NCBI GenBank assembly: GCA_014762645.1
Contig: JABURP010000072.1
Span: 1 to 55,389, forward strand
Origin: Crocinitomicaceae bacterium
GTDB lineage: Bacteria > Bacteroidota > Bacteroidia > Flavobacteriales_D > Crocinitomicaceae
Direction: 5' to 3'
Length of the DNA stretch: 55,389 nt
This document shows, one piece after another, positions 1 to 55,389 of the stretch (its first letter is position 1; every line of letters starts with the position of its first letter). The notes beneath the pieces are model-generated. The model made no database searches. It worked only from the letters and a program-made list of their open reading frames with translations, and had not been told where the DNA came from. Made by a program: the position numbers and the translations under genes.

Positions 1-67
1 AATATTATTTTTCTCAAAAAAAAACCAGCCGGGAGATCTAAACAGCATTCAAGATAAAACTCTGACG

Positions 68-75
68 TACATTTG
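68..75 (+). promoter_or_regulatory. Putative Bacteroidota -7 promoter box
   Basis: The octamer TACATTTG matches the Bacteroidota -7 consensus TAnnTTTG and lies 16 nt before the ATG of the aminotransferase gene. No convincing -33 TTTG element is visible at the usual 19-21 nt spacing, so the call rests on the one box and its position. Confidence 0.35.
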
Positions 76-91
76 CATAAATATTAAGCAC

Positions 92-1300
92 ATGCTCCCA
101 TTTTCACCACCAAGATTAGATCAAAAAACAGTTGATGCAGTAACTGAAGTACTTCTATCCGGCTGGATAACCACAGGCCCGAAGACTAAAGAGTTTGAAA
201 AAAAACTAAGTGATTATACCGGATGTAGAAAAACAATTTGCCTGAATTCAGCAACAGCTGGGTTGGAATTAGTGGCCAGGTGGTTTGGGCTCAAGGAAGG
301 TGATGAAGTTATTGTACCTGCCTATACTTATTGTGCATCTGCCAATATTATTTTACACTGTGGAGCAAAACCAGTAATGGTGGATATTAATCCACATGAT
401 TTTAATGTTTCATTAGATGAAATTAAAAAGAACATCACGGATAAAACTAAGATTATTATTCCTGTAGATATTGGAGGTTGGCCATGTGATTATGACCAAA
501 TAAATACACTTGTCAACTCGCCTGAGATCAAAGGAAAATTTTCAGCCAGTAATGATGTTCAGGAAAAATTGGGTCGAATATTAGTACTTTCAGATGCAGC
601 ACACAGTATAGGGGCGAGTATGCATGGGAAACGTACCGGAGCATTGACGGATATTACCGTGTTTTCTTTTCACGCAGTGAAAAACCTAACCACGGCAGAA
701 GGTGGTGCTGTTTGCTTAAACTTACCCGATACATTTGATTGTGAAGAAATTTACAAAATACTCAATACAAAATCTTTGCATGGCCAAACTAAAGATGCGT
801 TGGCGAAAACTCAGGTAGGAAATTGGCGATATGACGTAGTTGAACCAGGATATAAGTGCAACATGATGGATATTCAGGCTGCAATCGGATTGGTTGAACT
901 GGAGAGATATTCGGAGACACTGAGAAGAAGAAAAGAAATAGTCACCACCTATGCGGGAGAACTAGCAAAACACAATTGGGCGATATTACCTGATTACCTC
1001 AATGGCGAAAAGGAATCTTCGTATCATCTTTTTTTGTTGAGAATTGATGGTGTAACTGAAGAACAGAGAGATGAAATCATTGGCAAAATATTTGAAAAAG
1101 GGGTATCTGTCAATGTGCACTTTCAACCGTTACCTATGCTAACAGCATACAAGGATAGAGGATACCAAATAGCGGATTATCCTGAAGCATATAACAGTTA
1201 TGCAAATGTGATTACGCTACCTGTATATTTTAATCTGACAGATGACGACGTTAAAACAGTAATAAAAGCGGTTGTCGAGTCGGTGGAAGAAGTAATCTGA
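92..1300 (+). CDS. DegT/DnrJ/EryC1/StrS family PLP-dependent aminotransferase
   Basis: A 402-residue sugar aminotransferase of the DegT/DnrJ/EryC1/StrS family. These enzymes transfer an amino group to a nucleotide-linked keto-sugar during surface polysaccharide synthesis. The family pattern is seen end to end: an N-terminal SGWITTGP segment, the VPAYTYCAS block, SDAAH around residues 167-171 (Asp168 is expected to contact the PLP ring nitrogen) and FSFHAVKNLTTAEGG, with Lys197 as the expected Schiff-base lysine. Length is normal for the family, which runs about 370-400 residues. Its stop codon overlaps the start of the sugar transferase gene (TGATG), so the two are translationally coupled and probably act in the same pathway. 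The exact sugar substrate cannot be read from the sequence. The gene probably closes a polysaccharide cluster that begins outside the window. Confidence 0.9.
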   Translation: MLPFSPPRLDQKTVDAVTEVLLSGWITTGPKTKEFEKKLSDYTGCRKTICLNSATAGLELVARWFGLKEGDEVIVPAYTYCASANIILHCGAKPVMVDINPHDFNVSLDEIKKNITDKTKIIIPVDIGGWPCDYDQINTLVNSPEIKGKFSASNDVQEKLGRILVLSDAAHSIGASMHGKRTGALTDITVFSFHAVKNLTTAEGGAVCLNLPDTFDCEEIYKILNTKSLHGQTKDALAKTQVGNWRYDVVEPGYKCNMMDIQAAIGLVELERYSETLRRRKEIVTTYAGELAKHNWAILPDYLNGEKESSYHLFLLRIDGVTEEQRDEIIGKIFEKGVSVNVHFQPLPMLTAYKDRGYQIADYPEAYNSYANVITLPVYFNLTDDDVKTVIKAVVESVEEVI

Positions 1301-1896
1301 TGTATTATATAGCAAAAAGATGTTTTGATATTTTTTCATCACTGATTGTGTTGACGTTGCTCTTTCCTTTGTTATTCATTGTTGGATTATGGATTGTATT
1401 GGACAGCGAAGGGGGGATGTTCTATCGTCAAAAGCGCATTGGTAAGAATGGCAGAGCGTTTTATTTACTTAAATTCAGATCCATGCGGCCAAATTCTGAT
1501 AAATCTGGGCAAATTACAGTAGGTAATGACCAACGTGTGACCAAGATCGGGAAGTTCATAAGAAAATATAAAATTGATGAATTTCCACAACTACTGAATG
1601 TAATTAAGGGAGATATGAGTATCGTTGGCCCAAGACCTGAAGTTCCTGAGTATACCAGATACTATACAGATGAACAAAAGAAAGTTCTGACTATACTTCC
1701 CGGCTTAACAGATTATGCCACATTAGAGTACATAGACGAACAGGTTATTTTAGGGAAGGCAGAAAATCCTGAAGAGGTGTATATCACGCAGGTGATGCCG
1801 GATAAACTTCAGCTGAACTTACGGTATCTTGAAGAGCGTAGTTTTCTATTGGATATTAAGTTAATCTTTCGAACCATACGTAAAATAATACGGTGA
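1300..1896 (+). CDS. Initiating sugar-phosphate transferase (small monotopic phosphoglycosyl transferase)
   Basis: A 198-residue bacterial sugar transferase of the PglC/WcaJ type. This enzyme moves a sugar phosphate from UDP-sugar to undecaprenyl phosphate at the inner membrane, the first step of glycan assembly. An N-terminal hydrophobic re-entrant helix (about residues 11-34) is followed by the family blocks YRQKRIGKNG, LLKFRSM, KIDEFPQLLNV (catalytic Asp93-Glu94 dyad) and GDMSIVGPRP. The length fits the minimal PglC-like class without the extra N-terminal membrane domain of WbaP/WcaJ. It overlaps the upstream aminotransferase gene by one base. The donor sugar is unknown; proximity to an aminotransferase suggests an amino sugar, which is inference. 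Confidence 0.9.
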   Translation: MYYIAKRCFDIFSSLIVLTLLFPLLFIVGLWIVLDSEGGMFYRQKRIGKNGRAFYLLKFRSMRPNSDKSGQITVGNDQRVTKIGKFIRKYKIDEFPQLLNVIKGDMSIVGPRPEVPEYTRYYTDEQKKVLTILPGLTDYATLEYIDEQVILGKAENPEEVYITQVMPDKLQLNLRYLEERSFLLDIKLIFRTIRKIIR

Positions 1897-2048
1897 TTGT
1901 TCAGCTTAGCAATTCAAGGATGTGCCCTTTTAAACGCATCAGATTCTCAATATATTTGCTAATTTCGCCCTTTTGAATTGGTGAGTTTAATGCAGTTTGT
2001 CCACTTTTTAGGGTGAGTTATCGAATTAAGTTGGAGCTTTCTTGCATA

Positions 2049-2084
2049 TTGGTTTTCTTTGCTATGAGCTTGGAGGAAAACCAA
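2049..2084. repeat. 9-bp inverted repeat upstream of the PID-CTERM-like gene
   Basis: TTGGTTTTC (2049-2057) and GAAAACCAA (2076-2084) form perfect 9-bp arms around an 18-nt loop, 34 nt before the ATG of the next gene. No T-run follows, so it is not a typical terminator. It could be an operator or an RNA leader hairpin. The rest of the 222-nt gap shows no gene or clear promoter. Confidence 0.35.
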
Positions 2085-2118
2085 CTCATATAGAAAGAAC
2101 TACTCTGTGAAGAACAAA

Positions 2119-2379
2119 ATGAATTTACGTATACGCCAGTATATAGGGGCGTATATACTTACTATATCCAGCTTTTTCTTAAGTACAGCTGGAATAGCTC
2201 AGCCACCATCTGGTTCACCACCTGTTAGTCCACCATGCGCAGCCGCTGGATCACCTTGTTGGGATACAGAATGCATCCCTATTGATGGGGGAATTGTATT
2301 TCTGATAATCGCAGGAGCTTTATTAGGGGTGAAGATCATCTATAATATGAACAGTAAGCTTAAAAACAAAGAAGTGTAA
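2119..2379 (+). CDS. Small PID-CTERM-like sorted surface protein
   Basis: An 86-residue protein with a Sec signal peptide (hydrophobic segment ending STAGIAQ), a short Pro/Gly/Ser/Cys-rich mature part (PPSGSPPVSPP) and a C-terminal PIDGG motif. That motif is followed by one membrane helix and a basic tail, KLKNKEV. The tripartite tail (motif, helix, basic end) is the layout of exosortase-type sorting signals, and PIDGG matches the PID-CTERM class known in Bacteroidota. Cleavage and transfer by an exosortase-like enzyme is inferred; no such enzyme lies in the window. A GTG four codons upstream (2107) is an alternative start; I chose the first ATG. Its position just after polysaccharide genes suits the known link between exosortases and exopolysaccharide loci. 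Confidence 0.65.
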   Translation: MNLRIRQYIGAYILTISSFFLSTAGIAQPPSGSPPVSPPCAAAGSPCWDTECIPIDGGIVFLIIAGALLGVKIIYNMNSKLKNKEV

Positions 2380-2418
2380 TCTTTTTTGAGAGTATTGTTG
2401 ACCTACAGATTTTTTTGT

Positions 2419-3222
2419 TTACTTATAACTGAATACCTTACGCTCCAACATTTCACCACTTTCGTCGTAAAATTTCGTTTCATTCAGTAATCCATCTATG
2501 GTATAATTGAGTTCAGTAGTGGTAGAAATTGAACCTGTATCCTCACCTGTAAGGGTATGAGTTATTTTCACCAGGCGGCCTTTAGAGTCGTAAGTGTAAT
2601 TAACTTGTTCATTAAAACCTTCCATGTGAACAGTTTTACGGATCAATTGTCCATTTTGAATCTCAAAAATAGTATATACACCAGGGTCAGTGAGATTTGT
2701 TTGTTTGTACCCTCCATCAATGTCCACTACATCATAAATAACCGTGTCCCGATAAACAACGGTATCAAATTCTACTGAACCAGCGGCCACATATTCTTTG
2801 GTACGTATATTTTCTCTTGTGACAATGTCATTCTGATAAATGTAATTTTGATACAGGGTTAAGGATCGGGCATTATTGTTGTCAAAATCGGTCCGTTCAT
2901 ATTTGAATAATGCACCATCTCTGAACTCATATTTTCCTAAAGATTTTTTACGATCCTCCAGAACATAAAACTCTGAATATTTAATGTTGAAGTTGATTCG
3001 ATCTGTATTAATTTTTCCTTTTCTATAGGTTGCCTTGCTTTCCATCACTGTACCATGCTCTTTGGAGTTTCTATAGGTTTCAACCGTCATTTTAGACATC
3101 TCACTGTCTTTGAAGATATGCAGACTGCTTGAGTTGAGAACAGGAAATAGGTCAGAGTCAAATTCTTGTGCGTAATTAATTGATGAAACAAGAACAAAAA
3201 GGATGAATAGGATATTTTTCAC
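2419..3222 (-). CDS. Secreted protein with YD/RHS-like beta repeats
   Basis: A 267-residue secreted protein of unknown function. The start is placed at a GTG codon giving MKNILFILFVLVSSINYAQ, a clean signal peptide; a TTG three codons earlier is possible but less natural. The C-terminal third has tandem beta-strand pieces of the YD/MORN-like type (YTYDSKGRLVKITHTL, LNYTIDGLLNETKFYDESG, ending in KVFSYK), as in many Bacteroidota periplasmic or outer-membrane proteins. No lipobox and no sorting domain are visible. It is convergent with the PID-CTERM-like gene and lies just downstream of the groEL terminator, so it needs its own promoter, which I could not identify. Confidence 0.65.
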   Translation of the reverse strand: MKNILFILFVLVSSINYAQEFDSDLFPVLNSSSLHIFKDSEMSKMTVETYRNSKEHGTVMESKATYRKGKINTDRINFNIKYSEFYVLEDRKKSLGKYEFRDGALFKYERTDFDNNNARSLTLYQNYIYQNDIVTRENIRTKEYVAAGSVEFDTVVYRDTVIYDVVDIDGGYKQTNLTDPGVYTIFEIQNGQLIRKTVHMEGFNEQVNYTYDSKGRLVKITHTLTGEDTGSISTTTELNYTIDGLLNETKFYDESGEMLERKVFSYK

Positions 3223-3260
3223 GAAAGTCAATTGTTGTGTTTGTAGACCAATTAATATAC

Positions 3261-3294
3261 AAAAAATCCCAGCCCTTAATGAAAAGAGCTGGGA
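3261..3294 (-). terminator. Rho-independent terminator after groEL
   Basis: Arms TCCCAGC (3267-3273) and GCTGGGA (3288-3294) form a 7-bp stem with a 14-nt loop. Read on the minus strand it is followed by six T (AAAAAA at 3261-3266 on plus), as expected for the end of the groESL transcript. It lies about 100 nt beyond the groEL stop codon. Confidence 0.8.
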
Positions 3295-3394
3295 AATATA
3301 TATTGTCGTTCCAAGCTATCCACGCCAATTCGTGGGAAGAATGGATCGATTTGAATGAGAGCCCTTCCTTAAAACAGGTTGAGACTCCCAAATT

Positions 3395-5041
<1,647 letters not shown>

Positions 5042-5088
5042 TTAATTTGTGGACATATCAACTGTTTAGTTGAATATCTGGGGTTAGT

Positions 5089-5361
5089 TTAATTTTTTAT
5101 AATTCCGTAAACGTCGGATTCTCTCATGATCAGGTATGTGTTACCATCAAGTTTAATCTCAGTCCCGGAATATTGACCGTAAAGAACACTATCTCCCGCC
5201 TGAACGGTCATAGGTTCGTCTTTTTTTCCCGGTCCTACGGCTACAACTTTCCCTTGTAGCGGCTTTTCTTTTGCCGTGTCAGGAATAATGATTCCGCTTG
5301 CTGTTTTTTCTTCAGCCGGGGCTGGTTCAATTAACACTCTGTCTGCTAATGGTTTCAACAT
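5089..5361 (-). CDS. groES: Co-chaperonin GroES
   Basis: A 90-residue co-chaperonin that caps the GroEL ring. The start [13 protein letters not shown] is at an ATG; an in-frame TTG three codons upstream would add MII and is less likely. Family features are the N-terminal [11 protein letters not shown] strand, the mobile loop [15 protein letters not shown] that binds GroEL, and the C-terminal [13 protein letters not shown]. The gene is first in the groES-groEL operon. The secG terminator lies upstream, so the operon must have its own promoter between about 5362 and 5483. That stretch contains TTTGGCAC and TGACA words on the minus strand, but no clean TAnnTTTG box. Confidence 0.97.
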
Positions 5362-5483
5362 AATTATCAATTTTATCTTTTCTCCAAAGGGAGAATGGTT
5401 ATACTTTCTTCTACCTGCCTCTTGTCAGAATTTGTGCCAAAGGGTTCATTCAGTTTTTTTGGCAGATTATCCTTGATACAGGC

Positions 5484-5516
5484 AAAAAAAATGTCAGTAT
5501 GAATGACATACTGACA
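5484..5516 (-). terminator. Rho-independent terminator after secG
   Basis: A perfect 10-bp stem, TGTCAGTATG (5492-5501) with CATACTGACA (5507-5516), encloses a 5-nt loop. On the minus strand it is followed by eight T (A-run 5484-5491). It sits 26 nt past the secG stop codon and separates the miaB-to-secG run from groESL. Confidence 0.88.
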
Positions 5517-5542
5517 CTTTGTAATATTATCTATAAGTCCTA

Positions 5543-5887
5543 TTAGTTAGGTTGATTTGGAGAGGGGTTAAATCCTTCTCCCGGTGTTCCGTTACCCGGA
5601 ATATTTGGGTCAACATTTTCCACGTCAGCATTGGCATCAGAATCTAAATCTTCAGTTGCTCCTGAATTACCAGCTGGTTTAACCATAATTAGGCAAATCA
5701 ATGCAATTCCAATAGCAAGTCCCCACGTACCTTTTTCAAGGATGTCGGTAGCTCTTTTAGCGCCTCCAAGCTGCACTGCTGAGCCAAATTCAGAGTTCAA
5801 TCCTCCACCTTTTGGATTCTGAACCAAAACAAATAAGATCAATCCCACACATCCAACTATCACTAATATCGTAAGTACTCCTCCCAT
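5543..5887 (-). CDS. secG: Preprotein translocase subunit SecG
   Basis: A 114-residue auxiliary subunit of the SecYEG channel in the inner membrane. The first membrane helix (about residues 2-22) runs into the family motif LVQNPKGGGLNSEFG, and a second helix (about 53-70) follows. The Asp/Asn/Pro-rich tail after residue 72 is longer than in E. coli and is common in Bacteroidota. It begins five nt after the preceding TPR gene, is last in the run starting at miaB, and is followed by a strong terminator. Supply of SecG fits the heavy signal-peptide use seen across the window. Confidence 0.93.
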   Translation of the reverse strand: MGGVLTILVIVGCVGLILFVLVQNPKGGGLNSEFGSAVQLGGAKRATDILEKGTWGLAIGIALICLIMVKPAGNSGATEDLDSDANADVENVDPNIPGNGTPGEGFNPSPNQPN

Positions 5888-5892
5888 CTTGC

Positions 5893-6972
5893 TTAATTTT
5901 GATTTTCTTTTTCTTTAATTTTTTCAATTTGAGTTGCAAAGAAAGTCTTTTTTTCGGGATATAACAAACTCAATTGTTTATAAGCTGCAATCGCTTTTGC
6001 GTAGTTGCCTTGCATTACATGTATTTTAGCCAGTGTTTCCGAAACTATATCCACAGAATCTTCCAAACTTTTTTTAGCGTGTTTGGTTGGATTATAGAAT
6101 TCTTTGCTTGGTGCAGAAATAGTTGGTTCTTCATATATAAACCTATCTAACAAGTCGTTGATCTCTTTTTTAGACATGCCTTTATTCTCCGAATCTTTTT
6201 TCGTTGATTGTATGTTCTTGTCTTTGCTAACGCTTTTTGATGAAGTCACAACCTGACCTTGAGCCACCTTTTGCTTGTACTTAAGCCATTCAATAAAGGT
6301 CATATTTTCTGGTCGCTGAATTGTCTTGGAAATGGATTGTTCCGGTTCCAAATCAACTTCAATAGTTACATCTTCGGTTTGCTCAGCTTCATAATCTTCT
6401 TCAATGTCTTCAGCTACAACATCCTCATCCTCCTGCGGCTGTGCAACAACTTCTGAATCTCGGTTAACTTCTGCCATTAAATCATTGTTCAAAGCAGACT
6501 CAACTACGCTGGTCATTATAGATGCTTCAAGATCGGCCATTTCAGGTTCGTCGATTTCTTCTTCTGCCTCTTCCTCTTCCTGATCTTTTACCTCGGCTGA
6601 GATTTTTACAGACTCCTCTTCTTCAAATTCTGTCCTTTCTTCTGTGGTCGTTTCTAAACTATTATCCGACTCTTCCTCTGTTATAGTTTCTTCGTTGGTA
6701 TCTGTATCTTCAACAACTTCCTCGTGTTTTTCATGCTGCGATTCATTCACCAGAAAAAACAAATGTTCCCTGTCAGATACATTTGAAGAAACCAGTTTGA
6801 GCTTTTCTTCAAAGTCAAGGTGATTGGAATTGGCTAACCCGATAAGGTAAAGTATGTAGATACTGCTGCAATAAGGATATTTTTCAATCAATTGCTCAAT
6901 GTCTGATACGTCCTTAGACTGAACCAAATTTGGATCTTTTATGAGTTCGCTTATTTGTTCTCCGCTGATCAC
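5893..6972 (-). CDS. Acidic-linker protein with C-terminal TPR, unknown function
   Basis: A 359-residue cytoplasmic protein without signal peptide or membrane helix. The N-terminal 70 residues form a helical domain (DIEQLIEKYPYCSSIYILYL). About residues 80-200 are a very Glu/Asp-rich disordered stretch. The C-terminal part has an FIEWLKYKQK motif, a basic linker and a TPR-like pair (MQGNYAKAIAAYKQLSLLYP). The start is GTG, chosen because it overlaps the lptE stop as GTGA. The gene lies between lptE and secG. I do not know a function; co-expression with envelope genes is the only clue. The acidic linker and TPR suggest a protein-binding adaptor, which is inference. Confidence 0.75.
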   Translation of the reverse strand: MISGEQISELIKDPNLVQSKDVSDIEQLIEKYPYCSSIYILYLIGLANSNHLDFEEKLKLVSSNVSDREHLFFLVNESQHEKHEEVVEDTDTNEETITEEESDNSLETTTEERTEFEEEESVKISAEVKDQEEEEAEEEIDEPEMADLEASIMTSVVESALNNDLMAEVNRDSEVVAQPQEDEDVVAEDIEEDYEAEQTEDVTIEVDLEPEQSISKTIQRPENMTFIEWLKYKQKVAQGQVVTSSKSVSKDKNIQSTKKDSENKGMSKKEINDLLDRFIYEEPTISAPSKEFYNPTKHAKKSLEDSVDIVSETLAKIHVMQGNYAKAIAAYKQLSLLYPEKKTFFATQIEKIKEKENQN

Positions 6973-7460
6973 CAGTTACTTGATAATTGATTGACAATTT
7001 TTAATGCTAATTGCTCGTTGATTTCTTCCAATAATTGATCTTCTACAGTAGCAAGATCAAGTGAAGAATCATAATTCAAAAATTGCGAAAATTTTCTTTC
7101 AAAACTCTGTTTTTCATCAATATTATTGATGACAGAGATATCCATTCCCACATTCAGGCTGTTTTGCGCCGCTACTTCGTCAGATTGAATAGATACCGGA
7201 TTGGTGTAATAGCTTGAAATCTTACCTGATATTTCTATGTCTGCATTTTCCTTCACCAGCTTTAATTTGGTTCGGGAAACAATAAAATCTCTAAGAAACT
7301 CTGTAAATGTTATGCCATACCCTGCCGGTGCATTGGCGGCTTGTTCCTCAAAAATCTCTACCGAGAAGGTGTCAGCATCAATTGAGCTATCTACCATGGA
7401 ATAACGAACTTCACAAGAAGTTGCAACGAATAACAGTAATATGTAATACAAAAATTTCAT
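6969..7460 (-). CDS. lptE: LptE-like LPS-assembly lipoprotein
   Basis: A 163-residue outer-membrane lipoprotein resembling Bacteroidota LptE, the plug of the LptD channel that places lipopolysaccharide in the outer leaflet. A short signal peptide ends in a lipobox (VATSC, acylated Cys16). The rest shows the expected alpha/beta pattern, with FTEFLRDFIVSRTKLKLV (helix), ADIEISGKISSYYTNPVS (strand pair) and a C-terminal helix DQLLEEINEQLALKIVNQL. It overlaps the following TPR gene by four bases and lies 27 nt after the sigma-54 activator gene. LptE sequences diverge strongly, so the call rests on architecture, length and this gene neighbourhood. Confidence 0.8.
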   Translation of the reverse strand: MKFLYYILLLFVATSCEVRYSMVDSSIDADTFSVEIFEEQAANAPAGYGITFTEFLRDFIVSRTKLKLVKENADIEISGKISSYYTNPVSIQSDEVAAQNSLNVGMDISVINNIDEKQSFERKFSQFLNYDSSLDLATVEDQLLEEINEQLALKIVNQLSSNW

Positions 7461-7487
7461 CCTTGTTTTAACGTTCTTATCTAAGAA

Positions 7488-8717
7488 CTATTTTAAACCG
7501 TATTCTTTAATTTTTCTGTAAAGCGTTCGTTCGGAAATCCCGAGGTCCTGTGCTGCATATTTTCTTTTTCCGCGGTGTTTTTCCAATGCTTTTTGTATGA
7601 GTTCTTTTTCCCGGTCCTCTAATGACAAAGACTCTTCCACCTCCACGTGCTCCTCAAAATCATCATTATAAGATGTTGAATCGTAATCAGTTGCTCCCTT
7701 TGTCACTTCAACGGGCATGTCGTAGTTTCCATCACCTATATCCGAATACAGTCGCTTGATAATTTTTGATTTATCTTCTGAGGAAATGTCACCACCACCT
7801 GCCTGAATAATGTCTGCCACTAGTTTTTTCACTTCACTCAGGTCTTTTTTCATATCAAAAAGCACTTTGTAAAGAATATCCCGCTCACTAAAGTCAGATT
7901 TTTGTTTGTCTGCAAGAACAGGAAGGTTGGACGCAGTATAGTCTGGTAAGTAATTGTGAAGTGTCTCTCCCGGTATGGTACGTTCACTTTCAATAACAGA
8001 AATTTGTTCGGTGATATTTTTTAATTGACGAATGTTCCCCGGCCAGTTATAATTTTTAAGCATGTGAACTGCATCATCCGTTAATTTAATTGGAGGCATG
8101 CGGTATTTCTCTGAAAAATCAACCGCAAATTTTCTGAACAGGAGGTGAATGTCCTCTTTTCTTTTTCTCAAAGGTGGAAGAGAAATAGGGACCGTACTTA
8201 ATCGGTAAAAGAGGTCCTCTCTAAATTTTCCTGAATGAATAGCCTCTTGCATGTTTTCGTTTGTAGCTGCCACCACACGTACATCCGTTTTTATAGGTTT
8301 GGAAGATCCAACGCGAATAAATTCTCCGGTTTCCAGTACACGAAGTAATCTTACCTGAGTAGGCAAGGGGAGTTCGGCAACCTCGTCCAAAAATATTGTT
8401 CCCTTATCGGCCACTTCAAAATACCCCTTTCGTTGGTCATGTGCACCGGTAAAAGATCCTTTTTCGTGACCAAAAAGCTCACTATCAATGGTCCCCTCAG
8501 GAATGGCTCCGCAGTTTACTGCAATATAAGCACCATGTTTTCTGGAACTTAATTGATGAATTATTTTGGGCATAACTTCCTTACCAGTTCCACTTTCTCC
8601 GGTAATTAAAACAGTTATATCTGTAGGGGCAACTTGTGCAGCCACATTTAACGCTCTGTTTAGCGCCGGTGAATTCCCGATTATGCCAAAACGTTGTTTA
8701 ATTGTTTGTACATCCAT
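7488..8717 (-). CDS. Sigma-54-dependent transcription activator (AAA+ / Fis HTH)
   Basis: A 409-residue bacterial enhancer-binding protein that remodels sigma-54 RNA polymerase with ATP. The start is MDVQTIKQRFGIIG; an upstream in-frame codon would run into miaB. Seen in order: the AAA+ domain from about residue 12 with Walker A GESGTGKE, sigma-54 contact loop GSFTGA (a variant of GAFTGA), Walker B GTIFLDEVAEL and arginine-rich YRLSTVPISLPPLRKRKED. A linker follows, then a C-terminal Fis-type HTH (KYAAQDLGISERTLYRKIKEYGLK region). There is no N-terminal receiver, GAF or PAS domain, so activity is not controlled by a fused sensor. It sits five nt after miaB and 27 nt before lptE. Its targets are not evident here. 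Confidence 0.92.
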   Translation of the reverse strand: MDVQTIKQRFGIIGNSPALNRALNVAAQVAPTDITVLITGESGTGKEVMPKIIHQLSSRKHGAYIAVNCGAIPEGTIDSELFGHEKGSFTGAHDQRKGYFEVADKGTIFLDEVAELPLPTQVRLLRVLETGEFIRVGSSKPIKTDVRVVAATNENMQEAIHSGKFREDLFYRLSTVPISLPPLRKRKEDIHLLFRKFAVDFSEKYRMPPIKLTDDAVHMLKNYNWPGNIRQLKNITEQISVIESERTIPGETLHNYLPDYTASNLPVLADKQKSDFSERDILYKVLFDMKKDLSEVKKLVADIIQAGGGDISSEDKSKIIKRLYSDIGDGNYDMPVEVTKGATDYDSTSYNDDFEEHVEVEESLSLEDREKELIQKALEKHRGKRKYAAQDLGISERTLYRKIKEYGLK

Positions 8718-8722
8718 TGTAA

Positions 8723-10150
8723 TTAATCTTTTACAACTGTTCCAATTGCCGTTGCACTGGTGCAATCCTCAACCAAAACATTTACATATTCACCTGGTTT
8801 GTAATTATCTTTGGGAAAAATAATGGTAAGATTCTGTGAATTCCTTCCAAACAACTCTTCATCCGAACGTTTAGAAACGCCTTCAATGAGTACTTCATAG
8901 ACCTTACCTACGGTTTTCTTATTGGCTTCCGCTGACATTTTAAATTGCAGTTCCTGAACTTCATTAAGTCTACGTTTTTTTGTCTCAAGAGGTATATCAT
9001 CTTCAAATTTACGTTCGGCTAATGTTTTGGGGCGTTCTGAGTAAAAGAACATGTAGGAAAATTCGTATCCCACTTCTTCCATAAGTTTTAGCGTATCCTG
9101 ATGTTGTTCTTCTGTCTCGCCACAAAAACCGGTGATAATATCCGTTGAAATAAATGCTTCTGGAACAATCGTTCGAATTGCTTTAATTCTGTCCATATAC
9201 CACTCTGTAGTATATCCACGGTTCATTTTTTTAAGAATCTCCGTATTACCTGATTGTATTGGTAGATGGATGTATTTGCAAATATTATTGTATTTGGCCA
9301 TAACCTTCAACACATCATCCGTCATATCTTTTGGGTGAGACGTAGAAAAACGAACCCGGAGCTTTGGGTTAACCTTGGCCACCATCTCCATTAACATAGC
9401 AAAGGTGACGACAGGTTTATCAGGATTCTGGATTTCTCCCTTTTTGCTGATGTTCCACCTGTAGCTATCCACATTTTGTCCTAGCAAAGTAACTTCTCTG
9501 TATCCTTTGTCAAATAAATCCTGTGCTTCCGCTACAATAGATTCTGGATCACGGCTGCGTTCTCTACCTCGGGTAAAAGGCACCACACAAAACGAACACA
9601 TGTTATCACAACCTCGCATTATTGAAATAAATGCTGTTACACCACCTTTGCCCAGTCTGACAGGTGAAATGTCCGCGTAGGTTTCTTCCCTTGACAACAA
9701 AACATTCACTGCTTTTTGTCCACTCTCTACTTCTTCAATTAATGCGGGTAGGTCCCTATAAGCATCCGGACCCGCTACCAGATCAACTAGTTTTTCCTGC
9801 TCAAGTAGATCTTTTTTCAGGCGTTCGGCCATACATCCGAGGATGCCAATTACCAACCCGGGATTTAGTTTTTTTCGTTTGTTATGTTGTGATAGTTTAT
9901 TGCGAACCCGTTGTTCAGCATTTTCTCGAATTGAACAGGTATTCATCAGAATTACGTCCGCTTCATCTACATTTCGTGTGGTAGAAAAACCATTGTCAGA
10001 TAGAATAGAAGCAACGATCTCACTATCAGAAAAATTCATTTGACATCCATAGCTCTCCAGGTATAGTTTTTTGCCGTTATCGGTCTTTGATTCAACCATT
10101 GTAGCTTCTCCCTGAATGCTCTCGTCTATTGTCTTTTCCTCTATCTTCAT
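8723..10150 (-). CDS. miaB: tRNA-2-methylthio-N6-dimethylallyladenosine synthase MiaB
   Basis: A 475-residue radical-SAM methylthiotransferase that adds a methylthio group to i6A at position 37 of tRNAs reading UNN codons. The N-terminal UPF0004 domain supplies three cluster cysteines (Cys36 in YGCQMNF, Cys72 in NTCSIREN, Cys106 in ILGCMAE). The radical-SAM core has [10 protein letters not shown] (Cys181, 185, 188) and the C-terminus is a TRAM domain ([13 protein letters not shown] onward). Length is typical. It is the first gene of a minus-strand run ending at secG and is divergent from topA across about 250 nt of AT-rich DNA (10151-10402) that must hold both promoters; no clear consensus box was found there. 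Confidence 0.96.
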
Positions 10151-10402
10151 TGTCGATCTTACGCTTTAAAGTCTTGCAAAATTAAGCAAACAGAAATACA
10201 AATCTGTCAAAATGACAGTAAAAAATCAGGTTTTAATAATAATTAGACGTCTGAATGGGATGAAAATTTTTTTTGAAAAATTTATTATTATAAATAATAA
10301 GGATTGAAAATCACCCTTTGCTTTGAAACCAAGCATCAACTTATTCGTTTGTTATTACAATATTTGTCAAAAATTTGAAGAAAATAAACTCTATACACTA
10401 TT

Positions 10403-12703
10403 ATGGCAAAGAATCTCGTAATCGTTGAGTCACCCGCCAAGGCCAAGACAATTGAAAAATATCTTGGAAAAGATTTTATCGTTAAATCAAGTATGGGTCA
10501 TGTTAGAGACCTGGCAAAAGGGGATGACTCTATTGATATAGACAAGGATTTTGCTCCTAAATATATTGTGTCCTCTGATAAGAAAAAAGTAATCTCTGAA
10601 TTGAAGAAGTTAGCGAAAGAGGCCGATCTTGTTTGGTTAGCATCTGATGAAGACCGAGAAGGAGAAGCTATTTCATGGCATTTAAAAGAAGCCTTAGGAT
10701 TAGATCCGGAGAGATACAGAAGAATAACGTTTAACGAGATTACTAAGTCAGCCGTATTAAACGCTATTGAAAATCCGCGTGAGATTGATGCAGACCTTGT
10801 AAATGCACAACAGGCGCGAAGAATTTTAGACCGATTGGTTGGCTTTGAACTTTCGCCGGTATTATGGAGAAAAGTTAAACCTTCTCTTTCCGCAGGCCGC
10901 GTGCAGTCAGTAGCTGTTCGATTAATTGTTGAACGGGAATTGGAAATTGAAAAATTTCAATCAACTCCGTTTTATAGAACGGATGCTGAATTCAATGCTG
11001 AGGGATCAAAGGTAAAAGCGAAACTCGCTAAGAATTTTGATACGCTGGATACCGCAGAGCGTTTTGTGAAAGCGTGTTCTGATTTTGATTTTCAGGTTAA
11101 ATCGGTTGCTAAAAAACCTGCCAAAAAATCGCCAACTGCCCCTTTTACAACATCTACACTGCAACAAGAGGCAAGTTTGAAGTTAGGTTTCTCGGTGTCA
11201 CGTACTATGTCCGTGGCACAACGATTATACGAGTCGGGTCACATAACTTATATGAGAACGGATTCCGTTAATTTGTCAAAACAAGCAACAGATTCGGCAC
11301 AAGCTGAGATTGAAAAAGCTTACGGTAAAGAATATCACGAATACAGACAATACAAGAATAAAAACTCCTCGGCACAGGAAGCGCACGAGGCCATCCGTCC
11401 AACGAATTTTACAGCACATGAGATTGGTGGAGATAGTGATGAAGCGAGGTTATATCAATTGATTTGGAAAAGATCAATTGCTTCTCAAATGAGTGAAGCG
11501 CAGTTAGAGCGTACAACAATAAAAATTAGTGCGCCAGAAAGCAATGAGTTTACCGCCAATGGAGAAGTGATTAAGTTTGATGGGTTTCTAAAAGTTTACC
11601 TGGAATCTAAGCTTGATGACGAAGAAGAGGAAGTAGAAGGATTGTTGCCGGATCTTAAAGAAGGGCAAAGTCTTTCTCCCAACTGGGTTACTGCAACAGA
11701 AAGATTTACCCGTCCACCTGCACGTTATGTGGAGGCCAGCCTTGTTAAGAAACTGGAAGAATTGGGTATCGGTCGTCCGTCAACGTATGCACCAACAATC
11801 TCTACTATCCAAAAAAGAGGCTATGTTGAAAAGGGTGAAAAAGAAGGGACAGAGAGAAAATACAAGCAAATCAAACTTGCTGAGGGAAGTGTGGAAACTT
11901 CGGAGTTAACGGAAAAAACAGGAAGTGATAAAGGAAAACTGGTTCCAACTGATATTGGAAGAATCGTTACTGAATTCCTAATTGAGCATTTCGGCAAAAT
12001 CATGGATTACGGTTTTACCGCCTCGGTAGAAAAAGAATTTGACGATATTGCTCAAGGGCTTGTCAAATGGACAGAAATGATCAAGGGGTTTTATGGTCCT
12101 TTTCACAAGAACGTAGAATATACTATTGAAAACTCTGAACGTGCGACCGGAGAAAGATTGTTGGGAGTAGACCCTAAATCTGGTAGAAATGTCTATGCGC
12201 GAATCGGAAGATTTGGCCCTATGATCCAGATTGGAGAGCAAGAAGACGAAGAAAAACCAAAATTTGCCTCTCTGCAAAAAGATCAAAGTATTCAAACTAT
12301 CTCATTGGATGAAGCGTTGGAGCTATTTAAGTTTCCAAAAGTTATTGGTCAGTATGAAGGCAAGGACGTCAAAGTCAACAAAGGAAGATTTGGTCCGTAT
12401 GTGCAAATTGACAAAACATTTGTTTCGATAAAAGAGGAGAAAGGGGATACTCTTGAAAACATGACAATTGAACGGGCGATTGAGTTGATTGATGAAAAGA
12501 GAGAGGAAGATAAGAATCGAATCATTAAAACTTTTGATGAAGATGAGGACATGCAATTGCTCAATGGTAGATATGGGCCTTATTTAAAGATTGGAAAAAA
12601 GAATTTCCGATTGCCGAAGGATGTGGAGCCGGCTAAGTTGACGTATGAAGAATGCGTTGAGATAGCTCAAAATCAACCAAAGGGTAGAAAGAAGAAAAAG
12701 TAG
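10403..12703 (+). CDS. topA: DNA topoisomerase I (type IA)
   Basis: A 766-residue type IA topoisomerase that relaxes negative supercoils by single-strand passage. The TOPRIM domain opens the protein (LVIVESPAKAKTIEKYLG, Glu9) and continues with the metal-binding SDEDREGE (Asp82, Asp84). The active-site tyrosine is Tyr283 in ITYMRTDS. After about residue 560 there are repeated topoisomerase C-terminal modules (GRNVYARIGRFGPMIQIG, VNKGRFGPYVQI, LNGRYGPYLKIG) in place of the Cys4 zinc ribbons of E. coli TopA, followed by a Lys-rich tail. The next gene starts 17 nt downstream, with a possible promoter box in the gap. Confidence 0.97.
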   Translation: MAKNLVIVESPAKAKTIEKYLGKDFIVKSSMGHVRDLAKGDDSIDIDKDFAPKYIVSSDKKKVISELKKLAKEADLVWLASDEDREGEAISWHLKEALGLDPERYRRITFNEITKSAVLNAIENPREIDADLVNAQQARRILDRLVGFELSPVLWRKVKPSLSAGRVQSVAVRLIVERELEIEKFQSTPFYRTDAEFNAEGSKVKAKLAKNFDTLDTAERFVKACSDFDFQVKSVAKKPAKKSPTAPFTTSTLQQEASLKLGFSVSRTMSVAQRLYESGHITYMRTDSVNLSKQATDSAQAEIEKAYGKEYHEYRQYKNKNSSAQEAHEAIRPTNFTAHEIGGDSDEARLYQLIWKRSIASQMSEAQLERTTIKISAPESNEFTANGEVIKFDGFLKVYLESKLDDEEEEVEGLLPDLKEGQSLSPNWVTATERFTRPPARYVEASLVKKLEELGIGRPSTYAPTISTIQKRGYVEKGEKEGTERKYKQIKLAEGSVETSELTEKTGSDKGKLVPTDIGRIVTEFLIEHFGKIMDYGFTASVEKEFDDIAQGLVKWTEMIKGFYGPFHKNVEYTIENSERATGERLLGVDPKSGRNVYARIGRFGPMIQIGEQEDEEKPKFASLQKDQSIQTISLDEALELFKFPKVIGQYEGKDVKVNKGRFGPYVQIDKTFVSIKEEKGDTLENMTIERAIELIDEKREEDKNRIIKTFDEDEDMQLLNGRYGPYLKIGKKNFRLPKDVEPAKLTYEECVEIAQNQPKGRKKKK

Positions 12704-12705
12704 TG

Positions 12706-12713
12706 TATATTTG
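12706..12713 (+). promoter_or_regulatory. Putative -7 box for the arginase-like gene
   Basis: TATATTTG matches TAnnTTTG and ends six nt before the ATG at 12720, directly after the topA stop. If active, transcription would start at or within the start codon, giving a leaderless mRNA. No matching -33 element is seen in the end of topA. Confidence 0.35.
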
Positions 12714-12719
12714 GTCTGA

Positions 12720-13874
12720 ATGAAAGATCTAGGTATTTATTTTAGCTTGTTCGGCGATACCTCTACTTGTTCAACGAACCAACTCGGAAAGCAGATCCAT
12801 GTAAACACCGAAGCAAATTTTTATTTGCCAGGAAAACATGAAATTGCTTTGCTATTTGTTCCGGAGTATCGAAACTCATTGCATTCAGAAGATGTGGCAT
12901 ATATTGAACAAATCAGAGAAAAGTTTTATCAATTATATCCGGGCAACTGGAAATCTCAAATTACTGATCTTGGCACAATTATGCCCGGAGAATCTGTTGG
13001 AGATACGTATACTGCTGTAAAAGACGTTGTACAGGAGCTTGTAAAGAATCAGGTTTTTCCTATTGTGATTGGAGGGAGTCAGGATCTTACCTATGCCATT
13101 TTTGAAGCTTACCAGTCGTTGGAACAAACAGTAAATATTTTGGATGTTGATGCTTCTCTTGATATGGGGGATCCGGAAGGTGAATTATCTGATAGGTCAT
13201 GGCTCAGTAAGGTATTGACTTTACGCCCGAATTATCTCTTTAATTATTCGCTTTTAGGTTACCAAAGCTACCTGGTTGAACATAAAGAGATGGATTTGTT
13301 GAACAAATTATTTTTTGATGCGTATAGATTAGGAGAGTTTTATCAAAATCCAAAGATGGTGGAGCCATTGGTGCGAAACGCAGATCTTCTCACTTTTGAC
13401 TTAAATACCATCAGAGGATCAGATTACAACGGTAACGCTGAAAAACTCCCACATGGTTTGTACGGTGAAGATGCATGCAGAGTGATGCGATATGCTGGTA
13501 TGAGTGATAAATTGACTTCTTTAGGGTTGTTTAATTTTCAATCAGGTGATCGTGTTGAATTTGATGCGAATCTCATTGCGCAAATGTTGTGGTATTTTAT
13601 TGAAGGGTATGAAAATAGAAAAAGAGATTACCCAATTGGTTCTAAATCGAGTTATACCAAATACATGGTAAGCATTGATGATTTTAAGGACGAAATTATT
13701 TTTTACAAGAGCGACAAAAGTGGTAGATGGTGGATGGAAGTGCCGTACCCTAAGGTGAAGGGGTCCAAATACCAACGTCATTTATTGGTGCCTTGTAATT
13801 ATGAAGACTATAAAAATGCATTAACAAATGAAATGCCAGATCTTTGGTGGAAGACTTTTGAGAAGCTATCCTAG
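12720..13874 (+). CDS. Arginase/formimidoylglutamase-fold protein with degraded metal site
   Basis: A 384-residue ureohydrolase-fold protein of the kind often labelled formimidoylglutamase in Bacteroidota. The fold markers are there but the manganese site is broken. The usual GGxH block reads GGSQDLTYA (Gln121 for His). The DAHxD block reads DASLD (Asp144 and Asp148 kept, Ser146 for His). The DxD block reads FDLNT (Asp227 kept, Asn229 for Asp). Three of six canonical ligands are therefore missing, and hydrolysis by the normal two-metal mechanism is unlikely. The C-terminal 90 residues (ending PDLWWKTFEKLS) extend beyond a standard arginase. It lies between topA and the T9SS operon on the same strand; a role linked to secretion or gliding is inference only. 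Confidence 0.8.
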   Translation: MKDLGIYFSLFGDTSTCSTNQLGKQIHVNTEANFYLPGKHEIALLFVPEYRNSLHSEDVAYIEQIREKFYQLYPGNWKSQITDLGTIMPGESVGDTYTAVKDVVQELVKNQVFPIVIGGSQDLTYAIFEAYQSLEQTVNILDVDASLDMGDPEGELSDRSWLSKVLTLRPNYLFNYSLLGYQSYLVEHKEMDLLNKLFFDAYRLGEFYQNPKMVEPLVRNADLLTFDLNTIRGSDYNGNAEKLPHGLYGEDACRVMRYAGMSDKLTSLGLFNFQSGDRVEFDANLIAQMLWYFIEGYENRKRDYPIGSKSSYTKYMVSIDDFKDEIIFYKSDKSGRWWMEVPYPKVKGSKYQRHLLVPCNYEDYKNALTNEMPDLWWKTFEKLS

Positions 13875-13901
13875 TGACTGTGCAGGTTCAACTAAAAGTT
13901 C

Positions 13902-13936
13902 AATTGTTTGTAAAAAAAATTCACTTTTAAACAATT
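13902..13936. repeat. AT-rich inverted repeat before porP
   Basis: AATTGTTT (13902-13909) and AAACAATT (13929-13936) are 8-bp inverted arms with a 19-nt spacer in the gap between the arginase-like gene and porP. It could be a weak terminator or part of the T9SS operon control region. No TAnnTTTG box is present in this gap. Confidence 0.3.
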
Positions 13937-14001
13937 TTTACTTATTTTAGCGGCTTGTTGGAGTATTCTGACGATAAATGGTATTGAAAAAAACACACTT
14001 T

Positions 14002-14961
14002 ATGAAGAAGGTTTTATCTTTTGCAATCTGTGCACTGACACTACAACTGTCGTATGCGCAGCAAGATAAACAGTACACTCATTACATGTTTGACAAGATC
14101 TCTTTTAACCCTGCTGCTACCGGGACAAGGGGATATTGTGGAACAGTGATTTATCGTAATCAATGGGACAGGGTTCAGGATGCTCCGAATACTACCCTTT
14201 TAAATGTTCAGGCCAACCTCCAGCAATATAACATGGGTGTAGGTTTGTCATTTACGAATGATGCGATTGGGTTTCAAAGAAATAATACTGTTGTTTTAAA
14301 TGCAGCTTATCATTATCCTACTAATGCAGGTGTATTATCAGGTGGATTAGGTTTGGGAATTGTTAATGTAGGGTTTGATCCTACCTGGATTCCGCCACAA
14401 ACAATGGTAGATGCATTATTACCAACAGCTTCAGCAGGAACGGGGTTTGATATGAATCTAGGGCTATACTGGCATGGATCATCAGCTCCTTATTACGTTG
14501 GGCTTTCCATGACGCATCTAGCACCACCTACTCTAAAGTCAATTAACTTTAAAGTGGCCAGACATTATTATGTTATTGCTGGATATGACTTACCTTTAAG
14601 TGATATGCTTAATTGGGGTACTAGAGTTGATATTAAACCAAGTACGTTAATTAAGGCTGATGGCGCAGGAATGGTGTTTGATGTTAATATTATGGGAGAC
14701 GTTTGGTTAAATAATTATTCGTTCTTATGGGGAGGCTTTACGTATCGTTTAGCTGACGCGGTAGCATTACAACTTGGGTACGCTTTTTCTCCGGTTAATG
14801 ACATGAAGAAAAACGTACTTAAATTCGGATATTCGTTTGATATAATGACAAACCCACTCAATACATATGGTAAAGGGACGCATGAGTTAATGCTTAACTT
14901 TTGCATGTTCCCGCCACCTCCAGTGGTTCCTAGACATGGTAATCCATTTATATTGCAGTAG
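14002..14961 (+). CDS. porP: PorP/SprF family type IX secretion membrane protein (core operon)
   Basis: A 319-residue outer-membrane protein of the PorP/SprF family, a T9SS component and, in related proteins, the docking partner of type B sorting domains. The start MKKVLSFAICALTLQLSYAQ gives a signal peptide; an earlier in-frame ATG at 13978 would put a charged tail ahead of it. The family opening is clear (QYTHYMFDKISFNPAATGTR, then YRNQWD). The rest is a series of amphipathic strands ending HELMLNFCMFP, like other PorP proteins. Its place directly before gldKLMN mirrors porP-porKLMN of Porphyromonas, so I call it the core-operon PorP. A second paralogue lies at 27.2-28.1 kb. Confidence 0.9.
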   Translation: MKKVLSFAICALTLQLSYAQQDKQYTHYMFDKISFNPAATGTRGYCGTVIYRNQWDRVQDAPNTTLLNVQANLQQYNMGVGLSFTNDAIGFQRNNTVVLNAAYHYPTNAGVLSGGLGLGIVNVGFDPTWIPPQTMVDALLPTASAGTGFDMNLGLYWHGSSAPYYVGLSMTHLAPPTLKSINFKVARHYYVIAGYDLPLSDMLNWGTRVDIKPSTLIKADGAGMVFDVNIMGDVWLNNYSFLWGGFTYRLADAVALQLGYAFSPVNDMKKNVLKFGYSFDIMTNPLNTYGKGTHELMLNFCMFPPPPVVPRHGNPFILQ

Positions 14962-15067
14962 AAAAATTTTTTGTAACCAATTGGATAAAGTAACGTTAAA
15001 AGATAGACCCAACCCTTAAAGAGTCCTGATAGTCGGAATATTTGATTGGTAGAAAAAACAAGGTAGC

Positions 15068-16645
15068 ATGAAAAAATTATTGGTTTTTGTAGTAGCAGTT
15101 GCAGCAGTGTTATCAAGCTGTAACACGGGTACTGGTCACTTGACCGGTGTGCAAGGTAGAAGAGTATTTTACCCTGAGATTCCTCTTGGAATGGTATATA
15201 TCCCATCTGGATCATATACAATGGGTAATGGTGATCAAGATGTGCCATTTTTGCATCAATCCAGATCAAAAGTGGTTTCTATCCACGCTTTGTATATGGA
15301 TCAAACCGAAATCACTAATAACGAATGGAGAGAATTTGTTTATTGGGTGAAGGATTCAATTATGCTTGAAAAAGTGTACTTGAACACTAACCCAACGGGT
15401 GATGACGAAATTGATGCGGAGTTAATTGGGGATATGTTAGCACACCCTGACGTGTTCTATGATGAAGTAAATCTTGTTTGGGCTGAATTCGATCCATCTC
15501 AACCTTTTATTAACAGAGGGTTGTTCCCGCTATCTTGGAAGATGAGAGGAATTAAGGACAGACAAATTATACCATTAATTTCTGATATGTACCTGCGTCC
15601 AAATGAAAGATGGTACAAGAGAAGAGAGCTTGATGTTCGTAAATTGAATTTCAAGTATTACTGGATTGACCTTCCTGAAGCTGCTAAAAGAGGTCGTGTA
15701 AACATAAAACGAAATGGTTATACCCCACAGGGTAACTATCAGGATCCTTCTCTAGATCCTCAACACCGTGATTTAAAGAACCCTAACCACCCATTCACTG
15801 GAGAACCAGTTGGTTTGGATAAGGATATGGGTTATTTCAATAAAAAAGGGCAAAACAATGCCTTGAGAAGTCATGAAGACAGATCAAGATTTATTATTGA
15901 AGAAGAAATTAATGTATATCCAGACACACTTTGTTGGGTAAGAGACTTTACATACTCTTTCAATGACCCAATGACAAACATGTATTTCTGGCATCCGGCA
16001 TACGATAATTACCCGGTTGTGGGGGTTACTTGGGTGCAGGCAAGAGCATTCTGTGTGTGGAGAACTCAAAAACTGAATAACTGGCTAACTGGAATAGGAC
16101 AGCTATGGGTGCAGGATTTCAGATTACCTACAGAAGGTGAATGGGAATATTGCGCAAGGGGTGACTTAAAAAACTCTCCGTACCCATGGGGTGGACCATA
16201 TATCAGAAACTCTGCTGGTTGTATGTTGGGTAACTTTAAACCAATGAGAGGTAGATATTTTGATGACGGTGGATTCTATCCGGTAAAAGCATTCTCTTAT
16301 AACCCTAATGGGTATGGATTATACTGCATGGCGGGTAATGTTTGTGAGTGGACAGAAACAGCTTATGACGAGTCTGTGTATGAATTCTCTCATGACTTAA
16401 GTCCCGAGTATAGATATTACGCAATGGACTGGGATCCGCCTTCAATGAAACGAAAAGTAATTCGTGGTGGATCTTGGAAAGATATTGGGTTCTATTTGCA
16501 AACGTCTTCAAGAACCTATGAATATCAGGATACAGCTAAATCTTATCTTGGATTTAGATGTGTTCAGACTCATATCGGTCGTGGTGGTAGAGACTTCTCA
16601 AGAGAAGGTGGAGAAGAGCTTAAATCAGATATTGAGTTGAGATAA
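15068..16645 (+). CDS. gldK: Gliding motility / T9SS lipoprotein GldK (PorK)
   Basis: A 525-residue outer-membrane lipoprotein that, with GldN, builds the periplasmic ring of the type IX secretion system. The signal peptide ends in a lipobox (VLSSC, Cys18). The body is a formylglycine-generating-enzyme/sulfatase-modifying (FGE/SUMF1) fold: MVYIPSGSYTMGN, then MDQTEITNNEWREFV, a large insertion, and the C-terminal DFRLPTEGEWEYCARG, AGNVCEWTETAYD and VIRGGSWKD, GFRCVQ. Such FGE folds in GldK are structural, not catalytic. Order and spacing with gldL, gldM and gldN on the same strand confirm the assignment. Confidence 0.95.
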   Translation: MKKLLVFVVAVAAVLSSCNTGTGHLTGVQGRRVFYPEIPLGMVYIPSGSYTMGNGDQDVPFLHQSRSKVVSIHALYMDQTEITNNEWREFVYWVKDSIMLEKVYLNTNPTGDDEIDAELIGDMLAHPDVFYDEVNLVWAEFDPSQPFINRGLFPLSWKMRGIKDRQIIPLISDMYLRPNERWYKRRELDVRKLNFKYYWIDLPEAAKRGRVNIKRNGYTPQGNYQDPSLDPQHRDLKNPNHPFTGEPVGLDKDMGYFNKKGQNNALRSHEDRSRFIIEEEINVYPDTLCWVRDFTYSFNDPMTNMYFWHPAYDNYPVVGVTWVQARAFCVWRTQKLNNWLTGIGQLWVQDFRLPTEGEWEYCARGDLKNSPYPWGGPYIRNSAGCMLGNFKPMRGRYFDDGGFYPVKAFSYNPNGYGLYCMAGNVCEWTETAYDESVYEFSHDLSPEYRYYAMDWDPPSMKRKVIRGGSWKDIGFYLQTSSRTYEYQDTAKSYLGFRCVQTHIGRGGRDFSREGGEELKSDIELR

Positions 16646-16707
16646 TTTTTATATCCTAAGTAAATTATAACCAAATAAATAAATGTTAAACTAAAAGCAA
16701 GGAAACT

Positions 16708-17541
16708 ATGAGACCAGGAACTAAAAAATGGAAATTATTCATGGCCAAACTGTATGGTATTGGTGCAGCAGTTGTAATTATTGGGGCACTATTTAAGATC
16801 ATGCACTGGAAAGGGGCCGATATCGCCCTAATTGCCGGATTATCCACAGAAGCCGTGATTTTCTTCTTTTCTGCGTTCGAACCATTGCACGAAGATCCAA
16901 AGTGGGAGTTGGTTTATCCTGAATTGGCACTTGCCCATGATGAGGATTTTGACTTACATGCCTATATTGATGAAAAAGGTGAGTCTGGTGCACACGGTGG
17001 CGGAGGTTCTGCCACAGGAATTACAGAAAAATTTGACAGCTTGTTAGAAGAAGCTAAAATTGATGCCGAATTATTAAACCGACTAGGTGACGGTATTAGA
17101 AATCTATCTGATAACGCTGAAGGATTAAAGTCAGTTTCAGGTGCCGCAGCTGCAACAGATTCTTATGTTGCTAGCTTAGAAAGCGCTTCGGAGCAAGTTA
17201 AAGGTCTTTCAGATACGTATGAAAAAGCGTCATCTTCGTTGTTAGGATTAACTTCTTCTGCTGAAGAAGGAGCTTCTTTTGGAGAACAACTTCAAAAAGT
17301 TTCCAACAACCTGGCTGCTCTTAATAATGTATATGAACTTCAGTTGAAAGGATCGTCTGAACATCTTGAGGCAACGGAGAAATTCCAATCTCAAGTGTCA
17401 GCAATGATGCAAAATCTTAGTGATTCGGTTGAAGATACTAGAATCTACAAAGAAAATATGGCAATGTTATCTAAGAACCTGACTGATTTGAACCAGGTTT
17501 ATGGTAATATGCTTAAGGCCATGACAATTACTAGAGATTAA
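16708..17541 (+). CDS. gldL: T9SS motor subunit GldL (PorL)
   Basis: A 277-residue inner-membrane protein forming, with GldM, the proton-driven motor of the type IX secretion/gliding machine. Two N-terminal helices (about residues 14-31 and 38-57) are joined by MHWKG. The second holds Glu48 in GLSTEAVIFFF, the counterpart of the intramembrane glutamate known to matter for proton use in GldL; Lys30 and His33 are also in the conserved set. The long cytoplasmic tail has a Gly/His linker and then helical, coiled-coil-like sequence to the end. It is about 60 residues longer than Flavobacterium GldL. It lies 62 nt after gldK and 71 nt before gldM. Confidence 0.95.
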   Translation: MRPGTKKWKLFMAKLYGIGAAVVIIGALFKIMHWKGADIALIAGLSTEAVIFFFSAFEPLHEDPKWELVYPELALAHDEDFDLHAYIDEKGESGAHGGGGSATGITEKFDSLLEEAKIDAELLNRLGDGIRNLSDNAEGLKSVSGAAAATDSYVASLESASEQVKGLSDTYEKASSSLLGLTSSAEEGASFGEQLQKVSNNLAALNNVYELQLKGSSEHLEATEKFQSQVSAMMQNLSDSVEDTRIYKENMAMLSKNLTDLNQVYGNMLKAMTITRD

Positions 17542-17612
17542 TTAAATGTGTTACTTATCGAAGTAAATTGAATTTAGTAACACGAATGTTTAATTAAAAA
17601 AACTCAGAAAAC

Positions 17613-19361
17613 ATGGCAGGAGGAAAAGAAACCCCAAGACAGAAGATGATCGGTATGATGTACCTTGTACTCACCGCTCTACTCGCCCTTAACGTATCAA
17701 AACAAGTTATTGCAGCATTCATTACGTTGAATGACAAGCTTGATCAATCTGCAGAGATTATTGACAACAAAGTTGAAACAACTTATGGTGGATTTGATCA
17801 AAAAAGAGCTGCACTTGTTGCTACCAAAGGGGATATGAAATTGCTTGAAAAATGGCAGGGAAAAGCTGATGCTTTAAAGGCTGAAACCGCAATGATTGTG
17901 GACTTTTTGTTGTCGCAGTGTAATGAGATGATCCAAGAAGCTGATGGAGAAGATTGGGTGGCTGAGACTGAAGAAGTTACCAACCCTGAAGACGGATCAA
18001 CAGTGAAAGTGATCACCAAGCTTAAGCCTTTAATCGAGATTAGTGCTTTTGATAATTACGATATTCCTACAAACTTATTTGTGGGAGGTAATCCAAAAAG
18101 CCCGAACGAAAAAGGTCTGGCAATTCCAAAAGAAATACACAAGTACCGAGACTATATATGTGGTCTAATGGGTACGTATGAAGAAGGAAAGACGTCGTAT
18201 GAGTTCATTTCGCCTGAAAAACCGGAAGGTCTAGAAGAGGCATTTAAAACTTGTAACGAAAAAGATACTGCCAAGATTAGACAGGTATATCTTTCGTTGA
18301 CGTTGCCTGATGAACTTCATGCGCATAATGAAGGTATGATGCCGTGGCCGTCAGTAATGTTTGACCACGCACCAATTGTTGCTGCAGCTGCAATGTTTAC
18401 CTCGTTAAAACTAGATATTAAAAATGCAGAAGCAATGGCTTCGGAGTATATGTTGGGTAAAGTTGAGGCTCCGGCATTTAACTTCAACAAAATTGAGCCA
18501 TTAGCATTTGCACGTACTGGTTATATCAACCAGGGTGATTCTCTAGGTTTACGAGTAATGATTGCCGCTTACGATAGTAGTGACTATCCTAAAGTTAGGT
18601 ATGGAATTGATGAGGATACCGCAAATCAAGATGCCTGGAAAGAAGTTGTTCAGGGTCCTGGTAAGGAAATTCCACTTCCTGGTGATGCTGCAGGTGCGCA
18701 CAGAGTTAAAGGTGTGATCGGTGTTAAAGAAAAGGGAGAAATTTCCTGGAAACCGTTTGACTTTAACTACAGCGTTGGTCAGCCAATGGGTGTAGTTGCA
18801 CTTCCTGAAATGCGTGTTCTTTATTGGGGATATAACAATATCGTTGAAGGAACGGCTTCAGGTTATGACCCTAGTCAGGTGACACTTTCAGGATCAGGAT
18901 GCTCTTTGAGCTCAAAAGGAAATGGACAATACATTGCCAAAGTTAGCAACGGAACCAAAAAAGCAAGCATTAGCGTATCTGCTAAAAAAGCTGATGGAGG
19001 TTCAGTAAGCCTTGGTAAATTTGATTTTGTATGTAAACCGTTCCCTCCAGCACAGGTGTACTTTGCAGGTAAAAAGAGTGGAGAAGGTGTTTCATATACA
19101 GCTGCACGTAATACAAACCGCGTAGTTGTTGCGATTGACCCGTCTTCACCAATTACAACTGCAAAATATACTGTAACCGGAGGAGAAGTTTTCGTTACAG
19201 GAGTACCTGGAATTGGAAACGTTACATCCGGAGGTAGTCTTGACAGCAAAGCGCAAGGATTGGTTAGACAATCTAAAGGAAAAACGCTTGTTGTAGAGGT
19301 GAAATATAAAGGACCTGACGGAATTGGACGTATCGGTACATTCTCAGGTAAAGTGAGATAG
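17613..19361 (+). CDS. gldM: T9SS motor subunit GldM (PorM)
   Basis: A 582-residue protein with one N-terminal membrane helix (MIGMMYLVLTALLALNVS) followed by a long periplasmic shaft that links the GldL motor to the GldK/GldN ring. Family markers are the opening MAGGKETPRQKMIGMMYLV, the helical first periplasmic domain (LNDKLDQSAEIIDNK), and three beta-rich domains to the C-terminus, including GALPEMRVLYWG-like and PVTGG-like strands. It is about 70 residues longer than F. johnsoniae GldM. The extra length seems to lie in the first domain, around residues 100-215. A 249-residue antisense reading frame over its 3' end is a shadow. Confidence 0.95.
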   Translation: MAGGKETPRQKMIGMMYLVLTALLALNVSKQVIAAFITLNDKLDQSAEIIDNKVETTYGGFDQKRAALVATKGDMKLLEKWQGKADALKAETAMIVDFLLSQCNEMIQEADGEDWVAETEEVTNPEDGSTVKVITKLKPLIEISAFDNYDIPTNLFVGGNPKSPNEKGLAIPKEIHKYRDYICGLMGTYEEGKTSYEFISPEKPEGLEEAFKTCNEKDTAKIRQVYLSLTLPDELHAHNEGMMPWPSVMFDHAPIVAAAAMFTSLKLDIKNAEAMASEYMLGKVEAPAFNFNKIEPLAFARTGYINQGDSLGLRVMIAAYDSSDYPKVRYGIDEDTANQDAWKEVVQGPGKEIPLPGDAAGAHRVKGVIGVKEKGEISWKPFDFNYSVGQPMGVVALPEMRVLYWGYNNIVEGTASGYDPSQVTLSGSGCSLSSKGNGQYIAKVSNGTKKASISVSAKKADGGSVSLGKFDFVCKPFPPAQVYFAGKKSGEGVSYTAARNTNRVVVAIDPSSPITTAKYTVTGGEVFVTGVPGIGNVTSGGSLDSKAQGLVRQSKGKTLVVEVKYKGPDGIGRIGTFSGKVR

Positions 19362-19382
19362 TAGAACATAAATTTTTGAATT

Positions 19383-20423
19383 ATGAAAAGGTTGATTTTT
19401 TCTTTGATGATGATTTTTGCAGGTGCAGGAGTTTTCGCCCAACCAGATAACTCGGGTGATATCCGTGGACCAATTGCAAACCCATCACCGGGAGTACTGG
19501 ATGGAGTGTATGTGAGAGAGCACATCCCAACTAAGAAAGTGATCCCATACGAATTTGTTCGAGAGGCAGATGTTGCCTGGAGTAAACGTGTGTGGAGAGT
19601 AATCGACCTTAGGGAAAAATTCAATCACCCATTATATTACCCGCTGGATGACTTAAGACCTGGGGATGAAGAGGGAGATTTAGTGTGGAGAAAAAATCCT
19701 ACGCGTTGGAGTTTGTGGACTATCCTTAGATACCACGTCTTCACCGGAGATATTACACTCTATTCTCCGTTTGACCCTGATTGGTTTGCATGGAAAGATG
19801 GAGACCAGCTAAAGTATCCAATTACTCCAGCGCTTTACGGACAAGGTCCTTCGTACAATATGTACACGGATTCAGTATTCGCTAAGTATGTTAAAAACCT
19901 TGAATACTTTGGTCAATTGGACAAAACATCAGCTCGTGTGGCAGTAAAGTCACAAATTGATCCATTGATGGACTCGATTGATAACAACGGAAACGTTGTT
20001 TATTATGACAGAGAGTTCGAATGGTATACAGCTGAAGATATTGTTCAGTATAGAATCAAAGAAGACTGGTATTTTGACAATGAGCGGTCTGTAATGGATG
20101 TGAGAATTATCGCGATATGCCCTGTAGTGTATCAAATGGAAGGAACATCAATTTCCGGATTTAAAGAGTTATTCTGGGTGTATTTCCCTGAATGTAGATA
20201 CGTTTTACAAAACTTCTACGTACAGAGTAGACACAATGACTCACAAAGGATGTCCTTTGACGACCTTTTCTGGAAAAGAATGTTCAACAGCTACATCTAC
20301 AAGGAGTCAAATATTTATGACAGGGAATTGCAAAACTTTAGAGCTGGTGTAGAAGCACTACTCGAAGCTGAAAGGATCAAAGACAAGATCTTTAAGTTTG
20401 AGCATGACCTATGGAGCTTTTAG
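19383..20423 (+). CDS. gldN: T9SS periplasmic ring protein GldN (PorN)
   Basis: A 346-residue periplasmic protein that partners GldK in the ring below the outer membrane. It has a signal peptide (MKRLIFSLMMIFAGAGVFAQ) and the family blocks AWSKRVWRVIDLREKFNHPL, YDREFEWYTAEDIVQYRIKED and FKELFWVYFPECR, with a C-terminal RAGVEALLEAERIKDKIF helix. It starts 21 nt after gldM and ends the operon; a strong terminator follows 17 nt later. Confidence 0.95.
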   Translation: MKRLIFSLMMIFAGAGVFAQPDNSGDIRGPIANPSPGVLDGVYVREHIPTKKVIPYEFVREADVAWSKRVWRVIDLREKFNHPLYYPLDDLRPGDEEGDLVWRKNPTRWSLWTILRYHVFTGDITLYSPFDPDWFAWKDGDQLKYPITPALYGQGPSYNMYTDSVFAKYVKNLEYFGQLDKTSARVAVKSQIDPLMDSIDNNGNVVYYDREFEWYTAEDIVQYRIKEDWYFDNERSVMDVRIIAICPVVYQMEGTSISGFKELFWVYFPECRYVLQNFYVQSRHNDSQRMSFDDLFWKRMFNSYIYKESNIYDRELQNFRAGVEALLEAERIKDKIFKFEHDLWSF

Positions 20424-20440
20424 AATATATTTAACATTGA

Positions 20441-20476
20441 AAAAGGGGTGTCGAATTTTCGACACCCCTTTTTTTG
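20441..20476 (+). terminator. Rho-independent terminator of the T9SS operon
   Basis: The stem GGGGTGTCGA (20445-20454) pairs with TCGACACCCC (20459-20468) around a 4-nt loop and extends through A/T pairs into a run of seven T. It is placed immediately after gldN and is the strongest terminator in the window. Confidence 0.93.
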
Positions 20477-20480
20477 TTTA

Positions 20481-20488
20481 TACCTTTG
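20481..20488 (+). promoter_or_regulatory. Putative -7 box for the ABC-F gene
   Basis: TACCTTTG matches TAnnTTTG and ends seven nt before the ATG at 20496, so a transcript from it would be leaderless or nearly so. It directly follows the T9SS terminator, which leaves no room for a long leader. A -33 element would fall inside the terminator stem and is not clear. Confidence 0.45.
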
Positions 20489-20495
20489 CACCCGC

Positions 20496-22415
20496 ATGGT
20501 TCGAATTAGCGCATTATCATATCACTTACCTCAGGGATATCTTTATAAGGATATTTCCCTCTTTATTGACCGTGGAGATAAAATTGGTCTTACCGGTAAA
20601 AATGGCGTCGGAAAATCTACGTTGTTAGGATTAATATCTAAACAACTTAAACCTACTGAAGGGAATGTCATTCACGAAAAAGGTATTAGTCTGGGATATC
20701 TAACACAGGATATTGAGATTCCTAAAGATTTAACCATCCGGAACTATATAGAACAATCTAACAAAGAAGTTGCAGGTCTACAGGAACGTCTTGATTTTGT
20801 AAATAAAGAGCTGACAACACGAACAGATTATGAATCTGACGAATATTCCGGATTAATTGAAGAGGTGACAGAAATAAACGATCGGTTAACCATACTGGAT
20901 GCACATGCTATAGCTGAACGTATTGAGTTAGTTTTAAAAGGTCTGGGGTTTAAGCAAGATGATATAGACAAGGAAATAGGAAGCTTTAGTGGAGGCTGGC
21001 AAATGAGGGTAGAGCTTGCAAAATTATTAGTTAATAATCCAGATGTTCTGTTGATTGATGAGCCAACAAACCACCTCGACATTGTCTCAATACAATGGCT
21101 GGAGAATTATTTGATAAATTTTAAAGGCGGCCTGGTAGTAATTTCTCACGACCGTCGTTTTCTAGATAATGTAACAAACCGTACCGTTGAAATCGCCAAT
21201 CAAAGATTATACGACTATAAATGCAATTATTCAAAATACCTCGTGCTGCATCAGGAGGAAATGGAGCGAACCATTGCTGCCAAAAAGAACCAGGATCGAG
21301 AAATCAAACGAACCGAAGAATTAATAAATAAATATAGAGCAAAAGCGAATAAAGCGGCATTTGCACAAAGCTTGATTAAAAAGTTAGAAAAGGTTGATCG
21401 TATAGAAATAGATACCATTGAACGTGCTGCGTTTAATGTCAAGTTTACCGTTGATAATCCGTCAGGAAAACGCGTTTTGGATATCAAAAAATTATCAAAA
21501 TCTTACGGTGATAAGCAAATATTTAAAAACCTGGAAGTGCTGCTTTCCCGCGGTGAGAAAATTGCTTTACTGGGCCCGAATGGTGTAGGAAAATCAACTT
21601 TGATCAAATGTATTACAGGTGATGTGGATTTCGAAGGTACAATCGAAAGAGGACACAATGTGTCTATCGGTTATTTTGCGCAGGATTCAGCAGAAACCTT
21701 GGATCAGGATAAAACCGTATTTGAGACAATTGATGCAATAGCAAAGGGAGATAAACGAAAAGATATTCGATCAATTCTTGGAGCCTTTTTATTTAGTGGT
21801 GAAGATGTTGATAAACAGGTTAAGGTTTTATCTGGAGGGGAACGGACGCGACTAGCCATCTGTAAGCTCCTCTTCTCTGATTTTAACTTGCTTATCATGG
21901 ATGAGCCTACGAATCACCTGGATATTCAGAGTAAAGAGATATTAAAAGATGCCTTGAAAACCTATGAAGGTACATTGTTACTGGTATCTCATGACCGGGA
22001 TTTCCTGGATGGTTTGAGCAATAAAATATGGGAAATCCACCCCACCAGTATAAAGCTGCATTATTTTGGAGTGAACGAGTTTTTAAAACGTTATGAAGAG
22101 GAGGATATCGTATCGAATGAAAAATCCAATGCGTCAAAGGTAACGAATGACAAATTGGGCTATAAAGAATCTAAAGAACAAAAAGCTCAAATAAATAAAC
22201 TTGAGAACAAAATCAAAAAAGCAGAACAAGAGATAGAAATCCTGGAAAAGGAAATTGCAGTTAAAACCCTTGAACTGGAAGGAACCAATTACGAAGAACA
22301 TTCGAATTATCAGGAATTAGTCAGTGAACTGAATAAGTTGCAATCAAACCTGGACGAAAATATGGAGATTTGGGAGCGTTCGTCTGCTGAGCTTGAAAGC
22401 CTCAAGAACGCTTAA
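20496..22415 (+). CDS. ABC-F family ATP-binding protein
   Basis: A 639-residue soluble protein with two ABC ATPase domains and no membrane segment, the ABC-F layout of ribosome-associated factors (EttA/Uup/YdiF group). Domain 1 has Walker A GKNGVGKST, signature SFSGGWQMRVELA and LLIDEPTNHLD. Domain 2 has GPNGVGKST, LSGGERTRLAI and LIMDEPTNHLD. Between them is a charged P-site-tRNA-interaction-type linker (DREIKRTEELINKYRAKANK). The C-terminal 90 residues are a coiled coil (INKLENKIKKAEQEIEIL), as in Uup/YdiF. The start MVRISALSYHLPQG was chosen because an upstream in-frame ATG lies in the terminator. Its 3' end overlaps the convergent acyltransferase gene by 14 bases. Confidence 0.92.
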   Translation: MVRISALSYHLPQGYLYKDISLFIDRGDKIGLTGKNGVGKSTLLGLISKQLKPTEGNVIHEKGISLGYLTQDIEIPKDLTIRNYIEQSNKEVAGLQERLDFVNKELTTRTDYESDEYSGLIEEVTEINDRLTILDAHAIAERIELVLKGLGFKQDDIDKEIGSFSGGWQMRVELAKLLVNNPDVLLIDEPTNHLDIVSIQWLENYLINFKGGLVVISHDRRFLDNVTNRTVEIANQRLYDYKCNYSKYLVLHQEEMERTIAAKKNQDREIKRTEELINKYRAKANKAAFAQSLIKKLEKVDRIEIDTIERAAFNVKFTVDNPSGKRVLDIKKLSKSYGDKQIFKNLEVLLSRGEKIALLGPNGVGKSTLIKCITGDVDFEGTIERGHNVSIGYFAQDSAETLDQDKTVFETIDAIAKGDKRKDIRSILGAFLFSGEDVDKQVKVLSGGERTRLAICKLLFSDFNLLIMDEPTNHLDIQSKEILKDALKTYEGTLLLVSHDRDFLDGLSNKIWEIHPTSIKLHYFGVNEFLKRYEEEDIVSNEKSNASKVTNDKLGYKESKEQKAQINKLENKIKKAEQEIEILEKEIAVKTLELEGTNYEEHSNYQELVSELNKLQSNLDENMEIWERSSAELESLKNA

Positions 22416-23514
22416 ACTCTTTCTTTATATTGAGAATTGGTCTCTCGTAAAGCCTGTAACTTAAATCCGCTACTAGCCAGGTCATTGTAAAACTAAATAT
22501 CAGAAAGAATATTTGGATTATAGGAGTAGATAAGTCAAATTCTAACGAGTGTACGGCAATAATGCCTAAAACCATAATAATCGATTGATAAACGATCAAT
22601 CCGTAACTAATTTTTCCAAATCTGGAGATAATTTTATTCTTTCTGAATTTAAGGAGGGATTCTTTCGCATAGGTTTGTTCAATAACAACATATCCAAAAA
22701 AGGTACAGGTAAGAAGTGGAACAATTATACCGATCAACGTATCTCCAAAAAATAGGTAACCTAGAGCTAATGCTCCTACACCACCCATATATAACAACAG
22801 GTGTGTGCCTTTCGATAAATGTTTTATCAAATCAACTGTCCGCTCATCATTTCGAATGATATGTGCTACAAAGGCTCCAATTCCAATAGGAATCCCAGCA
22901 CTTAACGTATCAAATTCAAACGTAGAATCACTTAATGCATGGTAAACACGAGAAAAGATCCCAACTACAACTAAGATAATTCCTACAATTTTTAATTGTT
23001 GAATAAAGAACTTGAGTATAATCCCCCAGAAAACATAAAATTGAATGAACATATACACCGTCCAGACAATCACCAAATAGATGTATTGTTCCTTCGTAAT
23101 CTCCGCAAAGTAATTAGGGAAAAGGAAAACGTAACTCGTTGGTTTTGGTACCGATATTGGCGTTAGCCCCAACTCCTTAATAATCCATGGATGTATGAGA
23201 AATGTGAATAGTAGGGCTACTGCAAATACGGGGAAAATTCGCATCATCCTTCTGATGTAAAATGATTTTAGTGCGAATGATTTGTGGTACTTATATTCCC
23301 GCAATGCATGTGAAGTCAGTAAAAATGAAGAAAGAAAAAAGAAAAAATCGATACTGTTTTGCTTGATGTAATTCATGGCATTACCCATATCTGAAATAAA
23401 AGGGTTATCCTCAGAAGACATCAGATATAAGGCGCAATACAGAAATACAGGAATAAATGCAATAAAACGCAATGCATCAAGATCCTTGAAATGAAGTCTT
23501 TTCTTTCTTCCCAT
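22402..23514 (-). CDS. Acyltransferase family 3 (OafA/WecH-like) membrane protein
   Basis: A 370-residue integral membrane protein with about ten helices, of the acyltransferase-3 family that O-acylates surface sugars. The opening LDALRFIAFIPVFLYC matches the family start, normally of the form LDxLRgxAxxxVxxxH; the conserved His position is Cys27 here. The second family motif, YIRRMMRIFPVF, is intact. The missing His is thought to be important for catalysis in this family, so activity is uncertain. The gene overlaps the ABC-F gene tail to tail and is divergent from lnt. The target sugar is unknown. Confidence 0.82.
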   Translation of the reverse strand: MGRKKRLHFKDLDALRFIAFIPVFLYCALYLMSSEDNPFISDMGNAMNYIKQNSIDFFFFLSSFLLTSHALREYKYHKSFALKSFYIRRMMRIFPVFAVALLFTFLIHPWIIKELGLTPISVPKPTSYVFLFPNYFAEITKEQYIYLVIVWTVYMFIQFYVFWGIILKFFIQQLKIVGIILVVVGIFSRVYHALSDSTFEFDTLSAGIPIGIGAFVAHIIRNDERTVDLIKHLSKGTHLLLYMGGVGALALGYLFFGDTLIGIIVPLLTCTFFGYVVIEQTYAKESLLKFRKNKIISRFGKISYGLIVYQSIIMVLGIIAVHSLEFDLSTPIIQIFFLIFSFTMTWLVADLSYRLYERPILNIKKEFKRS

Positions 23515-23643
23515 GTTAATTTTTCGTATCAGTGTTTATACAACAGTTAAGTTGTAAAGGTTTCATAAAATCCCCGAATTATCGTGGGTTTTGAAAAATA
23601 AACTACGAATTTTTATTCCCTACATAATTGGTCAGTATTTGAT

Positions 23644-23651
23644 TAAATTTG
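23644..23651 (+). promoter_or_regulatory. Putative -7 box for lnt
   Basis: TAAATTTG matches TAnnTTTG and ends four nt before the lnt ATG at 23656; transcription would begin at the start codon. No -33 TTTG at 19-21 nt spacing was found. Confidence 0.35.
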
Positions 23652-23655
23652 CTCC

Positions 23656-25278
23656 ATGAAATTGAAAGTATGGCATCTTTTTTTACTCTCAATTCTTGGA
23701 GGTACAATTCTGGGAGTCAGTTTTCCGTTTACAGGAGGATTATTTCCACTGGCTTTCATTGGATTTGTGCCATTTCTAATAATTTCATATTCATTAAATC
23801 AAGAGAAGATCAAGGGAAGGATATGGATTCGCTTTCTATGTAATTATCTAGGCTTTATCCTCTTTAATGCCATTACTTCCTGGTGGATTTATTACGCTTC
23901 ACCCAGTGGAACGTACATGGCAATTCTGGCAAATTCTATGTTGATGACCCTTCCATTGGGCTTAACCGGCTTCCTAACCCGGCAGTTGGGTGAAAACAAA
24001 GGTTTGTTGTCTTTTTTGGTGCTTTGGTTATCATTTGAACACATACACTACTACTGGGATTTATCCTGGCCATGGTTAAACATTGGGCATGTGTTAGGAA
24101 CACAACCCAAACTCATCCAATGGTATGAATACTCTGGTGTTGCAGGCGGTACTTTCTGGATCTTGCTTGTGAATATTATTGTGTACATGCTACTTCGCAA
24201 CCGCTTCTTAAAAAATGAAACATGGAAAATACAAACGCCTAATTTTATTTTCCTGGGACTGGCTTTGTTTTTTCCGGTTATTAGCAGCCTGTTCATTTAT
24301 TTCCGCTACGAAGAAAAAGTTGACCCAGTTGATATTGTGATTGTCCAACCAAATGTTGAAGCGCATACAGAAAAATTCGTTATCCCTGTTTCGCAGCAAT
24401 TGGATAAGATGTATAAGGTTACCGAAGAACATGTAACCGAGAATACGGATCTGGTTGTTTGCCCGGAGACCGCAATTCCATGGGGGAAGAACGAGGCTGA
24501 GTTGGAAACGAATACATCTATTTTAAGCGTCAAAAATTTTATTCAAACCCATTATGAAGTTCCATGGATAATAGGTGCGGACACCTATGAAGTATTCAAG
24601 GAGAAAAGATCTGCGGCCAGTCAACCATACGGTCCGTATTGGGCGGAAAATTATAATACGGCCCTGTTAATTCAGGCAGACCTTCCGATAATTTCTTATC
24701 ATAAGGCCAAACTTGTTTTAGGAGGTGAAAAATTACCCTTTGTAGAATCATTACCATTTTTGGCAGAATATTCGGTAGAACTTGGTGGTACATCTGGATT
24801 GTTAGGAGTCGGGGAAGAGCCAAAAGTACTGGAAGCCAAAGGAGTTGGATATGCTCCACTTATCTGCTATGAATCAGTGTATGGTGATTATGTGACCTAT
24901 TTTGTGCGAAAAGGAGCAGAAATTATTTGTGTGATAACAAATGACGGTTGGTGGAGAGATACTCCGGGATACAAGCAACACCGCATGTTTTCACAAATTC
25001 GGGCAATTGAAAACAGAAGGTCCGTTGCGCGATCTGCAAATACAGGAATATCATGCTTTATTGATCAAAGAGGAGAAATTATTTCAGAGTTGGGGTGGAA
25101 TGAATACGGAGCCCTTCATGAAACCATCAACAGAAATAAAGAATTTACAGTTTTTACCAAGTACGGTAGCATTCTGGGCAGGATTGCCTGCTACTTAGCA
25201 ATAGCCATGTTGTTGTATGGTTTGGTAACCCGATTGAAAAAGATCGGCTTCATTGCTGAAAAGTTCGTAAGAAAATAA
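23656..25278 (+). CDS. lnt: Apolipoprotein N-acyltransferase Lnt
   Basis: A 540-residue inner-membrane enzyme that adds the third acyl chain to lipoproteins. The N-terminal half has about seven helices and the C-terminal half is a nitrilase-like periplasmic domain. The catalytic triad is visible as Glu271 (VCPETAIPWG), Lys350 (YHKAKLVLGGEKLPF) and Cys404 (PLICYESVYGD). One last helix sits near the C-terminus. Length is normal. The window encodes several lipoproteins (GldK, LptE and the DUF1566 protein) that would be its substrates. Two nt downstream nothing overlaps; grpE follows after 148 nt that hold inverted and direct repeats. Confidence 0.95.
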   Translation: MKLKVWHLFLLSILGGTILGVSFPFTGGLFPLAFIGFVPFLIISYSLNQEKIKGRIWIRFLCNYLGFILFNAITSWWIYYASPSGTYMAILANSMLMTLPLGLTGFLTRQLGENKGLLSFLVLWLSFEHIHYYWDLSWPWLNIGHVLGTQPKLIQWYEYSGVAGGTFWILLVNIIVYMLLRNRFLKNETWKIQTPNFIFLGLALFFPVISSLFIYFRYEEKVDPVDIVIVQPNVEAHTEKFVIPVSQQLDKMYKVTEEHVTENTDLVVCPETAIPWGKNEAELETNTSILSVKNFIQTHYEVPWIIGADTYEVFKEKRSAASQPYGPYWAENYNTALLIQADLPIISYHKAKLVLGGEKLPFVESLPFLAEYSVELGGTSGLLGVGEEPKVLEAKGVGYAPLICYESVYGDYVTYFVRKGAEIICVITNDGWWRDTPGYKQHRMFSQIRAIENRRSVARSANTGISCFIDQRGEIISELGWNEYGALHETINRNKEFTVFTKYGSILGRIACYLAIAMLLYGLVTRLKKIGFIAEKFVRK

Positions 25279-25297
25279 CCTTAAGTCTCATTATTAT

Positions 25298-25370
25298 TGA
25301 CAAATTTGCAGCCCGTTATGACGGCTTGAACTCATAATTTGTCGATTATCTGACATTTTGTGACACATTG
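25298..25370. promoter_or_regulatory. Repeat-rich control region upstream of grpE
   Basis: Three elements are seen. Outer inverted arms are GACAAATT (25299-25306) and AATTTGTC (25336-25343). A nested smaller stem is AGCC (25310-25313) with GGCT (25323-25326). A 10-bp direct repeat is TGACATTTTG then TGACACATTG (25351-25370), matching at 8 of 10 places. The region lies 57 nt before the grpE start. An operator for the heat-shock genes is a reasonable inference; a weak lnt terminator is the alternative, but no T-run follows. CIRCE is absent. Confidence 0.4.
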
Positions 25371-25426
25371 TCCTGTATGCGGAAATGGCAATGTTTTTGA
25401 ATGTTTCAATATAAACGAACTTACTG

Positions 25427-25996
25427 ATGTCAAAGAAAAAAGATAAGAAAAAAGAGGAAACTGTAGATCAGGTGGAAAATTCGGAAAAAGATGTAATGGA
25501 TAATTCCGAAGAGTCTACAGAGAAGAAAAGCGATAAATCTGAAGAAACGAAAGAGAAATCGCTTGAGGAGAAGTATGAGGAACTTCAGTCCAAGTACTTG
25601 CTGTTGTATTCAGATTTTGACAATTTCAGGAAACGAACCATAAAAGAAAAGGCTGAAACACTAAGCAGAGCCAGCGGAGATGTCATAAAAGATCTTTTAG
25701 TAGTTCTGGATGATTTTGAACGTGCTATTTCTACGAATGAGAATGTAGATGACCCGGAAGCGGTAAAAGAAGGATTTAAATTGATACATCACAAAATGTT
25801 AAACATTCTTCAATCTAAGGGATTGGAGGCTATGGATGCCAAAGGTGAACCGTTTGACTCTGATAAGCACGAAGCAATTACCCAAATTCCTGTGGAGGAT
25901 GAGGATCAGAAAGGCAAAGTGGTTGATGTAGTTGAGAGAGGGTATAATTTAAAGGGATCAGTTTTGCGTTATGCAAAAGTGGTAGTTGGACAGTAA
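25427..25996 (+). CDS. grpE: Nucleotide exchange factor GrpE
   Basis: A 189-residue co-chaperone that releases ADP from DnaK. A charged Lys/Glu-rich disordered N-terminus (about residues 1-55) is followed by the long coiled-coil dimer helix (YLLLYSDFDNFRKRTIKEK) and a C-terminal beta domain (FDSDKHEAITQIPVED, then VVERGYNLKGSVLRYAKVVV). All match the family. dnaJ begins nine nt later; dnaK itself is not in the window. Confidence 0.96.
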   Translation: MSKKKDKKKEETVDQVENSEKDVMDNSEESTEKKSDKSEETKEKSLEEKYEELQSKYLLLYSDFDNFRKRTIKEKAETLSRASGDVIKDLLVVLDDFERAISTNENVDDPEAVKEGFKLIHHKMLNILQSKGLEAMDAKGEPFDSDKHEAITQIPVEDEDQKGKVVDVVERGYNLKGSVLRYAKVVVGQ

Positions 25997-26005
25997 GGAA
26001 TACAC

Positions 26006-27133
26006 ATGAGCAAAAGAGATTATTACGACATATTAGGCGTTAGCAAGTCTGCTGATGAAAAGGAGATTAAAAAGGCTTACCGGAAGATTGCGTTAAAGTA
26101 TCACCCCGATAAGAATCCTGATGACAAAGAAGCTGAAGAGAAGTTTAAGGAAGCAGCTGAGGCTTATGAAGTATTGTCAGATGCAGACAAGAGGGCGAGA
26201 TACGATCAATTTGGTCATCAGGGAGTTGCCGGTGCAGCCGGTGGCGGTGGCGGTTTCGGTGGCATGAATATGGATGATATCTTCGACCAGTTTGGGGATA
26301 TTTTTGGAAGTGCATTTGGCGGCGGAAGCAGATTTGGCGGAAGAAGCGGAGGTGGACAACGTGTAGCACGTGGTTCTGACCTACGTATCAAGATTAAATT
26401 GAACCTCAAAGAGATTGCCAACGGTGTCAGGAAAAAAATCAAGGTAAACAAGCTGGTTAACGCAGAAGGTGTTACTTACAATACCTGTAAAACCTGTAAC
26501 GGTCAGGGTAGGGTAGTTCGTGTAATGCAAACCCCTTTAGGATCTATGCAGACCCAAAGCACTTGTCAAACGTGTAGAGGTACAGGAAAAATTATCGGAA
26601 ATCGTCCTGCAGGGGTGGATGCTCAAGGGCTGAAACGTCAGGAAGAACTCGTTGAAATAAACATTCCGGCTGGTGTGGAAGATGGTATGCAACTCAAAGT
26701 GGGGGGTAAAGGTAATGCTGGTCCTTTTGACGGTGTACCTGGTGACTTACTTGTAGTTATTGAAGAGGAAAAAAATGATCTGCTTCAGCGAGATGGTGAA
26801 AACCTGCATTATGAGGCTTATGTAAGTTTTATAGATGCTGCTTTAGGTAACTCTATTGAAGTACCGTTGGTAGAAGGCCGAGCCAAAATAAAAGTTGAAC
26901 CGGGAACTCAATCTGGGAAAATGTTGAGATTGAAAGGTAAAGGATTACCTTCAGTTCACGGGTATGGCACCGGAGACTTATTTGTTCACATTAACGTTTG
27001 GACGCCAAAGAAACTTACATCTGAAGAAAAAGAAATCCTTGAAAACCTCAGGTCATCTGAAAATTTTAAACCTAAACCAGGTAGAAAAGAACAGGGATTC
27101 TTCTCTAAGATGAAGGACTTCTTTGCGGGTTAA
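26006..27133 (+). CDS. dnaJ: Chaperone DnaJ with only two of four zinc motifs
   Basis: A 375-residue type I Hsp40. The J domain (residues 4-70, HPD at 33-35) is followed by a Gly/Phe region (about 71-120), a cysteine region and the two C-terminal substrate domains. A normal DnaJ has four CxxCxGxG motifs. Here only two exist, CKTCNGQG (161-168) and CQTCRGTG (187-194), with the PLGSMQTQ loop between them as in motifs 2-3. The places of motifs 1 and 4 hold [11 protein letters not shown] and [14 protein letters not shown]. Since motifs 1 and 4 build zinc site I and motifs 2 and 3 build site II, site I is cleanly gone while site II remains. Everything else, including the grpE neighbour, marks it as the main DnaJ. 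Confidence 0.95.
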
Positions 27134-27162
27134 GCAAATTAAGCGACGTTGTTCTAACGCGA

Positions 27163-28098
27163 TTAATATCTTGGCATGGCAGAGTCAGGAGTTTTCTCTT
27201 TTCCGTAGATGTCAAATATGAGCATGAGCTCATGGCTTCCGGATGAGAAGTCACTTAGTTCACTAAAGCTATAATCGTACGAATACCCCATCTCAAGCAT
27301 TGGATTCAAACGGAATCTTAGTAAAGCTGCAAGGTCGTTGGACGTTCTGTAATTTAGTCCGAATCCAAATTTCTTGTTGATCACGAATACGGTACTCAGA
27401 TCAACTTGAAAAGGTGCACCGGAAACGTGTTTGAAGATCGTAGATGAATTCAGATCAAACTTATCATTGATCGCCCAGGAATATCCCCCATGAAGATAAA
27501 AATGCCAGTCAGAGATGTCAAAACTGGTGGTGCCATTAAATTCTGTAGAATATTCTATGCTGTTCTTCAATAAATTAGGAAGGGCAATCCCTACATAGAA
27601 TTTCTTGGCTTTGTAGTAGGCTCCAAATTTAAAATTTGGCATTGCCAGCGTTGGTGTATTTGCCTGGAATTGTGGGTCAACAATATTTGTTTCAACTTCA
27701 GCATAATCACTTTGACTCAGACGCAATGTTGCTGACATTCCAAATGACAAGGTGGACGTCTCATTAATCTTTAATGTATAGGCATACGAACCAGCAATCT
27801 CCGTATTATTGTTTACGCCGATACGATCATTTACTACCGTTAATCCGAGACGATTACTCAATCCTCCAACAGGTGAATTAAAATTAAATCCGATCAATTG
27901 TGGCGCACCATCAAATCCTGTCCACTGATTTTTATAAAATATGGAGCCATTCATATTGTCATACATCCCCATACTTGCAGGGTTTATAAATGGTTGATGC
28001 ATCATGTATTGCGTCATGTGAAATTGACTTTGTCCATAACTGTTTGAAGCCATAAACAACGCTACAATCGCTACCAATTTTGCTAATATCTTTCTCAT
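27163..28098 (-). CDS. PorP/SprF family protein paired with a type B adhesin
   Basis: A 311-residue outer-membrane protein of the PorP/SprF family, with signal peptide MRKILAKLVAIVALFMASNSYGQ, the opening FHMTQYMMHQPFINPASMG, YKNQWTGFDGAPQ and a strand-rich body ending HELMLIFDIYGKEK. It follows the 1588-residue adhesin gene by eight nt. In Bacteroidota, PorP/SprF genes that follow type B CTD proteins are known or presumed to help secrete or anchor that partner at the cell surface (SprB-SprF is the model). It is therefore expected to serve the adjacent protein, while the copy at 14 kb belongs to the secretion core. Confidence 0.9.
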   Translation of the reverse strand: MRKILAKLVAIVALFMASNSYGQSQFHMTQYMMHQPFINPASMGMYDNMNGSIFYKNQWTGFDGAPQLIGFNFNSPVGGLSNRLGLTVVNDRIGVNNNTEIAGSYAYTLKINETSTLSFGMSATLRLSQSDYAEVETNIVDPQFQANTPTLAMPNFKFGAYYKAKKFYVGIALPNLLKNSIEYSTEFNGTTSFDISDWHFYLHGGYSWAINDKFDLNSSTIFKHVSGAPFQVDLSTVFVINKKFGFGLNYRTSNDLAALLRFRLNPMLEMGYSYDYSFSELSDFSSGSHELMLIFDIYGKEKTPDSAMPRY

Positions 28099-28106
28099 AA
28101 GGCGAT

Positions 28107-31100
28107 TTATTTTTTGATTTCAATTGATCCGTTTTCCGGCTCAGTATTGTCATCCAATTTTAAGATATAAAAGTATGTTCCGGTTACCACAACGTCTCCG
28201 GTTATGGTTCTTTTCCCTTCTGCCTGTCCACTCCAGTCGTTATTGTATGGGGAAGCAGTGTAAACGATATCTCCCCAACGATTAAAGATGGTTAGGCTGT
28301 TATTCGGGTAAGCATCTAATCCTTCTATTACAAACACGTCATTAATTCCATCTCCATTCGGTGAAAAACCTCCTGGTATGCTTAGTTCCACTTCGTCTGA
28401 TACGCTTATTCTAACAACCGCAGTATCGCAAATAGCAGAACAGAAAACGTCACAAATGGTATATGTAATGGAGTCATCACCAACATAACTAGTAAATGGT
28501 AGATAATCTATGCTGCCATCAGCTTGAACAGATCCAACCCCATTTTGCGGGCCTTGCAAGATGGCTACTGTCAACGGATCACCAGTGTCATTGGATGAAA
28601 CATTAATATTAACAAGTGTTCCAACTCCTGTGGATGCATTGTCATCAACAGCACTTACGGTTGATGAACTTTGAACGCTTACCGTTATAGATCCACTGCT
28701 TGTACAGCCGTTAGCATCTGTAAGATCTACTGTATAAGTCGTTGTTGTCGTTGGCGAAACGTCAATACTATTAGTGGTTTCAGATGTTGACCAAAGCAGA
28801 GTTCCTGAACCGGTAGCAGTTAGTGTTACTGTTTCACCCACACAAATATTTTCATCTGATGATACCGCTAAACTAGGTAAGCTATTTACAGTGATAGTTA
28901 ATGATTGTATACCACCAATATTTCCACAACCATTCGTGTTTTCTGCTTCAAGATAATAGGTTGTTGTAGTTGACGGTGTGACATCCATTGGAGCTGTTCC
29001 TAAGAGATTTCCTCCTGTAGCAGCATCATAAACGTTGTAGTCAACCGCACCGGATCCTGTACCAGAAAGTGTAACTGTTTCTCCGGCACAAATAGTACTG
29101 TCAGTAGCACTAAAGGTTGGTGTTGCCGGGGCTGTCAGCACTTCAATATCTTGTGTGGAAGCGTCGGTACACGAACCACTACCAACAGTATACGTTACCG
29201 ATATCATTCCAGATAAACCAAGTGGATCAAATGTTGAACCGGAAACTCCTGATCCTGACCATGAACCACCTGTACTTCCTGTAACGAGGGCATCCAGATT
29301 AATCGGTGGATCACTTTCACACAATGCGGCTGGTGGTGTCCAGGTGGCCGTTACCGAAGTTTCTACTGTAATATCATGGGATACACTCACCGGACATGTT
29401 GAGCCGACCGTATATGTTACGGTAACCGTACTTCCATTTAAGCCGGTTGGATCAAAGGTAGTTCCGGATACGCCCGTACCAGACCAGGTTCCACCAGGAT
29501 CACCTGTTACTAAGGTACTTAAATCAATTGTACCTGCACTCTCGCAGACAGTTCCCGGAGATGTCCAGGAACCATCAGATAATGCATTCACATTAATACT
29601 TTGTGTTGTTGTACCCGTACATCCGGATTGTGTTACCGAGTACTCAATATTGATGGTTCCGGCTGCTGTAGATGTCAACACATCATTTGAGATGGTTCCA
29701 GGACCACTGAGTACAGTCCATGTACCTCCAGCAGGAGTTCCGGTAAGATTAACAATGTCTCCGGCACAAATAGCAGATCCACTACTCGTAATAGAAGGAG
29801 AAGGAACCGGATTTACAGTTACAGTAACTGAAGCACAAGTTGTGGTATTACATGTTCCTTCCGCTCTTACAAAATAGGTAGTTGTGGTAGTAGGACTTAC
29901 AGAAACTGAACTTCCTGACCCTACAACAGTACCACCACAAGAACCACTGTACCATTCCCAACTGGCGCCAGTACCCAATGATCCCCCACTCACATTCAGT
30001 GTTGTACTACTGCCTTCACAAATTGTTGATTGAGTAGCACTGGCACCAGTTGGAGCTGTGGATTCAGAATTTAAATTAACCGTAACAGATTGACAAGTAG
30101 TTGTATTACAGGTTCCTTCTGCACGAACATAATAAGTTGTTGTAGACAACGGGCTCACCGAAACACTGGTGCCGGATCCTACCGGAGTACCCCCACAAGA
30201 ACCACTATACCATTGCCAGCTTCCTCCTGTACCCAGTGATCCTCCTGATAATGAAAGTGTGGTTGATCCGCCAGGGCAAATGGGGTTAGGACTTGCACTA
30301 GCACTACTCGCTCCTGTTGAATTTGAATTTACAGTTACGCTCACTGAAGCACATGTTGTAATACCGCATGGGCCTTCAACGCGAACAAAATAAGTTGTAT
30401 TTGAACCTGGGGAGACCACAACTGATGCTCCACTTCCTACTGGTGTTCCACCACAGGATCCACTATACCACTGATAAGAATCGCCTGCTCCCAGGGATCC
30501 ACCAACCTGGGTCAGTGTTGTAGAGTTACCGGAACAAATGGTGGTAGTTCCGGAAACAGAAGTTGGTGCGGTTGCGGTTGAACCTCCCGCGTCTTCAATT
30601 AATAAGATAGTGTTGGAGGATGAGCCCGTTAAAGTCCCTTCAAAAAATGCTCCTCCGCCGGGATCTGTTGTAGGGAAGTTAAGACTTGCGGTTGTAGGTG
30701 AAAAGAACTGTTTATAACCACATGAGTTTGCAATTGTTGCCGGTTCAATTTTTCTACCATAACAAGCATCTGATCCCGAACCACCATAATAAGTTGACCA
30801 TTCATTTACACCACCTGATGTGAATCGCATCAGTACCAAATCATTGGAACCTGCATTTGTTGCCTGATTGTAAGACCCAGCCAGGTTTTGTATAGGAAAA
30901 TTTGTTGCTGATGTATATCCAATAGCATATATATTTCCACTGTTATCAGAAGCTATCCCTGAAATGGACGCATCTGCCGTTGTTGCGCCTACATAGGTTC
31001 CCCAGGTATATACACCACCAGGACTAAACTTCATGATGAATCCATCCGTTGCTGATTGCAAAGTGCCGTAGTAAAATGCTCCTCCTCCCGGATTGACAGT

Positions 31101-32873
31101 AGGCATTCCGGCACGCACCATTCTACTTGCCACTAAAATATTTCCTGATGGATCTGTAGACACTTCTGAAACTCTGTCCAAATCTGTTCCTCCAATTATG
31201 GTTGACCAAGTTGGCTGCAGAGAAGTATTAAATTTTGCAATAATATGATCGATAAAACCACTAATCGTATTACTGAAATATGCTCCACCGCCAGGGTTTA
31301 GCGTATAAGCAGATGTGGCATCATTTGATATTTGACCGACAAGGATCATATTTCCTGATGCATCAAAAGTGATGTCAGATCCTTGCTGATAACCAGTTGC
31401 TGCTCCATTACCACTGTTAAAATACGTACTCCATTCAAGAACGCAATCAGTGTTAAACCTACCTAAAAATATATCCTGATTTCCTACAAAAGTTGAGTTG
31501 TTATAAGCACCTCCTAGTGCAACTATAGGAATATCAAAACCACTGAACTGATACGTTTGTCCAGTGAAATAGACTTTTGTGCCGTTACATTTAATCCCGT
31601 TAATTCGAATACCTGCACCTGAAGTTGATGCATTCGTATGTTGGTAAAGTGTTCCCCATTGTCTTACACCATTTTGGTCAAATTTGATAATGAAGGAATT
31701 ATCGCCACCTTTCAGGTTGGAATCATCCTGGTACCACGCTCCTCCTACACCTGATGATTGGGTAGGGAATGTAGTTGGATTACTGTTGGCATAGCCACCA
31801 AGATAAATACCATCATTATCATCTACATCTAATGTCTTTCCGTAATCTCCTCCGGTACCGCATAGGTAATCTCCTTTATCACCTCCGTAATAAGTAACCC
31901 ATTGTAACGTCATATCACTATTAAACCGTAGTATTACAAGGTCTGTAATTCCGTCGTGAGATGAATCGAAATACTGTCCGGCACCAGCATTAATGGTTGT
32001 CCATAAAGCGGAGTAAGTTGAATAAGCCAGGTACATGTTTTCGGCTGAATCATAAGCACCGTTGCAGTGAAAGTCTGAATTCCCTCCATTATCATAGTAG
32101 GTAGACCACGTAACTGTAGGGTCTATAATGATTGTTTTTGACTCGTCGTAGTCTTCCACGTCAAATCCAACCGAGCCTTCATTAATAACAAAGTCACTTT
32201 TTATTGATTTTTCTTCGTCCTGATAAAAGCTGATAGGTTCATTTTCTTTGAAAGGACCAAAATCATTGGAAACCGTTAATGCTCTATCTTCAATATCCAA
32301 TGAACTAGCACCATTATAGGTGAATTTTATATCATTAATGTTTCCTCCGGGATGAACAATAAATTCATATTTCAAGTTTCCATCTACGGATTTATAAACA
32401 AGGTCAATATTTGGGTAGACCTCTTTGTATGTTATTTTGCTATACGTTGGAACTTTGGTGATTCCTTGTGGGCATTGAGGTAGATAATAATTCACATAAG
32501 CATTTGACTGACCTTCCATTTCAAATGTCGCATCCGGATTGGAATTGATCAATCTGAAATCCATTCTGTAGAAGTATACTTTTTTACCGATCTCATTAAA
32601 GTCACCACGTTGATGAGCATTTTGTTCGGCTTCAGTATATTCAGAAGGATTTTTTTCTATCTCACGATAAAAATGATAGACAATTCCACTCGGAGTAAAA
32701 TAAGCGTTAACACCAGGGGTTTCGAGTTTAAAATCAATACTGTCAAGCACCTGATGATGTTCATTGGCAATTTGACCTCGGTTAGGAATTAAACCGGTAT
32801 TTGTCTTAAAATCTATTTGTCCTATGGAATAAAAGGAAATAAGTGCACAAAGGAAAAGTAATATTTTTTTCAT
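28107..32873 (-). CDS. Large T9SS type B surface protein: beta-propeller and Ig-like repeats
   Basis: A 1588-residue secreted protein. Order of parts: signal peptide (residues 1-18); an N-terminal domain of the kind found on gliding-associated proteins (about 20-250, with PNRGQIANEHH); a series of SBBP-type propeller repeats (WSTYYGGSGSDACYG, DSSGNIYAIGYTSA and similar, about 255-760); three Ig-like repeats of 86 residues (WYSGSCGGTPVGSG, TTTYYVRAEG); further Ig/PKD-like domains; and the C-terminal gliding-associated type B sorting domain (PGGFSPNGDGINDVFVIEG, IFNRWGDIVY). The sorting domain predicts T9SS export and surface attachment, with the adjacent PorP/SprF as partner. Ligand unknown; an adhesin role is inferred from the domains. 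Confidence 0.92.
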   Translation of the reverse strand: MKKILLFLCALISFYSIGQIDFKTNTGLIPNRGQIANEHHQVLDSIDFKLETPGVNAYFTPSGIVYHFYREIEKNPSEYTEAEQNAHQRGDFNEIGKKVYFYRMDFRLINSNPDATFEMEGQSNAYVNYYLPQCPQGITKVPTYSKITYKEVYPNIDLVYKSVDGNLKYEFIVHPGGNINDIKFTYNGASSLDIEDRALTVSNDFGPFKENEPISFYQDEEKSIKSDFVINEGSVGFDVEDYDESKTIIIDPTVTWSTYYDNGGNSDFHCNGAYDSAENMYLAYSTYSALWTTINAGAGQYFDSSHDGITDLVILRFNSDMTLQWVTYYGGDKGDYLCGTGGDYGKTLDVDDNDGIYLGGYANSNPTTFPTQSSGVGGAWYQDDSNLKGGDNSFIIKFDQNGVRQWGTLYQHTNASTSGAGIRINGIKCNGTKVYFTGQTYQFSGFDIPIVALGGAYNNSTFVGNQDIFLGRFNTDCVLEWSTYFNSGNGAATGYQQGSDITFDASGNMILVGQISNDATSAYTLNPGGGAYFSNTISGFIDHIIAKFNTSLQPTWSTIIGGTDLDRVSEVSTDPSGNILVASRMVRAGMPTVNPGGGAFYYGTLQSATDGFIMKFSPGGVYTWGTYVGATTADASISGIASDNSGNIYAIGYTSATNFPIQNLAGSYNQATNAGSNDLVLMRFTSGGVNEWSTYYGGSGSDACYGRKIEPATIANSCGYKQFFSPTTASLNFPTTDPGGGAFFEGTLTGSSSNTILLIEDAGGSTATAPTSVSGTTTICSGNSTTLTQVGGSLGAGDSYQWYSGSCGGTPVGSGASVVVSPGSNTTYFVRVEGPCGITTCASVSVTVNSNSTGASSASASPNPICPGGSTTLSLSGGSLGTGGSWQWYSGSCGGTPVGSGTSVSVSPLSTTTYYVRAEGTCNTTTCQSVTVNLNSESTAPTGASATQSTICEGSSTTLNVSGGSLGTGASWEWYSGSCGGTVVGSGSSVSVSPTTTTTYFVRAEGTCNTTTCASVTVTVNPVPSPSITSSGSAICAGDIVNLTGTPAGGTWTVLSGPGTISNDVLTSTAAGTINIEYSVTQSGCTGTTTQSINVNALSDGSWTSPGTVCESAGTIDLSTLVTGDPGGTWSGTGVSGTTFDPTGLNGSTVTVTYTVGSTCPVSVSHDITVETSVTATWTPPAALCESDPPINLDALVTGSTGGSWSGSGVSGSTFDPLGLSGMISVTYTVGSGSCTDASTQDIEVLTAPATPTFSATDSTICAGETVTLSGTGSGAVDYNVYDAATGGNLLGTAPMDVTPSTTTTYYLEAENTNGCGNIGGIQSLTITVNSLPSLAVSSDENICVGETVTLTATGSGTLLWSTSETTNSIDVSPTTTTTYTVDLTDANGCTSSGSITVSVQSSSTVSAVDDNASTGVGTLVNINVSSNDTGDPLTVAILQGPQNGVGSVQADGSIDYLPFTSYVGDDSITYTICDVFCSAICDTAVVRISVSDEVELSIPGGFSPNGDGINDVFVIEGLDAYPNNSLTIFNRWGDIVYTASPYNNDWSGQAEGKRTITGDVVVTGTYFYILKLDDNTEPENGSIEIKK
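29805..30580 (-). repeat. Three tandem 258-bp repeats encoding Ig-like domains
   Basis: Inside the adhesin gene the same sequence pattern recurs with an exact 258-bp period (for example CCTTC words at 29857, 30115 and 30373), encoding 86-residue Ig-like modules. Edges are approximate. The copies are similar but not identical, so they have diverged since duplication. They could change number by recombination. Confidence 0.75.
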
Positions 32874-32904
32874 AGTAGCGACTGGTTTATACAGGTAAAA
32901 AATT

Positions 32905-32925
32905 GAGAACTAAAATATTAGGTAG
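32905..32925 (-). promoter_or_regulatory. 21-nt element shared with the SpoIIE-phosphatase gene (adhesin copy)
   Basis: On the minus strand CTACCTAATATTTTAGTTCTC lies 31 nt before the adhesin start codon. A copy matching at 19 of 21 positions lies at 38142-38162, 29 nt before the SpoIIE-phosphatase start. Same orientation and distance suggest a promoter or operator. It contains no standard TAnnTTTG box. Confidence 0.4.
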
Positions 32926-32999
32926 CAAAAACCTAAATAATAGTTGTTATGCGTGCCTACAATGTAGCAAGAAATTTAAAATTCAGAAAAGAAAATTGC

Positions 33000-33812
33000 T
33001 TAAAAGAAGTAGTTTCCTGCTTCTTTTGAATTGACAACTAGCACAGGTACACCACTTTTATTAGTGATCAAATTCTGAGCAAAATTGTCAAATTGAGGTA
33101 ATAAACTATCAGAATGATAAGCAAATGCAATTAGGTTCGCCCCAATCTTCACCGCATAATTCGCTATGTCGGTAGAGTATCCTTTTTCTTTCTTTAAAAC
33201 TTCAGTTTGATAGGTTATACCAGCTTCTTTGAACTGTTTTGACAGTAATCCTGAATGTACAGCAACTTTAAGTTTTAGATTTGAGTCAACTTTCTTTTCA
33301 GTTAGAATATGCACTTCAGATTTAAATATTTCTGCAATACCCGTAGTTACCTGTTCAATTTGAAGGCTTTCTTGTGATTCATCCAGCGGCACTACAATTT
33401 TACTAAGGTCCATTCCTGTAAACTCATCCTGTACCACCAAGAAAGGAACATGCGTAGAAGTTATCACTTTTAGCGCGAAACTTCCGAACATTTTTTGTTG
33501 TAATCCTTTTGATCCGTGTGTCCCCATAATTATTAAAGAGGAATGCAGTTCGGTTGCCATAGCAGCAATATCAGTAAATATTGAACCAGATTTGATGTGA
33601 TAATTCACTTCAATACCAGGGGGTACATCCTTAAGGTTGCTAATTATTTTTTCGAACTCGGCTTTTGCTTTCGAAGTTGCACCGTCACCTTTTACCACAT
33701 GGAGCAATTCAACATTAGCATCCATGGATTTTGCCATGTTAATTGCATATTTAACTGCATTATCCGCTACGTGGGTAAAGTCGTGCGGTACTAGAAGGGT
33801 TCTCTTTGTCAT
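33000..33812 (-). CDS. Universal stress protein with two UspA domains
   Basis: A 270-residue cytoplasmic protein with two tandem Usp domains. Domain 1 (about 1-140) starts MTKRTLLVPHDFTHVADNAV and has the ATP-binding pattern GTHGSKGLQQKMFGS, matching Gx2Gx9G(S/T). Domain 2 (about 145-270) keeps the fold (KIVVPLDESQES) but its loop (FAYHSDSLLPQFDNFAQNL) lacks the ATP motif. Such tandem proteins are common in Bacteroidota and respond to stress or energy state; the specific role is unknown. The ATG at 33812 was chosen over an upstream one because a promoter-like pair lies between them. Confidence 0.88.
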   Translation of the reverse strand: MTKRTLLVPHDFTHVADNAVKYAINMAKSMDANVELLHVVKGDGATSKAKAEFEKIISNLKDVPPGIEVNYHIKSGSIFTDIAAMATELHSSLIIMGTHGSKGLQQKMFGSFALKVITSTHVPFLVVQDEFTGMDLSKIVVPLDESQESLQIEQVTTGIAEIFKSEVHILTEKKVDSNLKLKVAVHSGLLSKQFKEAGITYQTEVLKKEKGYSTDIANYAVKIGANLIAFAYHSDSLLPQFDNFAQNLITNKSGVPVLVVNSKEAGNYFF

Positions 33813-33828
33813 ACAGGTGTATTTAGAG

Positions 33829-33861
33829 TAAATATAGGAAATCTGAAAAATGAATGCCAAA
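33829..33861 (-). promoter_or_regulatory. Putative promoter of the universal stress gene
   Basis: On the minus strand a TTTG (33858-33861) is followed after 21 nt by TATATTTA (33829-33836), one mismatch from TAnnTTTG, and then by 16 nt to the ATG. This is the best -33/-7 pair I found in the window. Confidence 0.4.
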
Positions 33862-33950
33862 TTGAACTAAAGACTTATTAACGGTAGTATGGTAATATTT
33901 CTCAGTCTATCAGTATTTTCGCTGGTAATTAGCAGTAACACTATTTTTTC

Positions 33951-35486
33951 TTATCCCAACCAGCCATCTCTATCCAGACTTCTAAAACTTATTGCTTCTG
34001 CAATATGGGTAGCTTTAATCTTATTAGAATGATCGAGATCTGCAATGGTGCGGGAAACTTTAAGTATCCTTGAATATGATCGGGCTGAAAACCCAAGCTT
34101 GTTCATAGCCGTTTTTATTAAAAGCTTCCCGTTCTTGTCAATTTTACAATATTTCTCGATTAAGGTAGGACTTAACTGTGCATTGTAGTATACACCTTTG
34201 ATGTCTTTGAGCCGGTTAGCCTGAAATTTTCTGGCTTGAACAACGCGTTTACGTATGGATTTACTGCATTCACCTTTCCGCTCATCTGACAATTCATCAA
34301 ATTTCACTGCGGGTACTTCAATGTGCAGATCAATTCGATCCATTAATGGACCAGAAACTTTGTTCAGGTATCGCTTTACTGCAAATTCAGGATCTGAGTT
34401 AGGATCATTTGGGTCATAAAAATTCCCTGAAGGAGAGGGGTTCATTGATGCCACCAACATAAATCCAGAGGGGTATTCTACAGTCATTTTAGCTCTTGAA
34501 ATGGTCACAATCCGGTCTTCTAACGGTTGACGCATTACTTCAAGTACCTGTCTTTTATATTCAGGTAGCTCGTCTAAAAATAAAATTCCATTGTGAGCTA
34601 AAGATATTTCTCCAGGTTTGGGGTTTGAGCCTCCGCCAACCAGCGCGACATCTGAAACCGTATGGTGTGGCGATCGAAATGGTCGATTGGTCATCAATCC
34701 ACTATTTGGAGAGATCAAACCCGCTACCGAATGAATTTTTGTGGTTTCCAATGCTTCATCTACTGTTAATGGAGGTAGGATAGAGGGCAGTCGTTTGGCA
34801 AGCATTGTTTTTCCTGATCCCGGCGGCCCTACCAATAAGATATTGTGTCCGCCAGCCGCAGCAATTTCAAGAGCACGCTTTACGTTTTCCTGTCCCTTTA
34901 CATCCGAAAAATCCATAAACCCGCTATTCGCCAGGTCTTCCTTCGAGTTTTCTTCAAATACGGCAGGTGTCAATTGAATGTCACCATTAAAAAAGCCCAT
35001 CACTTCTTTGATATGTTCAATACCATAAATGTTTAGGTCCGTGACAATGGCAACTTCATTTTGGTTTTGTTTGGGTAGGATAAAGCCTTTAAAACCCAGC
35101 TCTTTTGCTTTGAGAGCAATAGGTAGTGCACCCTTTATTGGTCGTAAACTGCCATCCAGGGATAACTCTCCCATGATCAGGTATTCCGAGACATCTTCTG
35201 ATTCAATTTGTCCGGAAGCGGAGAGAATGCCAACGGCAATGGTGAGATCATACGCCGAACCTTCCTTTCGGATGTCCGCAGGAGCGAGATTGACCGTGAT
35301 TTCTTTACCTGGATATTTGAATTCAGAATTCGAAAAAGCCGCTTTAATTCGTTTATGACTTTCTTTTACGGCACTGTCGGGTAATCCAACCATGTGAAAA
35401 TTAATGCCACGACCAATATTTGTTTCAACAGTAATAGGTATCGCCTCTATGCCATAAACGGCACAGCCATAGGTTTTTATCAACAT
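33951..35486 (-). CDS. YifB/ComM family Mg-chelatase-like AAA+ ATPase
   Basis: A 511-residue protein of the YifB/ComM family, linked to natural transformation as a branch-migration helicase in proteobacteria. The N-terminal Lon-like S5 domain (residues 1-165, LPDSAVKESHKRIKAA) is followed by the Mg-chelatase AAA+ core with Walker A VGPPGSGKTMLAKR, Walker B GILFLDELPE and RPFRSPHHTVSD. The C-terminal helical domain (NKLGFSARSYSRILKVSRTIADL) is complete. Length is typical. No other competence gene lies nearby. It is transcribed alone; the 505-nt region upstream holds the 176-bp tandem repeats. Confidence 0.95.
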   Translation of the reverse strand: MLIKTYGCAVYGIEAIPITVETNIGRGINFHMVGLPDSAVKESHKRIKAAFSNSEFKYPGKEITVNLAPADIRKEGSAYDLTIAVGILSASGQIESEDVSEYLIMGELSLDGSLRPIKGALPIALKAKELGFKGFILPKQNQNEVAIVTDLNIYGIEHIKEVMGFFNGDIQLTPAVFEENSKEDLANSGFMDFSDVKGQENVKRALEIAAAGGHNILLVGPPGSGKTMLAKRLPSILPPLTVDEALETTKIHSVAGLISPNSGLMTNRPFRSPHHTVSDVALVGGGSNPKPGEISLAHNGILFLDELPEYKRQVLEVMRQPLEDRIVTISRAKMTVEYPSGFMLVASMNPSPSGNFYDPNDPNSDPEFAVKRYLNKVSGPLMDRIDLHIEVPAVKFDELSDERKGECSKSIRKRVVQARKFQANRLKDIKGVYYNAQLSPTLIEKYCKIDKNGKLLIKTAMNKLGFSARSYSRILKVSRTIADLDHSNKIKATHIAEAISFRSLDRDGWLG

Positions 35487-35600
35487 ACTTAAAATTTTGA
35501 TTAAACAATAGCAGGCGAGTTACTGCTGAAACAAATATACACAAAGATTAGATTATAATCAAATAAACGACTAAAAAATAATCAAATCAGAGAATTTATA

Positions 35601-35994
35601 TCGGGATTGATGATGTCATTGCGTTCTGGTTCGTCCTCGTTACCCTTCGACCCTGCTCACAGGGTATCACACACTGCTAAATATGATCTGTGCATTGAAA
35701 AATAAACAAGACATTTGTCTACGCATCATCCCGATACTTATTTTCTACGGTCACTGAGTTCCCTTGAAAATATAGATCGGGATTGATGATGTCATTGCGT
35801 TCTGGTTCGTCCTCGTTACCCTTCGACCCTGCTCACAGGGTATCACACACTGCTAAATATGATCTGTGCATTGAAAAATAAACAAGACATTTGTCTACGC
35901 ATCATCCCGATACTTATTTTCTACGGTCACTGAGTTCCCTTGAAAATATAGATCGGGATTGATGATGTCATTGCGTTCTGGTTCGTCCTCGTTA
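35601..35994. repeat. 176-bp tandem repeat, two identical copies plus 42 bp of a third
   Basis: Copies at 35601-35776 and 35777-35952 appear identical throughout; a partial third copy, 35953-35994, ends in the stop codon of the SpoIIE-phosphatase gene. Each unit holds a hairpin ACCCTG-CTCA-CAGGGT (first copy 35650-35665) and near-inverted ends, TCGGGATTGATGATG at the start and CATCATCCCGA 123 bp later. Words such as CCCTTCGACCCTG and GGTCACTGAG recall short dispersed repeats of Bacteroidota genomes. No gene is seen inside. The spacer from 35487 to 35600 contains only AT-rich DNA and a 10-bp palindrome, GATTATAATC (35551-35560). Perfect identity implies recent duplication. Confidence 0.92.
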
Positions 35995-38112
35995 TACTCG
36001 GACTCCCATAACGCAGACATCATCAATCTGTTCCATGCCTTGTTTCCACTCCCAAAATTCGGAGGAAATGAGTTCTTTTTGTTTTTGGAGGCTGTTATTA
36101 CTTGTTCTGACCAATAATTCTTTGAAGCGTTTGTATTTGTATTTTTTACCTTTTTCACCACCAAATTGATCCGGATATCCATCAGAAGACATATAAATTG
36201 TATCTCCTTTGTTGATGTCTAATTCATGTGTGGTAAACGGTGAAGTGGTTACATAACCACCAATTGGTTGTTTATTAGGTTTTATCTCTTCAAGCTCGGT
36301 GGTACCTTTTCTTAAAACGAGCAAGGAATTATTGGCACCAGCCCAGGCCAGTTTCATAGTTTTTTTATTGAAACGACAGAAAGAGATGTCCATACCATCA
36401 TTTACGGTGTGTCCTTTTCGGGCAAATTGTTGAATCACAATATCTCGGGTGTGGTTGAGTATCTCACCCGGATCAGAGATGTTGAGCTCATGAAGAACTT
36501 TTCTGATTGCGTTGGAACATACAATGGAAACCATTGCTCCAGGTACACCGTGTCCCGTGCAGTCGGCAACAGAAAAATAAACATAATCACCTACCTCTTC
36601 AAGAATATAAAAATCACCAGCAACTATATCCTTTGGCTGATACATCAGAAATGATTCTTCGAAATGGATTTGAAAATCAGTTTCATCTGGTAAAAATGAA
36701 TTTTGAATACGTTTGGCGTAGGTTATACTATCCGTAATTTCTTTTTTCTGTTCAGCAATCTCATCTCTTTGAAGTTCTAGTTGTCTATTCGTTCGTGTTT
36801 TGAGTCGATTACGATTGATCAGGAAAAACAGGCCGGAAACGAGTATCAAACCTATTGATCCTCCAATGATCCATTGTCTTTCTTGTGCACTTCTTGCTTG
36901 TTGACGCTCTTGTTCTAACTGTAAATCCTTTAATTTTGCCTGTTCCTGTAGTAACGCATTTTCTGCTTCCTTTTTCTCTGTCTCATACTTGGTAATAGCG
37001 TCTTCAAATGCTGCGTCTGATTTAAGTTTACTCAGGCTATCGTTTAATGTTTTAGACTGCAGAGCAAAATTGTAAGCTAATTTATAATTCCCCATATTGC
37101 TGTAGCAGTATGAAAGCATTTTGGTTCGGTACGCCTGATTGTCCAGATTACCTAATTTTTCTGCTACAGAAAGTGCTTCACCAAATGCTTCAGCAGCTTC
37201 TTTATAGTTGCCTTCAGCAAGTGCAATTTCTCCAAGAGTGTGATTAGCATTTCCAATTCCTTGTAGATAATCAAGTTCAGTGCATATATCTAATCCATCT
37301 CTTGCGTGAATTTTTGCTAGGTCAAAGTTTTCGGCTTCTACATACAATGAAGCTAAATTGGCTCTAGCATTTCCAGACGAGTAAGAATAATAATCATATT
37401 TGCTATGGATGTCTACCGCCCTTTTGAGTTGGTCTATAGCATCATCCAGGTTTCCCATGTAATAATAACACCACCCAATATTTGATTCAGTAACAGCCCA
37501 ATCGTTGAAATTGTCGCGTAAACTTAAGCGAGACAGCAGGATATCCTTGGCTTTTGTATAGTATTCAAGTGCTTTTTTGTTTTTGTCGCGATAATAATAG
37601 AAGCCGCCTAAATTATTATAGGTGGCAATGAGGTTTTTGAAGTCTTTCTTCTCTTCCATTATTTCAATAGCTTCAAGCGTATGTTGCAGGGACAATTTGT
37701 CCTTCTGTAGTGCGTCTTCAATTTGTCCGAGATCAGATAAAATACTGGCCAAAAGCAATTGAAATTTATTGGCCCGCGCCACTTCAGCACCTTCTTTTAG
37801 TAACACTTCCGCTTTCTCATAATCTCCCTGAAAGAAATAATGAATTCCTAAGAGTTGAGAAGACTTAGCAAGTTGATAGGGATGCTTGCCGATTTTGGAT
37901 TGTCGATTGGCCTCCATGAGTAAGCTTTCATGCCGGGATGGAGATGCTTCTTCTACCATGGCAGCAAGTTCAAATATGAGGTTAATCTTAAGTGAGTCGT
38001 AATCCGGATACTGGTTGATAAGATTTCTGATGCTATCTTCTTGTGCATTCGTGTTCTGGCCAAATACCGAAGCACCAATAAATAACATGAAGACAAGCCA
38101 GATCCATTTCAT
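35992..38112 (-). CDS. TPR-coiled coil-SpoIIE/PP2C phosphatase, membrane-anchored
   Basis: A 706-residue signalling protein. A signal peptide (MKWIWLVFMLFIGASVFG) leads a periplasmic array of tetratricopeptide repeats (about residues 40-370, for example YNNLGGFYYYRDKNKKALEYY). A coiled coil (EKKEAENALLQEQ) and one membrane helix (WIIGGSIGLILVSGLFFLI) precede a cytoplasmic PP2C-type serine phosphatase of the SpoIIE class (about 465-706). Metal-binding acidic residues sit in DIVAGDFY, ADCTGHGVPGAM, SSDGYPDQ and IDDVCVMGV. The layout predicts sensing outside and dephosphorylation of an anti-sigma-factor antagonist or similar target inside. The target is not in the window. Its stop codon lies in the edge of the 176-bp repeat, and the 21-nt shared element lies upstream. 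Confidence 0.92.
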   Translation of the reverse strand: MKWIWLVFMLFIGASVFGQNTNAQEDSIRNLINQYPDYDSLKINLIFELAAMVEEASPSRHESLLMEANRQSKIGKHPYQLAKSSQLLGIHYFFQGDYEKAEVLLKEGAEVARANKFQLLLASILSDLGQIEDALQKDKLSLQHTLEAIEIMEEKKDFKNLIATYNNLGGFYYYRDKNKKALEYYTKAKDILLSRLSLRDNFNDWAVTESNIGWCYYYMGNLDDAIDQLKRAVDIHSKYDYYSYSSGNARANLASLYVEAENFDLAKIHARDGLDICTELDYLQGIGNANHTLGEIALAEGNYKEAAEAFGEALSVAEKLGNLDNQAYRTKMLSYCYSNMGNYKLAYNFALQSKTLNDSLSKLKSDAAFEDAITKYETEKKEAENALLQEQAKLKDLQLEQERQQARSAQERQWIIGGSIGLILVSGLFFLINRNRLKTRTNRQLELQRDEIAEQKKEITDSITYAKRIQNSFLPDETDFQIHFEESFLMYQPKDIVAGDFYILEEVGDYVYFSVADCTGHGVPGAMVSIVCSNAIRKVLHELNISDPGEILNHTRDIVIQQFARKGHTVNDGMDISFCRFNKKTMKLAWAGANNSLLVLRKGTTELEEIKPNKQPIGGYVTTSPFTTHELDINKGDTIYMSSDGYPDQFGGEKGKKYKYKRFKELLVRTSNNSLQKQKELISSEFWEWKQGMEQIDDVCVMGVRV

Positions 38113-38141
38113 AAAAGCTAAAAATATACGAAAATTGCAAA

Positions 38142-38162
38142 GCGAACTTAAATATTAGGTAG
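38142..38162 (-). promoter_or_regulatory. 21-nt element shared with the adhesin gene (SpoIIE copy)
   Basis: CTACCTAATATTTAAGTTCGC on the minus strand, 29 nt before the SpoIIE-phosphatase ATG, matches the adhesin upstream element at 32905-32925 in 19 of 21 positions. Confidence 0.4.
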
Positions 38163-38315
38163 ATTATCACAGTAAAAATTAGTTGAACACAGGTAAAATT
38201 CAGATAAACAACTTGTTGAATTAAGCGCTGATTTACAAATTGTGGCAGTCAAATTAGGACGGTGGAAATAAATTTCTATTTTTATTGAGTCAAAAAATTA
38301 AATCAATAATAAATT

Positions 38316-38528
38316 ATGTCAGTTACTAGAGAATACAAAACAGGACAGGTCACTCAAATTTATGATGCCGACACAGGTGCAGTTCGCGAAGACGGTGGTT
38401 CTTCTGATCTTCCTTTTGAGCAAAGAGGTGCTCAAATTGAGTTTCAGGTTGGAGATTCCGTTACATTTTTAATGATTACCACTCCTGGAGACAGAAGGAT
38501 TATCAAGGAAGTAGGGAAAAAAGGTTAA
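38316..38528 (+). CDS. Small cold-shock-like (OB-fold-like) protein
   Basis: A 70-residue acidic-to-neutral protein with the strand rhythm of a cold-shock domain: GQVTQIYDADTGAV, then DLPFEQRGAQIEFQVGDSVTFLMI and a closing RRIIKEV. The aromatic RNP1/RNP2 nucleic-acid motifs of true CspA are absent, so nucleic-acid binding is only a guess. It is followed by a hairpin and by a second small protein of similar design. No signal peptide is present. The 203-nt gap upstream must hold the promoters of this gene and of the divergent SpoIIE-phosphatase gene. Confidence 0.7.
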   Translation: MSVTREYKTGQVTQIYDADTGAVREDGGSSDLPFEQRGAQIEFQVGDSVTFLMITTPGDRRIIKEVGKKG

Positions 38529-38538
38529 TGCATTATCC

Positions 38539-38577
38539 GGGTTGGTTCTGTTCGGAGTCAACCCCTTTTATTTTTCT
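38539..38577 (+). terminator. Probable terminator between two small genes
   Basis: GGGTTG (38539-38544) pairs with CAACCC (38559-38564) and is followed by CTTTTATTTTTCTTT. It lies between two closely spaced small genes, so it may terminate or attenuate transcription of the second one. Confidence 0.6.
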
Positions 38578-38579
38578 TT

Positions 38580-38828
38580 ATGGCAAATAATAAAAAATAT
38601 AAGTTCTCTTATAAATACGGGGTAGTGACTGACATAAGTCGTGATGGTATTGAGATTACTGAAACGAAGATGAAAAAGAACTTCGAACCCAAAAAGACCA
38701 AATGGTGGGTAGATTGGCCTCAACCGGCTAAAACAATGCCTTTGGGGACAAAAGTCTCTTATGTGGAGGTTACTCCTAAGAATAAATACCCTGACTTTAT
38801 CAGAAGTATTGAAAAAGTCAATTATTAG
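38580..38828 (+). CDS. Small basic OB-fold-like protein
   Basis: An 82-residue basic protein without signal peptide. It follows the same plan as its upstream neighbour: an opening strand pair (YGVVTDISRDGIEITE), a charged, Trp-containing middle (KKTKWWVDWPQPAKTMP) and a closing GTKVSYVEVTP...FIRSIEKV. I see no close named family. A small beta-barrel with RNA or DNA affinity is possible given the charge, but this is inference. It ends three nt before the convergent Asp-box gene. Confidence 0.65.
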   Translation: MANNKKYKFSYKYGVVTDISRDGIEITETKMKKNFEPKKTKWWVDWPQPAKTMPLGTKVSYVEVTPKNKYPDFIRSIEKVNY

Positions 38829-38831
38829 AAT

Positions 38832-41800
38832 TTAATCGTTCTCCGGAATTCCGATCACATTAATTTTTTGTGAGCGAATCAGCTCATTATACGCCGGAAT
38901 TTCTGCTGTTAGAATTTTGTGCCATTGTGCTAAAAGCGCATCAATCTTTTTCACCAAATCATCTCTTACAGCGTACATTTGATCCGTAGGTCGGTCATTA
39001 CTCATACGCGCTAATGAAGCCAAATGTGCCAGTTTATTATTGAGCATAATCGGGTAATTCAACATATCCTGATTACTCTTTAACTTTGTTTGATACAGTT
39101 GACTTTCAATTTGAGTCAAGACAGAATCCAATGCTTTTCCTTTTTCCACAACCTGTATGTGCTCTGGTTTACCGTCTATTAATTTGTTCATATCCGCTAT
39201 TTGAGATTTTATAAGCCGCATGTGTCTTATGGCATCATGCGTTTCGTCCAGCTTATTTCGAATCTCCAACAAGAACTTAAACTTTGCCAGTAGTTCTTCT
39301 TCTGTTCCTTCACTTCTCGGATCCTTCAAAATTTTGAATTTTCTGGAAAATCCATATCGTTTTGACCCGGTGAAGAGATCAACTGTATATTCTCCGGGAG
39401 GTGCCTTTGGTCCTTGGAGGGTCCCCCACCACATTAACATGCCTTCAAAATCATCTGCTTTTGGGTATTTCATATCCCATACAAACAGGTTAGTACCTAC
39501 CTTGCTTTTAGGTAGTTCACCTTCATCTTTTTTTGGATGATTTGAAAAGGATCGTATCAACTTGCCGTCAGGATCAAAGAACTGAATCGATATTGTATCG
39601 GTTTTTTCGAGTTCTTTTTCCAAATAATAGTGAATCCTTACACCGCCACTATGATTTGTTCCTGCTGTATTTGATTCTTTGGTTGATCCTCCCATCTGAA
39701 AGGCATCCCTTGGATTAAACAGGTGCAAATGCCAGGGTTTCTTCTCCATGTATTGGTGAATCAGGTGCAGATCATCCAGTATCCAAAAACTTCTACCCTG
39801 GGTTGCGATTACAAGGTCTCCATGAGCAATCGTCATGTCGATGATTGGTACTATTGGTAAATTTTGCTGGAACGGCTCCCAATTAGCTCCGTTATCAAAT
39901 GAAATGTAAAGTCCACTTTCTGTGCCGCAATAAAGTAATCCCTGAACGTTAGGGTCAGCCCTAATTACACGTGTAAAATGCTCTCGATTAATCCCATTAT
40001 CTATTCGTATCCATGTTTTTCCATAATCCGTAGTGTGATATAAATAGGGGTGATAGTCTCCTAGTTTATAGCGGGTAGCGGCCACATATAAACCACCTTT
40101 GTTAAAAGGATCTACTTCAATACTATTGATTAAGGCCCATTCAGGCAGTTCTTTAGGGGTAACATTTACCCAACCATTACCGCCATCTGTTGATCGGTGA
40201 ATTAACCCATCATCTGACCCGGTCCACAGTAAACCCTTTTCATAAGGAGATTCTACTGCTGAAAAAATGGTGCAGTAATATTCTACTCCTGTATTGTCTT
40301 TAGTAATCGGCCCTCCAGACGGCCCTAATTTTGAAGTATCGTTGCGTGTAAGATCCGGTGAAATAACTTTCCAGGTCTCGCCTTCATTTGTGGAAACGTG
40401 TAGATGATTAGATGCTACATACAATTTGTTAGGATCATGAGGTGAAAAGAACACCGGAAAGTTCCACTGAAATCTGTATTTCATCCCTTCGGCTCCGTAT
40501 CCAATAGGGTTATCCGGCCATACATTGATTGATCTGTTCTGGTTGTTATCATGGTTCTTTCGGGTTAAAAAACCACCATAACTACCTCCGTATACAATGT
40601 CATTGTTTTCAGGATCAATTGCTATGTGAGCGCTCTCTCCTCCTGCCGTTGATTCCCAGTCATTTCTGGTAATGTTTCCCCGATCAACCCTGTTTCTAAT
40701 TCTAACCGTGGAATTATCTTGCTGGGCACCATACACCCTATATGGAAAAGAATTATCGGTTGTTACGCGATAAAACTGTGCTGTAGGTTGATTGTGATAG
40801 GTTGACCAATTCTTACCACCGTCGAAAGTGATTTGTGCGCCTCCATCATCTCCAATAATCATGCGTTGCGGGTCCTCCGGAGCTATCCACAAATCGTGAT
40901 GATCACCGTGAGGGGCGTAGTGTGCAGTGAATGACTTACCACCATCTGATGATACGTGGTAGGCTACATTGACCACGTAAACTTTATTTTCATCTTTTGT
41001 ATCGGCATAAATGCGTGAGTAGTACCAGGCCCTTTGTCTCAAATTCCGATCTGAATTGGTGTTTGCCCATGTTTTACCTCCATCTGTTGATTTATAAATG
41101 CCTCCATTTTTTGCTTCCACTATCGTCCAAATCAACTCTGGGTTGACAGGAGAAACAGCCACACCAATGATGCCCAGAGTTCCTTCCGGAAATCCTTCAT
41201 TCTTTGAAATTTCTGTCCAGGTTTTACCACCATCCATGGTTTTCCATAGTGCAGACCCTTCTCCGCCTGAAGAAAAATCATGAGGTGTTCTTCTCACACG
41301 CCAGGTAGATGCGTAAAGAATATTGGGATCTTCCGGATCCATGATAAGATCACATGCCCCGGCATCAGGGTTGACAAATAATACTCGCTCCCACGTTTTA
41401 CCTCCATCTGTTGTTTTATATACGCCACGCTCTTCGGTAGGCTTATACAGGTCACCCAAAACGGCTGCATAAACTATATCCGGGTTTTTAGGGTGTATGC
41501 GAATTCTTGGAATATGTCTGGATTTATCAAGCCCAACATGCGTCCAGGTTCTTCCTCCATTTTCTGATTTATGAACACCATACCCGTAGGATACATTTCC
41601 TCTTACAGTAACTTCACCACCACCTGCGTACAACACATTGTTGTCTGAAGAACTCACAGCAATGGCTCCAATTGAACCACCAAAATATCCATCTGATATG
41701 TTTTCCCAGGTATGGCCACCATTTTTCGTTTTCCATACTCCGCCTCCGGTAGACCCCATATAAAAAAGTTGGGGCTTTCCTTCCACGCCGGTTACAGCAG

Positions 41801-41930
41801 CTGATCGACCACCTCGAAAAGGGCCAATACAGCGGAATTTTAATCCATCATCTATAGGTGCATAAGATTTTTCTTGTGCATTAGAAGAGACTGAAAAGAG
41901 AATGAGGATAAAGTAAATTAGCTGTTTCAT
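38832..41930 (-). CDS. Secreted sortilin-like Asp-box beta-propeller protein
   Basis: A 1032-residue secreted protein of the VPS10/sortilin-like glycosyl-hydrolase-annotated family. The start MKQLIYFILILFSVSSNAQ was chosen as the signal peptide; 18 upstream in-frame residues look non-coding. At least ten Asp-box turns are visible (TKNGGHTW, SENGGRTW, TTDGGKTW, TMDGGKTW, STDGGKTW, TFDGGKNW, STNEGETW, STDGGNGW and others), which fold as bladed propellers over residues 40-720. The C-terminal part has a beta domain and a helical end, and I see no T9SS sorting domain. Substrate and enzymatic activity are unknown. It is convergent with the small OB-like pair. Confidence 0.88.
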   Translation of the reverse strand: MKQLIYFILILFSVSSNAQEKSYAPIDDGLKFRCIGPFRGGRSAAVTGVEGKPQLFYMGSTGGGVWKTKNGGHTWENISDGYFGGSIGAIAVSSSDNNVLYAGGGEVTVRGNVSYGYGVHKSENGGRTWTHVGLDKSRHIPRIRIHPKNPDIVYAAVLGDLYKPTEERGVYKTTDGGKTWERVLFVNPDAGACDLIMDPEDPNILYASTWRVRRTPHDFSSGGEGSALWKTMDGGKTWTEISKNEGFPEGTLGIIGVAVSPVNPELIWTIVEAKNGGIYKSTDGGKTWANTNSDRNLRQRAWYYSRIYADTKDENKVYVVNVAYHVSSDGGKSFTAHYAPHGDHHDLWIAPEDPQRMIIGDDGGAQITFDGGKNWSTYHNQPTAQFYRVTTDNSFPYRVYGAQQDNSTVRIRNRVDRGNITRNDWESTAGGESAHIAIDPENNDIVYGGSYGGFLTRKNHDNNQNRSINVWPDNPIGYGAEGMKYRFQWNFPVFFSPHDPNKLYVASNHLHVSTNEGETWKVISPDLTRNDTSKLGPSGGPITKDNTGVEYYCTIFSAVESPYEKGLLWTGSDDGLIHRSTDGGNGWVNVTPKELPEWALINSIEVDPFNKGGLYVAATRYKLGDYHPYLYHTTDYGKTWIRIDNGINREHFTRVIRADPNVQGLLYCGTESGLYISFDNGANWEPFQQNLPIVPIIDMTIAHGDLVIATQGRSFWILDDLHLIHQYMEKKPWHLHLFNPRDAFQMGGSTKESNTAGTNHSGGVRIHYYLEKELEKTDTISIQFFDPDGKLIRSFSNHPKKDEGELPKSKVGTNLFVWDMKYPKADDFEGMLMWWGTLQGPKAPPGEYTVDLFTGSKRYGFSRKFKILKDPRSEGTEEELLAKFKFLLEIRNKLDETHDAIRHMRLIKSQIADMNKLIDGKPEHIQVVEKGKALDSVLTQIESQLYQTKLKSNQDMLNYPIMLNNKLAHLASLARMSNDRPTDQMYAVRDDLVKKIDALLAQWHKILTAEIPAYNELIRSQKINVIGIPEND

Positions 41931-42025
41931 AGAAAAATTATGTTGGAGACTAAAGTAGTTATTTGATTTGACAAAATTCAGCACGCATTATGAGTAGCAT
42001 CAGTTTAACTGCTTGGGTACTATGG

Positions 42026-42033
42026 TATATTTG
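42026..42033 (+). promoter_or_regulatory. Putative -7 box for the outer-membrane protein gene
   Basis: TATATTTG matches TAnnTTTG, 19 nt before the ATG at 42053. It also argues against the upstream in-frame ATG at 41990, which would lie before the transcript start. Confidence 0.4.
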
Positions 42034-42052
42034 TTCAATAAAATTTGACAAG

Positions 42053-43072
42053 ATGAAATCAAAAGCACTCTTAATACTCACCTTTATCTTTTCATTTGGA
42101 TTATTTGGGTATTCTCAGGTAGAGAATGACACTACAAAGGTTAAAGTAGTTAAAATCGTACGTCATGATGGCGTTGAATATGTAGGTGAAATTATTAAAG
42201 ATGACGGCCGGGAAGTATTAATAAGAACGAAAAATCTCGGTGATATTTATATCCCTAAATCAGAAATTGCATCCATCACAGAACTCAAAAAAGAGGATCT
42301 TATTGCAGTTGGGAACTTGAGGGTTGCCGGGCCCTTTGCTACGCGATACTATTTTACCAACAACGCACTTCCAATAAAGAAAGGGGAGGATTATGCCATG
42401 TTGCATTTGTATGGCCCTGAAGTTCATTTTTCTGTTGCAGATAATCTGTCTATCGGAGTTATGGCAACATGGATTGCAGCTCCGATTGGTGTTGCCGCTA
42501 AATATTCTATCCCGATTAAGGAGGATAAACTTTATGCTTCAGTAGGTACAATAATGTTTAGTTCCGGTTACTTGTTCCAGGCCAAAGGTTGGGGAGGACT
42601 TCACTGGGGATCAATCACGTTTGGTAGACCGGGTAAGAACATCACACTGTCTTCGGGCTTTGGTTATGTTGATCTTATTGAGAACAATAGAAGTAATTAC
42701 GAAGTAGGCTTGCAAAGGTTGAATCGTGGTTCTGTTTCATCAGTCGGAATGATTTTTCCGGTAGGTAAAAAAGCCAGTTTTATTTTTGATTCCATGGTTT
42801 CGGTTAGTGAGCGTAGAAACTACATGTCGTATGGAGGCTCATGGGATAGTGAAGTTCAAGGATATCAATATGATATGGTGACCTATGATTCGGGAACTCA
42901 AATTTCATCATTTATAATGCCTGGGATGAGGTTTCAAAATAAAGAAAGCCGGGCTTTTCAGGTAGCCTTAGCAGGCGTATTTCATTATAGTTCAATAGGA
43001 TTTTCTAATGGAGATACCCGAAAATTAAGATCATTCCCTGTGCCCATGTGTTCATGGTTCTTTAAATTTTAA
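42053..43072 (+). CDS. Secreted SH3-like plus outer-membrane beta-barrel-like protein
   Basis: A 339-residue protein of unknown function. A signal peptide (MKSKALLILTFIFSFGLFGYSQ) is followed by a small beta domain (HDGVEYVGEIIKDDGREVLI, LGDIYIPKSEIASI). Then come many Gly/aromatic-rich amphipathic strands (GGLHWGSITFGRPGKNITLS, SSGFGYVDL), as in Bacteroidota outer-membrane proteins of this sort. It ends SWFFKF with a terminal aromatic residue, typical of outer-membrane barrels. The following lipoprotein gene starts ten nt later, suggesting a two-gene unit. Confidence 0.75.
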   Translation: MKSKALLILTFIFSFGLFGYSQVENDTTKVKVVKIVRHDGVEYVGEIIKDDGREVLIRTKNLGDIYIPKSEIASITELKKEDLIAVGNLRVAGPFATRYYFTNNALPIKKGEDYAMLHLYGPEVHFSVADNLSIGVMATWIAAPIGVAAKYSIPIKEDKLYASVGTIMFSSGYLFQAKGWGGLHWGSITFGRPGKNITLSSGFGYVDLIENNRSNYEVGLQRLNRGSVSSVGMIFPVGKKASFIFDSMVSVSERRNYMSYGGSWDSEVQGYQYDMVTYDSGTQISSFIMPGMRFQNKESRAFQVALAGVFHYSSIGFSNGDTRKLRSFPVPMCSWFFKF

Positions 43073-43082
43073 CCCTTTGATT

Positions 43083-43982
43083 ATGAAAAGAAATTACACT
43101 AAATATTTATGGTTTGGATGCATGATTCCATTATTATTTCAATGCGGTAAAAACCAGGATACAAATATGACATTTGTAACTACAGTTGAGGTGGTCAATG
43201 ACACAACCGCTACTGTTGATATATCTGTGTCTACAGAAGATAAAGGGAATTTTGGTTCCATGGGATTGATTTTTGGAATTTCAAAGAATTTGGATTTAGA
43301 AAATTCATACGGTGTTTTAAATGATAATGAACCCCATTATTATGACAGAACTTACTTAAAGGGAAAAAATGAAGATGGTAATGCTGTATCCCTGGAGATT
43401 ACGCGATTAAATGATAATACCTGGTATTATTACAAACCATTTTGTGTTTTTAATGGGAAGGATTTATACGGTGATTTGGATTCTTTTAAAACAACATGTC
43501 CGCAAGTTATTACCCAGGGTCCTGCTGGTGGTTACGTAGTTTATGATAACGGCAGCGGTGGAGGTATTGAAGTTGCACCCTTTGATCTTGTCGGTAATTC
43601 AGAGTATTATTACTCGCCGCCAGGATATGAATGGGGGTGTATCTATTCAAATGTGCCAGGAACGCAGAGCATTATTGGATCAGGCCAGGCAAATACGGAC
43701 TCAATTCTTAATAATTGTTCATCATTGGAAACGGCAGCTAAATTATGTGATGAATTTACGTATGGTGGATATTCTGATTGGTATTTACCTTCTTATGATG
43801 AGTTGCAGTTATTGCTTACTACATTACACGCCAATAATATTGGTAATCTTTCGCAGGAATGGTATTGGTCATCTACACAAGCCGACTATGCGCGAGCAAA
43901 AGCTTTACGGTTTGCCAGCAATCCAGGTTTTGACTTTAACAAGGATACTAAAAACTTTGTAAGACCATTTCGGACGTTTTAA
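43083..43982 (+). CDS. Lipoprotein with Lcl/DUF1566-like C-terminal domain
   Basis: A 299-residue lipoprotein. The signal peptide ends in LLFQC (Cys21). Residues 30-150 are a fibronectin-like beta region (TATVDISVSTEDKG). The C-terminal half is a DUF1566/Lcl-like domain (GGYSDWYLPSYDELQLLLT, WYWSSTQAD, KNFVRPFRTF), the C-type-lectin-related fold of some collagen-binding surface proteins. The ligand is unknown. It starts ten nt after the barrel-like gene and is probably co-transcribed with it. Confidence 0.8.
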   Translation: MKRNYTKYLWFGCMIPLLFQCGKNQDTNMTFVTTVEVVNDTTATVDISVSTEDKGNFGSMGLIFGISKNLDLENSYGVLNDNEPHYYDRTYLKGKNEDGNAVSLEITRLNDNTWYYYKPFCVFNGKDLYGDLDSFKTTCPQVITQGPAGGYVVYDNGSGGGIEVAPFDLVGNSEYYYSPPGYEWGCIYSNVPGTQSIIGSGQANTDSILNNCSSLETAAKLCDEFTYGGYSDWYLPSYDELQLLLTTLHANNIGNLSQEWYWSSTQADYARAKALRFASNPGFDFNKDTKNFVRPFRTF

Positions 43983-43985
43983 ATC

Positions 43986-44084
43986 TTAATAGTCGATTAC
44001 GTGAAGAAATTTTACAAACATGAGGCAAGCCGATACTATAAAAACGGCGCCTACACCTATAATAGCGATAATGATTGGTAGCAT
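43986..44084 (-). CDS. Possible 32-residue single-helix membrane microprotein
   Basis: A minus-strand frame in the 292-nt gap encodes 32 residues starting MLPIIIAIIGVGAVFIVSA and ending KFLHVIDY: one strong membrane helix with a short cytoplasmic end. It fills the gap without overlapping a larger gene. No clear promoter or ribosome site was found and I have no homologue in mind. The rest of the gap has an imperfect hairpin (44149-44176, arms TTGAAT/ATTCAA and GGTC/GACC). Confidence 0.35.
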   Translation of the reverse strand: MLPIIIAIIGVGAVFIVSACLMFVKFLHVIDY

Positions 44085-44274
44085 TTGAGTTGGTTTTGAG
44101 TAAGACATTTCCCTATCAAAACCTTGTAAACGAGCGAATTTTCATGGATTGAATGGAGGTCAGAAAGACCATTCAACAGACCGCTATAGCTTAATTTTTT
44201 CATGGACGATTTGGATAGGGTCTTTAATAAACGCTGTCAAAATCACTTTAGTATAAAAATTCTAAAAAAAATAT

Positions 44275-44847
44275 TCAGATGTTCGATTCAATGTAATGGA
44301 TGAGAGAATGAATGATCTTGATGTGAATTTCCTGAACCCGATCAGCCCAGTCACTCATTGGCGTTCGGAGTTCAATATCGCATATTTTAGCAAGTTCACC
44401 ACCTGTTTTTCCGGTGAGACCTACAACAAAAATTCCCCTTTCTTTTGCCGCTTTTGCCGCATTTAGCACGTTTTCTGAATTGCCTGAAGTAGAAATTGCA
44501 AGGAGTACATCTCCGGGTTGACCCACACTTTCAACAAATCGTGAGAAAATATACGCATAACCATAATCATTTGAGATGCACGTAATATGTGCAGGATCTG
44601 AAATGGCCACTGCAGGTATCGGTCCGCGATTTTCCCTGAATCTTCCTGTCATTTCCTCTGCAAAATGCATGGCGTCACTCATTGATCCACCATTACCACA
44701 TGAAATAACTTTTCCACCATTTTTCACGGATTTTATCATCTCGTCACCGGCAGATTTTATCTTGTTAAAATTCTCAGGATTATCAATGAATTCGCCCAAT
44801 ACACGCTGGGCTTCTAAAAAATGGCTCGCTATTTGTTTAGTACTCAT
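44275..44847 (-). CDS. gmhA: Phosphoheptose isomerase GmhA (SIS domain)
   Basis: A 190-residue SIS-domain isomerase that converts sedoheptulose 7-phosphate to heptose 7-phosphate for LPS core. With the start at MSTKQIASHF the zinc ligands of E. coli GmhA fall at the same numbers: His61 and Glu65 (DAMHFAEEM), Gln172 and His180 (VQEIHIKIIH). The phosphosugar loops SCGNGGSMSDA and ISTSGNSENV are intact. This agreement decides the start over an ATG ten codons upstream. No other heptose gene is in the window. A diheptose role versus another sedoheptulose-derived sugar cannot be told apart. Confidence 0.93.
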   Translation of the reverse strand: MSTKQIASHFLEAQRVLGEFIDNPENFNKIKSAGDEMIKSVKNGGKVISCGNGGSMSDAMHFAEEMTGRFRENRGPIPAVAISDPAHITCISNDYGYAYIFSRFVESVGQPGDVLLAISTSGNSENVLNAAKAAKERGIFVVGLTGKTGGELAKICDIELRTPMSDWADRVQEIHIKIIHSLIHYIESNI

Positions 44848-44916
44848 GAAGAATGATGATTTTACCAAAAGTAACAAAATTGTATTCCCGATAAACCGCC
44901 AAAGTTAAAAGTTCAT

Positions 44917-44924
44917 TATATTTG
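44917..44924 (+). promoter_or_regulatory. Putative -7 box of the small secreted protein gene
   Basis: TATATTTG matches TAnnTTTG. It ends one nt before an in-frame ATG at 44926, so that ATG would not be on the transcript; this supports the next start at 44959. Confidence 0.4.
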
Positions 44925-44958
44925 GATGGTTCTTAAAGGGTACCAAAAACGTATTTTT

Positions 44959-45378
44959 ATGAAAAAGACACTATTACTTTTATTTTTCTCTTGTCTCGTA
45001 ACCGGGGCTTTTTCTCAGGGATGTTTAGAGGCATGGAAAAAAGCGTTTGAGAAAAGAGGTGCCTACACCGTATCTGATGATATGCATAGAAAAGTGTACA
45101 TCCATTTTGAAGATGGAGAAGACTCTTATTGTGTAGCCGGTAAAGCGCGTGTAGAAAATGGAAAAATTGTATCTGTTTTTCTTCAATACGAAGATGGAAC
45201 GTATGAGTTAATGGATATGAAAATTACTAATCTCAATGGGCAGCCGGCTGGTATTACAGATGGTATTTCTGAAGAGATGATCAACGAAAAAGGTGATCAC
45301 TTCTACGTGATTTTCGTTGAAAAATTAAAACCAAAGAAAAAAGAATATAAGACCGTGGGCGGTCCGGGAGACATTTAA
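44959..45378 (+). CDS. Small secreted protein of unknown function
   Basis: A 139-residue secreted protein with signal peptide MKKTLLLLFFSCLVTGAFSQ. The mature part has two Cys (near mature residues 2 and 43) that could pair, a beta-rich centre (KVYIHFEDGEDSYC, GKIVSVFLQYEDGTYELM) and a Lys-rich tail. I do not recognise a family. A terminator follows, so it is expressed on its own. Confidence 0.7.
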   Translation: MKKTLLLLFFSCLVTGAFSQGCLEAWKKAFEKRGAYTVSDDMHRKVYIHFEDGEDSYCVAGKARVENGKIVSVFLQYEDGTYELMDMKITNLNGQPAGITDGISEEMINEKGDHFYVIFVEKLKPKKKEYKTVGGPGDI

Positions 45379-45402
45379 AATTCTCTTGTAAAAAATATGG
45401 AG

Positions 45403-45436
45403 TCCCCCAGTGTAAAAATTGCGGGGCTTTTTTTTT
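45403..45436 (+). terminator. Rho-independent terminator
   Basis: CCCC plus CAGT (about 45404-45411) pairs with ATTG and GGGG (about 45418-45425, one bulged C), followed by nine T at 45428-45436. It ends the unit of the preceding small secreted protein. Confidence 0.8.
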
Positions 45437-45477
45437 GGAAATTCTTCCAAAAACGAGTTGAACTTTAATCTTAAATC

Positions 45478-46455
45478 ATGAAATATATTGCAACAGTATT
45501 AACCTTGTGCCTTTCAGTAAATCTGATATTCGCACAGGCGATCTTTAAAGAAGATAAATCTTATGGTGTCAGTAAATTAGGGACCTGGCCAGATGATAAA
45601 GAGGATAGTGTGATGTTCAGAGCAGAATACGAGGAAATTGTGGCATTGCACACAGAAGGTGTAACTGAATTTGCTTTTAAGGCATTACGTAATGAAGAAT
45701 GGATGTTTTTGACGCCTAACAGGTTAATCAACCAGCAGCGGTATGAAGAAATTACAATCCCGGGGTTCGTTGAACTGTATGCAGTTGCTTCAAGAGAAGG
45801 ATATTTGGATATCATTGACCTCGAAACCAGTGAGTTCTTAATTCGTGGTGTTAAAGCTGACGCATTGTATAATCACAATAATGATCTGGATTTTGATGAA
45901 ATACTTATGACAGTAGTTGATAAAGAGTTTTACGGCGTCATTAACACAGAAAGTAAAAAAGAGATTTTAAAAGCGGAGTACACATCCATTAAGTACAACC
46001 AGGAAGGAATTTCGTTTTACAAGTACAACACGTTTATTGCTTTTAAAGATGCAGTGAATTACCTGTACAACATCAAAGGTGAGCTTTTACACAAATTTGA
46101 ACACGATCAGGTGATTACTTCTGTATCGGATTACGAGAAAGTTGATAAAGGATTGAAAATTACGGTAGTGGGGAAGAAGGAAGATTTGGTGGGATTCTAT
46201 GATATTGAACATAAATGGTACATTCCACCAGTTTACCACGACTTCTACTGTATGTTTGAAGGTGATCCAGCAGTAATTGTGGTGTCAGATGGTAAAAGCT
46301 ATGGTCTTTTCTTTGAAGGCAAACAAATTCTACCATGTGAATATCTTGAAATCAACAAAAGTGATAAGCAGGGATATCTAGGGATAGCTGTTACGAAAAA
46401 AGGTAGTTTTTATGTCAGCAATGATGGAAGGCTACTCAAAAAAGAAAGCGAATAA
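45478..46455 (+). CDS. Secreted WG-repeat-like protein (first of two)
   Basis: A 325-residue secreted protein with signal peptide MKYIATVLTLCLSVNLIFAQ. The rest consists of degenerate WG-like repeats of about 40-60 residues (KSYGVSKLGTWPDDK, KEFYGVINTESKKEILKAEYTSI, KSYGLFFEGKQILPCEYLEI), which pair a xYGxxxxxGK strand with a PxxYxxI strand. The repeats suggest a beta-propeller or solenoid surface. Function unknown. It resembles the next gene in design and opening (AIFKEDKSYGVSK versus EVFKKGHHYGLKY), so the pair probably arose by duplication. Confidence 0.75.
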   Translation: MKYIATVLTLCLSVNLIFAQAIFKEDKSYGVSKLGTWPDDKEDSVMFRAEYEEIVALHTEGVTEFAFKALRNEEWMFLTPNRLINQQRYEEITIPGFVELYAVASREGYLDIIDLETSEFLIRGVKADALYNHNNDLDFDEILMTVVDKEFYGVINTESKKEILKAEYTSIKYNQEGISFYKYNTFIAFKDAVNYLYNIKGELLHKFEHDQVITSVSDYEKVDKGLKITVVGKKEDLVGFYDIEHKWYIPPVYHDFYCMFEGDPAVIVVSDGKSYGLFFEGKQILPCEYLEINKSDKQGYLGIAVTKKGSFYVSNDGRLLKKESE

Positions 46456-46515
46456 CTTCCAGGCATAATTCTTGTTGCCATTGGGATGAACCACTACATA
46501 AATGGTTCAAACCCA

Positions 46516-47448
46516 ATGCTCCGATTCAATATTATCATATTGACTGTATTTGTTGTGCAGGTGTCATCTGCTCAGGAAGTATTTAAAAAAGGTCATCATT
46601 ACGGACTGAAATATGACGGTGGCGAATATTATGCTGCTGTTTTTGACGAAATAACCATTAAAGAATACTTTGTATCGGGTCGTATTGGAAATACGTATTA
46701 CAACCTTTCACGAAATAAGTCAACGATTGACAGAAAATACCGGAAGTTTCATTTTGATTTATTTGATCGTTTACTGGTAATTGGTCATACGTATGAAGGT
46801 ACCATTGATATCATGGATGAAACCGGGGAACATTATTATTTAATGGACGGTCCCTATAACAAGGTATTATCCCGCAAGGAATATGAACACTATGGCAATG
46901 ATGACTTACTCACCGTTCGAAAAAGAGGAAAGCTGGGATTATATGATTGGGTAAAGCAAAAAGAGATACTACCTACAAAATTCAGCAGAATAAAAATTCA
47001 CGAAACATGTAGGTTTGGCAGTTACTTCATTTATGCCAAACGCGGTTTGGAGCACTGTGTCTACAGTGAACAACAGGAACAATTAATTTCGTTTCGTGCG
47101 TTTTATGTGACCGATATTTACCCCGCGTCAATATGTGATGGCTACATCATTGAGTCTGGTCCAAAGATTGGGTATTGCAGAAAGATGAGCAATGGAAAGT
47201 ATTTTTTGATCAAACCGCGTTTTGATGATATTTATTTTCCGAAGGATGATGCCTCTTTCATTATTGTAGAAAACCGAGAGAAGCAAGGATTGTACTTAAA
47301 TTATCACAAACTATTAAAATGTAAATACGAAGAGATTTCACCTTCTCAAAATCCGTATTATGTGGCAATAGTAAAGCGTAAGGGGGTCACAAAAATGGTT
47401 AACAGCAATGGGGATTTGGATTTAGTTAGAGAAAAGTATATCTACTAA
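46516..47448 (+). CDS. Secreted WG-repeat-like protein (second of two)
   Basis: A 310-residue secreted protein. The start MLRFNIIILTVFVVQVSSAQ was chosen since it gives a compact signal peptide; an in-frame ATG ten codons earlier is possible. WG-like repeats are visible (HHYGLKYDGGEYYAAVFDEI, GKLGLYDWVKQKEILPTKFSRI, EKQGLYLNYHKLLKCKYEEI). It is a likely paralogue of the preceding gene, 60 nt away. Its 3' end overlaps the convergent phosphoesterase gene by 27 bases. Function unknown. Confidence 0.72.
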   Translation: MLRFNIIILTVFVVQVSSAQEVFKKGHHYGLKYDGGEYYAAVFDEITIKEYFVSGRIGNTYYNLSRNKSTIDRKYRKFHFDLFDRLLVIGHTYEGTIDIMDETGEHYYLMDGPYNKVLSRKEYEHYGNDDLLTVRKRGKLGLYDWVKQKEILPTKFSRIKIHETCRFGSYFIYAKRGLEHCVYSEQQEQLISFRAFYVTDIYPASICDGYIIESGPKIGYCRKMSNGKYFLIKPRFDDIYFPKDDASFIIVENREKQGLYLNYHKLLKCKYEEISPSQNPYYVAIVKRKGVTKMVNSNGDLDLVREKYIY

Positions 47449-48447
47449 AATGGGGAGATGATCTGAATAACCGCCGTGATACTTAAACCCAACATACGTT
47501 CGATTAGTTTTCTTGCCGACACCATCTTTTTCTTCTTCAAGCAAATAATCCGCATCAAAAATCTGCGCTTTTTCCAAAGGCGTTTTAAAGCCAGAATTAC
47601 CTGTGATTAAACCAGAAGAGGCAATAAATTGATCCAAAATTCCCCACTCATGGTCGTATTTATGGGTTCCTTTTTTGAATTCATACTGCCAGATTAAATT
47701 TAGTAGATCGCCATCCTTCATTTCATCTATGGTCTTTTTAGCACGAAGAATTTTAAGCATACTTGGATCATCCGGGTGGTCATTGAAATCTCCCATTGCC
47801 AGTATTGCAGCATCCGGGTGGATGTTCAGTATGGAGTCGTATTTAGATCTTAACACTTCTGCGGCATACTCCCTTTTTGGGGCAGTGGCAAGTTGCCCGC
47901 CATACCGTGAAGGCCAGTGATTCACGAAAAAGTGAAGCGTATCATTGTTGCTCAGACCTTTGACATATAAAATATCCCGGGTAGGACGACTATCCGCTCC
48001 GAATTTCAATACTATTGCTTGCTGGTGCAGTAATTCAAAATAGTTTGGACGATACAACAGGGCCACATCAATTCCCCTTCTATCCGCACTTTCCTGGTGA
48101 ACTATTTGATAACCAAACTTCTTCAAAGGTGAATTGAATACAATATCTTTTAGACAGTTGATGTCTTCAATTTCGCATAAGCCTATAATTGCCGGTGGCT
48201 CCCATTCACCAACCGCTATAGCTATTTTTCCCACTTTATTTACCTTGTCATAATACCTTTTCCATGACCAGTATCGTGTCCCTTCCGGGGTAAATTCATC
48301 ATCATTTTTTAAGGAATCATTGGAGGGGTGAAAGAGGTTTTCAACGTTGTAAAACATTACCCGTATCCCTTCTTCACTTTCCTGGGGATTTTGACCGGAG
48401 CAAATATGTCCTGGCAAGAAGAATATGATCCAGAGTAATCGTTTCAT
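47422..48447 (-). CDS. Secreted endonuclease/exonuclease/phosphatase (EEP) family protein
   Basis: A 341-residue secreted phosphoesterase of the EEP superfamily, with signal peptide MKRLLWIIFFLPGHICSGQ. Catalytic blocks are in order: VMFYNVENLF (Asn metal contact), LCEIEDINC (Glu), RRGIDVALLYRP, FFVNHWPSRYGG (His), MGDFNDHPDD (Asp/Asn) and GYSDHLPILVDI (Asp-His). The superfamily cuts nucleic acids, inositol phosphates or sphingomyelin; sequence alone does not decide. It overlaps the upstream membrane-protein gene by ATGA, which itself overlaps the SPFH gene the same way, so the three are one operon. Confidence 0.88.
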   Translation of the reverse strand: MKRLLWIIFFLPGHICSGQNPQESEEGIRVMFYNVENLFHPSNDSLKNDDEFTPEGTRYWSWKRYYDKVNKVGKIAIAVGEWEPPAIIGLCEIEDINCLKDIVFNSPLKKFGYQIVHQESADRRGIDVALLYRPNYFELLHQQAIVLKFGADSRPTRDILYVKGLSNNDTLHFFVNHWPSRYGGQLATAPKREYAAEVLRSKYDSILNIHPDAAILAMGDFNDHPDDPSMLKILRAKKTIDEMKDGDLLNLIWQYEFKKGTHKYDHEWGILDQFIASSGLITGNSGFKTPLEKAQIFDADYLLEEEKDGVGKKTNRTYVGFKYHGGYSDHLPILVDILFSN

Positions 48448-48863
48448 TTTTTGAACTTTAAAGAGAACCACCACAATGTGGAAAAAATAATTGTTGCTGT
48501 AATGAGTACAAGGGCAATTTTCAGAAATATGGGATAATGGATTAGTTGATCGATATTTCTTCCCTGAACAATACCGTTGATTGGTGTAAATCCAACTGCC
48601 AACCAGACTGAAATATATGAAAGAGTAATGCCCGTTTCCTGAACAAGTTTGGCCAGAACATGTCTTCTTACATCTTTGAAATAGGCTTTAAAAGGGAGTA
48701 AGAGGATGTATTTTAATGATCTTTCTACCAAAAATGCCAACAAAATAATCCCCGTCCAGGAAAAAATCTCTGAACGGGGAATATCGGTTAAATGACTGGC
48801 TAATTCTAGTCCAAAATAGATTAGAACCAACGTCAGCCCTAATAGAATAATCGTTTTGATCAT
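48444..48863 (-). CDS. Four-helix inner-membrane protein of unknown function
   Basis: A 139-residue membrane protein with about four helices (IIILLGLTLVLIYFGLELA region, WTGIILLAFLVERSL, TLSYISVWLAVGF, FLKIALVLITATIIFSTLWW) and a charged loop (YFKDVRRHVLAKLVQETG). I do not recognise a family; it is not NfeD, the usual companion of SPFH proteins. Four-base overlaps with both neighbours show tight coupling, so it probably acts with the SPFH protein or processes the same membrane. Confidence 0.7.
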   Translation of the reverse strand: MIKTIILLGLTLVLIYFGLELASHLTDIPRSEIFSWTGIILLAFLVERSLKYILLLPFKAYFKDVRRHVLAKLVQETGITLSYISVWLAVGFTPINGIVQGRNIDQLIHYPIFLKIALVLITATIIFSTLWWFSLKFKK

Positions 48864-49804
48864 TCTAACTCAGTTCCCTTAGCTTTTTCTATAGAATCCT
48901 TCAATTTATTTCCAACAAGGGTCCCATGAATAATTTGTTGCTGGAAGTCGGCCATGGCAGATGGCGTGTGTGGCACAAGTACTGCACTGTTCTTGCCGTT
49001 AGCGCCAATACTGTTCAGTGTATCAAAATACTGTGTCATCAATACAAACTGCATAACTTCTTCGTGTGTAATGTTTTTGAGAGATTTCTGAAAATCTTCT
49101 ACGGATTCTTTAAAACCTCGAACAATTTCCAGACGTTGCTGAGCGATACCTTCTCCGGATAATCTTTTGGATTCTGCATCTGCTTCTGCTGCTTTAACCA
49201 CTCGTATTTTTGAAGCTTCTGCCTCTTCCATAGTGGCTTCTTTATCCCTTTTAGCCGCGTTAATTCGGTTCATGGAGGCTTTTACATGCTCATCAGGATC
49301 AATATCAGTTACCAGTGCTTTTATAATCATGAAACCATAATCATCCATTGAATCACCCAGGTTATTTCTTACCGCAACGGCAATTTCTTCTTTTTTGGCA
49401 AACACATCATCCAGTTCCATTTTAGGTACTTCGGCACGTACATCATCAAAGACATAAGAAGCAATTTGGTGTCTGGCATTGTCCAATGAATAAAAAGCCT
49501 CGTGAAGTTTATTTGCCATCACCTGATATTGAACAGAAACGCGAATATGTACGAAAACATCATCCATTGTTTTTGTTTCAACGTCAACATCTAACTGCTG
49601 TACCCTTAAATTAAGTACTCCGGCTTTTCTATCAATAAAAGGGATAATCAAACTAAAACCGGCATTAGCCATTCGTTGAAACTTACCTAGTCGTTGAATA
49701 ACGTAAACAGTTTTCTCATCAACCAGAATAACAGATTTAATAATCAGTATTAATGCAAGCACCCCAATAATGGAATACATCACAATTGAACTTTCATTTA
49801 TCAT
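48860..49804 (-). CDS. SPFH/Band 7 domain protein (stomatin-like)
   Basis: A 314-residue stomatin/prohibitin-type membrane scaffold. One N-terminal helix (MYSIIGVLALILIIKSVIL) is followed by the SPFH domain (VIQRLGKFQRMANAGFSLIIPFID, VFVHIRVSVQYQVM) and a long charged helix (INAAKRDKEATMEEAEASKIRVVKAAEADAE, split here by description) that drives oligomerisation, then a C-terminal helical part. The ATG at 49804 was chosen over a TTG ten codons upstream. Family members organise lipid microdomains and control membrane proteases. It heads the three-gene operon with a four-helix protein and a secreted EEP enzyme. Confidence 0.92.
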   Translation of the reverse strand: MINESSIVMYSIIGVLALILIIKSVILVDEKTVYVIQRLGKFQRMANAGFSLIIPFIDRKAGVLNLRVQQLDVDVETKTMDDVFVHIRVSVQYQVMANKLHEAFYSLDNARHQIASYVFDDVRAEVPKMELDDVFAKKEEIAVAVRNNLGDSMDDYGFMIIKALVTDIDPDEHVKASMNRINAAKRDKEATMEEAEASKIRVVKAAEADAESKRLSGEGIAQQRLEIVRGFKESVEDFQKSLKNITHEEVMQFVLMTQYFDTLNSIGANGKNSAVLVPHTPSAMADFQQQIIHGTLVGNKLKDSIEKAKGTELE

Positions 49805-50013
49805 AATAAAGAAGAATTTAAGCCACCTAATCAAGTTTTATTGAGTCAGCGGTGAGGTTTTAGATTAAAGCTAAAGATAGTATTTTTTTTATGCCGCCGA
49901 GTATGATTTAAAAGGAACGTGTTTCGGGAGGTATTGCCATAAATCATTCACTATCAATAGTTGGTTCGATATTTTTTGTATTTTGTGAGGCTATAAACTA
50001 ACCTTTTCTAGCT

Positions 50014-50841
50014 ATGTTAGAGTTTTTCCTCGGTCTGTCTCAAGGTTTGATGATTGCAGCCATCATCATTGTTGTAATCGGTTTATTATCACAAATGTCT
50101 CTTTATGCCAAAGCTGGTCAGCCAGCTGTAGCGGCTTTGGTTCCGTTTTGGAATTTGGTAGTATTTTGTAAAGTAGTAGGTCGTCCTGCAAAACACGCCT
50201 GGTTTCTGATTGTTCCTGGGCTTGTTATTCTGGGAACCATGATCGCATACTGGCCGATAATTGATGGCCTGTTCCCTTCCCATGGTCTGGACGATACATG
50301 GATACCGGGTGAATCTAAACTCAGTGATGCTACTGTTCCTTTTGCTATTATGGGTGCAGCGTTGTTGCCAATGATATTTTTTACAATAAAGATGTTTATT
50401 GAAGTTTGTGACAGTTTTGGAAAACACAGCACAGTTGATAAAGTGTTGTGCGTATTGTTAAACGGAATCTATATTCTTATCGTTCTTGGCGTATCTCCTA
50501 CTCCGTATGAGTCGGCATGGTGGTCAAGAAAAAGAGGATTACCTTATTATATGCCTGATTTTAATCACAAAGGCAAAAAATATCTAATAACACCTGAGGG
50601 CCCTATTAAAGGAGATTATAAAGATCAAAAACTACGTGTCAAATCAATTGACAGTGACTGGGATCCGCTAAACGGTGAGAACCTTGAAGAAACTGCTGAA
50701 GCAGATGAGGTAGTAATTTCCGGTAATATGCAGGTAAGCATGCTGGCAGCTGATCTTGGAATTAAAGATGGTGAAAGTGGTGCAGAAGTAAAAAAATCCT
50801 GGCAGGAAGAAATGAAGGAAAAGTACCGGAAAAAAGCCTAG
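50014..50841 (+). CDS. DUF5684-like membrane protein
   Basis: A 275-residue inner-membrane protein. The N-terminal 165 residues hold about four helices and the motif YAKAGQPAVAALVPFWNLVVF, the signature of DUF5684-type proteins often found near signal peptidases. The last 100 residues are soluble and charged, with a signal-peptidase-like SAWWSRKRGLPYYMPD junction. Function unknown. It stands alone between the SPFH operon and the OmpA gene. The 209-nt gap upstream shows no consensus box. Confidence 0.75.
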   Translation: MLEFFLGLSQGLMIAAIIIVVIGLLSQMSLYAKAGQPAVAALVPFWNLVVFCKVVGRPAKHAWFLIVPGLVILGTMIAYWPIIDGLFPSHGLDDTWIPGESKLSDATVPFAIMGAALLPMIFFTIKMFIEVCDSFGKHSTVDKVLCVLLNGIYILIVLGVSPTPYESAWWSRKRGLPYYMPDFNHKGKKYLITPEGPIKGDYKDQKLRVKSIDSDWDPLNGENLEETAEADEVVISGNMQVSMLAADLGIKDGESGAEVKKSWQEEMKEKYRKKA

Positions 50842-50952
50842 CAATTATTTCAAATTATATCACGTATCTATCATTTTAGCTGAACTTTAACCGGTTATGC
50901 TTTTTTTCTATTTCTTAATTCTCTAACTTTACTTTACGTAAACATTAATCTC

Positions 50953-52125
50953 ATGAAAAAAGCACTGTTTATTCTGTTGGCCCTTTTAGTTGCCTCCGTT
51001 GGATACAATCAAATCAATCTTAATAAGATCAAGCGCGGAATCAATAAAGGTGAAGAAGTTCTAGAAAAGAATGAAGATAAGAAAGAAGAAGAGGAAAAGA
51101 AGGAAGAAAACACTGAAGAAGAGAAGAAGGAGGAAGTTGAAAAATCAGAGGAAGCTTCAGAAGAACAAGCCTTAAAGATTTGGACAAAGTTTGATTTTGT
51201 TCCTGGGAATGACCTCATTTTTGAAGATAATCAGGAAAATGAAGAGTTAGGAGAATTCCCTTCCAGATGGGATCTGGCACAAGGTAACGCCGAAATGGCA
51301 AAATTAAATGATCTGGATATAATCAAGTTGGTAAGTCAGGGAACAAGTATCACGCCTTTGATGGATAAGAAAGAGTATCTACCAGAAGTGTTTACCATTG
51401 AATTTGACATTTGGGCATCTGAATTAATGCCTAGTTATAAGCTTTACTTGTACGACATGAAACAGTACAAGAAGGATTGGAGAAGTGTCGAAACGATTGA
51501 CCACATTAGTATTGGTTCTGACGAAGTAGAGATGGGAGACTATTCAAGTGAATATGATAAGTTAAAGCCTGAAACCTGGCATCATATCTCAGTAGCGTTT
51601 AACAAAAGAAGTCTTAAGCTGTATGTCAATGAAACCAGAGCATTGAATATTCCAAATTTAGAATTCGTGCCGAAAGCATTTTCGGTTGGTACGGGAGCAG
51701 GGTATGCAAGAGATTCTGACATTTGGTTATTCAAAAACTTCAGAGTTGCAGAAGGAGGCAAAGCGCTTTATAATAGACAGCTTTCAGAAGGTAAGATTGT
51801 TACAAATGGTATTTTATTTGATGTCGGGAAAGCCACTATCAAACCTCAGTCAATGGGAGTTATCAACAAGATTTACAACATGATGGAAGAAGATCCAGGT
51901 CTCAAATTTGAAGTTGTAGGTCATACGGATAACACTGGCGGCGAAGAAACCAATCTTGATCTTTCAAAAAAGAGAGCAGAAGCCGTGATGAATAAACTGG
52001 TTGAAATGGGAATTTCTCCGGATCGTTTGAAATATGATGGAAAAGGAGAGGCAGAACCCGTAAAAGATAATTCGTCGTCTGAAGGTAGGGCTATGAACCG
52101 TCGTGTGGAGTTTATTAAATTTTAG
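50953..52125 (+). CDS. OmpA-family protein with lectin-like domain
   Basis: A 390-residue periplasmic protein anchored to peptidoglycan. It has a signal peptide (MKKALFILLALLVASVGYNQ), then a Glu/Lys-rich low-complexity linker (residues 30-75). A concanavalin/lectin-like beta domain follows (about 90-275, KPETWHHISVAFNKRSLKLYV), then a C-terminal OmpA domain (about 280-390: GILFDVGKATIKPQSMG, VVGHTDNTGGEETNLDLSKKRA, GRAMNRRVEF) that binds diaminopimelate-type peptidoglycan. There is no outer-membrane barrel. A 10-bp palindrome, TTTACGTAAA, lies at 50933-50942 just upstream. Confidence 0.88.
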   Translation: MKKALFILLALLVASVGYNQINLNKIKRGINKGEEVLEKNEDKKEEEEKKEENTEEEKKEEVEKSEEASEEQALKIWTKFDFVPGNDLIFEDNQENEELGEFPSRWDLAQGNAEMAKLNDLDIIKLVSQGTSITPLMDKKEYLPEVFTIEFDIWASELMPSYKLYLYDMKQYKKDWRSVETIDHISIGSDEVEMGDYSSEYDKLKPETWHHISVAFNKRSLKLYVNETRALNIPNLEFVPKAFSVGTGAGYARDSDIWLFKNFRVAEGGKALYNRQLSEGKIVTNGILFDVGKATIKPQSMGVINKIYNMMEEDPGLKFEVVGHTDNTGGEETNLDLSKKRAEAVMNKLVEMGISPDRLKYDGKGEAEPVKDNSSSEGRAMNRRVEFIKF

Positions 52126-52139
52126 TACTTAATATCGGT

Positions 52140-52550
52140 ATGCAGGATCACAATTCTTTCTCTGATGAAGAATTCTTAAAACTGTTTGAAAGTTGTTCAC
52201 TTCGACCTGAGTATTTTACTCATGAAGCACATTTACGTTTGGCCTGGCTATGCTTGAAACGGTATGATCTTGATAAGGCGGAAAAGTTTGTTGTGCAGCA
52301 ATTGAAGGTTTACACTAGCCACTGGGGGGCTTCCGATAAATACCATCACACCATTACAATTGCTGCAGTTAAAGCGGTTCATCATTTTTATTTGCGGTCA
52401 AAATCAACCAATTTTTGTGATTTCATTGTTGAGTATCCGCGTTTAAAAACTCATTTTAAAGCTTTAATGGCTCAGCACTATAGAGCGGAAACATTGCATG
52501 CCGAAAAAGCTAAAACTGAATTTATTCAACCCGACCGGTTAAGCTTTTAG
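52140..52550 (+). CDS. Small soluble protein of unknown function
   Basis: A 136-residue cytoplasmic, mostly helical protein. It has several His-rich short motifs (YFTHEAHLRLAWLCL, KYHHTITIAAVKAV) and ends FIQPDRLSF, a pattern that looks conserved but that I cannot name. Whether the His cluster binds metal is open. It follows the OmpA gene by 14 nt and is probably co-transcribed. A palindrome and terminator follow. Confidence 0.7.
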   Translation: MQDHNSFSDEEFLKLFESCSLRPEYFTHEAHLRLAWLCLKRYDLDKAEKFVVQQLKVYTSHWGASDKYHHTITIAAVKAVHHFYLRSKSTNFCDFIVEYPRLKTHFKALMAQHYRAETLHAEKAKTEFIQPDRLSF

Positions 52551-52576
52551 TCTACCATTAATTGTTGAATAAAAGA

Positions 52577-52592
52577 CTTTTAGATCTAAAAG
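52577..52592. promoter_or_regulatory. 16-bp perfect palindrome
   Basis: CTTTTAGATCTAAAAG reads the same on both strands, 27 nt after the stop of the preceding gene and 105 nt before the next one. It may be a dimeric-regulator site or the start of a transcript-end structure. No bound factor is known. Confidence 0.35.
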
Positions 52593-52621
52593 CACCTGGA
52601 TGTTAGGTATATTTTTCATAG

Positions 52622-52657
52622 AAATCGTCCTCAATTTATTGGGGGCGATTTGTTTTT
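52622..52657 (+). terminator. Rho-independent terminator
   Basis: A 13-bp stem with two G-U pairs, AAATCGTCCTCAA (52622-52634) with TTGGGGGCGATTT (52639-52651), has loop TTTA and is followed by GTTTTTA. It ends the OmpA and small-protein unit. Confidence 0.85.
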
Positions 52658-52679
52658 ACAATCACCCGGTAACTTTCAT

Positions 52680-52687
52680 TACATTTG
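52680..52687 (+). promoter_or_regulatory. Putative -7 box for the GT39-type gene
   Basis: TACATTTG matches TAnnTTTG and ends nine nt before the ATG at 52697. A TTTG at 52649-52652 is 27 nt upstream, longer than usual spacing and inside the terminator. Confidence 0.4.
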
Positions 52688-52696
52688 ATCTGGTTC

Positions 52697-54136
52697 ATGA
52701 AAAAATCGCTGACGCCATATTACTGGATTTTTACTGTGGGGATGATCATTTTATTGATTTGCCCTTCACTTATTCAGGATGGTATGTTCATGGATGGCCA
52801 GCAGTATGCCTGTGTATCTATGAATCTGGCAGACGGATACGGAACCTGGTGGTTTCCTTATCTCAGTGATACCTGGTGGAAAGCCGGGTCAGGCAATTTT
52901 ATGGAACACCCTCCGCTGGTTTACTGGATACAGGCAGGCTTTTTTAAGGTCTTAGGTGACAGTATGTATGTAGAGCGGTTGTACTCTTTTTTAACCGCAT
53001 TAATCACAGCTTTTTTGATCCATAGAATATGGTGGTTTGTTTTCAGGGATCTTCCTCAGATGCAGAAACTAAGTTGGCTTCCGGTGCTGTGCTGGATAAT
53101 AATACCCGTTGGGTTTTGGTCATACCAACACAATATTCAGGAGAATACCATGGCTATCTTCACCTTGCTGGCGGTCTATTTTTTCATGTTGTCTACAGAT
53201 GCCAAAAAACCGGTTTACTTATGGTTGATCCTTGCAGGAATTAGTACGGCATTGGCTTTTTTAAGCAAGGGACCTCCGGGATTGTTTCCAATGGTTGTTG
53301 TCGGTATTTATTGGTTGACGTATCGTTCTATTTCAATTTGGCGCATGCTGGTGTATTCCTTTGTTATCGCTGGAACAGTACTCAGTTTTTATGCCTTAAT
53401 ACTCCTCAGTGATGCAGCTTACGAAAGCTTGAGTTATTACATCAATGAACGACTGTTATATCGTATAGATAATGAACCGGTAGTGTCCAACCGGTTTTCA
53501 ATTCTGGTAAGACTTCTGATGGAGTTGTTGCCCTCACTTGGATTGGCAGTAATGATAATAATTGTGGCCTACCTGAAAAAAAAGAAACCCGAAAAGTTCT
53601 TTCCTTATAAAAAGGAAGTGCTGTTTTTCCTTTTGGTGGGATTATCCGCTTCACTGCCATTGATGCTAACACCGGTTCAAAGGGGATTTTATTTATTACC
53701 TTCTTTTCCATTCTTTGCGCTAGGTATTGCGGCAATTGCCGGACCGTACTATGTCTTACTCATACAAAATAGAAGTCTTCCCTGGACTGTGATTGTCCGG
53801 TCATTGGCTGCGTTGATCCTTGTTACAGGAGTGACATTAACTGTTCTGAATGTAGGAAACGCAAGACGCGACAAAGAGATGCTGGAAGATGTTCATTTAA
53901 TCGGTCAACATTTACCAGATAGAATAACCGTGGGAGCCGAACAAGCTATTTTTGACCAGTGGAACTTTAAGTTTTACCTGATGCGCTATTGTAAAATAAG
54001 CGTAAGCATGGATAGAACACATGAATATATTCTAATACAATCCGGAAGTACGTTTCCTGAAATTGAACAATATAACAAAGTGGGATTGAACACGCAGTTG
54101 TACGACCTCTATCAAATTCGTCAACAAATCAACTGA
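52697..54136 (+). CDS. ArnT-like (GT39-type) membrane glycosyltransferase
   Basis: A 479-residue polytopic membrane protein of the GT-C/GT39 fold, which uses lipid-linked sugars to modify lipid A or proteins outside the inner membrane. About ten to twelve helices are visible. The first periplasmic loop contains FMDGQQYACVSMNLADGYGTWW (split: acidic Asp in MDG and in LADG) in the place of the catalytic DE of ArnT, then FMEHPPLVYWIQAGFFKVLG, a conserved family block. The start MKKSLTPYYW was preferred over an upstream TTG. Substrate unknown. It stands alone with a promoter box and an upstream terminator. Confidence 0.85.
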   Translation: MKKSLTPYYWIFTVGMIILLICPSLIQDGMFMDGQQYACVSMNLADGYGTWWFPYLSDTWWKAGSGNFMEHPPLVYWIQAGFFKVLGDSMYVERLYSFLTALITAFLIHRIWWFVFRDLPQMQKLSWLPVLCWIIIPVGFWSYQHNIQENTMAIFTLLAVYFFMLSTDAKKPVYLWLILAGISTALAFLSKGPPGLFPMVVVGIYWLTYRSISIWRMLVYSFVIAGTVLSFYALILLSDAAYESLSYYINERLLYRIDNEPVVSNRFSILVRLLMELLPSLGLAVMIIIVAYLKKKKPEKFFPYKKEVLFFLLVGLSASLPLMLTPVQRGFYLLPSFPFFALGIAAIAGPYYVLLIQNRSLPWTVIVRSLAALILVTGVTLTVLNVGNARRDKEMLEDVHLIGQHLPDRITVGAEQAIFDQWNFKFYLMRYCKISVSMDRTHEYILIQSGSTFPEIEQYNKVGLNTQLYDLYQIRQQIN

Positions 54137-54190
54137 TGATGTTAACAACCTTTCAATTTACTTGATTAATAGCCTATTGATATAAATCAT

Positions 54191-54207
54191 GGTGTAAAAC
54201 TGACACC
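54191..54207. repeat. Small inverted repeat before the ELWxxDGT gene
   Basis: GGTGT (54191-54195) and ACACC (54203-54207) pair around a 7-nt loop, 49 nt before the ELWxxDGT start. It is short and may be chance. Confidence 0.2.
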
Positions 54208-54255
54208 TGTCACTGTATATGGATATTACGCTAATTAACTTCACAAAAAAAAGTT

Positions 54256-55389
54256 ATGAAGGCCGTTATATATTCTTCTATCCTTTACATTTTCGCTACT
54301 CAGAGTTTATTTGCTCAATATGAATTTGACATAGTAAAAGATATTCATCCCACAGGTAGTTCTAATCCTGATAATTTCATAGAATTTAACGGAAAACTTT
54401 TCTTTACAGCATACGACCCTGTAGTGGGAAATGAAATATTTTATTCAGATGGTACAGAATCAGGAACCGTATTATTAAAAGATATAAACCTATCCACGGG
54501 ATCTTATGCTGAGTTCAAATTAGTTTCTGGCGGACTACTATATTTTACCGCTTATAATAGCACTAACGGTATAGAGCTGTGGGTTACAGATGGCACAGAA
54601 TCGGGAACATATTTACTAAAAGACATTAATTCAGGCAATGGAGATAGTGAACCGGACAATTTTGTAGAATTAAATGGGCTTGTATATTTTTCTGCATTCA
54701 ATTCAATGTACGGCAATGAATTATGGGTGACTGACGGAACGACTCCCGGAACACAATTGTTAAAAGATATTTATCCGGGAACTTTAAGTGGTAATCCAAA
54801 TAATTTAACAGTAATAGATGATATGATCTATTTTTCAGCTACCGACGATACGTACAGTACCGAATTATGGGTTTCGGACGGCTCATTATCAGGAACCATT
54901 TTATTGGCAGATATCAATTCTTCTGGAGCATCCATTCCAGCTGATTTCACCAAATTTCAGGGCAAAATATTTTTTGCCGCTACGACTGCAACTTTTGGAA
55001 GAGAATTATGGGTTACAGACGGAACAACTGTAGGAACCCAAATGTTTAAAAATATCAATTCATCTGGTTCTTCAATGCCAACTGAGTTTTGCGTATTGAA
55101 CGATAAATTAATTTTCAGGGCGAATAATGGCGTAAATGGCACGGAAATATGGGTTTCAGATGGAACAACTGGTGGAACTAGCTTACTCAAAGATATCGAG
55201 CCTTCAGGGAGTAGTCTTCCTAATCAATTTAAAGAATACAATAATAAAATCTACTTTTCTGCAGACACAGATATTTCCGGCAGGGAATTGTGGGTTACGG
55301 ATGGAACCCCGGCAGGAACAGTTCAATAATATGATATTAACATTAGAGCTTACTCATCAACTCCTGAAAATTTCACGCATTATAAGAAC
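54256..55389 (+). pseudogene. ELWxxDGT-repeat surface protein interrupted by an in-frame stop
   Basis: A secreted repeat protein: signal peptide MKAVIYSSILYIFATQSLFAQ, then seven ELWxxDGT repeats of about 48-52 residues (IELWVTDGTESGTYLLKDIN, NELWVTDGTTPGTQLLKDIY, TEIWVSDGTTGGTSLLKDIE and so on). The frame meets TAA at 55327-55329, yet the same frame continues to the window edge with 20 codons of normal repeat sequence (YDINIRAYSSTPENFTHYKN). Aligned with other repeats the TAA falls where Leu stands, and Leu TTA differs from TAA by one base. The product as read is 357 residues and lacks the C-terminal sorting domain expected of such proteins. Either a recent nonsense mutation or a sequence error explains this; the gene is also cut by the window edge. 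Confidence 0.7.

Follow-up and report, generated by a model that had tools for sequence, protein, structure and literature searches.

Upon insertion into the icd gene of E. coli, prophage e14 regenerates the 3′ end of its target gene with other codons, as do similar integrative elements. Elements of the e14 type are large and bring a recombinase, whereas the gene-tail cassettes described here are far smaller and contain no gene. Fungal mitochondrial elements of Allomyces and Glomus, found in atp6, atp9, cox2 and nad3, combine a C-terminal duplication with an endonuclease; according to the accessible part of the source, they resemble the cassettes in that a new in-frame C-terminus is provided, the native one is displaced downstream, the protein is little changed and the codons differ (PMC3630166). 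However, the fungal elements, as that part presents them, carry an endonuclease open reading frame (ORF) (PMC3630166), whereas the cassettes, at about 60–180 bp, leave no room for one; they are palindromic, form stacks and belong to a family of bacterial genes. REP palindromes often lie downstream of genes, at times within ORFs or supplying stop codons, form inverted pairs and bear a GTAG or CGTC tag at one end (PMC3733652, available portion), and for Bacteroidetes a Y1 subclass with atypical structures has been described (PMC6006769, available portion). With REP/REPIN and RAYT systems, as covered in these portions, the cassettes share short palindromes, a frequent position 3′ of genes and the occurrence of inverted pairs (PMC3733652; PMC6006769), but they differ in three respects: no matching transposase was found, the coding end of the host gene and an inverted copy of it are included, and the cassettes are concentrated on one gene family. 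Among the titles searched on SpoIIE paralogues and gene conversion in Bacteroidetes and on TPR in Flavobacteriales, no description of SpoIIE tail cassettes was found, and one REP string had no published match in the literature searched.

The 176-bp Array at a SpoIIE Gene End

The window, i.e., the whole analyzed stretch of 55,389 nucleotides from a Crocinitomicaceae bacterium (genome G000; three congeners are G001, G002 and G003), contains at 35593–35994 an array of period 176 with 2.3 copies as detected by TRF. Repeat search and self-comparison placed two full 176-bp copies at 35602–35777 and 35778–35953, which are 100% identical, as the original prediction had stated, and a partial third copy at 35954–35994, which measures 41 bp instead of the predicted 42 bp and whose last three bases (35992–35994) are indeed the TAA stop codon of the SpoIIE gene. 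This host gene (35992–38112, minus strand) encodes a TPR/SpoIIE phosphatase of 706 aa with a PF07228 match. The near-inverted pieces and the two shared words that had been reported for the unit were all found in the sequence; GGTCACTGAG is a putative dispersed repeat of Bacteroidota. The coding end of the gene together with its stop (..QIDDVCVMGVRV plus stop; 35992–36028, minus strand), here termed X, forms the left arm of a hairpin. For the right arm, X′ (35952–35991, minus strand), the gene-proximal copy provides an imperfect inverted version of X that follows immediately 3′ of the stop codon. On the gene strand, the piece adjoining the window gene is thus an inverted near-copy of the last codons (ATTGATGATGTCTGCGTT ... 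AACGCAATGACATCATCAAT), which places the stop codon close to the end of a long hairpin, at its tip. A decayed REP-type core, reading TACCCTGTGAGCAGGGTCGAAGGGTA on the gene strand, is located between an older gene-end remnant and its X′ at 35641–35666 (minus strand), with a second copy at 35817–35842 (minus strand); a less decayed one is present at L079 (CCCTGAGCGCAGTTGAAGGG). A further palindrome, TCCCGAT..TATTTTC..GAAAATA..ATCGGGA, referred to as the P module, occupies 35729–35782 and, as a second copy, 35905–35958, both on the minus strand.

The whole unit has no second copy in its own genome: among 28 matches at E ≤ 10, those above 50 bp are the array itself only. In 38 relatives, the sole match at E ≤ 0.001 was a stretch of 45 nt in G005. 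A dispersed element consisting of the complete 176-bp unit is ruled out by the lack of a second copy in the genome. The uniqueness that the original prediction had named as evidence against itself was thus found for the whole unit but not for its parts, which belong to families. Several of the weaker matches within G000 (L004/L005, L007, L008/L009, L010 and L017) mark 3′ ends of further SpoIIE genes. Elsewhere in the window, three diverged, spaced repeats of 258 bp (29811–30503) are located within a large minus-strand gene (28107–32873); they are Ig-like and ordinary.

Tail Classes of SpoIIE Genes in the Same Genome

PF07228 gave 43 matches in G000, corresponding to about 41 genes. About half of the SpoIIE ends read in this genome are cassette-like, and about half have no cassette, which counts against the cassette reading. 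The tail classes start in the codons of DDVCVIG, and the C-terminal peptide is nearly constant while the codons differ (families A, B and C; class membership was judged by eye). Class A comprises five genes with ..GTGATTGGTGTTCGCATATAG followed by a hairpin, and class B six genes (L037, L049, L056, L060, L079 and L080) with ..GTAATCGGGGTGAGAATTTGA and a hairpin, to which a second hairpin is added in five of the six. Whole or partial class B ends also occur downstream of class A in four genes, and four others (L040, L050, L059 and L082) have no more in common with class B than its coding end, exactly or in a similar form. Class C consists of the window gene, L039, L042, L043 and L078, and the gene in L017/L053 fits it less well; the typical layout is ..GTTATAGGAGTCCGCGTG plus stop, in some copies a core TACCCTGAGC..GTCGAAGGGTA, and an inverted arm, e.g., ..ACCAGAACGCAATGACATCATCAATCCCGA. 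A different tail is common to the pair L077 and L081. Tails are stacked in the order gene–A–B–C, the newer tail standing ahead of the displaced older one: A is followed by B in L038, L045, L051 and L052 and by C in L034, and B is followed by C in L037, L056, L060, L079 and L080.

A DNA query made of classes A and B returned 17 matches in the own genome at E < 0.005, all of which are SpoIIE ends as checked against the PF07228 matches. Identity within the tail was far above that of the upstream coding DNA, namely 91 vs. 64% for class A, 93 vs. 68% for class B and 94 vs. 66% for E1, a cassette of G001, with an all-pairs upstream background of 62–64%. Tandem arrays are present at other SpoIIE ends too, with a 114-bp unit at L078 and a 141-bp unit at L043. 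Five SpoIIE phosphatase genes form a tandem cluster on the minus strand of contig C7 (9993–19069).

Cassettes in Related Genomes and Empty Orthologues

In G001, a sister species, cassette E1 (GTAATAGGTGTGAGAATATAA TTCGAACATCTATTTAAGCAGTTTATCCTGA..GTCGAAGG) was found in nine genes, each time followed by a second end starting with GTAAT. The new ends of these genes are 96.5% alike over the last 16 nt, the displaced ones 65.3% over 16 nt, and the displaced ends kept their stop in eight of nine cases; the right junction between GTCGAAGG and GTAAT is constant in eight genes and in L271. G190, a genome of another genus, has a SpoIIE gene whose second tail is a related cassette (L266). Furthermore, a gene end including the stop is duplicated exactly over 24 bp at L272 of G003, and the cassette is tandemly repeated at a SpoIIE end of G002 (L177) and, with a unit of about 59 bp, in an uncultured Flavobacteriales record (L235, the one that was read among the five matches, L231–L235, of a pattern scan of an 84,980-genome collection). 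The junction between core and VIG codons had 12 matches in five of 299 genomes of the order, ten of them at SpoIIE ends, and no match in the own genome.

Orthologues were defined as reciprocal best matches with a matching downstream gene, and their emptiness was judged by eye. The window gene is paired with L112 of G001, where an insert is lacking: when the two are aligned, the array stands out as extra DNA between the last codons and a common intergenic run, TTTGATTATTTTTTAGTC. Empty orthologues in G001 were also found for L037 (L109), L038 (L108) and L043 (L113). For L042 of class C, the orthologue in G001 (L128) carries E1 and that in G003 (L104) a class-C-like tail. Conversely, L058 of G000 is empty and cassettes are present at the orthologous ends L121, L184 and L158; for L184, the downstream gene matches only weakly (77 bits). 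The displaced end of L121 reads VIGVRV without the GF of the orthologues L058, L158 and L184, so that identity of the displaced with the native end is not proven at this gene. That displaced ends are native ends would follow from their mutual divergence and not from orthologues, which speaks against the cassette reading. On contig C1 of G001 (position 349149, minus strand), an orphan SpoIIE end (..EQLDDDCVIGVKF plus stop) has no SpoIIE gene ahead of it and is probably a remnant.

These comparisons show that short cassettes, about 60–180 bp long and mostly palindromic, sit in the DDVCVIGVR codons of SpoIIE phosphatase genes in G000 and its three congeners. Every cassette brings its own in-frame C-terminus and stop, and where cassettes succeed one another a further gene end lies downstream. 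Moreover, one and the same cassette recurs at several paralogues with different upstream coding DNA, and syntenic orthologues can be empty or occupied by another cassette.

Counts of Displaced and Copied Gene Ends

From the congeners, SpoIIE ends were taken for 42 out of 57 matches (G001), 21 out of 42 (G002) and 39 out of 51 (G003), for the most part those with the highest scores. In total, 139 ends were parsed, of which 137 entered the nucleotide test and 138 the peptide profile, with L033, L061, L083, L085 and L086 set aside. A C-terminal peptide profile, searched in up to 600 nt 3′ of the stop with a threshold score of at least 15, detected displaced second ends at 12 of 38 SpoIIE ends in G000, 6 of 41 in G001, 2 of 20 in G002 and 3 of 39 in G003. 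The combination of a new in-frame and a displaced C-terminus known from the fungal elements was thus found at 23 of 138 SpoIIE ends at this score, and in the nine E1 genes. Shuffled and antisense controls each gave 0 of 138 (maximum scores 14.0 and 12.7, respectively). The nucleotide copy test at score 14 found a direct copy at 11 of 137 SpoIIE ends and an inverted copy at two of 137; the mere 11 ends that it finds alone weigh against the cassette reading. Since this test misses diverged stacked tails, the peptide profile was used as well.

None of 372 non-SpoIIE genes from about 455 kb of G000 had a direct or inverted end copy at score 14, with three at 13.5, and no copied end was detected at score 14 among 334 non-SpoIIE genes of G001 (0 of 706 with G000). 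In 400 kb of G001, a single gene of 345 scored at least 13.5, and it is a SpoIIE gene with three tandem tails of period 91 bp in a single-contig genome. When unfiltered ORFs of the window were tested, one of 36 scored 22 (direct). Since the filtered gene set has none in the window, this ORF probably runs antisense to gene 28107–32873 within the repeats there.

Hairpins at the Stop Codon and the Inverted Arm

The hairpin formed by gene end and partial copy (35950–36034) has a folding energy of −39.5 kcal/mol with a z-score of −6.8, and none of 200 shuffles was as good. By itself, the 176-bp unit is not exceptional, neither as DNA (z −1.5, 18 of 200 shuffles as good) nor as RNA (z −1.9, 8 of 200). 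At other SpoIIE ends, z-scores were −5.1 (L042), −2.7 (L051), −1.7 (L079) and −0.7 (L236, with E1); not every cassette end is unusually structured, as L236 and L079 illustrate, and this is a further point against the cassette reading. Base pairs bridging the stop were more numerous at SpoIIE ends than at other genes, with means of 16.1 vs. 10.9 in G000 (p = 1.6e-4) and 16.6 vs. 9.9 in G001 (p = 2.9e-6). At least ten such pairs were present at 30 of 38 SpoIIE ends and at 130 of 250 control genes in G000, i.e., they are common at ordinary genes too. No Rfam match was obtained over 35400–36200 at E ≤ 1, and a known RNA family was rejected for this interval; a structured 3′ RNA, as originally predicted, may yet arise here. 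The class C hairpin of L042 (C7 of G000, about 14000–14100) has a second perfect palindrome (CTGCCTCACGGCAGGCAG) nested in it, toward the loop.

The X′ of the window has its best pairing partner in the end of its own gene (rank 1 of 38 paralogues), and rank 1 among 20–42 paralogues was found at 11 of 24 loci picked by eye, the window included; at the other 13 of these hand-picked loci X′ was not best for its own gene, contrary to what the cassette reading would favor. Among unselected genes, the own end was within the best 10% for X′ pairing in 20–29% per genome. X′ was either made from the local gene end or kept paired with that end. Deviations of the class C inverted arm are common to several genes and two species, so that this arm seems also to travel.

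REP-Type Cores, the P Module and Candidate Enzymes

REP-type palindromes are the core of many cassettes. The pattern CCCTTCGACNNNGCTCA matched the two window copies only, because most cores have other spacing, whereas CTGAGCN{1,6}GTCGAAG had 4, 4, 22 and 18 matches in G000, G001, G002 and G003, respectively, and the reversed-pattern control had none in any of them. The core is a short palindromic REP-type repeat dispersed in the genome, of low copy number in G000 and G001, and in part it forms inverted pairs. All four cores of G000 are inside reading frames of three SpoIIE genes (CTGAGCGGAGTCGAAG; C124:20735–20813, C60:18155–18170 and C78:1787–1802), and in C124, where they form an inverted pair, the phosphatase domain gains in-frame residues from them. 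At SpoIIE ends, three of four cores were found in G001, seven of 18 in G003 and none of the 11 examined of 22 in G002; that G002 and G003 also have cores at sites other than SpoIIE genes counts against the cassette reading. The P module occurs at one other SpoIIE end, L039 (C44), and behind two tRNA genes, namely tRNA-Gly (GCC) in C62 of G000 (L006, 1484–1652), and tRNA-Gln (TTG) in G005 (L029, 1344–1662). In both cases the 3′ end of the tRNA is repeated beyond the module, over 17 bp in L006. The anatomy of these sites is the same as at SpoIIE ends.

PF00078 (reverse transcriptase) had no match in the four genomes, with three of 14 control genomes positive, and a retroelement origin (retron, group II intron or DGR) was ruled out on this basis. 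Matches to Y1 transposases numbered one, three, zero and one in G000–G003, that of the own genome being partial; Y1 genes with NHVH and YIHNNP are present in G001 and G003. The REP transposase with matching ends that the original prediction had proposed to look for did not emerge: the genus has five Y1 loci, and in the flanks of the four that were scanned (L187, L188, L190 and L032, with L189 left aside) there was no core but only the hexamer CTGAGC, which argues against a RAYT with matching ends. G002, which has an array (L177) and no Y1 match, counts against the cassette reading, and so does the fact that no enzyme for the cassettes was found among the PF00078 and Y1 matches. With regard to the features of MITEs, namely terminal inverted repeats in common with an autonomous element and a fixed target duplication, palindromic modules and duplicated ends were seen, lengths vary, and the search for an autonomous element covered Y1 and PF00078. 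The Y1 gene at L187 (C1:138085 of G001) is flanked by a direct repeat and by CGCG palindromes unrelated to the core of the SpoIIE tails.

Discussion

In our view, the array in the window is likely a tandemly duplicated, partly decayed gene-tail cassette that arose as follows. A REP-type palindrome would enter a gene end, the last 20–40 bp (X) would be duplicated with an inverted copy X′ left between, yielding X–X′–core–X, and the finished cassette would be recopied into other paralogues at codons in common. Since the cassette restores the C-terminus, insertion should cost the protein little, and cassettes would therefore accumulate and stack; direct repeats of X would allow tandem amplification, as in the window, where a class C cassette plus P module may have been duplicated and the gene-proximal copy may have lost its REP core. 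The small non-autonomous mobile or REP-like element, later duplicated, that had been predicted is in line with the decayed REP-type core, the absence of the array from the G001 orthologue and the related cassettes at paralogue ends. Its placement behind the gene is incomplete: the left arm is the coding end itself, and cassettes belong to SpoIIE ends, apart from the two tRNA cases, and they stack and displace older ends. As to the chemistry, fold-back template switching at the palindrome would be the simplest route to the duplicated X and X′, and recopying might proceed via the short common codons. Fold-back copying at replication forks, which would leave X–X′–X, combined with short-homology recombination among the roughly 40–57 paralogues is a guess to which we give somewhat less than an even chance. 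Alternatively, this step could be transposition by some enzyme, a dedicated transposase being the main alternative.

It is conceivable, though rather doubtful, that the same cassettes are moved as single-stranded hairpins by a Y1 (RAYT-like) or other transposase for which SpoIIE ends are the preferred target and X′ is perhaps a guide. The dispersed REP-type core with its partly inverted pairs and the constant right junction of E1 would suit such an enzyme, and the Y1 genes with NHVH and YIHNNP in G001 and G003 resemble Bacteroidetes subclass 2.6 as far as it is covered by the accessible part of PMC6006769. However, the core is absent from the flanks of the four scanned Y1 loci, G002 has no Y1 and the own genome a partial match only, and cassettes other than E1 break at other codons. 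We regard it as similarly speculative that the cassettes are a class of mobile DNA targeting one gene family, in which each hairpin cassette would bring a synonymous version of the C-terminus of that family, X′ would act as a guide pairing with the target end, each insertion would become the new gene end and demote the old one and the tails would be a readable invasion stack.

It seems improbable that the tails have a function of their own, in termination or in stabilizing the mRNA 3′ end, and became common to several genes by gene conversion among paralogues, with no mobile element involved. The strong stop-codon hairpins of class C and the excess of stop-bridging pairs over controls would fit this explanation, as would a family of many paralogues, in which conversion is expected. 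Plain conversion, however, replaces an end, whereas at these genes a further end, complete with a stop, stays downstream; moreover, empty orthologues exist and REP-type cores are found elsewhere too. That the array is no more than a local tandem duplication, or else an error in the assembly of the window contig, and has no wider meaning is very improbable: despite the fact that the unit lacks another copy and both copies are identical, so that the last step was a local duplication in any case, its parts belong to families and arrays with other unit lengths stand at SpoIIE ends (114, 141, about 59 and, three times in the single-contig G001, 91 bp).

If the reading of the array as a duplicated gene-tail cassette is true, very small elements would survive within coding sequence with little harm by means of a synonymous copy of the gene end that they invade. 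As the stacks would record the insertion order for each gene, the spread of REP-like palindromes and their clustering at gene ends would become testable by strain comparison. The 3′ ends in a large family of paralogues may thus have a history apart from that of the remainder of the gene.
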